Assembly (NCBI GenBank): GCA_009760855.2
Contig: WPIO01000002.1
Span: 13,634,001-13,698,000 of the forward strand
Source of the DNA: Cristatella mucedo
Lineage: Eukaryota; Bryozoa; Phylactolaemata; Cristatellidae
Direction of reading: 5' to 3'
Length of the DNA stretch: 64,000 nt
The notes beneath the pieces are model-generated. The model saw only the letters and a list, made by a program, of their open reading frames with translations. It had not been told where the DNA came from and did no database searches. Position numbers and translations under genes: made by a program. Positions 1 through 64,000 of this stretch are shown in pieces. Every line of letters begins with the position of its first letter. Position 1 is the first letter of the stretch.

Positions 1-115
1 TATGCTCATTCGATACGAATTCGTCAGTTGCTTATCGAGTGTAATTAGCACATAATTTTGTGGTTTGTGAGAGCCGATAGGCATAGTAATAGGGGTGGCC
101 CAGGTGGGGGGGGTC
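1..115 (+). repeat. Rep-D dispersed repeat, copy 1
   Basis: This stretch resembles 41478-41600. Both copies share, in order, a CATTCGATACGAA-like start, a GTGTAATTA block, an ATA(A/G)TTTTG block and a GGCCCAGGT block close to a G-rich run. No coding potential is visible. The left end may lie outside the window. The class is unknown; the G/C-rich end of the second copy could mark a DNA-transposon-like terminus, but no inverted repeat was confirmed. Confidence 0.5.
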
Positions 116-123
116 GAACAAAA

Positions 124-280
124 GCTTGCTGATTTGGCCCACTGGTTAAAGTGCTCGCCCCGACCAAGGTCTGGCCGAGGTCGCGGGCTCGAGCCCCCGC
201 GGCACATGCGAAGCGCCTGAATAGAGATTAACTTCTCTTAGGTTGCTATGCAAATTAATGTTATTGATTTATTCTATTTA
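124..280 (+). mobile_element. SINE-1 copy (tRNA-derived SINE with L-A-like tail)
   Basis: The head carries a pol III A-box-like TTGGCCCACTGGTTAAAGTG and a B-box-like GGGCTCGAGCCCC, the two internal promoter elements of tRNA genes. The 3' part has AGCGCC, then AGAGATTAACTTCTCT, and ends in an AT-rich tail. In other copies the AGCGCC arm pairs with GGCGCT; here the second arm is decayed. It starts directly after Rep-D copy 1. It is non-coding, and I see no clear target-site duplication. Confidence 0.85.
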
Positions 281-558
281 AAAGCCCCCTTACCCCTTCC
301 CCTACTCAGCCACGGTCTGTAGCTCCTGGTTCAAATAAATTGTGCAATAGCTAAAGGCTCGCATAGAGTACATGATAGACTAGAAAACTGGACTGAAGTG
401 TAAGTAGGTGCAGTAAAAGGGCACTGATTACCAATTCACGACAACTGGACAAGCGTTTAGTTCTGTGTCTATATCAATTCCACTGGCTTGGAAGCGCCAG
501 ATAGTTGAACGGCATAGTAACATACTTGGGCCTATTCTGTACCCTTGTCATCATGTTG
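281..558. other. Unassigned spacer
   Basis: I see no recognisable gene or repeat here. The short open frames lack splice signals or family motifs. Confidence 0.4.
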
Positions 559-680
559 TAATAATAATACATTTGATAAAGCGCCCTCAGAGAACTCAAT
601 CTTTTTCTAGGTGCATTACATTTGCTGCAAAGGAAACACGATCGTGTGGTGGATGTTGTAGCTACTAGCATATCTATCAA
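559..680 (-). mobile_element. L-A LINE, 3' end fragment
   Basis: On the minus strand this ends in (ATT)n and contains the L-A 3' hairpin: GCGCCCTCAGAGAACTCAAT on the plus strand, then TTTCTAGGTGC. The adjoining TTTGCTGCAAAGGAAA is typical of the L-A 3' UTR. It is a short 5'-truncated insertion with no coding sequence left. Confidence 0.8.
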
Positions 681-1074
681 CAGGCATTGAAGCTTTCCCT
701 TTCAATTATAACAAACTTTTCAGGGCTGATGTCGAGTAGTTGGGCATCAATAGATACAGTGCCGGCCTTAAGATTTCTCCCACCGTACGAATAACAAAAT
801 CCAAAATTTTTCAGATTTAAAAAATCAAAGCCTAAAAATACTACTAGGAGATATGAATAATACGACGAATTCACACGTTTTTAAATTGTACATTATACCA
901 GCTTGGTTATCCTATTAAGTGGCTTCGGAAACAGTTTCGGTTTCCAATGGACAGTTTTTGGTAGTGCTATCACGACACAGCTACGTATGAGTTTTTCAAT
1001 TAATCCAAGGTGCCCCCTCTAAAGAGATGCTTCCCGACGACCGAGCTCAGCACTTCACTAGGAATGATTAATTT
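681..1074. other. Unassigned AT-rich spacer
   Basis: No gene, splice-supported exon or repeat was recognised between the L-A tail and the first L-B copy. Confidence 0.35.
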
Positions 1075-2238
1075 TTAGTACGTCAGGCTTTTCGTGTAAA
1101 CAGAAGCAAACCAGAACTTCTATTCTGTTCTGCAGGTCTCCTTGGTCTGCACACAAACTCTGCTGATATCCTAGATTCCCTCAATGATGCAGCAAACTCG
1201 AAACTTAGGAGTGCTCTAGGCGAGTATGCTCTCTTAATTCCGTCCGAGTATGAAGCCGTAGAGTTTCCTTTCTATTGTGTAAAACCTTCAAAAGATGCGT
1301 AGTGTAAATTGTATGCTTACGAGCCTTTAAAGCTTTTAAAGTTTTAAGAAGTCTAGATCTGACGCCGATCTAGCCAGTTACAAAGACTTCCTCGGTGCTA
1401 TATTTGGAAGCTTAGGAAATCCGTGGTTGTTTGTTTGCTCAAGAACTGGACTTGTGCCACTTAGGCTCAAAACAAATTTAGTTAGGAGTGAATAATTTGC
1501 TTGAAAACTTTAAGCGGTCTTACTACCCAAAATTTAACCGTTTAGCCGTTAAGCTGCTCGCCTTCTCTACTGAAAGCATGAATTGCACATAAATCGTGAC
1601 TCTATAAAGCCGCCTCCAGAAAAGGCAGCTTATGAGTACTAAACTGCGATATCCATAAGGCGTTTGTATGAGGTTTTCTTTCTGAAGTGGAAACTTCACT
1701 TAAGTTTAGTCAAAAGATATCATCCCCTCATGATAGTATACAATAACCGCTATGGTCTTCACTGTCGAATAAACTTAGTCTAGCTATAACTTGGGTTTTC
1801 ATGATTCTCGTGGAGGTGGCATTGTTCCAAAGTCTGTCAAATTGGGCCATCGATCTGCAAATACTCAAATGGCCATGATTGTAATCAAACGCCCTGGAAA
1901 AAAATGCCATATTCCATGTTTGCCCAAAATTCTCAAAAATATGATCGCTTGCACGTTGGGGAGCACAATCAAAAGAATGAACTGTCAGGAGAATTTAAGT
2001 CTGGATTCAGGTGACATCGTTTTACCAAAACCGCTCTCGTCCCTGTGACCAACGATATCTAGGTAGCAAAGACAATGCAGCCATTGTTCTGCTCTATGCG
2101 TGCACTGCGTTTGACGCTATTGATCACTATATACCTACTTGGATAGCTGAGAAAAACCATTCGTCTAGTAGAAGAAGTTTCCGCGAAGTTAGAATCTTAC
2201 TTGTCAGATCATGTTCAATCCATTTCGTGTGGTAGTGT
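1075..2238 (+). pseudogene. L-B LINE ORF2 remnant, broken (linker and start of RT)
   Basis: The nucleotide sequence follows L-B copy 10180-13665 block by block: the GAAACTTAGGA(A/G)TGCTCT segment near 1200, AAAACCTTCAAAAGATGC near 1280, and the RT start near 2090-2220. RT motif A survives as LLYACTAFDAIDH, against LLDLSAAFDTIGH in the other copy. Frames are broken by many stops. The copy ends abruptly inside the RT, where an inverted L-B copy begins. It is an inactive fossil. Confidence 0.75.
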
Positions 2239-5070
2239 AATTTAATTTAACATAATGTAGCTCCCTCTGTAGCTCCACGGAGCCACGGAAACTAGGTGGT
2301 CGTCATGCAGGAAAACTTTGTACAGCCTAGGCTCAAACACTTTGTACAGCCTAGGCGGCTTTTCGAAGCCTTCGGGAGCCAACTGACTTCATCTCGCTCA
2401 ACAAAAAGAAAATGAAAAGCGTAGCCGAGTCAGCAAAGCAGTTGAAGTAGTGAGTGGCATAAAATTAGCAGCTCGGGACAGATGGAAAGGATATGCCATA
2501 GTCGGCAGCAGCAGAGCAGTTGTCGTTATGTAAGAATTGTGGAGGTGAGTTGCAATATCTAGGACCTGCCGAGCAAAAGCTTCTGTCGCGAATGGTCTTT
2601 CAGCAGAGGAATACAATAGCTAATTTAATGTTCAAACAGGACCTGAGGGCACCATGAGGCTAAAACGGGCGCAGCAGTTAAGCTAGGTTTACTGAAGCCA
2701 AGCCGTGGCGGGTCTTGTGGGTCAGCGTAAGAATTTTGCCTGATTTCATTGATCAGCCGGCAGCCATCCACGCTCTTTCAGCAAAGGAGACATTGCCAAA
2801 CCACTGAGATTTCTAAACTAGTTTTGCAGCCATATTCATCACCAGGGTAGTGTCCTAGTGGCCTAGTGCCTTTTTTTGATAGCCCAGCCAAAACGGAATT
2901 GCAATAATATAGCCGACACAGAACTAGGGAGCTAGTTATATGTTTTTAAGTCACCTTGGAAGGCAGTTCCAAATCTTAAATAGGGATTTCACGTGATTGG
3001 CTTGCAGCATTCTTCTTAAAGAAGCATTTAAAATGTAGGCAGCTGTCAAAGATGACACCTCAATTTCGAGCACAATATGATAGTCGCAAAACAGCATCAT
3101 CTATTAGAAGACCAAAGCCTTCAAGTCCAGCCACACGCATGGGGTTTCGTATGAGCAGTAGTTGCGTTTTATCGTCGTTTAGTTTAAGAAAATTTGCTGA
3201 CATCTAGGATCGAATGTCTGCAAGTCAAGCATTCAGTCACTGCAGCAGATTCCCACGGTTTAAATGAAAAATACAGAGTACGGTCAGCGTAAAAGTGGTA
3301 GCCTATTCCATGGGCTCGAATAATTTTTCTCAAAGGTTGAGTATAAATGGAGTATAGCAAAGGACCGAGGGCTGATCCTTGTGGACCTCCACATGTGACC
3401 GGTAGATTGGACCGGGTTCACTAATGACACAGATTAAACACGATCTGACGAGTATACTGCGAACCACGCCGGTGCCTGTCAGCCCAACAGATCATTCTTT
3501 CTCATTCACTCAAGTAGAATATCGTAATGAATGGTGTCGAAGGCAGCTGTTAGATATAGCAGTGCAAGGGAAGTTACATTCCTGCTATTGTTGCTGGGTG
3601 GGATGTGATTAATTACACGCAGGAAAGCAGTTTTGGTGGATTGCTACCGCTTGAACCTGATTGAAATTCTTCTGAAATTGCATTTTTTTTAAATGTGTGC
3701 TGCCAGCTTCTTAGCGACAATTTTAAAGATTCTGTTGCATTAAAGATAAAAGGGAAACTGGGTGATAGTTTGCAAGGACCTGTGTATTTGATCCAAGATT
3801 TTTAAATATCGATCTAACGATGGCCGATTTGAAGGACTTGGGTACAACCCATTTGCTAGAGAAGCATTAAAAATCTCGGCAATTGCTGGGTTACGCTTGC
3901 CTGCCAGTGAATACCACAGAGATAATAGTACGCGGTTTTCAGAAGAGCTCTTTTTACTAGACCTTATTAATGTAGCCACATCGCATGCAGAAACCCGGAA
4001 AAATTTCTTCAAGAAAATCACAGGCTGCGATTCAACAATTGCTTTAGTCGAATGGGGCTTTATGGAGACATAAACATGTTAATTTTTCAGTAAAGAATGC
4101 TGAAAACATTTAGTCAAGCCGTTAAAATCTGAGGAGTGCGATTTCTCAGCATTAGCGAGCAAATTATTTACCACCTTGTCAATCTGCTTTCGGTCTGACT
4201 GGCAAGACTTCACTTTTCGAATGCAAAAAAATAACCCTGGCTTTTTTAAGCTTCCTGGTGTAGACTTAAAGGAGGTTTCAAAAGTTAATTAAATCTTCAT
4301 CCGATTTATTAAAGCGGTGTTGGAGAAGCCCACGCTTAACACGGTGCATCTTCCGAAGTTTTCTTAAATATTGAAAGAAATCTCCACAACTCTGTACACG
4401 GACAAAATATATGTGTGCATGCTCATCAAGGGCACTCTTAACTGTCATGTTCACTGCATCAGTGAGTATATAAAGGCCGTCTGTCGAGTCTGGATGCAGA
4501 TCGAGAAGATCTGCCTCATATACAGATTTTATAACTGTGTGCCGATCAATGCTTTTCAAGTTTTGTCGCAATACAAACTCAACGCTTCCCTGTATCAAAG
4601 CAGAGCAGGAACAGTATTGGAGGCCGAACAATGAACCAAGATAATTATTGGTCACACAAAAAGGTCAGTGGGAGCAAACATCCTTAGTGGAAGCGAGATC
4701 CGGGATATGGCCACCGACGCGAGTGGTACGATTAGCGGTTGGCACCAAGCCCAAGCTCTCCCGACAGTCAAGAAATGAGAGGACTTGGCTGTTGCTAGGA
4801 TTGTCATGGTGAATGCTGAAATCTGCTGCAATCAGTAACGGGCTGTCATGAACAAATATTTTAGTGAGTAACTCCAAAAACTCTTTTATAAACAAGTTTA
4901 CACAGCCATAAGGAGTTCGGTAGATCACAATAGTGAGAGGCACTGTCTTTGATGAGGACCTGATTGCAATTGATTAAACAATGAGCCACTCGAAAAAACA
5001 TATGTCTTATAGCCAGACGATTTACGAACAGCAACAGCAACTTGCCAACAACCTTCTCAGATCATAAGGA
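2239..5070 (-). pseudogene. L-B LINE, nearly full-length ORF2, degenerate
   Basis: Minus strand, reading from 5070 down to 2239. The endonuclease end is at 4665-5070, with VIYRTPYG and LLIAADFSIHHDNP (the family form is GDFNIH, so the active-site region is altered). A linker lies at 3740-4655. RT remnants lie at about 3100-3560, including the segment for the KLNDDKT-like motif. The 3' UTR is at 2250-2700 and has the GGCTTTGTGGAG-like end seen in other copies. The plus-strand start carries an AT-rich tail. Reading frames are interrupted throughout. A 24-bp imperfect tandem duplication lies at 2315-2356. It abuts L-B copy 1075-2238 tail to tail. Confidence 0.8.
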
Positions 5071-5757
5071 CTGAAAGAATGAAACCCCGGTATATTTTGT
5101 ATATATTTACATACCGTAGTAGTACAAGCAATTTAGACACGCTTGGTATCAAAATAAAAGCTCCATATCATTAGTAATTGAATATTTGCTTATGTTAACT
5201 ATCAAAAGACAAGTATTTTTTTCCAATAGGATCAGATCTTTGACGACGATTGCAACATAAAGCAAAAGTGATTATTAAAAGCATGTTTAATCCGGAAGTA
5301 AGCCAAAATAAACCTGTTGCGACATATCTACAAAAACACATTCACTGATATCAGCATCAAATGCTAATCGTGTTCCAACTTTTTAGCTGATCAAGGTTTA
5401 TGTTAGCAGCTTGATGGAGCGTCTGCTAGTCACAGCTTCATTTACAGTGTAACTTTGTGCCTTGTAAATTCAATAACTTGGCCGATATTTCGTGGGTCAA
5501 ATGGAGATCTCAAAAGTTATTTTAAATCTACTTTTGAATCACTTCAGTAATTCATTTCCGATTTTCCTTGCATACATTTTGCCATAAATGTCATCGAACG
5601 TCCTTGAACTTGGTTTTTTGTGCAATTTTGGATAAGTACTGCAATACTTTTCCAACCAAAACCAAAATGGAACTCCTGCAGAAATTTGCAAGAAAATCTG
5701 AACTAACATGTGAAATTTCTCTTTAACCAATCAAGTATTGACCGAGTAATATCATTT
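5071..5757. other. Unassigned AT-rich sequence
   Basis: No gene or repeat family was recognised. Short ORFs on either strand show no family motif. Confidence 0.35.
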
Positions 5758-6220
5758 CAAAATAATAGTAATATATTGGTATAGCACCCTCTAGGCACTT
5801 TACATTCACTGCAAAGGAAGCATTATCAAATGGTTAGTGGTAGAATGCTCAATGACAGCAAGCATAACATGATTAGGGGTGACATGCACAGGGTCAGCAT
5901 ACAAGTGTGGTTAGTGAGTGACAGCATGCAACAGTGTCATCCTACATAACAGTGACAGTACCCATAAGCACACAAAAGACCAAAAACATACTGGGCCCAC
6001 TAAACGTTGTGGTAAATAGATGCATTTTCAGCTTTTTTTAAATGTTGTCAAGTCAGGAAATGTTGCAACGCCAGTCAGAAGTGAGTTCCAAGCTTTGGGG
6101 AGCATGTCAATTAAAGGTATGGTCCGCAAAGGACTTGAGGTTCGTACCAGGCATAGGTAAACGATTGGATTCCAAAGTATGGGGCGGTAAGATGCTTAGC
6201 CTGGTGGGTGAGGCACAAAT
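5758..6220 (-). mobile_element. L-A LINE, 3' fragment
   Basis: Minus-strand L-A 3' UTR and the last part of ORF2. The plus strand shows TATAGCACCCTCTAGGCACT at the tail, then GGGGTGACATGCACAGGGTC, which recurs in nearly every L-A copy. The end of ORF2 follows, antisense to the family's WNSLP and FGDRAFSS regions. The middle of the hairpin is deleted (CCCTCTAGG instead of CCC, about 20 nt, then TAGG). 5' truncated and inactive. Confidence 0.8.
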
Positions 6221-6734
6221 TTACACCATATTTGAAGCTTTTTAAAAAAAATCATAGGTATTTCAAACATTTACCTCGATGTATCAAGGTTTAAAAAGTA
6301 TAGACCAAAGTCGCATTTGATGCAGAATCGGTAAATTTGTTATTAGCATATAAGCTGCTTCCGGTATATTTTAGAGTAAGACATGCTTTACCTTATAATT
6401 TTCGCAATGCTTCCTTTAATATAGAAATCATCAAACGGCAGATCAAATTTCAAACATAATGGTCATTTTAATTGTACAATTGCAAATTATTCGATTGTTG
6501 AACCAATCGTTTCGGTACTTTCTCAACATTTTCCAATAAGGAGAAAGCTTTCCAAACTAATCATCTTGCTAGATGTCTGTCTAGGACTATGACTGTCTAC
6601 CGCGGCTGCTTGTTTAAAATTTAACTAGTGCGCTAGTTCTGCCTAGTATGGACAAAATGAGGATATTGATTCCGTTTTTTAAACAACTGGAAAGGCCATT
6701 AAGCATCTGTAGCTAGCGATGCGATGACTACGGC
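6221..6734. other. Unassigned AT-rich sequence
   Basis: Nothing recognisable apart from short homopolymer runs. Confidence 0.35.
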
Positions 6735-7288
6735 TGCTGCAAGGTCAGTCAACACATCCCAGTGGTTCAGCCATGTGTCTTCTCAGCTGATGGAGCTGAC
6801 ATGGCTTTCAGTTTATCATCAGATTAAGGTCAAAATTCTTTCTCCAACTCACAAGGCCCATCAGTCTTTGACTTCTTTACACCAACCTGAACTACTGTGC
6901 CAGTTTCAATCTCTCCGTGCATTCAGATCTTCTATTGACATTAACTAAGCTGTTCCATTCGTATTCTTAAAACCACTGGCGACATTAGCATCTGCTCTGC
7001 AGGTCTTCTACTGTGGAACTCATTTCCACGATACTTAAATAAGAACGTCTCATCTGTTGCTGCTGACTTTGGAGAAGCCTTACCGGCCGTCTTTCGCTGC
7101 TATTTCCACGGTACTCACTTCTTCGACTGCCCTCCTATCTCAGCTATGCTTCTCACTTTCTCTTTTATTCGCGCGATGACGTTTGCTGGCTACCTTATGC
7201 GCACCGAAATCTGAATAGGAATTGAGTTTGCGGTCAAACATTCTCCTTCGTATCACCCAATTATTTCTAACGGCTTTGTATAGGTACT
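6735..7288 (+). mobile_element. L-B LINE, 3' fragment
   Basis: Matches the end of L-B ORF2 and its 3' UTR. The CATCCCAGTGGTTCAGCCAT block sits where other copies have the W-L-P-V region. A degraded form of the RALRYCMDNKLAVP segment follows near 6920, then the ACCGAAATCTGAATAGG stretch near 7200 that corresponds to ACCGAAAGCCACTTAGG in 18815-18990. Strongly diverged and non-functional. Confidence 0.65.
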
Positions 7289-8083
7289 GACAGAGATACA
7301 TTACATGAACTTATTCGATAGTATGCAAGAAGTCGACAGTACGGTAATGCTGAAGCGAGAAACCAGTCGAATACTTTTTCTGATATAAAAAGAGCTGCCA
7401 GACCGCACAAAACTGCTACGGAAGTTTTAGCCTATGCATGAAATGCCAAAAAGCATCATATTTGCACATATTAAAAAGTTACAAGGAGAAAATGAGACTC
7501 TAGTACAATTTTAAGACCTGCATTTGGCAAATCAAGAGACTAAATCCAAGCAACAGTCAGCATCAAAAGATTTATTTTAATTAATTTTTTATCAGAAAGC
7601 TATTTTTGCTGCTTATTTTGTTAGCCATTGATTTATTGCACTATTTTTTTTTACCAATGACAGCATTCAATCAATGACGCTAAAAATAGCATGCTTCCAA
7701 CCCTAAATGATTGCTGAGGAAATTCTCGACGCGTGCGTTGAGATACATTTTTAGGGGGAAAGAGAGATACTTCGTGTACCCATTAAATTGTTTTCCAAGT
7801 GCTCAGAGAGTGCTACAAAATAAAATCCTTAGAAAATGCAAACAAGTCGGTTGCCAGAAATCGCTAGTGCAGACAGTGCTGGAGAAAGATGGCTAGTTCG
7901 CATGCATTTCGCGCTTAGTATACTAACCATGGTGGTAGCACACTCACTCAATTTGTTAGAAATAATTGTATCTCACATAAATTTTATCTTAATAGTTTAA
8001 TTTTGTTTAATTTTGCTGTCAGCACTCCATAAAAGCTGAAGAATTTGAGGATATATCCGGGTAGCATCAAATTTTAAAGGTAG

Positions 8084-8088
<5 letters not shown>
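7289..8088. other. Unassigned sequence
   Basis: No supported gene or repeat. The 61-codon ORF at 7711-7896 has no recognisable motif. Confidence 0.35.
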
Positions 8089-8119
<31 letters not shown>

Positions 8120-8258
8120 GTATTTATTTATTTATTTATTTATTATTTATTTTTTTATTTATTTTTTTATTTTTTTATTTTTTTTTATTTATTTATTTTT
8201 TTATTTTATTTTTATTATTTATTTATTTATTTATTTAATTATTTAATTATTTAATTAT
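8089..8258. repeat. AT microsatellite: (TA)n then (TTTA)n-like tract
   Basis: About 13 TA repeats are followed by an imperfect ATTT/TTTA run of roughly 140 bases and an ATTTAATT triplication. It lies about 80 bases before the tail of an L-A copy. Non-coding. Confidence 0.9.
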
Positions 8259-8340
8259 ATGTGTGCGTGAGTGCGTCTGTATCATCGTCTGTAACTCCAA
8301 AATCTACAAGGACTACCAGTATTTTACACTGGTGAGTCAA

Positions 8341-8925
8341 ATTATAATAATTATTATTAGGAAAATATTAATATTACATTTGAATAGAGCTCCCAGAAAG
8401 CTTACTCTTTTTCTGGGCACTTTACATATGATGCAACTGCAGCATAACAATATAGTCAGTGGTAGCATGTACAGTATCAGCATGCATAATATGATTTCTT
8501 TTAACATGCAAGGTGTCAACATGCAAATACGGTTATTGGTAACATATGAAGTCTCAGCAGATATAAGCACACAAAGGACAAATTCATAAGGACCAAGCAA
8601 ACTCTGTGAAAAACAGCTGTGTTTTAGCTTCTTTTTAAAGTTTGCCAAGTCAGGAGATGTCGTGACATCAGTCGGCAGTGCGGTCCAGGTTTTGACAGCA
8701 TGCGAACTAAAGGGACGGTCTTCAAAGGATTTGAGGAATAGCCAGACGATTTGAGTCAGAGGTATGGTGTTTTGATGCCTTACCTGTTTTGGAATTGGTT
8801 CTCATAGGTCGGCTGAAGCAATAGAATGATCGGGGCCGAAAAATGAGTTACAAAACCTTTAATTCGATACTTTGCTCGGTTGGCAGCCAGTGCAAGTCGG
8901 CTATAGCAAGCTCTAAGCTTGTGAA
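8341..8925 (-). mobile_element. L-A LINE, 3' fragment
   Basis: Minus-strand L-A. The plus strand shows ATTATAATAATTATTATTAG (the tail), a decayed hairpin near 8385-8420, the repeated AACATGCAAGGTGTCAACAT 3' UTR block, then antisense ORF2 codons up to the CACTGGCTGCC/HWLPV region near 8880. It inserted into or replaced the 3' UTR of the L-B copy that follows. All frames are broken. Confidence 0.75.
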
Positions 8926-9068
8926 GTTTTGTTACTCATCCAGCAGACTTCATCTTACGCACACAAAAAGAACATGAGAAGCATAGCGGTCATGAGGGCA
9001 GTTGAGGCAGTGAGTAGCTTGGAAGCAAAAGTGAAGGAAAGACGGAAATTACGTTCGACAGTTGGCAT

Positions 9069-9220
9069 CGCCGAGCTGGGTTGGTCCAGCGGTTAAGGTG
9101 CTCGCCCCGACCAAGGTCTGGCTGAGGTCGTGGGCTCGAGCCCTGAGGCATATGTGAAGCGCCTGGATAGAGATTTAGTTCTCTTGGGGCGCTATACAAA
9201 TGAATTATTATTATTATTAT
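9069..9220 (+). mobile_element. SINE-1 copy nested in L-B
   Basis: One of the best-preserved copies. The A-box-like segment is TTGGTCCAGCGGTTAAGG and the B-box-like segment is GGGCTCGAGCCC. The tail hairpin has outer arms AGCGCC and GGCGCT and inner arms AGAGA and TCTCT. The end is CAAATGAATTATTATT. No convincing target duplication could be read. Confidence 0.92.
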
Positions 9221-9380
9221 CATAAGAGGAAATATCGCTCTGTAAGTATTACGGCAGCAAGTTTCTCTTTCTAGGACCTGTATAGAAAAAGCCTCCATAG
9301 TCAACAGTCTTTGAACGAAAGAATGGAATGGCTTGTTGGAGTATCTACAGACTACCCAAGTCACGAGGAGACTGATTGCT

Positions 9381-9722
9381 CCCAAAGCCTGGAACTCCCT
9401 CCCGACCTGCGTCAGAACATTCCCTGACCTGACCACATTTAAAAGGAACCTAAAAACACACCTATTTACGACAGCAGTTAGTGGGTCCCTGTGGTTCGTC
9501 CTTCATATACTTATGCGTGCTGACACCGTGAATGCTGCCACTAACCACATTTGCAAGCTGACCCTGTGCATGTTACCCCTAACCATATTATTCATTTTGT
9601 TTGTTTTTCAAGCATGATTTTACTTACCATTCAATTGCATGTTCCTTTGCAGCAAATGTAAAGCGCCTAGAAAGAGATTAAGTTCTCTGAGGGCGCTTTA
9701 TCAAGTGCATTATTATAATTAT
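9381..9722 (+). mobile_element. L-A LINE 3' end nested in L-B
   Basis: It starts abruptly in the ORF2 C-terminal region (AKAWNSLPTCVRT-like codons, then LTTFKRNLKTHLF), passes the stop near 9487 and ends in a well-formed 3' hairpin at 9659-9700. The outer arms are TAAAGCGCC and GGCGCTTTA (9 of 9 pairs); the inner arms are AGAGA and TCTCT. ATTATTATAATTATT follows. This is the clearest reference copy of the L-A tail. Confidence 0.9.
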
Positions 9723-10565
9723 TCTGGTGCAGCAGTTCAACTAGGTGTGACGGAGCCAAGCCATGGCAGGCCATGTGGATCTCCGTAGGAATTCTTGCAG
9801 TGTATCTATTGATCAACTGTGAGCCTTACCAGCTCATTGAACAAGGAAGGCTCATAGCGGAAAGTCGTGGATTTGTGTTGCAAACTTGCAGCCATAGTGT
9901 TTCTCAGCTGCAGATGCTCAATGACTTTTTCGGGTAGCACGGTCAAAACCTAATTACATGAATTATAGCTAAGACATGACTAGGGAGCCCGTGAGGTCTT
10001 TAACCGCTTCCCGTGGTAGGCAATCTTAAAGTGTGATAGGGGTATAATGTAGTGGCTGTCGGTAGACGTGGTCCTCTGAATTAAACTTCTAAACATTAAA
10101 CCGTTATTAAAGTGTACACCTAAATTATGAGCGCAATGATGATTTGGAGGATTGATGTCGCCATTAGTCGATACCTACAGGTGGCCCCTTTTCGGCTGGT
10201 TAGTGAGAACCTCCCTGAATCCTGCGTTTGCCCCATCAACAGCTCGGCTATCAAACATATGACCCATAATTTTAAAGCGCTGAATAGTACTCGTTGCGGT
10301 AGTAGCTCACCTGCCGTACCTCGGCATGCTGTGAAACGTTAACCGGCGACCGTTACTAAAGTTCAATTCAAACTCGAAGGGGCTGCTTCTGCCAGGCCTG
10401 CCACACACCGTCTTGAATGCAAGCCGCTTAATGGATGTCACGAAGTTGTTGGACAGCCTCTTAAATTCTGCCTACTAAATGTCTGTTCGCTAAAAACAAG
10501 GGTCACTTATTCGGGATCAGGCTGTCCAGGAGAATCTAGATGCATTTCTGGTTAGCGAAACTTGG

Positions 10566-11141
10566 ATGACGCCTTGCTCCGGTAGCTGTATATCTGAGAT
10601 CACCCCGCCCGGGTTCTCATTTTTTCAGCCCATGCGTTCTGACAAAGTTGGTGGTGGGGTTGCAATTGTTGTTCGGGAATCGCTTGGCTATAAGATATGC
10701 AGTTTTTTGCATGGGCCATCGTTTGAATCAGTTGCAATCAGGTCCTCATCAAAGACATTGCCTCTCACTGTTATGGTATACCGACCTCCTGCTGGCTGTC
10801 TAAACTTGTTTATAGAGGAGCTTTTGGAGTTCCTCGCTAAAATATTAATGTGTGACAGGCCGTTACTGATTGCTGGAGACTTTAATATTCACGTTTGAAA
10901 CCCTATAAACAGCCAGGTCCGCTCATTTATTGACTGTCTGGAAAATTTTGGTTTGGTCCAACACGTTAATCATACCACTCACGTCGGTGGCCATATCCTT
11001 GATCTAGTGATCACTAAGGATGTCTACCCCACTGACCTTGTGGTGTGCCCACTGACCCTCTCGGATTATTGTTTGGTCTCTTGTTTACTGTTCCTGCTCC
11101 CTTGTACGTACAGGCAATGTCGAACTTGTCCAGCGACGTAA
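10566..11141 (+). pseudogene. L-B APE-type endonuclease domain with one stop
   Basis: The reading frame is continuous from 10566 to 11141 except for the TGA at 10896-10898. Visible motifs, in order: GGGVAIVVRES, VYRPP, GDFNIH, and a HILDLVITKD-like segment. These are typical of the apurinic-endonuclease-like domain that nicks target DNA in LINE integration. The conserved C-terminal SDH motif appears as SDY near 11064. Confidence 0.8.
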
Positions 11142-12010
11142 CTTAAAAAGCATTGACACAGACAACATTTCTAAATCTGCTTGCGATGCAGGGCTTCTTG
11201 ATCTGCACCCAGACTCGATCAACAGCCTCGATACCCTGACAGATGCAGTGAACGAGAAACTTAGGAATGCTCTTGAAAAGCATGCTCCCGTTCATTATAT
11301 CCGTGTACAGAGTCGTGGAGATTCCTTTCAAATTATAAAAACTTCAAAAGATGCTTCGAGTTAAGCGAGGCCTTCAACGTCGTTTTAAGAAATCGGGGTC
11401 TGATGCAGATATAATCAATTTCAAAAAATTAAGCTTCCTTCAATTTTAAACCCGGAAGTTTAAAAAAGCCAGGGTTTCTTCTTTTTCACTCTAAAACTGA
11501 AGTCCTGCCAGTCAGACCCAAGGCAGCTTTATAGGACGGTAAACATTTTACTGGCCAATTCTGAGAGGCTGACTCTCCAGATATTAACAGCCCAGTCAAA
11601 AATATTTCAGCCTTCTTTACTGAAACAATTGTGCACATTATTTTCTACATAAAGGTCCAACCGAGTAAAGCAATTACGAAATTGTAACCTACGAGCCTTC
11701 TTTAAAGATTTTCCGAGGTTGCTGCATGTAAAGTGGCTACCTTAATAAGGTCTAGTAAAAAGAGCTCGTCTTCTGAAGACCGTACACCTTTATCTCTGTG
11801 GTCATCACTGGCAGACCAACTTAACCCCACCGTAACCGAGATTTTAATGCTTCTATGGAAAAAAAGGGTTGTGCCCAATTCCTTCAAATCTGAAATCGTT
11901 TGACCGATACTTAAAGCCTGGATTAGATACAGGGGTCCTTGCAAGCTATTGCTCAGTTTCCCTTCTTTTTTTGTCAAAGATTCTAGAAAAATCTTTCGCT
12001 AAGCAGCTCG

Positions 12011-12013
<3 letters not shown>

Positions 12014-12055
<42 letters not shown>

Positions 12056-12187
12056 CATTTATATAGCACCGTAAGAGAACTTAATCTCTATTCGATCACA
12101 TCACATATGTCACAGGGTTCGAGACCACGACTTCAGCCAGACCTTGGTCGGGCGACCACCTTAACCACTGGGCTAAACCAGCTTGGC
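12014..12187 (-). mobile_element. SINE-1 copy nested in L-B
   Basis: On the plus strand: (TA)n at about 12014-12052, AATTCATTTATATAGCACC, AGAGAACTTAATCTCTATTC, then the B-box complement GGTTCGAGACC, and CACCTTAACCACTGGGCTAA as the A-box complement. It splits the L-B ORF2 between linker and RT. The tail has turned into a TA microsatellite. Confidence 0.88.
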
Positions 12188-12299
12188 GTACATATTGAAA
12201 TGGTAAATATTGGTAACACATATTGAAAAGAATGAAATGTCAGATACATTTTAATCGGGGCTCAAGAGACAGCACTCCACTGAAACTATTCTCCTCCGT

Positions 12300-12866
12300 G
12301 TGAAAAATGACATTCTATGCGGCAACGATGACAGGAATTTCCTTGCCCTAGCTCTGCTAGATCTATCAGCTGCCTTCGATACCATTGGTCACGATGCCCA
12401 ACTTGAACGATTAAGAACAATGATCGATATGGCAGACGAGGCACTGGCGTGGTTTAAATCGTACTTGTCAGATCGGGTTCAATTCGTGTCGTGTGGGGGT
12501 CAGGTCTCATCCACAAAACCGGTCACCAGGGGAATCCCTCAAGGGTCTGTCCTCGGTCCCTTGCTGTTCTCCATGTATACTCAACCTCTAGGAAAAGTGA
12601 TTAAGGCCCATAGAATATGGTATCACTTTTATGCTGGCAATACTTGGCTGTGTTTGTCATTCGAACCGTCGGAATCTGCTGCAGCAACTAACAAACTAAA
12701 TGCTTGCCTTGCCGACATTCGATCCTGGTTGTCGGAAAATTTACTGAAACTAAATGACGACGAGACTAAACTGCTGCTCATAAGACACCATAAGCGTGTG
12801 AATGGATTAGAAGGCTTTGCACTTCTAATATGTGACTCTGCTGTGCGATCATCACCGCGTACTTGA
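12300..12866 (+). pseudogene. L-B reverse transcriptase domain, catalytic motif lost
   Basis: An open stretch of 188 codons. Motif A is LDLSAAFDTIGH at about residues 18-29. The motif B region is TRGIPQGSVLGPLLFSMY near residues 78-95. Motif C is FYAGNTWLCL instead of YADDTQL near residue 110. The LKLNDDETKLLLI segment is near residue 148. The upstream frame is cut off by the SINE-1, and the downstream part (13130-13567) is in another frame. Related to L2/CR1-type RTs. Non-functional. Confidence 0.85.
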
Positions 12867-13707
12867 AATGTAGGTGTCGTTGTCGACAGCTGCCTAAATT
12901 TTAAAATCTTCATTCAGGAGGCTGCTTCTACAGCTAGCCATCATGCCCGATCCGTATCTAAGGTCAGGAGCTGTCTTCCACGGTGGCTTGCCAAAAAACT
13001 TGACTAGCTCCTTAGTTCTGTCTCAGCTTGATTTTTGTAATTCTCTTTTGGATGGGCAACCAATAAAGCAACTAGGCCACTACAAATGGCTATGAATATG
13101 GCTGCAAGGCTGGTTTTCAAAAGTCCTAGATGTTTGACCACGCGTCTCCTTTGCTAAAAGGGCCAAGATGGCTACCGGTAGATCAAAGGATACAGAGCAA
13201 AGGTCTTAAGCTGACCCAAAAGACCCGCCACGGCTTCGCTCCTCCATACCTAGCTGAACTGCTGCACCAGTTTCAGCCTCCTCGTGCCCTCAGGTACTGT
13301 ATGGACAATAAATTAGCTGTTCCAATCCTCTGCTTAAAGACCGTTGGCGACAGAAGCTTTAGCTCTGCAGATTTTAGGCTGTGGATCTTTTTTCCACGAT
13401 TCTTATGCAACGACAACTATTCTCCTGTTGCAGACTTATTTTATGCCTCATTCTTTCCAGCGGTCCTGAGCTGCTACTTCTATGCCACTCAGTACCTCAA
13501 CTGCTTTGTTGATTCTGCTATGCTTTCCGCTTTCTTTTTCTTTCGTGAGGTGAAGTCTGTTGGCTGACGAATGAGTACCGAAAGACAGTTAGGCTGCCAG
13601 CTCGCTGTGCGAAACACCTCAATAGTCTTTGTGGCTTTGTGGAGTTACAGGCGGAGTTACACACAACACGTGACTAATTTGGAGAAAGCCTCTACAAGTC
13701 CCGCCCA

Positions 13708-15040
13708 AAGATTAGGCTTTATTACGAGTAGTTACTTTGTTTTTTAAGCTTAAAACAATTTGCCGACATCCAATATGGAATGTCTGCAAGGTATTACAAA
13801 TGGGGTATTCGGTTTATCAGTCGCTGCTGCTGCTTCCGATGGTTTTAAATATATCTTAATCTGGATACTGTCAGCACACAAGAGAAAGCCAATCCATAGG
13901 AGCAAATAAATTCACGGAAAGTTGTAATCAAAATGAAGAACAGCAGACGGACCGAGAAGAAACTCCGAGGCGGATCTTGTGGAAATTCACACATGAGTAG
14001 TCTGCTGCGACTGTGGCTGTACGCGACTCCCCGCGACAAAGACTGAACTTGGTCGGACAAGTAAGATTTGAACCTCGCCAGTTTTCTATATGCAAGACTA
14101 ACCAATGTTATAAATGTAACAAGTAATATATTGTGATCAATATTGATTAAGGCAGCTGGTAGATCAAGTAGGTCCAGGACAGTAACATTACCGCCATCGT
14201 TACTGCTTGCGTGTCTAACAGTCACATGGAGGATGAGCAGCTTCAATGGAATGGTGTCGCTTGAATCCGACTAAAAAAATTTTGCAGTCCATTATTGCCA
14301 ATGCTTTCCACAAACTAACTAGCAACAAGCCTTTCAAAAATATTGGACCAAAAATCAAGAAAGGACTGGATGATAGATTGCAAGAACCTTTGAATTCAAT
14401 CCAGTTTCTTTACTTTAGCACGAAGCCTTTTTAAGGAAGGCACTAACAAACTAAGGTATTGATTGCTAAGGCATTTGTAGAGAGGTACACTGGTCCACCT
14501 CTGGAGACCAAAAAGGGGTATGGGGTCTTAATGAATTTTATTTTTACGTGCTTAACTATACGAATCATCTCGTCTAAGAAACAATCGGAACATTTCTTAG
14601 CGTAGGTTTCAGGTTGCGACTCAACGATTGCTTTAGTCTTAGATGCCTTTGCAGCGGCACGAATCTGATGAATTTTTTCAGCGAAGAAGGCGGAGAACCT
14701 ATCAGCTATACTGGCACGTGGGATCCGGGCAGTGGAAGTATACAGAACTTTCTTGCGAACGAATCACTTTCTTACCAATTTGTATATAGTGTCCGACTTG
14801 CGAGACTGCAGTAACAAATGCTAGCTCCAGTATTAGTGATTCGGTAGTTGGTGACGCTGGGATTGACCTATTTTCGAGGGCTGCCAATGTACTCTCTGAG
14901 TGTCATTCATTACTCAACCAGATATAGCTAGCAGCCATCACACTTTCAGTAGCCTTAGTATCTGCAGCAAACTAAGTAGCAACGATTCTATCCTAAATAT
15001 TAGTATCACTTTTTTGCTTACTGAGTTGCAAATAAAGCCG
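13708..15040 (-). pseudogene. L-B LINE fragment (RT and linker), inverted
   Basis: Minus strand. The 133-codon frame at 13845-14246 contains LDLPAALINIDHNILL (motif A, altered from LDLSAAFDTIDH) and FKSYLSDQVQSLS. 13708-13840 and 14247-14650 align with 3100-3200 and 3610-4080 of the other minus-strand L-B copy. 14650-15040 is weaker. No 3' UTR is present. It lies back to back with 10180-13665. Confidence 0.7.
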
Positions 15041-15214
15041 TTTCATGCCAGATCCGAGTGATGCCGTAGAACAAAGCTGTCAGATTTCTGACCATTCACC
15101 TTTATTTTATTGATAGTTCAGGAGCTTTGAAGACTTCCTATTGACCCGCTATAGCGATATAGTATACATACACGAAGCTCACACGATGACCTTCACATCG
15201 GGCGGCGGAATCAA

Positions 15215-16262
15215 GGCCTTAGACTCAGTTGTACCTTTGCTTTGATCCCTCCCAGCCTTCTTGCTGCATGTATTGAAGACATCCGCACATGGATGGCAGC
15301 AAACTTTCTAAAACTAAATGACGATGAAACTAACTTACTAGTTATGGGCAAACCCAGTGTGATTCAGAAATTGGAAAGGCTGACGCTCAAAATTGGCCCC
15401 TGCCAGCATATCTCCAGTTGAATCAGCTCGAAATCTAGGTGTCATATTCCAAAGCGACCTCTCGTTAGACGACCATATCAGCTCCACAGTCAAATCTGCC
15501 TATTTTCAGCTTCATAACATTGCTAAAATTCGGGCTTGTTTAGATAAGGATACCACGTCCAAGTTGGTCCATGCATTCGTGACATCCCGTCTCAACTTCT
15601 GCAACGCACTGCTTAGTGGCCTACCAGCATGTGCGATCAGGCGATTGCAGCTGGTGCAAAACTCGGCAGCTAGGCTTGCCTGTCGTGAGCGTTGCAGCTG
15701 CCACATTACACCACTTCTTGCCGACCTGCACTGGCTACCTGTCAAGCAACGGATTGACTTCAAGGTTTTGTCGCTCACGTTTAGGTCACTTCATTATTTG
15801 GTTCCAGCCTATCTCTCAGATATACTCTCCCATCAGGCCAAGCATCGTACCACCCACTTTTCAGAATCCAACAGTCTAGAAATACCTCGTACAAACCTTA
15901 AATCCTTTGGAGACCGTGCATTTAGTTCGTATGCTCCGACCTGCGTCAGAACATCCCCTGACCTGACCACATTTAAAAAGAATTTAAAAACACACCTATT
16001 TAGGACAGCATTTAGTGGGTCCCTGTGATTCGTCCTTGATGTGCTTATGCATGCTGACACCGTGAATGCTGCCACTAACCACATTTGCATGCTGACCCTG
16101 TGCATGTCAACCCTAACCATGTTATTCATTTTGTTTATTTTTCAAGCATGATTTTACTCACCATGACATTGCATTTCCCTTTGCAGCAAATTTAAAGCAC
16201 CTAGAGAGAGATTGAGTTCTCTGAGATCCCTGTATCAAGTACATTATTAATATTATTATTAT
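15215..16262 (+). pseudogene. L-A LINE, 3' third of ORF2 plus 3' UTR
   Basis: Starts inside the RT just past motif C (TQLYLCFDPSQ-like codons near 15225). 15393-16028 is a 211-codon open frame with NLGVIFQSDLSLDDHISSTV, KLVHAFVTSRLNFCNALL, LVQNSAARLACRER and LHWLPVKQRIDFKVLSL, the typical C-terminal region of L2/CR1-like ORF2. A small deletion removes the PKAWNSLP block. The 3' UTR carries the family block and the hairpin with ATT tail. The copy lacks the endonuclease and RT core, so it is dead on arrival. Confidence 0.88.
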
Positions 16263-16404
16263 CATTACGGCATCATTTCATAAATCTAGGACTACCGTTC
16301 TAGCACAACCGGCCTTGTGCCCTCAAATTTTCTCTCAGCATTTGCTATCTTGCCAGTTTCTCCTAATAGCATACCCGTGCTTGCCCGCATGTGACCGCTT
16401 TCGT

Positions 16405-16845
16405 GCATGTAATGTAATGTAATGTAATGTAATGTAATGTATCTCCGTCAGTAACTCCACAAAGTCATAAAGACCATGTGGGTGTTACGCAGGAGAGTTT
16501 TGTATAGCGCACTCACAGCCTAAGCGGCTTTCGGTACGCATTCGGTAGCCAAAAGACTTCGTCTCACGCAACAAAGAGAAAGTGGGAAGCATAGCAGAGT
16601 CAGGAGAGCAGTTGAGGTAGTGAGTAGCATAGAAGTAGCAGTTCAGGACCGCTGAAAAAGATGTGCCACAGTCGGCAGTTGGAGAGTAGATGTCGTTGCG
16701 TAAGAATTGTGGAAGCGAGTTCCACAGTCTAGGACCTGCAAAGCTAAAGCTTCTATCGCCAACTGTCTTTAAGCGGAGGAATGGGACAGCTAATTTATTG
16801 TCCACACAGGACCTGAGGGCGCGAACAGGCTGAAACTGATGCTAT
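16405..16845 (-). mobile_element. L-B LINE 3' end with pentamer tail
   Basis: The plus strand starts with about seven TAATG repeats (16405-16441), the complement of an (ACATT)n tail. The L-B 3' UTR follows (GTAACTCCACAAAGTCATAAAG) and then antisense ORF2 end codons (RALR...MDNKLAVPFLRLKTV on the minus strand at 16485-16805). It shows the natural L-B tail unit, which differs from the trimer tail of L-A. Confidence 0.85.
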
Positions 16846-16854
16846 ATCCGCAAG

Positions 16855-17030
16855 CATTCGTACATATACAAAGACACACACTCACACACGCAGACGCGTA
16901 TGCAAGCACATACACACGCACACACATATGCACACGACCGCCTTGGTACTGGCGAAAGCAAAGTGCACTGGACTGTGATTTTCTATTTTAAGTTATACTA
17001 AATGTAAACACACACACACACACACTCACG
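16855..17030. repeat. CA-rich imperfect microsatellite
   Basis: Mixed ACAC, CACGCA and CATACA units at 16860-16935, and a purer CA run at about 17008-17027. It lies just upstream of the nicotinamidase exon, in its presumed intron. Confidence 0.85.
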
Positions 17031-17138
17031 TGGAAATAGTGTAGGTTCGTGCAAATTGTTCCGTCTTTTGTATACGCAATCTGTGTGTGCATGCAGCTGC
17101 AGCCACTGCTAATTCTTACTCCGCGTGCTTGTCTGTAG

Positions 17139-17281
17139 GAGCCACAGCTGTGGATGCCTTGGAGTATGGGTTTCGTACAGTCGTCATTGAAGATGCCTGC
17201 CGTGGAACTTCCGATGAAGGGATAGCTGCTACGAAGAAGAAACTGTCTGACTTGGGAGCCATTTTTGTCTCTTCCGGGCAG
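17139..17281 (+). CDS. Nicotinamidase / isochorismatase-family exon (internal, partial gene)
   Basis: This 143-bp exon encodes GATAVDALEYGFRTVVIED followed by ACRGTSDEGIAATKKKLSDL and GAIFVSSGQ. It is the C-terminal part of the Rossmann-like isochorismatase fold of animal nicotinamidases, right after the catalytic TDVCV. The catalytic Cys must lie in the preceding exon. The first Gly codon is split across the intron (acceptor after GCTTGTCTGTAG; two bases of the codon are in this exon). The 3' end is CAG followed by GTAAAA, phase 0. The enzyme family turns nicotinamide into nicotinate for NAD salvage. L-B and L-A copies crowd both flanking introns. I did not find the neighbouring exons in the window. 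Family assignment is from motif memory, so a related isochorismatase-fold hydrolase remains possible. Confidence 0.75.
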
Positions 17282-17371
17282 GTAAAAATTGCAATGCGGC
17301 CATTGCAGAATAAACACTGCGACAGCCTGCAAATAGTTGCTCTCTAGCCAGTCGTTAGCATACTTTCAAGC

Positions 17372-18332
17372 ATACTGGCAGCAAATTTTGTAAAATTGAA
17401 TGACGATAAAGCCAGCTTATTACTTATGGGCAAACCAAGAGTGATTCAGAAACTGGAAGACTGATGCTCAAAATCAGCTCTGCCAGCACATCTCCTGTTG
17501 AATCTGCACGAAATGTAGGTGCAATATTCCAAAGTAACCTTTCATTAGACGACCACATTAACTCCACGGTAAAGTCTGCCTACTTTCAGCTACATAGCAT
17601 TGCTAAAAATTTGGGCTTGTTTAGGCAGGGATATCACAACTGAATTTGTCCATGCATCTGTGACATTTCTTGCTGGTCTACCGGCCTGTGCACTCAGGTG
17701 CTTACAGCTGGGGCAAAACTCGGCAGCTAGGCTTGTCTGTCGTGAGCGTTGCGGTTGTCATATAACAACACTTCTTGCCGACCTGCACTGGCTCCCAGTC
17801 AAGTATTGCATCGACGGTTGTGACACTTACTTTTAGGCTCCTTTATTTTTTGGCTCCAATCTATCTATCAGATCTACTCCCCCAATGGGCTAAGCATCGT
17901 ACCTCTCGCTTTTCGGAATCCAACCTTCTACAAATACCACGTACAAACCTCAAATCCTTTGGAGACCGTGCATTTAGTTCGTATGCTCCCAATGCCTGGC
18001 ACTTACTCCCGACTAGCATCATGACATATCCTGACTTTTCCACATTTAAAAAAAAACTAAAAAGCATCTATTTATTACAGCATTTAGTGAATCCCTGTGA
18101 ATCGTCCTTTATGTGCTTATGTGTGCTGACACTGAGCATGCTACCACTAGCCATACTTGCATGCTGACACTGTACATGTCAACCCTAACCTTACTATTCT
18201 TGTTGTTTATTGAGCATCCTTCCACTAACCATTCAATCGTGCTTTCTATACAGCAAATTTAAAGTGCCTAGAAAGAGATTGAGTTCTCTGAGTGTGCTAT
18301 ATCAAATGTATTATTATTATTATTATTATTCC
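17372..18332 (+). pseudogene. L-A LINE, 3' end of ORF2 plus tail
   Basis: Begins in the MAANFLKLNDDK-like region and runs through the C-terminal domain in several frames. 17600-17836 gives GLPACALRCLQLGQNSAARL and LHWLPVK; 17775-18167 gives NLKSFGDRAFSSYAPNAW. A roughly 50-base deletion sits near 17650. It ends in the hairpin and an ATT repeat at 18310-18332. It lies about 90 bases downstream of the nicotinamidase exon, in the presumed intron. Confidence 0.87.
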
Positions 18333-18814
18333 AATTGTAAAAATTCTCGGCTATCAGTTCAAAGCAAGAAGCATCTAAATGAGGTTCGCTGATGTTTTAT
18401 TCGCACACATCGTTGATGTAACTTGCGGTTTAACAGCTCGCACGGAAGTACCTCAGGGAAAGTCAGGGTTGACAACCACAAGTATGGGTTGCATGCAAGC
18501 CATTTTGCAGCGAAATGATCAGTAACTGTTTAATAACAGAGCCATCGCACTTCAAATTTGCTTAACCCAGCAAATTAAAATCCCCCAACTCATCTACAGT
18601 AACACTTCTACTCGCCATTCGATCTAATCAAAGTGAGCGGAGGCAAATTAACACTAACCTTGGATGCATCCTAGCATTCCCAAAAACTACCCATGCTGTT
18701 TCCAGTGCAGGAGGCGATCAAGACGTGTCCGCTGCAAATGAAGGGGAAAAGTTCCCCGTTCCCTGCCGCTAAGTTCGCCGTCTGCAGCAATACCTGGCTG
18801 GTTGTCTACTCTCG
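18333..18814. other. Unassigned spacer
   Basis: No gene or repeat was recognised. I looked for the next nicotinamidase exon here and did not find it. Confidence 0.35.
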
Positions 18815-18990
18815 CCCATTTCCACTTTCCCTTTGTTGCGTGAGATGAAGTCAGTTGGCTACCTAATGCGTACCGAAAGCCACTTAGGCTGTGGGTGCGC
18901 TATACAAAACTCTCCTACGTAACACCCACGTAGTCTTTATGGCTTTGTGGAGTTGCAGATAGATATACAATACAATACGATAATCAAAAT
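18815..18990 (+). mobile_element. L-B LINE 3' UTR fragment
   Basis: Contains TGAGATGAAGTCAGTTGGCT, ACCGAAAGCCACTTAGGC and TTTATGGCTTTGTGGAGTTG, then a tail of ATACA-type units (ATACAATACAATACG). The best-preserved L-B 3' UTR end in the window. Confidence 0.82.
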
Positions 18991-19329
18991 GAACAAGAGC
19001 TAATTTACATGCAATCCGCATTTATCCGTGGTTTTTGCACTTAACAAACCATGTCAGTGCGCTGGAGGTATTACGGAAGTTCCTGCCACTTGCTAAGCGA
19101 GAGCAGCTGAAGCTATTCCTGCTACTGAAGCAGAAGTGGGGCAGCTTAAGGTCTAAGCTGGGTAGTTGTTTAGCCTCTTTTCGACTTTGGTTATACCGAC
19201 TTCCTAGCTCAACACATTATACTTCAGCATGACGAAGTAGAACGTAATCAATTATGGGCTTGCTCTCAACTCAACAGCGAAAAGAGTGACTACGCGACTG
19301 GTGCATTTCTTAATAAGCAAAGCACTTAA

Positions 19330-19468
19330 ATACAACGCATTTATATAGTGCCCCACGAGAACTTAATCTCTATTCAGGGGCTTCACATATGCCTCGGGGC
19401 TCGAGCCCACGACCTCAGTCAGACCTTGGTCGGGGCTAGCACCTTAACCGCTAGACCAACCCAGCTCG
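19330..19468 (-). mobile_element. SINE-1 copy with candidate target duplication
   Basis: The complementary tail CATTTATATAGTGCCCC, then AGAGA...TCTCT (on the plus strand GAGAACTTAATCTCTATTC), the B-box complement GGGGCTCGAGCCC and the A-box complement CACCTTAACCGCTAGACC are all present. GCACTTAA occurs directly on both sides (19322-19329 and 19469-19476), a likely 8-bp target-site duplication. Confidence 0.9.
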
Positions 19469-19524
19469 GCACTTAATGCTTTAAGGGCAGTTGCGAAAGC
19501 TCCGGAAGAAAGCTGGCCACCCTA

Positions 19525-19640
19525 ACAATAATTATAATAAGATGACAATAATGATATATGACTATATATGATGATTATATACGATTATATATGGTAAATA
19601 TGATTATAATAATTATAATTATGAATAATAATTATGTAAT
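19525..19640. repeat. AT-rich simple sequence
   Basis: Irregular ATA, TATATGAT and AATAATT units. Non-coding. Confidence 0.8.
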
Positions 19641-20777
19641 GAGATGCTCAAAGTCTCGATGAGCTTGCACACGGCGATACAAAATGAGTTTCCCAGCATT
19701 TCGCTTAAAGCTATTGCTGCTAGGTGAGATCAAACTTGCCTAGACTATGAGACAAGCTTGTAATGATTATTATGAACGTCACGAATACAAGAATGTACCA
19801 GAACGCAGGGCACGCCATATGGCTGTATACCATTTGAGATTTTTCGGCTACCCCGGGCACGCATCGCTGGCCTATAGGATTACGAATCTAGCAAGTGTCA
19901 GTAACTAAATTATGTAGCATAAGCTCACCGTAGCCCAGCGTCGTCAACTACAGCTGAGTCTGAAATATCGTGGGCATAATTGCCATTTCTCTGAGATGGA
20001 CCAAAGAGTCACTTCAATTACTGCATGCACGATAGTAGAAAGAGTGCACCTTACTACCCTGAACCAGTCGTCGTCATGGTGAGGCGTAGGCTTTCAGGAG
20101 GGAGCAGGCTCTGGACCGCTGACCCATTGAACCTGGAGCTCTCTTTGGGTTGGAAGCCCGGGAAGAGGTCGGTGGATCATTCCTGGCTGAATCCAAGGTG
20201 TAGACACAGTGGTTTTGTGCTTGTTTGATAGCCGTACTGTCTTCCAATTTGCTCTCTAGTCCGGTAAGTATGAAAATTATAAAAAAAAAAACATCTCACC
20301 TTGACTAAGCTTAAGGTACAGCTTGAAAATGTGCTACATTTAGCAAATTGGTAATTAAAAAAGATGGACAGGAAGGCAGAGAGAATTGCATGCACAGTTG
20401 GCAGTGTACCTTTGAGTGATTTAGTCATGCATAAGTCATTAAAATACGTAAAATTCCAAAATGAATTAATACACATTGTGGATTTACGATTAAAATATTC
20501 TCTGTTGATACTTTAACATGGACTTTGAATTTTGATCACTTTAATGACTTTCAATTCGTAATTCAACTGATGTGCTAGTACCTGCTTCCTAGCTAACGGT
20601 CAATTGAATCAAGACTTTTGCCGGAGTTTATACAACCAGAAACATATTTCACCCCTTGCACTGGCCTCACCTTGGGCAAAAAATAGTAGTTCTAGCTTCG
20701 GACACATTCTTATTTTTGGACACATTTTTCAGAATGAGTAGGCCTCTTTTTATGGTTGCTTGCTCTTGATACTACAG
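19641..20777. other. Unassigned sequence
   Basis: No recognisable gene. The ORF at 20025-20228 has no known motif, and the donor-like GGTAAGTA at 20262 lacks a convincing exon before it. Confidence 0.3.
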
Positions 20778-20947
20778 CCAGCCAGCTGGACTGGTCTGCT
20801 GGCCTGGCGCTGTGCTACTTGGAGAAACAACTTAAACATTAAAGCGCATCCACGGGTCCAGCCGCTGCTGCAAGACCTTCCAAGGTCTTTGGGCCAATCC
20901 TCACTCTCCAAGATCGGTCAAGGCAAGGCATGTCCTCCAATCACTAC
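20778..20947 (+). CDS. Candidate internal exon, function unknown
   Basis: An acceptor-like GATACTACAG precedes 20778, and a strong donor (TAC followed by GTAAGA) follows 20947. The 170-bp interval is open in phase 0 and encodes a Trp-rich start (LLAWRCATWRNNLNIKAH) and an end SKIGQGKACPPIT. I recognise no family. Open frames of this size with splice-like ends also arise by chance, so this is tentative. Confidence 0.25.
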
Positions 20948-21358
20948 GTAAGAATTGTTCGTCTGCTGCACTGCTGCCTCGCCTCCCACTCCTCCACACT
21001 TGCTGCTCTTTGCAGTCGCCCCAAAGAAATGTGTCCTGTGGCTTCCGGGCCACACTAAAAATTCGCCGACCGTTTAATTAAGGTGAGAAACCTGTGCACT
21101 GGCATCAAGTAATTTCTTATCCACCAAGCTCGATAGGATCAAAGATACATGACTCCATGAAGTGGAAGATCCTGGGCGCAAGAGGGCATTTGCTCTCCTA
21201 AAGCCGGGCTGCGACCTGGGCCGCCCCCTATACCGATGCCCCCCCCAACCGGCAACTACGACCGATTTGTCTCTTAGTTCCAATCGGCGACAAAACCCTG
21301 AGCTAGTGTCAAAATACTATGCTATTGAGCTATACTTTGTTATTAATTTTTATTGTAG

Positions 21359-21501
21359 CCCTTCCTACAGGAAAATCTTTCGGGTCTTTGCCCCCTTTTC
21401 AAGTTTCGCAGGTCTTGCTTCTAGATGAAAATCATGACTCTGCCACTCACTTCATGTTAACGTCACCCAGACGTCAAATTTATGAGGATACTAGTCCATG
21501 A
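21359..21501 (+). CDS. Candidate terminal coding exon, function unknown
   Basis: A good acceptor (TTATTAATTTTTATTGTAG, pyrimidine-rich with no inner AG) precedes an open frame of about 47 codons. It encodes PTGKSFGSLPPFQVSQVL and then LLDENHDSATHF and SPRRQIYEDTSP, ending with TGA at 21499. A polyadenylation-type AATAAA occurs at 21952-21957. The composition looks protein-like, but I recognise no family. It could be the end of a host gene on the plus strand. Confidence 0.3.
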
Positions 21502-21964
21502 ATATGTGCGACACATTCTCTGTTGGACCAGATTATTAGATATTTTCCTGAACTCAATGGAGGTAAGGAGACTTCACCATGCAGGACAGAACGAACACTG
21601 GCCTCGTCAGAACTTTGGCCCCTGGGCCTCGTCAAGTAGTCTGCTGATTAGCCATGGCCCAGGTGTGGCTTCTGTTCGCTGGAGGTCACTGAGACAGGAT
21701 AGAGGCTAGCAACTGTTTCGCTTCGGCCAGGAGCCTGGTCGGTGCCCAGCATGTCTGCCGTGCCTCGCGGTGAGTCTCACTGCTCTGCAGAGTGCTTACT
21801 GACCATTGCCATCGAGGACGGTCTTCGAGCTAGGATGGGATAGGCCTTTGCATGGAGATCAACCATTTCTAAAGCAAGCATAAGCCAACCCTAATGCATG
21901 CAAACCTTTCTAGAATGATTGAAACACTTAAGTTGAAACCACAAATTCTTTAATAAAATCTTTC

Positions 21965-22112
21965 CTAAGTTTAATAAGACGTCTTTTTAATGCTCTCTAT
22001 GAGAACTAGATGTCTTTCTAGGCACTGAATATTCATGCCATTAGGATTGCCTTCCCCTCCACGACTCGAATTCTCGACCTTGGTCGTCAAGCTCGACCAC
22101 CTCACCTCTGGA
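21965..22112 (-). mobile_element. SINE-1-like element with divergent tRNA-like head
   Basis: On the minus strand: GAGGTGGTCGAGC resembles an A box, GAATTCGAGTC resembles a B box, and the 3' part AGTGCCTAGAAAGACATC, then TAGTTCTCATAGAG, resembles the SINE-1/L-A hairpin region. The head differs from the other SINE-1 copies, so this may be a separate subfamily. Confidence 0.45.
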
Positions 22113-22258
22113 ATAGGAATCAGAGGCAATCGAGGCAAGACCCAAGCATCGCCCGGTCGCTGGCTTACGCACGCCTGGCTCGCTAGTGTGAAAATTATCA
22201 GACCACCGAAACATACGTCGGCTCAACCTCACCAGTGACAAATAGCAGTTAGCATGTT

Positions 22259-22513
22259 TTGTCTTTGTCAAGCAACAGCTACGATAGAAAACTGGACCAG
22301 TACACCGCGATCGTTCCCAGGACGAGGCAAACATCTTTTTTTGGCGTTCAGCCCTCGGGAGGACGATCTGTGATCACCTCGTATTTGGAAATTGCTGCCC
22401 ATAAATTAAGAGTGCAATCTGAAGACCAAGCTGTACTGTCTATCATCTCAATACTGCATGTATGCAATGAACTTCAGATCGGTGTAGCTGCAGACCTATC
22501 TACCCAGCAATGA
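22259..22513 (+). other. Protein-like open frame, not assigned
   Basis: 84 codons ending in TGA, including SVITSYLEIAAHKLRVQSED and QAVLSIISILHVCNELQIG. The amphipathic, low-bias composition looks more like real protein than its neighbours. I recognise no family, and the 5' splice or start context is weak. It could be an exon or an old retrocopy. Confidence 0.22.
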
Positions 22514-22569
22514 CACACCACAGCATATATTGACGACTTGTGCCTGAAGACGTATTTTAAATATAGTAA

Positions 22570-22711
22570 TACTAATATAATTCATTTATATAGCGCCCTA
22601 AGAGAACTGAATCTCTATTTCGGTTTTTTACATGTGCCGCGGGGCTCGAGCCCATGACCTCGGCCACACCTTGGTCGGGACGAGCACCTTATCCACTGGG
22701 CCAAACCAGCG
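22570..22711 (-). mobile_element. SINE-1 copy
   Basis: The plus strand reads ATTCATTTATATAGCGCCCT, then AGAGAACTGAATCTCTATTT, then GGGGCTCGAGCCC (B-box complement) and CACCTTATCCACTGGGCCAA (A-box complement). Confidence 0.9.
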
Positions 22712-23303
22712 AATGAAAATAGACCACAACTTTAGTATGCTGGATGAAAAATTCAGCACGACAATGGGCCATAGGTGTTTCATTGAGGCACTGCAAGTCG
22801 TGGTGGCATTCAAACACCTAGTTTTTTAGCGTTGGGATGGGTTACTTTGTTGGTCGGAGCTTGTCGTTAGTAGTCGCTCTGTTCTCAGCAACGCTGAACG
22901 ACATACATTCTGATTCATGAGTAAGATATTTTTCCGGGGTGAGATATGCCGCGCGACCATGAGCAGGTGTGGTACGAATTCACCGGAAGCATCAGAGCCT
23001 ATTGTTTCTATCTTGGGAGCTTAGTAAGCCCGCAGGGACGAAGCATTCATCAAGATGCGGCCAACTTAATTGAAGTGCCGCAGTGAGTGAGTGCCTATGG
23101 TCTTAAAGATTCAGTTTCAGCAATTTCAATGTGCTATAGTATGAAAATAATAATTGTTATTGACTGGCAGTGCCTACAGTATTCCCAAAAATGTGTATAA
23201 ATAGTAACCATCCTTACCGGTAAGTCAAAATCATTGAATTTGTATTAGGGAGCCAATGACCCTAAATCCCTGCGTATTGACCTTCATAATTGTATTACAT
23301 ATA

Positions 23304-23481
<178 letters not shown>

Positions 23482-23602
23482 TGCCTAGCGTCCTAAGAGA
23501 GCCTGATCTCTATTCAGACGCTTTACATAAGTAGCATGGCTCCTCGAACCGACGACCTTAGTCACTGAAGGCGAGCTCCTTACCCCTGGGCCAAACCAAC
23601 AT
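23482..23602 (-). mobile_element. SINE-1 copy with expanded tail
   Basis: The plus strand has GCGTCCTAAGAGAGCCTGAT, TCTCTATTCAGACGCTTTAC, a B-box complement CCTCGAACCGACGACC and an A-box-complement end CCCCTGGGCCAAACC. More diverged than the other copies. The expanded (TTTA)n lies at its 3' side. Confidence 0.8.
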
Positions 23603-24063
23603 ACCCCATACATTAACCAAGATCTGAGTAACGGGGGGGGGGATGTGTCACTCTCAAATGTTCACAAATATGCAGTCCTGTCCATTGACAGCAGAAGTCT
23701 GCGTATTAGAGTGCATACTATAAAGCGCCTGTTTGAACAAAAATGGACCACTGGCATAGTATCCTATCATCACGCATGTCTGATTTCACGAAGAATACTC
23801 TGAAGTCATTCAAGGTGAAATTCTGGTCTATCGGCTAAATACTCTCAGGTCCGTTGAGGAAGACAGAGTGTACGTATTGGGGCTCGGGTTCTTATAACCT
23901 AGCTCCTCAAATAGAGTGACTTCCACTTTTGCTATTTGCATTTATGAAGTCAATTGAATTGATTAGGAGTAAATGCACTGTGAATATGAAGTCAGCGTGT
24001 GCACATTTTTACAGTGTCTGGTGGATTATAACAATTTCTATTGTTTTTATCTCATCACTGCAG

Positions 24064-24099
24064 GAGTTAACTGCTGACTTTATAGAAATCTACTTAAAA
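24064..24099 (+). CDS. Candidate 36-bp microexon
   Basis: A textbook acceptor (TTTCTATTGTTTTTATCTCA, then TCACTGCAG) precedes 12 codons, ELTADFIEIYLK, followed by donor GTAAGAATT, phase 0/0. The splice signals are strong, but 36 bp is too short for any family call. Confidence 0.25.
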
Positions 24100-24219
24100 G
24101 TAAGAATTTCACAAGCTTCAAAATAAATCAACCTGTACTCACATTAGGGATGCAAGTTTTGCCCAAGTTTGAGAAATATTTTTAAGTGACATAGGTATAA
24201 ACATATATGCTTTGCCTAA

Positions 24220-24360
24220 GCCGAGCTAGTTTGGTCCAGTAGTTAAGGTGCTCGAAGGTGGATCAAGGTCAGGCCGAGGTCGTGGGCTTGAGCCCCGTGG
24301 CATTTGTGAAGCGCCTGAATAGATAATGAAGTTCTCTTAAGGCTTTATACAAATGAATTT
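24220..24360 (+). mobile_element. SINE-1 copy
   Basis: GCCGAGCTAGTTTGGTCCAG, then GTTAAGGTGCTCG, then GGGCTTGAGCCCCG and AAGCGCCTGAATAGA. It ends at CAAATGAATTT. The second hairpin arm is shortened to AAGGCTT. Confidence 0.88.
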
Positions 24361-24786
24361 CCATAGGTTGGCTTTTGAATGTCAATAAACCATGCCGTTT
24401 TTGAATCCATAATTCGCAGTGTGCAGGCGTATCGTGTGAACTGTCATATCATGTCATGTCACATGTAACACGTCACATCAGTGCATAACTAAGTTTTGTA
24501 TTCACGTTGAGTCACGTGACTCACGGCCATACTGAGTAAGTATGCACCTATTTAAATAGAAACGGTATCCCTCTAACTCACTATTTGCAAAAGATAATAG
24601 TTTCCAAGCTTACAGCAGGTGTTCATGCTGATGAACATACCCACTAGTAATAATCTCAGTGAGTTGAATTCGTATAACCGGCTAAGTGCTATGTATTTCG
24701 ACTTGCAACAGTCTCCTCTGGTATTGAGGTTTCGGCGTTGAGTATTTTATTGAGTATATTATTGAGTGTATCGTTTCGCTTGCCAG

Positions 24787-24940
24787 GTGACTTCGACAAA
24801 CGCATTGCACGGCAAAGCCAGCTCAATCCATTTATTCAGCTATTGGTGGCTGCAAGTCGGCGTGGTTGGGGTCATCACACTGTAAACTGGAAGAGTGGGA
24901 ACCACTGCACTGAGTGCCATCAAAACAGGTGGCAAAGATG
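24787..24940 (+). CDS. Candidate internal exon with Cys pair
   Basis: The acceptor region TGTATCGTTTCGCTTGCCAG precedes 24787, and the donor is ATG followed by GTGAGATTT. The 154-bp interval is open and encodes DFDKRIARQSQLNPFIQLL, then a HCTECH segment with a Cys-x2-Cys pair, and a WQRW end. A shorter end at an internal CAGGTGGC is possible. No family recognised. A minus-strand frame also crosses here, so the strand is not certain. Confidence 0.3.
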
Positions 24941-24986
24941 GTGAGATTTCTTCCTCCTGCTGCTAAGATTACCCTCCTCAAGATCG

Positions 24987-25427
24987 ATGCCAAAACCTGA
25001 GAACAGCTTTTCGATTCAGCCACCACAAGGCAGCCTTCCGTCGGAATGCCGACAGCGTCTGGCAACAGTATTTGCTTGTGCCGTCTGCTTGCCGCCTGTT
25101 TCCACGTTGCTCCTTCTGCTTGATTTCTATTGTTGTGACGAATCGCTGCCGAGTCACGATGCAAATAGCAATATGCAAGCAGCAGCTCTTGTATGCACGC
25201 CTGAATCGGGACCAGCCTCGGACCAGCAACGATTAAGTGGTGCCCCAATAAGCACACCCTGTGCCTATGTCCATGACCTCTTACTCCTCGTGCTCATTAA
25301 ACGTTTGAGTCACGTCTGCTCGGCACGCATTTTGCCAATGCTGCTATTGATCGTCCACAATTTTATGTGCACAATTGCAGAGGCCAAATTAAGTGTTAGA
25401 ACAAACCTTGTCAAGTGTCAAGCATAG
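24987..25427 (+). other. Long open frame without recognised homology
   Basis: 146 codons on the plus strand, overlapped by a 141-codon minus-strand frame at 24832-25257. Neither shows a known motif. Low stop density on both strands suggests GC-richer composition rather than proof of coding. Confidence 0.2.
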
Positions 25428-25534
25428 TTGGTTATGTGAGGTATATGTCTGGTTTTTATTAAGATTTCGTTACGGCCCAAACTTATTACGTATTCTGTAT
25501 GTGTGCTTAACAAATCCTGGAATTTATTGTCCAG

Positions 25535-25674
25535 CAACACACGCCGTCATGACGAGCAAGCCGCTTGATGCTGCCTCTGCGACACTTTGGAGGTCGTCTT
25601 TGTCCTCAAATAGATTTCCCTGCCACCGATGTCGGACTGCCGCCGATTGGCTGGTCATCGTCATGGTTAGTGTA
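25535..25674 (+). other. Candidate exon, strand ambiguous
   Basis: On the plus strand an acceptor-like ATTTATTGTCCAG and a donor-like ATG-GTTAGTG bound an open frame (MTSKPLDAASATLWRSSL). On the minus strand the same DNA encodes NLFEDKDDLQSVAEAASSGL, with a stop overlapping AATAAA. Only one can be real, and perhaps neither is. Confidence 0.2.
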
Positions 25675-25837
25675 GTGTGCTCATTTGGGGTCCTTTCAAG
25701 GCATCTGTATTGCTGTTTGTTTAATTTTTTTATAAGACAGTAGCAAAAGAAAGATTTTGGCCTGTGCCAGTATTCCCTTCCGTAAACGTATATCACCCAT
25801 TATTCCGCTGTCGCAATGTCGCAATTCGGCGAGAGAA

Positions 25838-25910
25838 TTCGAGGCTTTGATGAAATGAATTCGAGGTTGATGAAATGAATTCGAGGCTTTTATTAAATGA
25901 ATTCGAGGCA
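25838..25910. repeat. Short tandem repeat, about 22 bp x 3
   Basis: Three imperfect copies of TGATGAAATGAATTCGAGG, each bearing an EcoRI-like GAATTC. Confidence 0.85.
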
Positions 25911-27995
25911 GAATGATGAAGAAACTGCGAAGTTCGTAAGAGACCGACACAACAAAGCAACCCAGAGTCAGAAGTGCAAATGGTATGATACGAAGCCTGA
26001 TGTGAAATTTTTTAGATGGGACGGAGCAAGAGAACGAACGGATAAAAAATGAGTCAGATTATGAAGACAGAATCTTGAGTTCAATACCTTGCGTGACGAG
26101 TATTCTAGGCAGAAAAGTTGTGTAATGTGGCACTTACAACGTCCATAACAGAAAAGCCTAAACCCAGAGCTTCAAGCCAGCTGTTAGTGTCTTGGTGCAC
26201 ATGCAGGACGGTCCTGCAAGTAGTGAATGACATTACTGAAGTCTAGATATTAAATAGATGCTTAGGTATTGCGAAAAATAGCTCCACCAAGCCAGGAAGA
26301 CTGGGTGGATGAAGCACGGTCAGTTCGAGACCGAAGTCACAAGTTCAATTGCCTTGGCTTGCATGTTGCAAACACGGTCTGCTGATGAAGCCGCTTAAGC
26401 AAAGTGCAGGTCATATGCAGTAAAGGCAGCAAAGAGCTACAGTCACAGTTGGGTAGATTAACCACTTGACAGGCAGTAGGGGCTAGAAAATTTCGGCCTG
26501 GAGACTATAAAGAAAGTGCACGCGTCACCAAAATTCCTTAAGCACAAGAAACGGGTCTCGTCATTTAACTGACAGGAGAATAGAAGACGATGAAGCAGAC
26601 GGAGGCTGTAGATGACGAGAAACTCGGACGTAGCAGGGAGAGGGACGTAGACCTAGGTTGGTAGGGACGTAGATGACGTAAGGGGGTAGGGTTGTTGATA
26701 GGTGGAACGATTTCGGGCTGCACCTTCAGTTGGATAGGCGTCATGTTGTGACGATGCATTCATGAACTTAATACATGGAAGAGCAATCGTAAGGCCATGC
26801 TACGGTTGCCAGTAACCCATCTATGGGTAGAGACGTGCATGACAAGAGGTTTAGGGCTATGAAGAAGCCCAAAATGGTAAGCTTAAATAGTATGACTCGA
26901 AAAAGCACTTGCATTCAGATGAATCTTTTTCATCGTAAGCCAAGTGAATATCTGGGATTTTGAAAGAATGTGGCAATGGCTCGTCTGAAACACTTCGCCT
27001 TCTATTCCTGCACCACCCTTCTACAGGAGTTGCTCTTACGAGTGTGACTAATGACACGCTAGGTAGCATCTATTTCACTAGTGCAACTTGTCAGCAGTTT
27101 TCTTTGCCTTTCATTCACCAGATGAAGGGACATTATCGGAAGACTGAGAAGACTGTCGTCCAGTTCTCAGGGAGCTGCCTGCGTGGTACTATTACAGGCC
27201 TATTACATCAGCAGCTACCAAAATTAGCCAAGTGCATTAGCTATCTAGTTGCACTCTCGAAGGTGAAGCACAACATTAAGTGCTGACAGCTGGCGGCTGA
27301 GTTCAAATCAAGGGAGTGCAGCAGAGTGATCTTCCGACTCGTCTACTAGAAGTTTCCTGGAGAATACACAATGCGAGCACGACTCTGCTGCCTGCACTAC
27401 TGCCCAGCATCGGTTTCAAGAATCATTGAGTGAGCCCCTTGGTCTTGCGACATAGTGCAGTTTCAGAGAAACTTGGAAGAAGCCCTGCCGAGAATCCAAC
27501 CGCCAGGGATTGCTTCCGGCGAACTGATTTCTTTCCTTTGGAGAACATGAGCCATCAGGTTAACTCAAAGGCATCAAGTGGCACTGGCCTGGTTGCCTAG
27601 ACAAGTCAGCAATGTGGGGAGATTTTTTTTTTTATAAAATACTCAAACACAACGGTGACGCTTAGCCCGTCAGCCGTCGGGTTGCTTTTTGGCAACCGAC
27701 TACAGATGTGATGGGACATGACCAAGGAATCGCTCATCAGCACGATAGTGCCTATGCTCGGTTTCACGAATCTAAATTTAGCTGGGAGTGAGTCTAGTGC
27801 TTCAAAAATGCATCTCTGTAAGGCGTCCTGCTGTTCTTTGCTTATCTATTATGTTCATATTTGATTGTAGTTCTTCTATTGGTGGTTCCTTGAAATTAAG
27901 CTGGCAGTGAGCACTGAGCAAGATAGCATGCAAGCAACTCACTCTAGAGACTCTCAGAACTGCAGAGTGCTCCGAAGAAGTCCTGTGGGTATAAG
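25911..27995. other. Unassigned sequence
   Basis: No gene or repeat was firmly recognised. A pyrimidine-rich acceptor-like run lies near 27000-27025, but no convincing exon follows it. Confidence 0.3.
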
Positions 27996-28170
27996 GCCAG
28001 CTGCAAAATGTTCACTGGCATAGCGGCTAAGGTGCTCGTCCAGACCAAGATCAAGGCGAATGCATTTGATGGCCACGATAGTGGGCTCGAGCCGGGTGGC
28101 ATATGTGAAGTACCTGAATAGAGAATAAGTTCTCTGTGGATGCTAAACAAATGAATTATTTACTTATTAT
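27996..28170 (+). mobile_element. SINE-1 copy with internal insertion
   Basis: TAGCGGCTAAGGTGCTCG (A box) and GGGCTCGAGCCGGG (B box) are separated by about 20 extra bases compared with other copies. The tail is AAGTACCTGAATAGAGAATA, then AGTTCTCTGTGGATGC. It ends in ATGAATTATTTACTTATTAT. Confidence 0.8.
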
Positions 28171-28811
28171 TCACTCATTCACTCTTCTTGCTTATTCTGA
28201 CTGTAAGCTAGCTCTAAGGTCGGCCTTACTAGTTCTAAGCTTTTTACCCCTTGATTAGCACCAGTGCAGTTTAGGTGGAGCTGCTAGCTGCTGGCTACTT
28301 ACTATCAGTGCTCCAGGCTCTCAGTAGCACCAGCAACTTGATGGACCGCGACTGGTCACAAGTGCAGTTTTCACTATCCACGTGGTCTCGCCGTTCGGTC
28401 ACTTTGTACGACTGCATTCAATTCGATTTTCAGAGCCGGCAATTTGCTTGAGCCGTCATTTGAGGCTAACCTTCGGCCATCCTAAGCCTTTGACTAACCC
28501 ATACTGACTTTGCCATGAGAACAGGAGCTTGGCTCATTGCCAGCTTGAACATGTGTGTTCTGGCCAGTAGCAGTGATCAGTCCGGAACGAATGTGGGGGC
28601 ATCATCACCACCTGTCCTGTAGCCACAGGCTGCTGGCCTTCGGCAGACAGAGGGTCGGCATGTCCTGGCCGGTAGCAGAGGGCCATCTGGTCTAGTGGGG
28701 GAGGCAGGAAGGACGTGGGCTATGTGGCCTATGTCGGAGGGCCACCAATGCTGACCACCATAGGGGACAGGAACATTAACATGGAAGGGGCAGGAACATG
28801 GTGAGCCGTGA
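28171..28811. other. Unassigned sequence
   Basis: The GC-richer part at 28560-28800 has an open minus-strand frame, but no motif or splice support. Confidence 0.3.
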
Positions 28812-28950
28812 TGGCACACTAACTAAGGTTGCTTTTTAATGCGAGCTGGGTCCCGAGTTCGTGGGTTCGAATACTGCGGCTGGCGATCCTTTATTGTCGC
28901 TGCAAGTAGCGGTGATGGCCTTGAAGGCTCTTCTGTCGCTATATAGAGTC
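28812..28950 (+). mobile_element. SINE-2 copy (second tRNA-like repeat family)
   Basis: A B-box-like GTGGGTTCGAATAC follows GCTGGGTCCCGAGTTC. The downstream GCGATCCTTTATTGTCGCTG, then GAAGGCTCTTCTGTCGCTAT, recurs in 36580-36720 and 42005-42115. The 3' end differs from the L-A/SINE-1 hairpin. Confidence 0.65.
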
Positions 28951-29160
28951 TGAGGAATCAGCTAGTGAAAATTAATAACAATCCTCAGTTGCCCTGTCAC
29001 TAAATATTAAAGGATACAACAGGAAACGAAGCTGGACAGGGATCTTGGTAACTGTAGCAGCAGGTGCTTCGTTCAAGCCCACAGGCTAACTGATACAAAG
29101 TAGACACTAGTAATAACTGAATTAAAAAATCAAACTTTTGGGTGGCATCCTCTGATAATC

Positions 29161-29161
<1 letters not shown>

Positions 29162-29234
<73 letters not shown>
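29162..29234. repeat. (TC)n microsatellite, about 36 units
   Basis: Uninterrupted. The flanks (CTCTGATAATCG on the left; AAACTTTGCATTAGTTGCAA on the right) resemble a decayed minus-strand L-A tail, where TCTCT sits in the hairpin. Confidence 0.9.
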
Positions 29235-29236
<2 letters not shown>

Positions 29237-30044
29237 AAACTTTGCATTAGTTGCAAGTTTAATGATAGGACGACACCGTGAGGCGTGTCCACACATGACC
29301 GGCTAAATGAAGTCACCAGGACCATATCGAGTGAGGTTGTGGCTAGCTATGCCAGCACCAAGCCTCTGCGATGGTTAGCCAGCCCCTGCACCTTAAGCCG
29401 CTTCAGCAGCAGCAGCAAGCAAGGCAATGCAGTCAATCCCACCATCAGAGGCTAAGACCGAAGCTACCCCTGCTTCATTTCCTCTGTTAGCTAAAGCCAC
29501 CAGGCACTGCCATCAACCTCCTACTTGTAACACTGAGGGGTAAATGAGGGTACCATACACTGAGTAGCCAACATCCGGTCAAGTTGCATCAGTGGCAAGC
29601 AGCTCTTAGTCTGATAGTGCTGACAGTCCCGTGATAATGCGAGCTGGTGATGCTGTCTGGCAAGTGCCGGTCACCGGTCCAATTTTTCCCAGTGTACCTC
29701 GAGAGGAATGCGTGGTGTCTCTTGCTCATTGAGTACAAAGTGCATGAGCAATGAGGGTCCATGACCCGGATAGAAATGGCAAATCGGTGTAGCAGGCTCT
29801 GGAAACTCCATCAGTCCTCAACAGCTGCCGAATGCACTGAAAGAAGAAGAATTCTTTTGCAGGTGCAGCACATTGCTCTCTGAGTAAGCTGAGCAATGAT
29901 GTCATATGCAAGGGACACATCATTGAGGCTAAACCTGTAATTAAAAATTCCGTGCATTTTCGGGAGTTTGTTTTGGAGTGCTGCTCACTTGCCTACTACA
30001 GTGGCAAATGAGCACACACTTATTTTAACGAACTAGTAAGATCG
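29235..30044. other. Unassigned sequence
   Basis: No gene or repeat recognised. Confidence 0.3.
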
Positions 30045-30250
30045 TCTCAACCCTCACTCACACGCTTACAGGCAAGCATGTGCTTGCATAAGCACCAAAA
30101 TACCTGTATACATACGCACGTGCATGTGCATATACCCAAACATTTGCATTGCAAATGCTCACAAATGCAAACACTGAAGCACCCACATGCACGTCCCCCC
30201 ACAAACATGAGCGTGCACGTAGGCGTGCACATATGCATTCACATAAATGT
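30045..30250. repeat. CA/TGCA-rich imperfect simple sequence
   Basis: Mixed CACAC, ATGCAC and ACATGC units, similar in style to 16855-17030 and 33995-34105. Non-coding. Confidence 0.75.
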
Positions 30251-30539
30251 CTGCTTTATCAAGCAATCATTATAGGCCAGTTCCTTCTCCATTCACTTCG
30301 ATGCTTTTTCATGAGTTCAAAAATCAGTTATCTGTAGCAAGATGCCACCGTGGATTGTAATATGGTTTCGTTAACGTTTATTTTGCACGATAGTCTTCGT
30401 GACTTGGTTTGTGCAACATCTATGATGATCGTACGAGCTTCAAGCAGCTTTGTGCTCTACACCACTGCAGTGGGTCCTTCACTTGCCTCTCTACTTCCTC
30501 CTGCTGATTCCTCTCTTGATCTGTGCCCTCTGCTTCTCC

Positions 30540-30885
<346 letters not shown>

Positions 30886-31982
30886 CTTTCTTTTCTAGAG
30901 CTCTTCTTGCCTCATACTTTCAATCTTCGCTTTCCGTAGACTTATACACTGATTGTTATCTCCACGGCCTGTTGAAGCAGATTAGTGGTCCAGAGGGTAA
31001 CATATAGTCGTATCCGACATTTATACACTTCCTACAAACTTCAAATGGCACGCCAGTCATTAAACAGCATGGTGTACCTCTCTTGACAGGCTCTGTGCCA
31101 TGACGGCAGTCGGTGAGCAAGCTTGCCTGAAGATCAGTTGGCTGGAGCTGTGCCAACGTAACGTGTCAACACATAATAGGCTGTTCGCTATCAGTTGAAT
31201 TTCGCCGGTAGATCGTTGCCAGCTTCGGTCTGCCTGACTGAACTGCTACAGTCCCTTGGCTCGGGGCCCATACGGTCACATTGAAACTGCTTGCTGAAGG
31301 TGATGAGCTGCGACCATAAGGCACCCAAGAAAGCATCGTGGCAGCACGTCAGGATGTACCGTGCCTGCTCGACTGCCAAATGAGCTCTTTTCATGCATCT
31401 CTAGCTGTGCAATGGCACAGCACGCTCGCGTCCATGTCTTGTATTCAACCATCGGCTGGAGAGGTGCAAACGACGTCTGAGTGCCGGCCACATGCTGACA
31501 TTCGCTCAGCCTCTGCTGTCAGCAGAGGCTTGAGAGATCTCACTCGATCACTCCCCCTGTCTCCAACGAGTGAGAAGGAATCTTCAAACTTTGAGCTCTG
31601 GTTGACCACGGAATGGACAGATAAACCTGCACTGCAACAGACCATGCTAAACTGAAGTATAGAGCTGCTGCCTAAAAGACTTGTTGAAATAAAGCCCCGG
31701 TTGACCCCTAGCGTTTCTCCTCGTGCTTGCAACAGGCTGCTGACAATAGAGCAGCACTGGCTGCTGGAAAGGTAGTGCTCTAGAACCGCGTGGTCAAGAT
31801 AACCCCTACAGTGCTCTAAAGTGCTAGCAGTGCTGGCCTCAAGGACTAAGAGCCGATGCTAGCTGTAGAAGCTAAGCATTACCATCACTTGGGATACCAA
31901 AGTACGGTCTACTGGAGACAGGCAAGTTATAACTGGCTGATGGGGAGGGGGCAACAAGCAGTGAACTAATTAAAGCCTCAAT
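30886..31982. other. Unassigned sequence
   Basis: Overlapping short ORFs on both strands, no recognised motif. Confidence 0.3.
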
Positions 31983-32255
31983 AAAAATGCACCTATCTAT
32001 GACAGCATTTAGTGGGTCACTGTGATTCTTCCTTTATGTGTTTATGCGTGCTGACACTGCTGCATGCTGCTACTAACCACACTTGCATGCTGACCCTGTG
32101 CATGTCACCCCTAACCATGTTATTCGTGTTGTTTATCAAGCATTATACCGCTCACCATTCGATCGTGTTTCCTTTGTAGCAAATGTAAAGCGTGTAGAAA
32201 GAGATTGAATTCTCCAAGGGCACTTTATTAGGTGCATTATTATTATTATTATAAC
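31983..32255 (+). mobile_element. L-A LINE 3' UTR and tail
   Basis: Starts at the last ORF2 codons (K-M-H-L-S-M-T-A-F-S-G-S-L-like) and runs through the 3' UTR (CATGCTGACCCTGTGCATGT near 32092) into the hairpin and (ATT)n. Severely 5' truncated. Confidence 0.87.
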
Positions 32256-32769
32256 GAATCAGAAAACGTGCTGTTCCAGTCTACCGTACCTGCCACCCAC
32301 CCAAGGTCACTGCTGGAGCAGTTTTTAATAAGTGGAATTGTTCTTAATTTATTAATTTGATGAGCTGATGGCAGTGAGTCGTGGCATTCATGCCTAGCCC
32401 TACTGTAGCCTTAACTATAGCCATACCTTGTCTAACCGGTAAGGTATTGCAGTATATAACGGTCTGCTCTTCTGATCTTGTTCATTTCATGTCAGCTTCT
32501 TGCTATACTGTCTGATATAAGCTAAGGCTAGCCGACACATTAGGTCTGTGAACGGTGGCATTTTTCATGAATCCTCAATTGACTGCATTGCAGGCTATAA
32601 AGTGTGGTACTCGTGTGCTCACAATGCTTCGATACATTGACTGTGCCTTAAACAATTGCTAAGAGAGTGATTGAGAAGTGCTGTTCTAATCGGTTGCAGG
32701 CTAAGTATGGAAGCGCTTAGAGCAATCTCCAACTTCGAGCTGCGTGTAAGTGCATAGGGTAGGGAGCCG
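32256..32769. other. Unassigned sequence
   Basis: No feature recognised. Confidence 0.3.
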
Positions 32770-32885
32770 TGACAATCCAGGTGCTTGCTCCTCACGACGA
32801 CCGAGGTCGTGGGCTTGGTTTTTGCATAGGGCGATCTATTAGTGCCCAAACTGCAAGCAGAGGCTGCTGTTAAGGCTCCACTTCC
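32770..32885 (+). mobile_element. SINE-2 copy, diverged
   Basis: Shares CTCACGACGACCGAGGTCG, then GGGCTTGG in the B-box position and GGCGATCTATTAGTGCCCAA with the other SINE-2 copies. Confidence 0.55.
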
Positions 32886-33994
32886 ACTCTACAAATGTGG
32901 CTGGTAAATCAGCTAATATTTATTCATTTAGGGAAACAGAATCAGTATGACACGAGCAAACGATATGGTGAATTTAGTCGAGTAGCATTACGGGCAGGCG
33001 TTATGCTGTTAATTTTCCTGCAACCTGGCTGGCAGATCGCAGGAGCAAAACTTCAATTGGTCCACATTTTCACCATGACTCGACTCTCCAGACTAGCTGG
33101 ATATCTTGACCGTGCATTTTCTTTATCTCCTCTTTTCATTGAATCCAGATAGGAAGCACTCTGTGAGCCAGAAGACTTAATAGCCTGCTATCCGGTCATC
33201 TACCTAGCTATGCTAATAGTTTTGCAGATTGTCTCGCTCCAGTACAAACACTTACTTAAGGAAAACGCAGCATCCTGCCACATGCCTCTGCACACACATA
33301 CTTGATATCGATACTGTCGTCAGCAGACCAAGAATACCGTGTGCTGTATTTGCATTGCCGGCTGCTGAATGTTGATTGAAGGCTGATCGGAAGTGAACTG
33401 CATTGGATTAGCAAAAGAGTGATTTGTAAAATTTGCTACATGGGAAAGGAAGTGAGAAGTGAGACATGGGACATAGTGTTGCAGCACGGAGAGTAATCAG
33501 AAACCTTTTGTCGATGTATTAGCAGGCAATGATGACTGCATTTGGGTACAAGTGCCGAGACAGCCTGCTACAATCCGTCAGGAAAGAAGCAGCTGATTTG
33601 GCACTAGGTGACCCTTTTGCGGTTAAGCTACCTCTGCCACCCCTCCAATCTAACCACAGCACCTTGCTCATGCCGGCATGTGTCCATCTGGTTTATCGAG
33701 TATTTGCAACTAAAATGCAGGCCAAAACTGGTCCGAGAATAAAGCTGGCTCGTGTGCCCCTGTGTGGCTAGGGTGAATGTGCTGCCTTAAGTGCAAACCT
33801 CTCAAAGAAAGCACTCCATGGACAGCAGCTGGCTGCTAAGAACAGAGTAAACTTCGCAGAAATAGCAAGCTAGGTAAAGGCTGTTGAGCAAGGATTTGTT
33901 AAGCTTGCAAAGGAAAGTTCCACATTATTGTAACCACTGGCTCCTTAAAGCTCTTCGCGAACCTGAGGGACAGACAAAAGCTGACAGGCATGGA
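32886..33994. other. Unassigned sequence
   Basis: ORFs at 32895-33152 and 33529-33771 have acceptor-like starts but weak donors and no recognised motif. Confidence 0.3.
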
Positions 33995-34105
33995 CATAAT
34001 ATGGCACATGCAAACGCACGTTCACATCAACACCCACACACAAATGTGAGTACACTTGCACGAACGCATACGCACTAACGCAAGCACACGCGTGCGTAGA
34101 CAGTC
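33995..34105. repeat. CA-rich imperfect simple sequence
   Basis: CACAC, ACGCA and GCACA mixtures, the third such tract in the window. Confidence 0.75.
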
Positions 34106-34439
34106 CAAACTGGAGTAAGCACCGCCTGCAATGCCTCGGTCCAGTTCAATCCACTGGTAATCTGCCCTCATACCTGGCTCTGCCTGCCCTGTGCCCCCAC
34201 TGTGCCTGCGCCACAAGAGCTGTTTTAGCCCTAGTCCCACTGGTTCAAGACACTGGCTCACTGCTGTCGAATGAGTCAAGCTTTGATATTTCTGCGTGGA
34301 GGACATTTAAAGCACACATCAAAGTGCTTCCTCACTAATACAAACGAGAAAACTTCAACTCCAAATATTCTGACCGAGACTATTGTTCCAGGCGGCTAAG
34401 ATTCGGCAGCTGACACGATCCGTGCTAAAAGCGACTCAC

Positions 34440-34605
34440 CAAGACATCGATCGGCCCATCCATAATCCTGGCTGTCTTCCTGACCTATGACCTCAGTTAG
34501 AATCATCTCTTGCCTTACTCTTGGAAAAATTTCATCAGGCCATGCCAAACAATCGATCCTCATATTAGTCAAGTGAAATTTAGTAATGACTTGGCCTTGC
34601 ATTAT
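34440..34605 (-). CDS. Candidate internal exon on minus strand
   Basis: Minus strand: an acceptor-like CCTATCGAACAG precedes 34605, and the exon ends at CTTG followed by the consensus donor GTGAGT. The 166-bp interval is open from phase 0 to phase 1 and encodes MQGQVITKFHLTN, then MRIDCLAWPDEIFPRVRQ and a GQEDSQDYGWADRC end. The residue mix looks like genuine protein, but I recognise no family. It would belong to a host gene opposite to the other candidates. Confidence 0.35.
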
Positions 34606-36575
34606 CTGTTCGATAGGCAGTGTGTGGTTTAGGATAAGCTTAGGCCAAGATTAAACCCACGAGGAAGTAAGTAGAAATTATGCTGAACCAGACCAGACCA
34701 TCGCATCACAGAAACTGAACTCGGCCACAGAGGCTTGATCGGAACCAGCTGGGTAAAGGGTTACTGACCCTAATGCAAGCTGCAGTTGAGGGACAGCATT
34801 AGTGGTATTACTTTTCCGGCTAAGACTAACAGATACTATAGCTTATCGCCTCGTTCAGATTGTACCAGCCAATAAAGACTAACCTACAGAAGGACTCCAA
34901 CTCACTCACTCTTTGTTTCTTGAAGTGGGAACACCATTGCCATAGGCTAAGACCAGGGAGCGGTAAAACGACCTCAAGTGTTTAATGCTGACACAGCCTT
35001 GATTCAAGCCGTAGGTGTAGCTCTATTGAGCAAGAGTAAATTCTTCGGAAATAATCCCGACACCTGGAATAACAAAATATATGGTGAAAAGTCACACAAG
35101 AACATCGATCCGTCTGCCTAATCGAAATTGCCCAAATTATTTTGTGAAGGGAATTTGCAAAAGCAAAATGTTTTGAGGTAAATTAATGCCGTCTTATTGA
35201 CAGCGAAATCCTTGGAGATCTTCTTCGCAGGAAAATAATGCTTGAACTAGCAAGAGTAACAAATAAGTCCATTGGAACAGAAGGGAGGCACTCGGAGGGC
35301 TAATATTCAACTCTACGAGTTTGTGCAGCACTACCTGAGAAACTCAATTGGACCCCCTTCCCCTCCCTGTCATATGTGTCTCCAAGGTAATGTTGGCCTT
35401 GCGATGAGCTTAAGGTTGCACAATTTTGATGCAGTACAAGCGAAATGCATTTGATAACATCGTTTCAAAATAGAACATGACACGCCGGCATCTGCATCTG
35501 CACCAGGTGGCTAATACGATCTCGGGCTAGCTGCTTTCTCTCAATGTGGTAAGCTTCGAGGAACTTCAGGTGGTAATTCCATGCAGCCTCCTCACTGATG
35601 CAAAGCAAAGATTGACACTAACGAAAAGTAATGTCAGTCTGAGCCGACCATATGTGAGAAATCCCACACCTGCTGGGAGCATTCACTTCGTTACGAAATT
35701 CCAGGACCATGCACTTGGTAGTTGCTATCAATGATTGCAAGGGCAGCCTGTAGCAGCTGACATGTGGAACAACTTATCGGCTAGGAGCACCAGGGCATAC
35801 ATTTGGTAGCTTGGCCTGGTGCAGCTAGTGCAGCTGATGCTGCAGCTGCAGCTACTGCTGCTGCTGATTTGTGATACGGATAATGTGACCTTACGTGGCT
35901 TTTGCAACTTAATTTTCCCCACATTACCGGGCTCCAGTTTGATTGTTGCAATCTGCCGGACCAAAGCTTTTTTGCAACTACCTCAAGTGGCCACTAGACT
36001 ATTTCGTAACTCAATATTCTGGCATAGAAAGACATCATGAATTTCTGCTTAGGCACTTTAAAAGAACCTTCCTACTTAGAGGCATCGAGACCACAGAACG
36101 TGAATTACTAAATGCTGAGTCAACTGACATCAGAGTTGAAATGGTGGAGTAGCAGCTGACGATGGTAGCTGTTTGCCAGACTTGCTGCTAGCGGTGATAT
36201 GTATCCACTACCCTATCACCATTTCTGCCGCCAGTGGCACTGAGCCATGTGCCTGGGAGTGCTAAGGTCCACATAACAAACAAACTGTGCAGAAAATGGA
36301 TGCAAGCAAGAATGCAAGGCTACTGTTCCAATTCAAGAGTGGAAGCTATGAGTATTATGCTTGAATCTGGACTATGAGCATTATGCTTGAATCCTGTGTT
36401 GTAATAGCATGTTTCCGGCATTGTTGTTGATCTAAATCTGATAGTGTCTCATTTCAAAACACTTTTGTCTATCCACATTACGTTTTGGGAGCCGTTTAAT
36501 GCCAGAAGAGTGCCTGGTAATGTACTGCCTAGCTAAAAAGTAAAGCTCAGCTGATACAACGGCATCATTTACATA
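34606..36575. other. Unassigned sequence
   Basis: It contains a CTG/CAG-rich patch near 35815-35865. A protein-like ORF end is at 36003-36152 (HFKRTFLLRGIETTERELLN, then TDIRVEMVE and a stop), which lacks splice or homology support. No repeat family recognised. Confidence 0.3.
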
Positions 36576-36579
36576 GCAG

Positions 36580-36720
36580 TAGGGGAGTCCTGGCAGCTAT
36601 AACCCCACTTGAAGTGGGCAATAAAGAACTGCCTGTTGCAGGCCTCGAAGCCACGACCTGGGTCGTGATGACCGAGCATTTTATTTTAGGCTAATACCCA
36701 CGGGCCAAAAAGTTGGTCGG
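36580..36720 (-). mobile_element. SINE-2 copy
   Basis: On the minus strand: TTTGGCCCGTGGGTATTAG (head), GGTCGTGGCTTCGAGGCC (B-box region), TTCTTTATTGCCCACTTC, then CTGCCAGGACTCCCCTACTG and an ATGTAAATG end. The head resembles a tRNA A box with an inserted segment. Confidence 0.65.
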
Positions 36721-36990
36721 CTGATTTGGGACGTAGCACATAGCACATACCTCTTTCATGTAGCTGCAGATGAGCCTTAGCTGATATCACTCTGCTTTCA
36801 GTGGAAAATAAAGAACAGTAGAAATATCCCAACATTGAGAAGGTTTCTGTGTGTGCAATAGCTTCTATTTATGTTAAAATTGTTCGTACATCTATTAATT
36901 TTCTATCAATTGCCAAATTTTTTAAATGCGAGAGCTGCTGTGAAAACGATCGGGTGTGCCACGCCCACCACTTGCTTCGCTGAGCCTTCC

Positions 36991-37072
36991 GAGTTAATTT
37001 ATTCCTCAAAAGTGTTTAGGTCTCTCGTGACGAGTTAATTTATTCCTCAAAAGTGTTTAGGTCTCTCGTGAC
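36991..37072. repeat. Perfect 41-bp tandem duplication
   Basis: 36991-37031 and 37032-37072 are identical, each starting GAGTTAATTTATTCC and ending TCTCTCGTGAC. No mismatch is seen, so this is a recent event or an assembly artefact. Confidence 0.95.
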
Positions 37073-37639
37073 GGCATGCACTCTATATTGCTTAGCTCTG
37101 TCAAGCCTCTTGTTTTTTAGGGTTCCTCGAAACTCTTTGCAAGTTAAAACCGGGCTTAGAGGGGAGCACCAAATTACTTCTAACTATTCGGGCACCAGCA
37201 TGGACTGCATTGCATGTCCCGGCTTAATAAAAACCACGTGGGACGCCTAGGCTTCTTAATCAGCTCTGAACATAAATAAGCCAAGTTGTATCGGTCACCT
37301 TCCTTTCAAATGCAGTGCGTCTTCTGCTCTATCAGTTCCCAAGAAAACTTGAGTAGTCTGCACAATTTTCCACATAAACGCGAATGAATGCTTAACACTG
37401 AGGGGGAAAATCTTGCATTCCATTTTGGCAGTGGCTGTAGAAGCTGCAGCAGACAAACCCTTTGGTAGCCACCGTTACCCTGTGTGTCATCGCAATTGTT
37501 GGGAAGAAGCCAGCAATGTACTTACTAGCTGGTTAATACTAATATTATTACTGAGACAACCTTCTCAATAATGACAATGCTAATATTGATTCTCTCGTAT
37601 TTCACCTTGAGAGAAAAAAGTCTCCAAGCCAGTCTCCCT

Positions 37640-37795
37640 GGCTTGGCACAGGGTTTAAGGTGTTAGCCATGAACGTCCGAGGTAAAGGTGCTCACTTTGG
37701 AACACCAAAGTGGTGGGTAAGAGCCCTGCTGAATGTGTAAAGTGCCAGGATCGGGATTAAGCTCCCTGAAGGCGCTATAAAAATTGATTTTATTT
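37640..37795 (+). mobile_element. Diverged SINE-1 relative
   Basis: The head CTTGGCACAGGGTTTAAGGT resembles the A-box region. The tail TAAAGTGCCAGGATCGGGAT, then TAAGCTCCCTGAAGGCGCTA, keeps the hairpin order with compensating changes (GGGA pairs with TCCC in place of AGAGA with TCTCT). It ends near ATTGATTTTATT. Confidence 0.6.
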
Positions 37796-38129
37796 AGTTG
37801 TATATTTACATTAATTCTATTCATGCTCTTTACAACTTGCAGCAAGAGAAGCAATAAGCAAGATTTTAGGTAACCAGTACGGAATCAAGCACAGGTACTC
37901 ATACTCAAAGGACACCAGAACCAAAAGGCGAGTTCACTGGAATTTAGGATAACAGGAAAGCTATGTGGAATCGATGCGTATTTAGCTTAGACTTAGATGA
38001 TGCAAATTCAATGCAGGTATGGGGCTGAAGCCAGAAGTAAGTTTTTTTGCTCCTTTGCTGCATAAGAACTGAAATCACGACGAGTCAAAGATTTTCAATT
38101 TAGTGTTAAGACCGGCAAGCCGACAGGTA

Positions 38130-39070
38130 GCCGGTAGGGGGGTAATGCAAAAGCACCGCCCGCTGAGGAGCTAGAGAACATCGGATAGACATGCTGGTGC
38201 AAGCTGGTGCAAGCTGGTGCAAGCAAGCTCTTAGCAAGACAAAGGATCTGAGAGTCAAGTTGATGCCTGATGGGGATTCGATAAAGTTCAGGCAGAAATA
38301 GCTTTATTCGCCAGCTATGCCTTTGACAGCTAACAAGGCGAGCTGCCTGATCTCCAGACGATCAAGGGCATATGCTGAGAGTGCTTAATAAAGGCAGTTT
38401 CCAAAATCTAGATTCAACGTCACAAGCACTACTTGAAGAGAAACCTGTTGACTAGAGACTAGTTGACTAGAGAGAAGCATGCGTACTAGTTCAGCCGTAG
38501 TACTCTTGCTGCGTGCAGGTCCTAATTGATTACAGGCAGCTATTACTGGAGTGGTGAGACATAAATCTTCCAAGTTGAGGGTGATGCTCCTTCCCACTTG
38601 AGAACCAACTGGAGAATCTTCCAACCTAAGGCAGAGGATGCCAGGCTAGTAAGCCGGTAGCTAACAGGTTCGGTCTTGACGGTGACGTGAGGGTTGGTTT
38701 TGCCCTTGACCTTGACTTAGGCTGTAAAAAAAGCTAACTGAGTCAGATGTAGAACAGGGCAGCCCTCGGTCAGAGGGCGTGCAGAGCTGACTGTCATCAT
38801 TGGCATAGAAATTAATGTCGTGACTGTATTTGGCGATGGCATTGGCCGGTGGGAGAGAACAGCAGATGGTGAAAAAACCGGCCTAAGACCAAATCTTCAG
38901 GTACACATACTGACGGGACTCACCGAATGACCGAGAGCCATTTTAATCTACATTCTGATGTCACTGCCCGAGGTTGGACCTAACCTCGTTTAGCACTCAC
39001 AGTGAGAGTAATGCAGAGAGGCGTGCAGAGAGCCGCTCAAAAAGGAATTGGGGATCAGTCAGATCAACCT
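38130..39070 (-). pseudogene. L-E LINE fragment, reverse transcriptase remnant
   Basis: Minus strand. Codons near 38870-38780 read FFTICCSLPPANAIAKYSHD, then INFYANDDSQLC, equivalent to the RT segment before and including motif C (FYADDTQLY in relatives), with an extra Asn inside the catalytic YADD. Further on (38385-38450), VLVTLNLDFGNCLY corresponds to the VTSRLDFCNSLL block of L-A. Similar domain order, but the nucleotide sequence is far from L-A or L-B, so I treat it as a third family. Limits approximate. Confidence 0.6.
38190..38225. repeat. Short tandem repeat, 10 bp x 3
   Basis: GCTGGTGCAA occurs three times in a row near the presumed 3' side of L-E. Confidence 0.85.
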
Positions 39071-41477
39071 AAGCTTTCCTATCCTTTTAATTGGGGGCCA
39101 TACGTTCAAGTGGGCATTGGAAACATTTTCTAATACTTTCTACGTTGTATTATGATGGGAGACTTTTTTCCATGTGAGTGTGCTTAGGCAACAAGTTTAG
39201 ATATGTTTGTGCCTTACAGCCAATTATTTATCGCGATAAATGTGTCTTGCAAGGCACCATGACAAAACATGAGCCCGTTTAATTGTAATTCCGAATTATG
39301 CAATGTGACTCTGTTCTGTGTCAAAGTTACAAAGTCGTATGATAGTTTTTTCAATCACACGTCGTGAAGAATCGGTTTTGCAGCTTACTGTAAACTGTGT
39401 GCCCTATCAGTTGATTGTATCGCCTTAGTAAGTATTTAGAGTGGCGCCTAAGCACTCGCATTAAACTACGACATACGTTCGGCTTAGATGTTGAATGTAT
39501 GTATGTTTCAACCTACGGAAGTACTTGCAAGGCCAAGGTAAGATATAGAGAGACTTTTGCTGGACTCTAGGGGTGGGGCTATTTGGACAGAAAAAACCAG
39601 GCTGTCACTGAGTGGGCAAGAATCGAAGATTTTCAGGAAAGGCTTCTTGAGTGTGGCCTTTGTTAGCAACTACTACAGGCCGATGTGGAGCAAAGCGAAT
39701 GCCCTGCTGTGATGCCTCTCGGTCGGACCTGGTGCACTAAGAAAGCCGTATAGCGAACGACTCGATATTGTCCAGGATTGTATACAGTCAAGTGACACTA
39801 ATCTAAAATAGTGCTTGATCTTGCTTTATAGTTGTTGATTAATTGCTGAAATCCATAGTTTCAGACACCAAAAAATTGCGTCGCGTACAGCTTCCGGCCA
39901 AATGCAAGAGGGGGCTCTGATTAGTTCTACAGACTATAAGCAGTTAAAAAGTGCATACAATTGATAATACAAATCGGGCACAATAGAGAGCTTACAAAAA
40001 GGCTGACGGGGCACTCAGAAATGTGAGTTTGCATACCATCGCTTCTAACTCCTGGAGGCCACAAGGATTGAGCATATGACGCTGGATAATTGTCTATAGT
40101 TCACTTAAAACATAAGAGGTTTTGGTTGACCATCTGTAGCCAATTACCACGATCCCGGGTGCCGCTAATGAGAAACAGGGCCTAACTAATAGGACGACGG
40201 AGTCAGCAGCGCTGGTGTCAAAAGAGCGAGTATTAAACACAATGCACCAAAGGATGGCTTTAAGGTAGTGCTACAAATTGGTTTTCGAACATGATAGATA
40301 GTTTTCCAAAAGTAAAGTAGCCACTTCCCTAGTCTACAACCCATTAAAACAAATAGCTGCCAATAATCGACAGCTTATTGAGTAGACCTTAGGGCCCTAT
40401 GGAAGATAGCTAAGTATACAGCAGCCGTGTAGCTAGATGTGAAGGACACTGGTCTTAAGGCCAGAGTGAGAAATATTGTATGTGCAGCCAACGTTTAATC
40501 CGAAGTTTCAACACCGTCTTCATCATAGGGATGAAATTATTTCTATGGAATTCAAAATTATTGGGAATGGTTTATTAATACTTAGTCCCTTGTCTACTTG
40601 ATTGATTATGCTTCTTTCTTATTCCCTCTGTTTATAAGACACTTCATAGCATTGCTTGGTCATTGCTTCACCGTTTATTCAGTGTTTTAACGAACCAGTT
40701 TACTCAATTTTTGTACACGCATGCCCAAGACAGGCCGTGCATTTGGTCGTCAAAGGTAGCTCGGACAAGTGATAGATGCAATAGACGGCCGCCGCAGGGC
40801 CTCGAAGTGACTGACTGAGCAGCTGAGCAGCTGCATGCCTTACCAGTAGTATAATCAGCTCTGGAGTTTTGATTTGGATGAAACCCGATGCCAGCCACGT
40901 TATCCAGGGTGTAATCAAGATGTAAACATCGGTGGGTTTACTTACCAAGAAATCTATTGACAAGGATACCTTTGATTGCCTGGCCAAGAATCTGCAAATA
41001 TTGAGCTAACGAGGCCTAAAGCATCCTAATTGTTCACAGATCAGCAACAGGCTACTGGATTGTTTAGAGGAGTGAAGCCTCGATTTGGATGAGAAGAACT
41101 CTTAGTTTGGCACCTACAGATTGTCAGTAAGCACGGCAGAGCATCGACTGGAAGACTGTACTACTAGTGCAGCTACAGCTTTAGCGTGATAAGTGTAATA
41201 TATTGCTACCACCTAAAATAGGGAAATATACATTCAGTTTGCATTCAGTGTGCTAACCTGCAAAATCACCGAAGCCTTTGTGAGCATACGCTCACAAATG
41301 CATTAACCTTTGACAGCAACCCCAGATACTGTTAAGCACTGGCAGAGCCAGGATTTTCATCAAGGGATAAAGACCTGCACATTTATTTTTATGTAGGGCA
41401 CAAGCAAGACCCACAGTATTTCGATGTAGATGGGGCTAGATCCAAAATAAATGAAACGTAATAGCTTAAAATAATTG
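39071..41477. other. Unassigned sequence
   Basis: A 44-bp interval at 39384-39427 has good splice-like ends but is too short to call. A tRNA-like GGGCCTCGAAG complement near 40798 may be a worn SINE-2. Nothing else recognised. Confidence 0.3.
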
Positions 41478-41640
41478 CACTTATTCGAAACGAACTCGCC
41501 GGCTGCTCTTCGGGTGTAATTAAATCATAGTTTTGCCGTTACTGACTGTGGAGACATAAGCAAAGGGGCAGCGGCCCAGGTAGCTGCCCCTCAGTAGGGG
41601 GCATAAATATCCCCTTGCGCCCGTATTCCGCCACTGCTTA
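41478..41640 (+). repeat. Rep-D dispersed repeat, copy 2
   Basis: Matches 1-115: CTTATTCGAAACGAACTCG, then GGGTGTAATTA, ATAGTTTTG and GGCCCAGGT. It continues into GGGGCAGCGGCCCAGGTAGC and TGCCCCTCAGTAGGGG, a partly self-complementary GC-rich part. Confidence 0.5.
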
Positions 41641-42004
41641 TAAGTGCAGTGGGAAAGCATGTGACCTAGTCTCAAGCTGCTTAGAAGAAGCTGGCCGAGA
41701 ATCAGCAATAACATGCCCCTACGGCTGCTATGGCAGCTCTTAAATTTTCAATTACTTGCCCCCAATATCAAAACATTAAGGGAGAAGATCTTCTTGCGAG
41801 CTATGTTTTATTGACGGGCGGTGACAAATCGCTGTCGAATTAACTTTCTTACAAAACTATCAATCGAATCAATCTTTGTATAGTAAAGGAGTACGCTCGA
41901 AAATCAGAACTGGTTATGAAGAGTTGGATCGTAGAAAGCTGGGATACCAGGCAAGGTAAAGTAAGGAAAGAATAACTAAAAGAAGCGGCTTTGTTTGCAA
42001 AGCA
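41641..42004. other. Unassigned sequence
   Basis: No feature recognised. Confidence 0.3.
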
Positions 42005-42115
42005 CCAGGAGAGCCGCAGTGGATATCAACACTGCTTGAAGTGGACAATATAGGATTGCCCGCGACAGCACTCGAACCCACGACCTGCGTCGTGAGCACG
42101 AACATCTATGAATGG
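42005..42115 (-). mobile_element. SINE-2 copy
   Basis: Minus strand: CTCACGACGCAGGTCGTG, then GGGTTCGAGTGC (near-consensus B box), GGGCAATCCTATATTGTCCA and CTTCAAGCAGTG. About 30 bases separate it from the tail of the next L-A copy. Confidence 0.68.
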
Positions 42116-42141
42116 GCATCGTAAGGAATGCAGTGGTTCGA

Positions 42142-43715
42142 TAAATATTAATAACGCACTTGACAAAGCACCCTTAGAGAACTCAATCTTGTTCTAGGCG
42201 CTTTCCATCTGCTGCAACTGAAACACGATCTAACGGTTAGCGGTAGCATGCTCGATAAACAACAAGAATAACATAGTTAGGGGTGACATGCACAGGGTCA
42301 GCACGCAAGTGTAGTTAGTGGCAGCATGGGCAGTGTCAGCACGCTTAAGCACATAAAGGTTGAATCACAGGGACCCACTATATGCTGTCATAAATAGGAG
42401 CGTTTTTTATTTCTTTTTAAATGCGTTGAAGTCAGGGAATGTCGTGACGCAAGTCAGAAGTGAGTTCCATGCTTTGAGAGCATGCGAACTACAGGCACGA
42501 TCTCTAAAGGATTTGAGGTTGGTAAGAGATATGGGTAAACGATTAGATTCCGAAAAAAAACAGATGGTACGATGCTTGGCCTGGTGGGGCAAAATATCTG
42601 ATAGGTAGGCTGAAGCCAAAGAATGGATAAACCTAAAAGTGAGCGGAAAAACCTAGAAGTCGATTAAACTTGACTGGGAGCCAGTGCAGGTCGGCAAGAA
42701 GTGATGTGCTGTGGCAACTGCGATGCTCACGACAGACAAGCCTAGCTGCAGAGTTTTGCCCCAGCTGTAAGCACCTGAGTGCACAGGCCGGTAGACCAGT
42801 TAGACGTGAGTTACAGAAGTCAAGATAGGATGTCACAAATGCATGGACCAATTCAGTTGTGATATCCCTGTCTAAACAAGCCCAAATTTTTAGCAATGCT
42901 ATGTAGCTGAAAGTAGGCAGACTTGATTGTGGAGCAGATGGGATCGTCTAAAAATGAAACATCTAAAAATCTACAATCTATTAAAGGTCACTTTGGAACA
43001 TTACACCTATTTCTTGCAGATTCAACGGTGATATGCTGTCAGAGCCGATTTTGAGCGTTAGCTTTACCAATTTCTGAATCACACGTGGTTTGCCCATAAC
43101 TTGTAAGTTGGTTTTATCATCATCCAATTTAGGAAAGGTTGGCGCCATCCATTTGTGGATGTCATCAATACAAGGGAGTTGAGGCAAGGATGTTGAAGCA
43201 AGGGAGATGAGAGAATTCGATGTGCTGTATGGCTGGGAGGGATCAAAGCAGAGATACAACTGAGTGTCGGCCACATTGCAGTAAAAGCAAAGATTGTCTT
43301 TGGCAACCACATTGGCTAGACCGACAGTATAAACCGTGAAAAGAGCAGAACCAAGCACGGAGCCCTGAGGTAACCCATTTTTCAGAGGTACCCCATATTT
43401 CGGATGATCTTTGTCCTTTCACCTCGATACTTTGGAGTCTCCAACTGAGATAGTACTTGAACCGTTGCAGTACAGTGCCAATGATGCCCAGGCGTGATGA
43501 AAGGTGCTCAAGAAGGACTTGGTGATCGATATTATCAAAAGCTGCCGAAAGATCAAGCGAAACAATCACAGGTATTCTACCCAAGTCTGCATTCCTAAGT
43601 AGGCCGTTGTACAGCCGAAGCAATGCAGTCTCTCTATAGAGTGATTAGCTCTAAAACCACACTGGAACTTACGAGCAAGGTTTGAATTTGGTATAGCCAT
43701 ATAAAGTGGAGCCCA
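42142..43715 (-). pseudogene. L-A LINE, RT domain to tail, broken frames
   Basis: Minus strand, 5' end near 43715. The RT start is at 43243-43623 (VSLDLSAAFDNIDHQVLLEH). A second frame, 42981-43358, holds LGSALFTVY and FYCNVADTQLYLCFDPSQ, so motif C is NVAD rather than YADD. The C-terminal domain is in 42407-42896 (GLPACALRCLQLGQNSAARL, LHWLPVK). The 3' UTR and hairpin are at 42145-42330 with a short AT tail. Lacks the endonuclease. At least two frameshifts. Confidence 0.87.
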
Positions 43716-44533
43716 ATCGTATAAAGGCAGTACGATCCACAGCTGGCCTGTTTTTTAAGATATTTTATTTTTTTGAAACTTTGCAGAAAGCATTGCATTT
43801 CGAGGTGGCCCTGCATTGATTGCATTTGAAGATTAAGAAGAAGGGTGCAGAAGCCAGTTGCAGAGCCTACAAGAAAAAACGTAGAAGTATCGGGATGTAG
43901 GCAATCGTGCAAGAGCAGCGGAGCTGCGGCAATTTTGTCTTTCTTTGTAAGCGAATAAGACGTTCAAAGGGATGGCTGGAAATCCCTCGACTTCCAGTTT
44001 AGTGATATTCTCTTCGGTAGCAAGGCGGCCTATTAGGCCGTATCAAAGAAGAAAATAATTTTGCAGTAAAAGAAAAAGAAAATCGAAAAATCTGTGCAAT
44101 AGATCAATTAGCTTTATTAATCTTAAACTATAGTCAGCTCCGACTTAGAAATAGATTTTCCAAAGTTGAGAATGGCAAAGGATACGTTCCACTAAAATAT
44201 GTAGTGACGCTGTCAGACGTCGTTTTCTCCTGACTGATTGCAGCGTCAAATCTACTGACTGCGACAGATTTTTAAATTTTTCTGGGATAAATTATATTAC
44301 ATTTCAGTCTATGACCCTGGCCGAGTTCGTATTTTGTTTTAATTCGGGGACTGGCTGTGTTTGCTATTCTGTAGAATACAGTTGTTTATGCAATTTGCTT
44401 TTTAATATGTTTAATGACACATACTTTAAAAACTAGCTTTTCATTATCGTCAGAGAAAACGTTTCAGGTTATAGTTAACGGCTGTGTAATAGATTCACGA
44501 AAAATGTCGTTTTAATTACTCTTGGCGTTTCTG
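43716..44533. other. Unassigned sequence
   Basis: No gene or repeat recognised. Confidence 0.3.
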
Positions 44534-44606
44534 TTGGGACTATTTCGTCGGGGCTATTTTGTCAGCGGCTATTTTGTCGGGGCTATTTTGTCAGCGGCTA
44601 TTATGG
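44534..44606. repeat. Tandem array of about 15 bp x 5
   Basis: Units alternate between GGGGCTATTTTGTC and AGCGGCTATTTTGTC. The outer units are degraded. Confidence 0.85.
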
Positions 44607-44639
44607 TTGGGGTGCCCGTCCGTCCTTTAAATACATTCA

Positions 44640-44692
44640 CCCTGTCCTTGATCGAGCGAACACCTTAACCATTAAGCCAAACGAGTGCGACC
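44640..44692 (-). mobile_element. SINE-1 head fragment
   Basis: The plus strand GAACACCTTAACCATTAAGC, then CAAACGAG, matches the complement of the SINE-1 A-box region. The tail half is missing. Confidence 0.55.
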
Positions 44693-44779
44693 GGCCATTG
44701 AGGCGATTTATCAGTCAAAGGCTGGAGCATCAGCTAGAACTAGCCAGCAAGGCAAGCTGCCTGCTAGGCGCTCTCCAGC

Positions 44780-45013
44780 ATCAGTCGGACAGACTAGACA
44801 GCAAGGCAGGCTGCACCTCTCATGTTGGAGCAGCAGACAGCAAGGCAGGCTGCACCTCTTATATTGGAGCATCAGTCGGACAGACTAGACAGCAAGGCAG
44901 GCTGCACCTCTTATGTTGGAGCATCAGACAGCAAGGTAGGCTGCACCTCTTATGTTGGAGCATCAGTCGGACAGACTAGACAGCAAGGCAGGCTGCACCT
45001 CTCATGTTGGAGC
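44780..45013. repeat. Two-unit minisatellite, order L-S-L-S-L
   Basis: Long units (52 bp) at 44780-44831, 44871-44922 and 44962-45013 alternate with short units (39 bp) at 44832-44870 and 44923-44961. Both contain ACAGCAAGGCAGGCTGCACC; the long unit adds TCAGTCGGACAGACTAG at its start. Copies differ by only a few bases. The 91-bp pair is not a multiple of three, so the reading frame shifts at each step. That argues against coding, although open frames cross it. Confidence 0.95.
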
Positions 45014-46399
45014 AGCACTAGGGAAATAATTTCTGTCAGCTAAGATTCGAGCGACATGCTAACTGACCAATCGTCTGAGAGGTACGGCACCAGCTTCCGG
45101 CTCGTCGGTAGCAGCCAGCAGTGACTGCGGACAAGGACGAGGCTGCAGAATCGACCCGGAGGAGGGAGCAAGTGCGCTCACGACGGTGTTGCACACAGCG
45201 TTCGGCTGGTGGAGTGGAAACCGTGTCGCAGTGTGGACCGCTTATGAAAGTCCTGGAAGCGGCTCAATACACTTTGACAAGATTATGTTCTTCCTTTTGG
45301 AAATGCTCCCCTTCGCACTGACATCTTTCTCTGGCCACAGCGACATGCCCTGTGGATGTAGCGAAGCGACTACGGACCCCATATCTGCCAATTCTAACGT
45401 CCAATCGGTACGGCTGATGAGCTAGTGGCTACTTAGAATCGTGGCACCGTCTAGTGCCTCTGCGTGCCGATTGATGAGCTAGCCATGTGGGTGCTTACTT
45501 GGTTGGAATCTAGAGTGCATGCAAGCAATTGTATACCCTGCATGTGTCTACTCTCACCACCTTAGCTGTATAACAGCTTGTAGCCAAGTTTCGTACAGTT
45601 GTGTCAAGAGTGTTGGGTGCAATTCAAACGGCTATAGTATCCCTGTCGGTAGCTGCTTCTGCCTGAAATAGTCAGGTTCTTGGTTTGTGTGACTAGCTGC
45701 AGATAGCTTGTGCCGTGCCTTTTTGGCTGCTGGCCAACTCTAGCCAGTCAATTAGCTTTTTGAGGCCAGGTAATGTGGGAGCTGGTAATGACAGTCCTAG
45801 GCATGCTGCATTGCTATGCAGGGCACATAAACTGATCCCTAGAAGGCCTTGCCCAATTGGAAGGTTGCAGTTACAGCAGCTGGCCTGGAAGAGTCCACAC
45901 TAGATGCTTTCTGTTCATGCCAGTCAACTTGCCCCCAGACCATCGGCTGTCAGAGGCAGAGGCTGAGGGGGCACTCGGAAGTAGAAAGGGGTGCACTAAG
46001 GCACACGAGAACAGAAAGCCTTCGAGCACTGCCGTCAAAACACTTGCACGTGCATAATTGGGAGGAAGGAGGTCTCCAAGGCTACGACAGCCAGCCTAGC
46101 ATGAGTTGACAGTGACACGGATTTTTGCCTAATACGATTGATATTGGCAGTTGAACATTCTGCCATCTATGTAAGCATTTACTCAGTAACCGTGGTCGAA
46201 GGTGGCACTAGAGTGGCCAGCCTCACTTTGGCTGTGGCTACGATGACCTGGATGAAAGATGTTGGAGCTGGCAGCTCTCGTATGAATGCGTCTGCAGAGG
46301 TCGAGGGAGCAGTCTTCCTTCACCCAGAACCACAGCCCTTTACCGAGTAGAACAGCAGAGGGCATCTAGCGTTTCGCAACGCTGCCGGCCTCTCTGCAG
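45014..46399. other. Unassigned sequence upstream of a CpG-rich block
   Basis: Several overlapping ORFs without motifs. No repeat recognised. Confidence 0.3.
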
Positions 46400-46657
46400 C
46401 AGGTCCTGCGTCATTCGCTGGCATCCGACCAACAGCATTCATCCGGCTTGACCTGTCGTGCCCTGCTCCCTCCCCTCCCCTCCCCTACCCTACCCACCTA
46501 CCCAGTTCAGGGGGGCTGGAGCCGTGCAGCTTCCTGCATCTAATTATCGGGCAGTAAGCGAGCTGGCACGGACCAGCTGGCCACGGACGAGCAGAGGTAC
46601 CGAGCAGTGCTCGTTTCGCGCGCGAACTCGTGCTGCGGCCAAGCCAAGCCTAGCAGG

Positions 46658-46753
46658 ATGACAGCAGCAGCAGCAGCAGTGAGAGCAGCTCTGCTGCTCT
46701 GGACCGCTCTCTCGACGGCTCTGTGGCTCTGCGGCGCCGCTCAGGCTCAGCTG
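46658..46753 (+). CDS. Probable first coding exon with signal peptide (secreted or membrane protein)
   Basis: ATG at 46658 in the context AGCAGG-ATG-A opens a 32-codon exon ending at CTG, followed by the consensus donor GTAAGT (phase 0). It encodes an Ala-rich start, one Arg, then the hydrophobic core ALLLWTALSTALWLCGAA and QAQL. This matches a signal peptide with an A-x-A type cleavage site (AQA or GAA). It sits in a CpG-rich block, as first exons often do. No downstream exon could be matched. A pyrimidine-rich acceptor at 47994 is in the right phase but leads to a stop after 23 codons. The mature protein's function is unknown. Confidence 0.5.
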
Positions 46754-47293
46754 GTAAGTGCTGCAGGCCGCCCTGCACCTAGGCCGCCTAGGGCAGCCAG
46801 CGATGGACGGCCCATCAGCGGCTCAATGCTGGCTTACCCAGCTTACCCAGCCAGCATTGAGCCGCTTGAGAGCGAACGCTTGGGAGCGGACGCTGCCGCT
46901 ACGTGTCGGCTACGTGCGTCGGAATCGGCGGCCCCCTGTTCCACGGGGTCACCGTGCCTTTCCTCACACGTGTCAGGTAGATCGGGACTCCTTCCACTGC
47001 CTTCGTTCGCTCCGACTCTCCCTCCTCCTCCTTGGGAAATCCTGAGGCCCTCTCGCCTGTGCTACCGGGTGGCTGTAAAATTTTCGCTCTAGAGAAGTTT
47101 GCTAGAAAGGCAGAGCCTGATGTAATAAAAAAAAAGAAGAAAAGTCAAATGCCATCAGAGCGAGGCATGCAGAAGAGCCCGCTAGGGAAGAAGAGAGCGA
47201 AATCACGCCGCCGCAAAGCCAGAGATGCCATAGGCTGCCAAAGGCTGGGCAGAGAGCAAGAGAAAGGGGGGCCGGAGAGATGGAGAAACAGGC

Positions 47294-47296
<3 letters not shown>

Positions 47297-47361
<65 letters not shown>
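47297..47361. repeat. (GA)n microsatellite, about 32 units
   Basis: Pure AG run inside the CpG-rich block. It creates artefactual Arg-Glu and Ser-Leu reading frames on either strand. Confidence 0.95.
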
Positions 47362-47363
<2 letters not shown>

Positions 47364-47819
47364 CCTGACGGACGAGCGCGCACAGAAAGAGACAGGGAGA
47401 GGACGAGGACGGGAGCTTTGCAGCTTTGGAGTTTGCACGGAAACTTGCACAGTTCAAAGCTCAGGTCAACAGTGTCGTACAACCGTCGGTCGATGCTGCT
47501 GTGCTTTTACGGTTCGCAAACTTCTTTTAGAGCAGATCCTCAAGCCGACGGCAAAGCTATCGTTCGCCGAGGGTGGGCCAAATCATCGGATACTGGAATG
47601 TGCAACGCGGCTCCTAGTTATGTCACCTTGCACGCCGGACCCGGCATCCGAGCAGCCGAGACCCTGTCCACATGCAAGCATGCTGTCGTACAGCCACAGC
47701 TTAGACGCGATAGGTTTTGAAGCAACTCTCGCGGGCCACGCGAGCATGCTGGGAGCAGTATTGCGGCAGCCCTGCCTCGAACTTGAGCTCCCCGTCGGTC
47801 ACAACAGAGGTAGTGGGTC

Positions 47820-47870
47820 GCTCAGCTTAAAAAAAGTTCTCTAGGGGCGCTGTAAGTATTGTTACAACCA
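47820..47870 (+). mobile_element. SINE-1 tail remnant
   Basis: AAGTTCTCTAGGGGCGCTGT matches the second half of the SINE-1/L-A hairpin. The head is not recognisable. Confidence 0.4.
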
Positions 47871-50091
47871 TCACTCTATACTGTCATATCATTATTATTC
47901 AATATCACTATTATTATTTCTATTAATACTACCTGCCGAGCTACCGTCTTAAGCCAAAGACGAAACAGAGGCTCTTCTCTTTTCTGTCCTGCAGTCACAG
48001 CAGACCAGCTTCGGGTGTAGTTTTGGCTCCCGACCTTGGTTTGTGGAGCCTCTCCACCTGCACTAACCGCTGGCTGCATATCGTCTGGCCAATCATATCG
48101 TCTGGCGAACAATACCTACTATGCGAACATGCCGTAGGTCCAGGACAGGCCGGCTCGGCTTGGAGTGGGTGCTACTTGAGTCAGCTGTCACTTGGCTGTC
48201 TGCTTTGCTTTGCTTTAATTAAGAACTCCGGTTCACGAACAGGCAGCTAGCAAGGACCCTGCAGACGCTGCCTCTTCCAAGTACTAGGTACTTCGCGTTC
48301 GTTTTACAGTCGGAGTCGGAGCACTGCTGCTAATTTCGGCTTTGGGCTGCTTGAGGATGTGCACGGTTTTTTCTCTGGTCACTATTTGCTTTGATGCGGT
48401 CTACGTGCGGTCTAGCTGCAACCGCTGCCTCTTCGCCCCAGCAGACCTAGCGTCTGTGCAGTGGGTGTACAGGACTACTGCAGTCTCCTGCCGCATTAGC
48501 TGCGGTTTAATTGTGGTACTTGTAGCATCTGAGACTGCTTTTTGGTGACCCGTTTGCCGTCTAGTGCATGGCAAAATCTCCAGCTTGCAGAAAAAGAAGG
48601 TTGGTCTTCCAATGTACTGGTCAACGTATTTGCTCTTATAGCTTACTCGTGCCAGCCATGATGGCTGCGAGGTTGCATTTAACCAGCGAACTCGGACCTG
48701 AAACCTCCCAACTGAAAGCCCCAACCCAAGCGACCCCAGTAAAATGCACGGTGCCCACAAGCCACACTGAATTGCCCACCCCCCTTGGGGCAACTACCTG
48801 CAAGGCTAACAACTGTATCCTTTCAAGCATATATTTACCATCGTTGCACCACATCCTGTTTAGTCCTTTTGCTCCCCCTTGTTTTGAATTCTTGTGCATA
48901 TGTTACAGGAGCTCCACGCCTGCAGTAAGATCTTACCCATCCGGATCCTGCATGCACTTGCTTTTCTACCTATTGCTCAATCGTACAAACAGGGCTTACC
49001 AGAAAACCCTGCTGTAACCTCAAAAATCGTAGCATGCCAAATACTGGCATATGCAAACACGTACCCTAGGCCCTCATCTCCAACTCTACCAGCGTTGAAC
49101 CCACCACCGGTTCTATACACTGATTTAGTGGAAAAATTAAGAATAGCTGATTGAACTGACTCATTTCTATAGCAGCAGAAGAGTCTTCAAGATCGAGCGT
49201 GAAGATTGGTCGCGAAGAGCGAGCATCTTACCTCCTAGGCTTAGGTCACGGTCGAGCCTGGCCACACTCCCCTCTTAGATCTACCTGGAGGGCTGTGTCG
49301 GCGACCAGGCTAGGCTGCCTATGCACAGCCGTTCTGCACTCACACGAATCAAGGTCTGGCACCATTCTTGGCGTCATCGTAGTTATGCCCATGATTTCGT
49401 ACATTTACCCTATTTTTTCTTTCTAACTTGGGTTTTCATATAGACTCTAGCCGTGACGTGGAATGGGATCGATTGGGCTTATAAATGAAGCCAAGAGCCA
49501 GGACTTAGTATCGAAGGCTCGTTGTCGGTTGCTCGTGGGGAAACTCCTCGCCGTCAGCTCTAACAGTTGCCGTAGACAGCCAATTTGGTTATGTTCTGCC
49601 TTATGAACTGTTATCATTTTCCACTTTCCTCCTAACCGGTGCTGACTTTCCTCCTAGTTTGGGCGTTTACACTACTGATGCAAAACGATTGATGGACGAC
49701 CTTGTCCCACCTCAACTCCTGCTCAAATCCAGGAGGCTGGAAAATCCGAGGGTATTTCAGGCTTAACCGACAGGGCCACATGAAGGATTGATGTTGCTGT
49801 TGCACTAATCTTTGTACACAAGTATGGGAAGAGTAAAAAGAAGGTAAGCCTATAACAAAGGCTCGTCAGAAAGTGTATAGCTTTCAGTAACGTACACAGT
49901 TAAAGGTGTGTAGGTAGGTGCATTCAATTTAATAATAAGAATAATAATACACGAGCAGCTCATTGCCTGTGGACTCGTTTCGTTGATTCATAGTAGTTTT
50001 GTCACGGAAGACAATGCTGTGCCATCTTGCCACTTGACAGAGGTGCACCATCTTGACGCATGAGGAAAGAATGGACTGTGATAAGTAGAGA
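47871..50091. other. Unassigned sequence
   Basis: A tRNA-like complement near 48035-48075 may be a worn SINE. A SINE-2-like tail (TATAGCAGCAGAAGAGTC) lies at about 49168-49190. The 149-codon ORF at 48568-49017 has no recognised motif. Confidence 0.3.
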
Positions 50092-50690
50092 TATGTGTAG
50101 CACCCACAGAGCACTGAATTTCTTTATTAGGAACGTTACATATGCTGAAATGAAACGATTCTTGGGAGCGCATGATCTAAAGGCACGGTTTCCGAAGGAT
50201 TTGAGTTAGGTTCAAGGCACAGCTAAACGACTCGGTCAGAAGAGCAGGTGATACGATGCCTACCTAATCTGAATGGGGTGTAGTTCCGACATGTAGGCTG
50301 GAGTCAACAAATGAAGGAAACTGAGAGTGAGTGACACAGCCTTGAAGTCCATATGCTGCTTGATGAGATGCCTGTGCAGGTCGGCGAGATGCAGTGTAAT
50401 CTGGCAACGGCTGTGCTCATGACTGGCAAGCTTAGCTGCAGTGCTTTCCACCAACTGTAAGTACCCGATTGCACAGACCTTTTGACCAGCAAGTAGTGGG
50501 TTACAGCAGCCCATATGATATGTCGTAAATGCTCAGATGGAATATAACTGTGTAATAAGGCCTGAATTTTTGCATTGTTACCTTGCTGAAAGTTGGCAGA
50601 CTTGACTGAAGCTGATGTAGTTGCCAATTTAAAGGTCACTGGGTACCTTTGCAACTGGACACCTACATTGCATGCACGTGCCTCAGGAGA
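50092..50690 (-). mobile_element. Diverged L-A LINE 3' fragment
   Basis: Plus strand: TGTAGCACCCACAGAGCACT, then GAATTTCTTTATTAGGAACG, is a worn hairpin. Antisense ORF2 C-terminal codons follow (HLADLHRHLIKQHMDFKAVS on the minus strand). Most diverged of the longer L-A copies and probably an older subfamily. Confidence 0.75.
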
Positions 50691-52647
50691 TATCCGGGCA
50701 CTGTAGTGAAGTGGAGGGCATCAGCATTGGGCAAATTTAGAAGACACTAAGCCCCCAGCACTAAAAATTACGCTCATTTTTTAGTTATGGCTAGGCATTG
50801 TATTAGCCATACTATAAGCGTGCAGTAAAGGATCACACCTGGTTTGGTGTAGGTTTTAGCATTTATTCATAATGGCCCAAGTAGGAAATCCTGGCAGCTA
50901 ATGCAAACTCATCGATCGCCAAGCGTAGCTCCACTGCAAGTGGCTGTCCTGGACTGGGTGACGCTGCTGGTCAGAGGGACCAGTGAGTTTGAATCCATTG
51001 CTCTACTTGGAGACCTAATACGTGGGTGGGTTTGAAAATTCGGAACTGTTAGGCTTTGCTTATCTAGGTCACGCAAGGGAGGCTGCTTTACTCGCCAGGA
51101 CCTAATGCTGCTAGCTCAAGCCGTTTGACATTTGCGAATCGCATACTATATGTATGGGTAAGTTTTAGCAAAGAGACTAAGGTTTGTCGGCAGGCCTTTC
51201 TCGACGAAGGCTTGGTGGGTGATATTGCATCACGATAATGCATTTAGAGCAGAGCTGTGTGTCAACAAGCTTCGCCCTCATGTGTAAATAGATTAACTGC
51301 TTTTATCTGGGCTATGCTGTGTGGGTTGTTTAAGCACAGTTCCAGGGGCTATCTGTTAGCAAATGCTTTGCTGAACTTCCAAATACGGTTGCGTCATGAC
51401 TATTTTAAGCTTTTGGATCAACAGGACCGGTGAAAGTGCATGCTAACCTGTTTGCTGCACGTTTTGATCCGAAATTAGCACTGCTAGCTGATACAGAGAA
51501 CTTTCGGTACATGTCGGAAGCCTAGCAATTTTGGCTTTCTTTGCCTTTCGATTATTGAGTTGTAAAATCGAGTCTTCTCTATAAATTAATGCCCGTACAT
51601 GCCCAGTCTGCATTTAGTGGTTATGACCAAAATAAAGAGAAACCCACGGGGATGCTCCCAATGGAGCACGCAAGTGCTCGCAGGCGCCTCGACGGAAATG
51701 CACCTGATCATGCTTGATCATGGAGCAGGTGCGACTGGTCTTGGCTACAGACCTGCACATCAGTCTATAAAGCAGGCTTGATTCACTAGAGCAATCAACC
51801 AGTGGTTCTTGCCTTGAGAGTATGGCAGTTTAAACCATTCATGCCATCTTCGAAAATTTGAAACAATCTATGGTAAGTCATGTGTGCATGGTGTAGTGAG
51901 TTTTGAGTCGCTTGGCAATTGCCACAGTCTAGACACCGAAAGCCCTCATATGTGAGCCAGCAGCGCAGCTAGTATTGCAATATTAGCCGACAGAAACGTA
52001 TTCCCATTAGTTGTTGCATTGGAGTTGCTGCAGTCTTGTAGTGTGGCCTATCGTTTGAGGCCGAGTGCAATAGTTGTGTGGCCAATCGGCAATCTGCTGT
52101 GAGTAAGAGATGAGCTGGAGACTGTCGCGGCAAGTTGCGATCGAATCAGGTCACGGTTAGTTTTTTACGTTTATTTCCTGACTACATACCGCTTAGGCAT
52201 TTTTATCTTAAGCTCAGTCGAGACTGCTACTTGTGTGTGTCGAGCTGCCAGCCGTATGTATACAGCATAAAAAGCAAGGGCACACGACTCCAAAGAGACC
52301 AGACATTAACAGTAAGGACTAGCTGTCGAATTCAGCTCAGGAAATTAACTTCTTAGGAATATAATTGGTGTTGTGCTAGGGCAGACCAAACACTCGCGAA
52401 CCAGTTGTCCATAGTCAGCTGTATCAACCTTGAATATCTACATATCGGCTTTCAGCAAAATGTCATGCTTCGATATGTCTTTTCAGTCATGTATTATAAG
52501 TTACTGCCCAATGTGTCTCGAAATTCATCTGTATTCCATTAGCTAAGAATTTTGCCTGCTGTGAGAAGTACTTTGTTGGTCGGAAATCTGTTAATATTGC
52601 TGCTCTACGCCATAGCCGGGTAATTCTACATTTTGCTTATTATATAT
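50691..52647. other. Unassigned sequence
   Basis: A possible SINE-2 remnant lies at about 50870-51010 (GGAAATCCTGGCAGCTAATG, then AGTTTGAATCC). No gene supported. Confidence 0.3.
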
Positions 52648-52738
52648 CGTGTTTCCTTTGCAGCAAATGTAAAGCACCTAGAAAGAGATTGAGTTCTCTG
52701 AGGGCACTTTATCAAGTATGTTATTATTATAATTACTA
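52648..52738 (+). mobile_element. L-A LINE tail only
   Basis: About 90 bases: TTTCCTTTGCAGCAAATGTA, the hairpin (AAAGCACCTAG, AGAGA/TCTCT, GGGCACTTTA) and an ATT tail. Lies about 110 bases upstream of the candidate exon at 52849. Confidence 0.87.
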
Positions 52739-52848
52739 AATAGCTAACTGTTTGTCTTGATGGTGATCGGTGAAGCTTGACCTTTGCTGGCTAGCTACTT
52801 TGAAGTTCGTTGCTATTTCTAGTGACTTCTGAGTTACCTCTGTTGCAG

Positions 52849-52948
52849 CCTTTAACTGGATTATCTTCAGACCTTCAAACTCGAATAAGGTCCTTGGACA
52901 AATCTCGTGCCATTCAACTTTTCAATGATATGTGTAAGAAAAAGAACG
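52849..52948 (+). CDS. Probable internal exon, function unknown
   Basis: A good acceptor (GAGTTACCTCTGTTGCAG) and a consensus donor (AACG followed by GTGAGTG) bound 100 bp, open from phase 0 to phase 1. It encodes PLTGLSSDLQ, then TRIRSLDKSRAIQLFNDM and CKKKN. The Lys/Arg- and Leu-rich helix-like sequence looks like real protein. I do not recognise the family. It is neither L-A nor L-B sequence. An L-A tail sits in the intron just upstream and a long L-A copy follows about 220 bases downstream. Confidence 0.42.
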
Positions 52949-53169
52949 GTGAGTGCATCGCGAGATCTTTGGCCGAGTCGACTGTCACTAATTCAAAGTT
53001 TACCACGCAATGTTAATGGGCTGGTTGCTCTACGGCCTCCATGCTACCCCTTCAATGCTGTCTTGGCAATGCCACTGTAGCATGAGTCATTATCCTGCTG
53101 CCTAATGAGTCTGTGTGGCATCGTGGTGGAGGATCCGTGACAGCTGATGGTGCTGCCTGCCGACTTGTC

Positions 53170-56033
53170 GTCGGTTGATTGAATCTCGGCTTACCGGTAC
53201 TTAAGCATCCATGTCGTCCGATGGACATAATGTCTAACGATCAATCAAAAACCGGAGGTGAAGTTGCGATTATTGTATGCTCAATCTTCGATTTCAAGCC
53301 GTTTGCAGTCCCCTCAAAGCAGTCTTTCGAATCTATTGTTTTGAGTTCACCCGACAGCAAGTTACAAATGGTGGCAGTAGTCTATCGACCCCCAGGTACC
53401 AAGTCCTCCTTTATCTCATATTTCTCCGATCTCATTTTTGGATTATGTGTGCAAGAAATCGATTCTTCCTCGTTATGGGTGATTTTAACATTCATTTTAA
53501 TAACCTAACTGACACATTCATCACCGAATTTTCGGCACTAACTCATTGTCTCTTGTGGCTCGTGTGCATGGCCCTACTCACATCAAGGGTTGCACACTCG
53601 ACCAAATGTTCTCCTACAGCAGCACACTTTCCTCACTAACTATTTCAAAATTCTACTTATCTGATTACGTGCAGATCTCAGTCAGTCTACAATTCATGCT
53701 GTCCTAACATAAAATGACCTGCGAATCGCAAAACCTCAACACCCTCGACATCGATGCTGTCCGTGCAGGAATATCTGCTTTGCCTCTGCTCCTCGATCCC
53801 CCTTCTGACCTATTATCGTTGGTAGATATCTAAAACACCACACGAGCTGACATGCTTGACGAGTTTGCACTTCTGACTAAGCTTGCTATGCTGGGGGGCC
53901 CAGCCCAGACGGCCTATGGTTTACCACAGACATTACAGGAGCTAGGTCTACTAAGCTTGAAAAAGCATACAAAAGATGAGGACTGACTATCCATCGACAG
54001 TCATGCCATGACTACTGTAGATAGTAGCAATTGATCCTAGCAAAGGCCGAGTCTAGCTTCTATGAAAACATTGTTGAATCACAGATGCACTATCCAAAAA
54101 TGCTTATGTCTACGATCAAACATTTCCTTAACCGCTCACAGGTTAGCTCATTACCTAGTGATCCTTGTGATGACCTTAGCTGATCGCTTCTCTAGCTTCT
54201 TTGTCAATAAAATAGCCAAGATCAGTTAGTCCATCCCTAGGGTGGCACCATCCTCCTGGAATCTTGTCCCTCAATTCCATGCAGCACCTCCATGTCTATA
54301 TTCAAGGAAGTCACTGGTTGCCTCCTCTGAAGTTCATATCCCAATCAAAGAAGACTACTAGTTCTCTGGGCCCTATTCCTGCTGTCTTGCTTCTACGATG
54401 CATCGATCTGTTGCCATGCATAATCAACATCGTAAATGTGTCATTAGCCTCGGGTCATGTCCCAACACCTTTCAAAAAGGCTGTAGTCAGGCCACTATTC
54501 AAGAAAGCAACACTAGACCAAGAGAAGTTAAGCAACTTCTGACCTGTCTCCCTCTATCATTCCTATCAAGGACACTGGAACGAGTCGTGACAGACCAGCT
54601 GAACTCATATATTGAAACTTTTAAACTTGCTAGTAAGTTTTAGTCTGACTTTAGAGCTGATCACTCCACAGAGTCAGCATTGCTTCTGGTGTACAACGAA
54701 TTACTTTACTTAAGAATGCAGACTTAGGTAGAGTATGTGTGCTTGTTTTGCTTAATCATTTGGCAGCTTTTGATGCTATTCATCTATAAGTCCTCCTTGA
54801 GCACCTCTCATCTCGGCTGGGCATCAGTAGCACTGCACTGCAATGGTTCAAGTCACATCTCTGTGGGAGACTCCAGAGTATCGATGTGAATGGACCGAGA
54901 TCAAACGAGGAACCTCTTAAATATGGGGTACCTCAGGGCTCCGTGCTTCGTCCCGTTCATTTCACGGTTAATGCTCTCCGTCTAGCCGCTGTGATTGCCA
55001 AGCGCAATCTAGGCTTACACTGCTATGCGGCTGACACTCAGTTGTATCTTTGCTTTGATCTATCCCAGCCCTATAGCACATTTAATTCTCTCAACTCCCT
55101 TGCTTCAACTCCCTTGCCTCAACTCCCGTGTATTGATGACATCTGCGCATGGATGGCAGCAAATTTCTTTAAATTGAATGATGATAAATTCAACTTACTA
55201 TTGTTATGGGCAAACCAAGTGATTCAGCAATTGGTAAGGCTAACGCTCAAAATCGGCTCTCCCCGCATATCTCCTGTTGAATCTGCACGAAATCAAGGTG
55301 ACATATTCCAAAGTGACCTTTCATCAGACGAACACATCAGCTCCACAGTCAAGACTGCCTACTTTCAGCTACATAGCAAAGCTAAAATTCGGGCTTGTTT
55401 AGATAGGGGTGCTACATCTAAGTTGGTCCGTGCATTTGTGACATCCCGTCTTGACTTCTGTAACTAACTGCTTCTGGTCTACTACCCTGTGCAATAATGT
55501 GCTTGCAGCTGGTGCAAAACTCTGCAGCTAGACTTGTCTGTCGTGAGCATGGCAGTGCCATATCACACCTCTTCTTGCCGACCTACACTGGCTCCCAGTT
55601 AAGTTTCATCAACTTCAAGGTATTGTCGCTCACTTTTAGGTCCTTTCATTCTTCGGTTCTACCTATCTATCAGATCTACTGCTTCACCAGGATAAGCATC
55701 GTACCACATGCTTTTCGGTATCTAATCGTTTACCTTTACCTCGTACGAACCTCAAATTTTTTGGAGACAGTGCCTTTAGTTCGTATGCTCCCAAAGCCTG
55801 AAACTCACTTCCGACTTGCTTCACGACATCCCCTGACTTAACCATATTTAAACAGAAACTAGACATGCATTTATTTATGACAGCATTAGGTGAGTCCGTG
55901 TGATTCTTTCTTTACGTGGTCAGTGTGCTGACACTGCATGCTGCCACTAACCATATGTGCATGCTGACCCTGTGCGTGTCACCTCTAACCATATCATTCT
56001 TATCGTTGTTGAGCATGCTATCACGAACCATCG
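53170..56033 (+). pseudogene. L-A LINE, longest copy (endonuclease to 3' UTR)
   Basis: The APE endonuclease is in 53179-53508 (GGEVAIIV, VAVVYRPPG) and continues in another frame with MGDFNIHFNNL near 53478, so a frameshift splits it. The linker is at 53700-54540. RT is at 54600-55467: motif A is decayed near 54760 (L-A-A-F-D-A-I-H), GVPQGSVLRPVHFTV follows, and motif C is CYAADTQLYLCFD (YAAD instead of YADD). The C-terminal domain is at 55380-55841 with several frame changes. The 3' UTR is cut at about 56033, before the hairpin. About 2.9 kb; defines most of the L-A ORF2. Confidence 0.88.
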
Positions 56034-56063
56034 CTGGCACGAGCTGTCACGTCGGTCCAGCTG

Positions 56064-56115
56064 AGAGAGAGAGAAAGAAAGAGAGAGAGGGAGAGAGAGA
56101 GAGAGAGAGAGAGAG
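56064..56115. repeat. (GA)n microsatellite with interruptions
   Basis: GAGA with AAAGAAAG and GGG interruptions, right after the truncated L-A 3' UTR. Confidence 0.9.
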
Positions 56116-56569
56116 CAAATCATTCGCTGCTGAACTGCAATGCCGATGCAGACAGTACACGTTTTTAATTTAGCAGATGGCTGCGATTAGACATCCTCAA
56201 GATCTACTCGTAACCTTCGGCCACCAATAAACAAGGGGCAGCCTGAAAGCAAGCCTTTTCAATAACTTACTACTGTGGCTCATAAATATCTCATCTCGCA
56301 GTTTTTCCCTTGGCGGTAGTAGTTTTATTTTTGCCTGCCACCTAGCAGCTTGCTATCGCAGAGCAGCAACAGAGCCTAAACCGCACGTTCGGGGCTTGGT
56401 TGCCATTCTGCAAGTTCATAGTCTTTGATAATTAATGTTAATTCCACATTGTACTGGCATGTGTAACTAACCCGGCATTGGCAAGTGAAACTGTTACTGC
56501 ATTTTTCTGCAAGAGAATCATTTTATTGGTTACAGAAACGATCTCTGTATGTGCTATTGTGTCTGTCAC

Positions 56570-57304
56570 TGTAATAATAATAATGATGCACTTGATAAAG
56601 CACCCTCGGAGAACTCAATCTCTTTCTAGGCGCTTTATATTTGCTACAAAGGAAAAGAGATTGAATAGTGAGTGGTATCATGCTTGATAAACAACATGAA
56701 TACTATGGTTAGGGGTGACATGCACAGGGTCAGCATGCAAGTGTGGTTAGTGGCAGCAAGCACAGTGTTAGCATGCATAAGCACATGAAGGACAAATCAC
56801 AGGGACCCACCAAATGCTGTCCTAAATATGTGTTTTTAAGTTCTTTTTTAATTCGGTCAAGTCAGGGAATGTTCTGATGTAAGTCGGGAGGGAGTTCCGG
56901 CTTTGGGGGCGTACGAACTAAATAATGATAATAATAATAATAATAATAATAATGCACTTGATAAAGCGCCCTGAGAGAACTTAATCTCTTTCTAGGCGCT
57001 TTACATTTGCTGCAAAGTGAAATGCAATTGAAGTAAATAAACGGTCTCCAAAGGATTTAAGGTTTGTACGAGGTATTGGTAAACTGTTAGATACCGAAAA
57101 GCGTGTGGTACGATGCTTGGCCTGGCGTTGAGTAGATCTGAGAGATAAGCTGGAGCCAAAGAATAAAGTGACCTAAAGTTGAGCAACAAAACCTTGAAGT
57201 CGATTCGTTGATTGACTGGTAGCCAGTGCAGGTCGGCGAGAATTGGTGTGAAGTGGCAACTGCGACGCTCAAGACAGACAATCCTAGCTGCAGAGTTTTA
57301 CACC
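56570..57304 (-). mobile_element. L-A LINE 3' fragment with a nested L-A tail
   Basis: The plus strand begins with (TAA)n, the hairpin (AAGCACCCTCGGAGAACTC, then TCTTTCTAGGCGCTTTATA) and the 3' UTR block, then antisense ORF2 end codons to the NSAAR region at 57300. It is interrupted at 56926-57033 by another L-A 3' end. TGTATGTGCTAT occurs on both sides (56547-56558 and 57307-57318) and may be part of a target duplication. Confidence 0.87.
56926..57033 (-). mobile_element. Short L-A tail insertion inside L-A
   Basis: A 108-base 5'-truncated copy: a (TAA)n tail, CACTTGATAAAGCGCCCT, then AGAGAACTTAATCTCTTTCT, then TTTGCTGCAAAGTG. Flanked by TAAATAA at 56919-56925 and 57034-57040. Removing the insert restores the host L-A order (CGAACTAAA, then ACGGTCTCC). 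Confidence 0.88.
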
Positions 57305-57369
57305 ACTGTATGTGCTATGTGCAAGTGTAACGATCGCGATACTGTCAAATGAGAGTGTCATTGTATTTG

Positions 57370-57510
57370 CAAGGAACCCATTTCTTAAAACTAAGTGAAG
57401 CAGTCGCTATTTTCAAAAGTTGCTTTCACTTGAGTACCAAGTAAAGCTGTCATTGTAAAGGCAAGTGAAACTCTCCTTGTATCGGCAAGTGAAACTATCA
57501 CTGCTTTATT
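57370..57510. repeat. Degenerate tandem repeat around AAGTGAAACT
   Basis: GGCAAGTGAAACT-type units recur near 57463 and 57489, and related ones at 57412 and 57438. A similar GGCAAGTGAAACTGTTACTG is found at 56478, on the other side of the L-A insertion. A short array may therefore have been split by the LINE. Confidence 0.45.
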
Positions 57511-58240
57511 TTGAGGGATCTTTTCTCTGCAATGAAATAACGTATTGGCAGTTTAAGTGGCTCATAGATAACTAAGGCAAATGGGCAAGAATGTGACAGT
57601 GTATGCAGACTTGTCTCGGTAGACTAAATTAAAAATCTTATTTTTTAAGTGGTTTTATTTTTGGAAAGAATTGTTTACAAAAAATGAAAAACGTACTACC
57701 CTTGGATAGTGCTGCAAAATCCCTGCCAATGCATTGTCATTAGGGCATTATAAAAAAGACCAGACGCGAAGACGGATCCCCAGAGCTCCAAGGTTAGCTT
57801 TCTTTATCTAACTAACTCGAATAGGCAGTACCTAGTACCTAGGGTTCGAAGGTACGAAGGTAAAATGCCACCTACCTAACTAGTTGGCTCTAATATCAAC
57901 GAAGGAAAGATACTTGTGAGCTTCTATGCAACTTCCATGTTGTCCACACCCTATAGAAGATGGCAAGAACGTAAAAGACATGATTTAAAAAAAAGGAAAA
58001 GAAAGACCACAAAGAATGAAAAACAAGAGACTGCAAAGAACGAGAGTGGAAAGATTAGGCTCCTTTGCACGTGTCTTCACTGAAGAAAAACCAGCGACTG
58101 TCACGAACTCGGATCGTATTGGTAAAGCGGGATGCCCATACACGGTACGGGTTAGCTGTTTTACTGTCAGATACCCGTGAAAGAAACTACAGCGCTGCAG
58201 ATTGACTAGTGGTTCAACTACGAACTGCATACGTGACTTG
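57511..58240. other. Unassigned sequence
   Basis: The 97-codon minus-strand ORF at 57985-58278 shows no recognised motif. Confidence 0.3.
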
Positions 58241-58520
58241 CAATAGCACCCGAAGAGAAATAATCTCTCCCGGGACACTTTAGAAATGCTGTAAAAGAAG
58301 CATTCATTTGGTTATTGACAGCTTGCACGGTCGCTCTATAGAAAAGCACACACAAAGTTATTCACAAGGTCTGAAGAAATGCTGTGAGGAGCAGGTGTGT
58401 TTTTAGCTTCTTTTTACATCTGTCTAGTCAGGATTACCTAAATCGGTGGTGAATATCGGGCTTCGACTAAAGGCATTGTCCCCAAAGGATTTGAGCTCGG
58501 TTTGAGGCATAGACTGCTTT
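58241..58520 (-). mobile_element. Diverged L-A LINE 3' fragment
   Basis: Plus strand: ATAGCACCCGAAGAGAAATA, then ATCTCTCCCGGGACACTTTA (hairpin), and the 3' UTR to the end of ORF2 (TTTTTAGCTTCTTTTTACAT, CCCCAAAGGATTTGAG). Confidence 0.68.
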
Positions 58521-58894
58521 AATAAGTGGCCTGACAACGGCCTCTCTGACCTATGCAGGTACAGAAGTCTGGGACCCAGAGGCTAAGGAACCGTTCGTTA
58601 TATTGCAGGGAAGACACCAATCATAAGGCATCTCAGAATCTCGGGAGTAGAGTTGAGCTAGGGATCTGCAGAGCCCGAAAGCGGCTCAGACGAGCAAACT
58701 TGGAAAGAAACTGGGAGATAGAGTCTGCTGAGGCCCGATCAGTGATGTAAAGCACGGGACAGAGGCTGAAGTGTCCAGTGGGAATGTTACTGAAGTGTCC
58801 CGAGGGAATGTTACCTCAGAGATAGGCACTCTCATCTAGTTAACCTTGCTCAATCCAAAGCTTGTACAAAGATCCCCACAGCAGTAAGGAGGTT

Positions 58895-59043
58895 ATAATA
58901 ATAATAAGAATAGTTCGTTTGTATAGCACCCTAAGCGAACTTAATCTCTATTCAGGCGCTGTATATATGCCACGGGGCTCGAATCCACGACCTCGGCAGA
59001 CTTTGGCAGGGGCATGCACCTTAACCACGGGCCTAACCAGAGA
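58895..59043 (-). mobile_element. SINE-1 copy
   Basis: Plus strand: (ATA)n, GTATAGCACCCTAAGCGAAC, then TTAATCTCTATTCAGGCGCT, then GGGGCTCGAATCC (B-box complement) and CACCTTAACCACGGGCC (A-box complement). Confidence 0.88.
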
Positions 59044-59631
59044 GGCTACTCTGGAGCAGTTAAGAAAATGGTTAATGGTGGGCGTCAGCTTTCTTGGGTT
59101 GTGAATTTGTGATAAAATGATGGAAGCAAGAGTCTGCCTTAAATAGGATGGATTGGTACATTCTAACCTAGTCGGTGAGCAGCTGATTTCTGGTATGCCT
59201 TTTCTACACTCGGGCTTTGCTGTAAAGATATGCAATCCGGGTGAGAGCGAATAAGTCTTTACTTAGAGGAGAAAAGTTATCAGTAAAATTAGCTTGTGTC
59301 GAGCTGTGGCAATCCACCAGTGAGAGCAGGTCGGCGTAAAATTGAGTTGGTGGTATCCTGACTGCCAGATGATGGTTTATAAGGAAGGAGACACATACTT
59401 CACACTGAATTTGCTCTTCTCTTTATGATGCTGGATTTTTTCAAAACTGGGTAATAATTTAATTTGACAGTATTAAAGTCGTGGATGATGGTTGATCCAG
59501 AGTGTGGACTTGGCTGTGAGTTGGGGATGCGTATGTGTCTCGAGAAAAAATGAATAAGCAGTTACTGACAACGAACTAGACTAGACTAGTCTAACTAGGC
59601 TAAACTACACGACTGCATCTGCTCCAAAGTT
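59044..59631. other. Unassigned sequence
   Basis: No motif recognised on either strand. It could be another worn repeat. Confidence 0.3.
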
Positions 59632-59767
59632 TGTCTAGTTTCAGCTACACAAAATTGTTAAAACTCGGGCCTGCTAAGACAGAGATACTACATTCAAATC
59701 GGTCCATGAATGAGTGACATCCTGTCTCGACTTCTGTAACTCACTGCTAGCTAGTCTACCAGCCTAT
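59632..59767 (+). pseudogene. Older L-A LINE copy, left part (split by insertion)
   Basis: Encodes worn forms of FQLHNIAKIRACLD and VTSRLDFCNSLLAGLPA up to AGCCTAT, where an inverted L-A copy begins. It resumes at 61206. Confidence 0.8.
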
Positions 59768-59814
59768 AATAATATAATATAATAATTCACTTGATAAAGC
59801 GCCCTCAGAGAACT

Positions 59815-59865
<51 letters not shown>

Positions 59866-61205
59866 GGCGCTTTACATTTGCTGTAAAGTGAAATGCAATT
59901 GAATGGTAAGTGAAATCATGCTTGAAAAACAAACGAAATGAATAATATGGTTAGGGGTGACATGCACAGGGTCAGCATGCAAATGTGGTTAGTGGCAGCA
60001 TGCACAATGTCAGCACGCATAAGCACATCAAGGACGAATCACAGGGACCCAGTAAATGCTGTCCTAAATAGGTGTGTTTTTAGGTTCCTTTTAAATGTGG
60101 TCAGGTCAGGGGATGTTCTGACGCAGGTCGGGAGGGAGTTCCAGGCTTTGGGAGCATACGAACTAAATGCACGGTCTCCAAAGGAATTGAGGTTTGTACG
60201 GGGTATTTGTAGACTGTTGGATTCCGAAAAGCGGGTGGTACGATGCTTGGCCTGATGGGGTAGTATATCTGACAGATAGGCTGGAGCCATAGAATGAAGG
60301 GACCTAAAAGTGAGCGACAAAACCTTGAAGTCAATCCGTTGCTTGACTGGTAGCCAGTGCAGGTCGGTGAGAAGTGGAGTAATGTGGCAACTGCGACGCT
60401 CACGGCAGCCAAGTCTAGCTGCCGAGTTTTGCACGAGCTGCAATCGCCTGATCGCACATGCTGGTAGGCCAGTAAGCAGTGAGTTGCAGAAGTCGAGACG
60501 AGATGTCACGAATGCATGGACCAACTTGGACGTGGTATCTTTATCTAAACAAGCCCGAATTTTAGCAATGTTATGAAGCTGAAAATAGGCAGATTTGACT
60601 GTGGAGCTGATATGGTCGTCTAACGAGAGGTCGCTTTGGAATATGAAACCTAGATTTCGAGCTGATTCAACTGGAGATATGCTGGCAGAGCCAATTTTGA
60701 GAGTCAGCCCTTCCAATCTCTGGATCACACTGGGTTTGCCCATAACTAGTAAGTTAGTTTTATCATCGTTAAGTTTTAGAAAATTTGCTGCCATCCATAT
60801 GCGGATGTCATCAATGCATGCAGCTAGTGAGTTTAGAGAATTTGAGGTGCTCGAAGGCTGGGAGGGATCAAAGCAAAGGAACAACTGAGTGTCATCCGCA
60901 TAGAAGTGAAAGCCTAGATTGTGCTTGGCAATCACATCAGCAAGAGGCAGAGTATAAACCGTGAAAAGAACCGGACCTAGCACGAAGCCCTGTGGTACTC
61001 CATATTTCAGAGGTACTTCAGATGATCTTTGTCCATTCACGTCAATACTCTGGAGTCTCCCACTGAGATAGGACCTGAACCACTGCAGAGCAGTGCCAGT
61101 GATGCCCAGGCGAGATGAGAGGCGCTCTAGAAGAACTTTGTGATCAATGGTATCAAAAGCTGCCGAAAGATCAAGCAAAACAAGCAGAGACACTCTACCC
61201 ATGCA
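59768..61205 (-). pseudogene. Youngest L-A LINE copy, 5' truncated, 387-codon ORF
   Basis: The minus-strand ORF at 60039-61202 is uninterrupted. RT motif A is LLDLSAAFDTIDH near residues 8-20. Motif B is GVPQGFVLGPVLFTVY (usual Ser replaced by Phe). Motif C is FHFYADDTQLFLCFD, the only intact YADD in the window. Then come LKLNDDKTNLLVMG, SLDDHISSTVKSAYFQL, TSRLDFCNSLLTGLPACAI, LHWLPVKQRIDFKVLSL and the AKAWNSLPTCVRTSP end. The ATG at the start was made at the insertion junction and is not the element's own. The endonuclease is lost. The 3' UTR is about 270 bases. The hairpin loop holds a (TC)n expansion (59818-59864). Flanked by AGCCTAT. Confidence 0.92.
59818..59864. repeat. (TC)n expansion inside the L-A 3' hairpin
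   Basis: 47 bases of TC repeats take the place of the usual AATCTCTTTCT between AGAGAACTTA and TAGGCGCTTTA. The hairpin arms on both sides are kept. Confidence 0.95.
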
Positions 61206-61790
61206 AGCCTATGCAATCTGGAGCTTACAGTTGGTGCACAACCTGTAGCTAAATTTGTCTGTCGTGAGCTTTACAGTTGCGACTTCACACTAATTCTCGC
61301 AGACCTGCACTGGCTCCCAATCAAGCAGCATATCGACTTCAAGGTTCTGACATTCACTTTTAGGTCCCTTCATTCTCTGGCTCCGGCATACCTATCAGAA
61401 CTACTCTCCCACCAGGCTAGGCATCGTACTATCCACTTTTCGGAATCTAATCGTTTACCTATGTACAAATCTAAAATCCTTCGGAGACCGTGCCTTTAGT
61501 TCGTATGGTCCCAAAGCCTGAAACTCAGTCCCGACCTTCGTCAAATCTCCTGACTTGTCCGCATTTAAAAAGAAACTAAAAATGCATCTATTTATCACAG
61601 CATTTGGTGCGTACTTTATGTACTTTATTATACTTTACTTTATTATACTTTACATACTTTATTCGACCTTTATGTGCTTACATTTGCTGACACTGTGGAT
61701 GCTGCAACAAACCTGCATGCTGACCCTGTGCATGTCAACCCTAACAAAGTTATTCTTGTTCTTTATTGAGCATGCCCCCAGAATTTTTCT
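61206..61790 (+). pseudogene. Older L-A LINE copy, right part
   Basis: Continues the copy at 59632-59767: LQLVHN-like codons, then LHWLPIKQHIDFKVLTFTFR, SLHSLAPAYLSELLSHQARH, and the 3' UTR with ATGCTGACCCTGTGCATGTC. A TACTTTAT-type duplication lies at about 61613-61670. It fades out before a hairpin near 61790. Confidence 0.85.
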
Positions 61791-61834
61791 GACTGAAATC
61801 TTGTAGCTATGCATCAGACGAACCTCAAATGTAA

Positions 61835-62010
61835 ACCATCTACTGCCTTCAGGTCCTCTGTGGACAATAAATTAGCAGCTCCTAACCACTAAGGGCCTTC
61901 GACCACTGTCTATACGAGACTGTTGAATGAGCTGCCCTTAACTTTAATTGCCTTACTCTATGTTGCCTGCTGCCAACAGCACTTGTTATTTATTCCAGCT
62001 GTAGATTGCT
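61835..62010 (+). mobile_element. L-B LINE, 3' ORF2 fragment, diverged
   Basis: CCTTCAGGTCCTCTGTGGAC, then AATAAATTAGCAGCTCC, matches the RALRYCMDNKLAVP region. TACGAGACTGTTGAATGAGC corresponds to R-L-W-N-S-L. Confidence 0.55.
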
Positions 62011-62299
62011 TAAACTTCGAAGCTGAATTTGTGAGTTCAAATTCTGATGCATGCAGCTCTTTATTTCCTTCTGCAAGCCTAAAGCCTAGCTTTGGAGTGG
62101 GAGGCGTATTAGCCACTGGGGCACTTCTGTCGCTAAAGAAATTAGGCTCTTCATTTGAACTGGTCTTTTTCGTTTTTATGTTTTGTTATAGCATGTCATC
62201 AGCCCTATAAAAAATATTGTGCAAGTCCCGTGCTTTAATTTGAGTTCATTCGAGCAGTCGTCGTGACCCATTTTTCACAGCCTTCACTTGCTTTTACAG

Positions 62300-62359
62300 G
62301 ACGTCCGTGTATCATCCAACCCTCAAACGACTCCTTGATCGTACGTGATCCATTGGCCG
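62300..62359 (+). other. Weak candidate exon
   Basis: A pyrimidine-rich acceptor (TTCACTTGCTTTTACAG) and a donor-like GTAAGCG bound 60 bp, open in one frame (RPCIIQPSNDSLIVRDPLA). The same frame stays open past the donor. No family recognised. Confidence 0.2.
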
Positions 62360-62524
62360 GTAAGCGATGCACTTGGCCTAGTGGCAGCCAACGGCTGTTT
62401 ACGATAACCAGCCGCACTTGTCATTTAAATCATCAGAACCAGGCGCACCGACTCATCAATTGAATGCCTGCAGACTTTCGATCGTGGATGCTAAAAAAAG
62501 GATCAAACCTAACGTATACTCATA

Positions 62525-62700
62525 GGACACTTCAAAAGGTTTCGCTGAACTAGGAGGCTTTGCTCTTCTAATTGGCTGTGATCTCGTCATTATGTGTTAT
62601 CGTTCTAATCTATGTGTGCTCTTTGACGACTGTTTGATGTTAAAAAGTTTCATTCAGAAGATTGTTCGGAAGAGCAGCAGCAGCAGCAGCTGTATGGCCG
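62525..62700 (+). mobile_element. L-B LINE, RT end fragment, diverged
   Basis: GGAGGCTTTGCTCTTCTAAT and AAAAAGTTTCATTCAGAAGA match 12810-12920 of the long L-B copy. A (CAG)n patch follows near 62674-62692. Confidence 0.55.
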
Positions 62701-63703
62701 TATTAGGGCCAGTCCACTACAGCCGGCTGCAACGTTAGTTGCAACGGCGATCGCTCGAGCCTCTGGCTTCTAGCTAGCTTCTACTGGGCGCCGTGGCAGT
62801 GGCAGCACTCGATCGCTGTAAGCGAACCTGCATCAGGTTTGCTATGCGCGACGTTCGATATGTCTGCCGCCCTATGGGGTAGCAACAACTGTGCCGGGTG
62901 AAACATGTAGACATTCTAAAATAGGGGGCGACAGGTTCTAAGAATGCACCGCTGGATTCAGGGAACGGGAAAGATATATTTTTACATAGGATAACTAGTC
63001 AATACCATACCCCCTAACTTTTTCTATTGAACAGCAATAAACATAGACACATCAAATACGGAATGAACCATTTTAGTTTGTTATTATGTCAAACTTGATT
63101 ACAGAAGAACTCACCGTTCTGACTGCATAAAAAATACATTTTATACATAAATAAGTAAAAATGTGTTGCATTTTGTACTAATGAATAGACTGCATAGAAA
63201 TAGTAATAGAAATAGAAATGTATAGAGCCCTAAACGCTGGTAAATCTCTTCCCAGGCACTTTCGACGTGAAGGAAAGGAAAGGGCCTTGGCTGGATCAGG
63301 TTGCAGAACTTATTTTTAAGAAAAACCAACTCCGGTTACTTTCGTCATTTGTTTAAGCTTAAATGCCACATTATTTGTTTTGCTCTCTTAGTAGCCCCTC
63401 GGTTCTCTTCCTCTGGCTAATGGCTCTACTCGGCAAGCTCGGACTCGGCCACCTTTAACTGCCTCTAATCAGCCTCAAATTATTCGGGACCGAGCATTTT
63501 GCTCCTAATCATCTACTGCCTACAACTCTACCTGCTGAAATCTCGACATCACGTGACGTTGCATGCACAGCAAATCAGATACCCAGCTATTCTTTACTGC
63601 TTGTACCTTATCACACTGTGAAGCATCCAGGATTGGCTCGTTAAGGCTGCAGTTGGAAATTGTGTTGTTATAATCAGATGATATCCTACCTTTTTTAAAG
63701 GAC
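62701..63703. other. Unassigned sequence
   Basis: GC-rich at 62740-62830, then AT-rich. No gene or repeat recognised. Confidence 0.3.
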
Positions 63704-63757
63704 TTCATTTGTATAGTGCCCAAACAGAACTGAATCTCTATACAGGTACTTTATATT
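63704..63757 (-). mobile_element. SINE-1 tail fragment
   Basis: Plus strand: TCATTTGTATAGTGCCC, then CAGAACTGAATCTCTATACA, then GGTACTTTATA. No tRNA-like head follows. Confidence 0.65.
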
Positions 63758-63804
63758 GGTCTATCTGCCTATTACATTGGTTTATGTGCCTTTACATTGG
63801 TAAA

Positions 63805-63932
63805 TCTGTCTATTTTCAGCTACATAGCATTGCTAAAATTCGGGCTTGTTTAGATAAGGATACCACATCTAAGTTGGTCCATGCATTCATGACATCCCGT
63901 CTCGACTTCAGCAACTCACTGCTCGCTGGCCT
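63805..63932 (+). mobile_element. L-A LINE fragment, cut by an inverted L-A
   Basis: Encodes FQLHSIAKIRACLDKDTTSK, then LVHAFMTSRLDFSNSLLAGL, and stops at GGCCTA where an inverted L-A tail begins. Well preserved. Confidence 0.85.
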
Positions 63933-64000
63933 AATAACAATGATAATAGTTCACTTGATAAAGCGCCCCCAGAGAACTTAATCTCTCTCTAGGCGCTTTA
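63933..64000 (-). mobile_element. L-A LINE 3' end, continues past the window
   Basis: Plus strand: ATAACAATGATAATAGTTCA, then CTTGATAAAGCGCCC, then AGAGAACTTAATCTCTCTCT and AGGCGCTTTA at the right edge. The rest of the copy is outside the window. Confidence 0.88.

Follow-up and report, generated by a model that had tools for sequence, protein, structure and literature searches.

A bryozoan SINE that carries the 3' stem-loop of an older LINE branch and is probably copied by the same LINE lineage

SINE-1 and the LINE L-A have in common a 3' end of about 60 nt that holds one stem-loop. We consider it likely that SINE-1 took over its tail from an older LINE, referred to below as LINE', and that it is copied via the 3' stem-loop by the ORF2 protein of the L-A lineage, recently probably by that of L-A itself. 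Coordinates refer to the window, by which we mean the whole stretch of 64,000 nt that was analysed (positions 13634001-13698000 of its contig), and genome-wide counts to the 572-Mb assembly of 688 contigs.

An initial annotation of the window had described both elements, and the sequence features and positions that it gave for them are present as described. SINE-1 occupies 9066-9220 on the plus strand (start approximate) and joins a Pol III-type head to a LINE-derived tail. The tail with its stem-loop (9148-9206, plus; stems 9154-9163/9188-9197 and 9169-9173/9180-9184) reads AAGCGCC (9157-9163), AGAGA (9169-9173), TCTCT (9180-9184) and GGGCGCT (9187-9193), followed by (ATT)n. The L-A copy at 9378-9715 (plus) is 5'-truncated and retains the C-terminus of the reverse transcriptase (RT; tblastn 89% over 38 aa), the 3' UTR and the hairpin tail; its stem-loop (9656-9701, plus) runs through TAAAGCGCC (9659-9667), AGAGA (9673-9677), TCTCT (9684-9688) and GGCGCTTTA (9692-9700) into an interrupted (ATT)n. 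Both insertions are nested, as had been noted, in a single copy of an older minus-strand LINE, L-B (8361-9958), with RT fragments at 8592-8904 and a hairpin-type tail at 8361-8434 (fold z -2.28); on its far side, L-B is represented by a single RT match, weak at 50% identity (9881-9958, E 0.037). Remains of another EN-RT element, judged by eye, adjoin the nested insertions at 10440-12866 (plus) and include an RT fragment at 12255-12866 (plus) that is unlike L-A.

When 9069-9225 was used as the query of a single-sequence search of the window, the matches included the head in 11 copies (E at most 6e-5) and were confined to the 3' part in 12 (E from 3e-10 to 3e-5), with weaker matches after these. 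The 12 comprise 11 tails of the L-A lineage, some of them bodiless, and a headless SINE-type tail (ATAGAGA ... CTATACAAATGAA) at 63699-63759 (minus), for which no head is recognised. Single-sequence search places older SINE-1 copies at 128-267 (plus), 19328-19470 (minus) and 22564-22710 (minus), and a diverged copy with the apical stem CGGGA/TCCCT at 37637-37797 (plus). We rest the homology of the tails on this kind of search and left E-values from iterated profile models unused, as such models blend SINE-1 and L-A. Elsewhere in the window, L-A is represented by a short 5'-truncated copy with intact hairpin (56935-57041, minus; fold z -5.09) and by the C-terminal half of its RT, open over 389 aa (60042-61208, minus; RVT_1 E 2e-19). 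The tail of the latter copy (59781-59882, minus) has a GA-repeat expansion (AGAGAGAGA...) in its 5' arm, which is long there and in locus L095 and short in L022.

The initial annotation had named tails that align no better than chance as the outcome that would count against it. The opposite is seen: the pairwise score of the SINE-1 and L-A tails is 63, and none of 2000 dinucleotide shuffles scores above 28. Between young consensuses, built from 30 genomic copies per family that were picked by similarity to the window copies, 55 of 67 aligned positions are identical (a few repeat units included), and both young consensuses end in (ATT)n. The likeness of SINE-1 to the LINE tail starts at about GCAGC, directly after the head, and identity extends over the loop, the internal loop and the flanks. 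The older SINE-1 copies L061, L072 and 12045-12188 of the window end in (AT)n, while young SINE-1 ends in (ATT)n like L-A; this shift may reflect an altered copying machine.

The head itself has an A box, TGGTCCAGCGG, and a B box, GGCTCGAGCCC, at the spacing of Pol III promoters in the copy at 9066-9220. Nine of the 11 window copies were taken for testing: the A box is exact in eight (in two of these at another place), and the B box has at most two mismatches in five and three mismatches in four. Only one in 1000 letter shuffles of a SINE-1 copy matches the two boxes as well. ARAGORN reports nothing on the SINE-1 head at default settings and a tRNA-Glu, at lowered threshold, on the typed majority sequence of older heads; searched with Rfam at E-values up to 5, 12 of 15 older SINE loci yield no tRNA. 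What supports the tRNA-like head that had been proposed is its A and B boxes. Target-site duplications showed no excess in a first test (3.09 versus 3.71 permuted) and a small excess in a second that used the 5' boundary only (3.13 versus 2.54 +/- 0.20; 23 of 30 loci).

Both tails are predicted to fold into one and the same hairpin, with a lower stem of about 10 pairs, an internal loop of 5 + 3 nt, an apical AGAGA/UCUCU stem and a loop of 6 nt, so that the proposal of a common 3' hairpin is borne out by fold as well as by score. Support for the stem-loop comes from single copies folded against shuffles: z is -4.78 for SINE-1 and -5.49 for L-A (none of 200 shuffles was as good), -4.08 and -4.32 for the LINE' copies L068 and L071, and a weak -1.67 for the diverged SINE-1 copy at 37637-37797. 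RNAalifold predicts no structure from the mixed SINE/LINE tail alignment. In the four source consensuses, 14 or 15 of 15 pairs are formed. Across a 46-column core, young SINE-1 and L-A differ at eight columns, five of them unpaired and three at the base of the lower stem, and nowhere in the 22 inner stem columns. Eight differences placed randomly in 44 columns would all miss the inner 22 with P=0.002, for a boundary that was set post hoc. The loop reads UUUAGU in young SINE-1 versus UUAAGU in L-A; UUAAGU is also found in many other SINE copies, and UUUAGU in the LINE copy L071. The suggestion that the hairpin is the recognition element remains a likely one.

Paired changes in the diverged copy (GGGA with TCCC) had been read as a hint of selection on RNA structure, a reading that does not hold up. 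That copy has one compensated pair, an A-U to G-C change at columns 20-31, and another pair in the same apical stem that is broken (A to C). We collected 84 tails, two of them consensuses, and removed one over-long tail and 11 with indels; without the two consensuses and one duplicate, 69 rows with 68 distinct tails were available for a covariation test, 19 of which had come via a search pattern, CAGCATATGTRAAGYGCCTGRATAGAGATTNAGT, that constrains the 5' arm. Among the 68, four pairs are double-changed versus 5.4 +/- 1.3 in shuffles, with 11 double-changed cells versus 14.3, covariation of 0.141 versus 0.152 and 81.5% versus 82.1% of cells paired. The A-U to G-C change is the sole double cell in the apical stem. 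Sliding the stem partner by one to three columns lowers the fraction of pairing cells from 82% to 33-61%, a drop that is expected where the structure was derived from the same sequences. Three further sets, collected by genome-wide patterns, agree: double changes number 10 versus 9.68 expected under independence in LINE' (one of the 10 pairs), 1 versus 0.75 in L-A and 1 versus 1.15 in SINEs (each of these two pairs). Compensatory changes in the stems, the check that had been suggested, are therefore no commoner than chance in any of the four sets. The hint thus falls to the refuting condition that the initial annotation had itself set, and we dropped compensatory evolution as evidence for the RNA structure.

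The lower stem has CpG in both arms (GCGCC/GGCGC), and its CpG column pairs, 9-40 and 10-39, account for nine of the 11 double-changed cells; because decay of CpG to TG or CA yields G-U and A-U pairs, paired changes can arise without selection. Genomic copies of SINEs and LINEs are dead on arrival, and covariation at the level of copies is hardly to be expected. Since copies in the genome evolve free of selection on RNA, the source elements are hardly probed by such a test. Compensatory stem change has been reported for the tail of a plant L1, where it is not a defining trait in the part of that review considered here (PMC3747384). More generally, paired changes in dead copies should not be taken for selection when CpG on both arms can mimic it.

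Where did SINE-1 obtain its tail? Its terminus, CTATACAAATG, differs from that of L-A, CTTTATCAAGTG, and the initial annotation had supposed that the true partner of SINE-1 might be a sister subfamily. The pattern CAGCATATGTRAAGYGCCTGRATAGAGATTNAGT, with up to two mismatches, has 4893 genomic matches; 20 picked by eye among those listed are 15 SINEs and five LINEs with SINE-type tails (L066 and L068-L071, of which L070 matches the LINE no further than the final 21 nt of the 3' UTR). A pattern for the LINE flank, searched at three mismatches or fewer, has 3200 matches. Of 20 loci taken from the listed matches, mainly for having GCATATG, four have the L-A terminus and six were excluded because of deletion, expansion or rearrangement (these include L089, whose terminus is L-A-like, and L094, whose terminus is SINE-like), which leaves 10. 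These 10 and the five LINEs above make up the LINE' majority sequence (n=15), GCAGCATATGTAAAGTGCCTAGAAAGAGATTAAGTTCTCTGAGGGTGCTATACAAATGTATT, in which CTATAC is not universal (for example in L069 and L097). It has in common with the majority sequence of the 15 older SINEs, GCAGCATATGTAAAGCGCCTGGATAGAGATTAAGTTCTCTTAGGGTGCTATACAAATGAATT, the string GCAGCATATGTAAAG upstream and CTATACAAATG downstream; the search patterns had already set some of the upstream part of both majorities, and nothing constrained the 3' part.

Using exact patterns on both strands of the whole genome (reversed-pattern controls gave 0 in each case), the SINE B box is followed by CTATACAAATG 3218 times and by the L-A ending 5 times, and the LINE flank by CTATACAAATG 67 times, in diverged copies, and by the L-A ending 14,472 times. 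None of the five joins an L-A tail to a genuine SINE: three, judged from the matched strings only, read as an inverted SINE head next to an L-A end; the other two, which were fetched (L123 and L124), are tail-only L-A insertions in SINEs. From these counts we conclude that the terminus follows the head; they give no sign of a tail taken over from L-A. The sister-subfamily proposal is supported in the form of LINE', which ends like SINE-1, as donor of the tail. The inner changes of SINE-1 are absent from all 67 LINE' ends, and the SINE-1 diagnostic ATAGAGA together with TTRGGG occurs on no LINE copy examined, although a rare active LINE below our sampling is possible.

Tail-only L-A insertions, cut at most about 15 nt upstream of the hairpin, are seen at 560-632 (minus) of the window and at L022, L026, L006, L010, L123 and L124. 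Among the 94 L-A ends listed for contig C1, the 11-nt upstream flank is present exactly in 56; the remaining 38 comprise seven truncated near the hairpin, 30 with 3' UTR and one cut about 40 nt upstream. There may be a hotspot of 5' truncation just beyond the L-A hairpin. As a candidate partner we also considered the family with the strongest RVT_1 matches, and rejected it: 15 of 20 loci fetched from 150 scored hits have no hairpin hit above 10 bits, and in the other five (L101, L103, L111, L117 and L118) the hairpin lies downstream at varying distance or on the opposite strand, which we took to be separate insertions. Loci L102-L120 belong to another LINE family that is abundant and has open RTs; most of its ends read ...GLYDFVELLTEIHYIT or nearly so, and it apparently has no hairpin end of its own.

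The three kinds of tail differ in age. Over 30 columns without CpGs, divergence from the consensus is 11.4% in LINE' (56 of the 67 ends, those without indels), 4.3% in L-A (40 rows) and 5.9% in SINEs (40 rows, several subfamilies), all three sets having been collected by exact flanks and hence biased toward young copies. Outside CpG columns, 2/56, 16/40 and 8/40 rows, respectively, equal the consensus. For the LINE' copy L068, the 40 scored genomic matches comprise L068 itself and 39 others of 84-88% identity, taken whatever their tail type. With L-A (query 9402-9706), all 40 scored matches are 94-100% identical, the figure to set beside that for L068 being 94-95%; with SINE-1, the best 39 other matches of 40 scored are 95-99% identical, and 30 fetched copies chosen by similarity lie on average 1.0% from their consensus. 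In a non-exhaustive search, no LINE with the terminus of SINE-1 turned out to be young. SINE-1 is therefore young and yet keeps the tail of an ancestral LINE, since the 67 LINE' ends are diverged.

L-A copies with an open RT are common. Besides the window copy, at least 105 matches to its open RT (best candidates scored) are 95-96% identical at the amino acid level, 102 of the 105 without internal stop. The 1068-aa open frame of copy L121 contains an endonuclease (EN) at 138-331 and an RT at 612-840, the best solved relatives being LINE-1 ORF2 and R2 proteins. Between the two domains, at 411-432, lies a basic motif, WFTTDIKLAKSTKRKLEKAYKR, also found in L122 and thus in both open frames inspected. 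Zebrafish L2 LINEs have a conserved basic tail-binding region between EN and RT (PMC4176376), and compared with this published cTBR, whose positions we mapped from residue numbers in the text of that paper, the L-A motif keeps the first W, six basic positions and the E, with P replaced by L and the second W by Y. A looser six-basic pattern is matched by 2 of 20,000 protein shuffles, a stricter one (Y allowed, written after seeing the sequence) by none. On the strength of this motif we call L-A a putative L2-type LINE. The partnership of SINE and LINE that had been proposed is supported by the common tail, by the EN and RT of L-A and by a basic motif with L2-clade spacing.

Taken together, we envisage that the last ~60 nt of SINE-1 were captured from LINE', an older LINE of the L-A lineage that ended in GGGTGCTATACAAATG, and that L-A would be a later, very abundant branch of the same lineage whose terminus changed to CTTTATCAAGTG. 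SINE-1 RNA, made by Pol III with the hairpin at its end, would be presented to an ORF2 protein of the lineage, which may bind stem and loop by its basic EN-RT segment and start target-primed reverse transcription from the repeat tail at a nicked target. Only diverged copies of LINE' are seen, and both SINE-1 and L-A are young, so that recent copying of SINE-1 was probably the work of L-A, the best candidate for its motor. The features that the two elements still have in common would in that case suffice for recognition. Against this explanation count the missing excess of stem covariation, the absence of an RNAalifold structure, the lack of the SINE-1 diagnostic changes on the LINE copies examined and the loop difference between SINE-1 and L-A. 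The stronger version, in which SINE-1 has survived the donor of its tail and now depends for copying on a successor, L-A, whose terminus has since changed, we hold tentatively, as something close to an even bet without quite reaching it. If it is true, the parts still in common (two stems, the UU.AGU loop and the repeat) would be what recognition needs, with terminus and internal loop free to drift.

A different motor is conceivable. Imagine that a low-copy LINE' with a CTATACAAATG tail were still active and moved SINE-1, L-A being a mere cousin. In favour of this, SINE-1 keeps the LINE' terminus behind 3218 heads, with no true SINE among the five L-A-tail hits; in addition, the loop decides specificity in zebrafish L2 LINEs (PMC4176376), as far as the portion of that study considered here goes. 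However, just two of the 56 indel-free LINE' ends equal the consensus outside CpG, the best other matches scored for L068 lie at 84-88%, and none of the 67 ends has the inner changes of SINE-1. We regard an active LINE' as unlikely, while giving it real weight. Less probable by a good margin is that the hairpin is a by-product of descent and that the machinery recognises (ATT)n alone, like L1 and poly(A). Absent copy-level covariation and the (ATT)n at the end of both young elements would fit such a scenario, but a number of the older SINE copies finish with (AT)n, the inner stem is the same in two young sources whose unpaired columns have changed, and the L-A motif has the spacing of the published tail-binding region. 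Convergence of the two hairpins, by chance or by selection, has no observation in its favour, deserves practically no credence and is in our view already refuted by the extended alignment, with identity also in loop, internal loop and flanks and with older SINEs and LINE' agreeing at the terminus.

That SINEs and LINEs pair by a common 3' end is already established, and the hairpin has been tested in few LINEs; what is of new interest is the tail that SINE-1 has held over from an apparently dead LINE branch. Tails of donor lineage, successor and SINE stand side by side here, with successor and SINE tails numbering in the thousands, and the minimum recognition signal might therefore be readable from the parts still common to them. 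In passages from the literature on SINE tails and partners, largely from non-subscription papers, we found no description of the SINE-1/L-A family. Ohshima surveyed 58 SINEs with the 3' end of a partner LINE (PMC3747384), and SINE-1 resembles these in its LINE-derived 3' end; its own best match is to old copies of a LINE lineage. Metulj and ZenoSINE of heliconiine butterflies are similar in that pairing with a LINE was inferred from the tails, and differ in having RTE and Zenon partners, the relevant passages making no mention of a hairpin; there, too, accumulation of a SINE and its presumed partner need not run parallel (PMC6685494). The closest parallels are UnaL2 of eel and ZfL2-1/ZfL2-2 of zebrafish, stringent L2-clade LINEs whose 3' stem-loop is needed for copying and which, in the pages drawn on here, are like L-A in being EN-RT LINEs with SINEs that carry their 3' end and in having a basic tail-binding motif between EN and RT, matched by that of L-A (PMC4176376). 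On its sequences, SINE-1/L-A is classed with these stringent LINE-SINE pairs, in which case the LINE protein would need the tail here as well. Two differences stand out: the repeat is (ATT)n here versus (TGTAA)n in UnaL2, according to the part of the survey consulted (PMC3747384), and SINE-1, unlike the UnaL2 and ZfL2 systems, keeps the terminus of an older branch.
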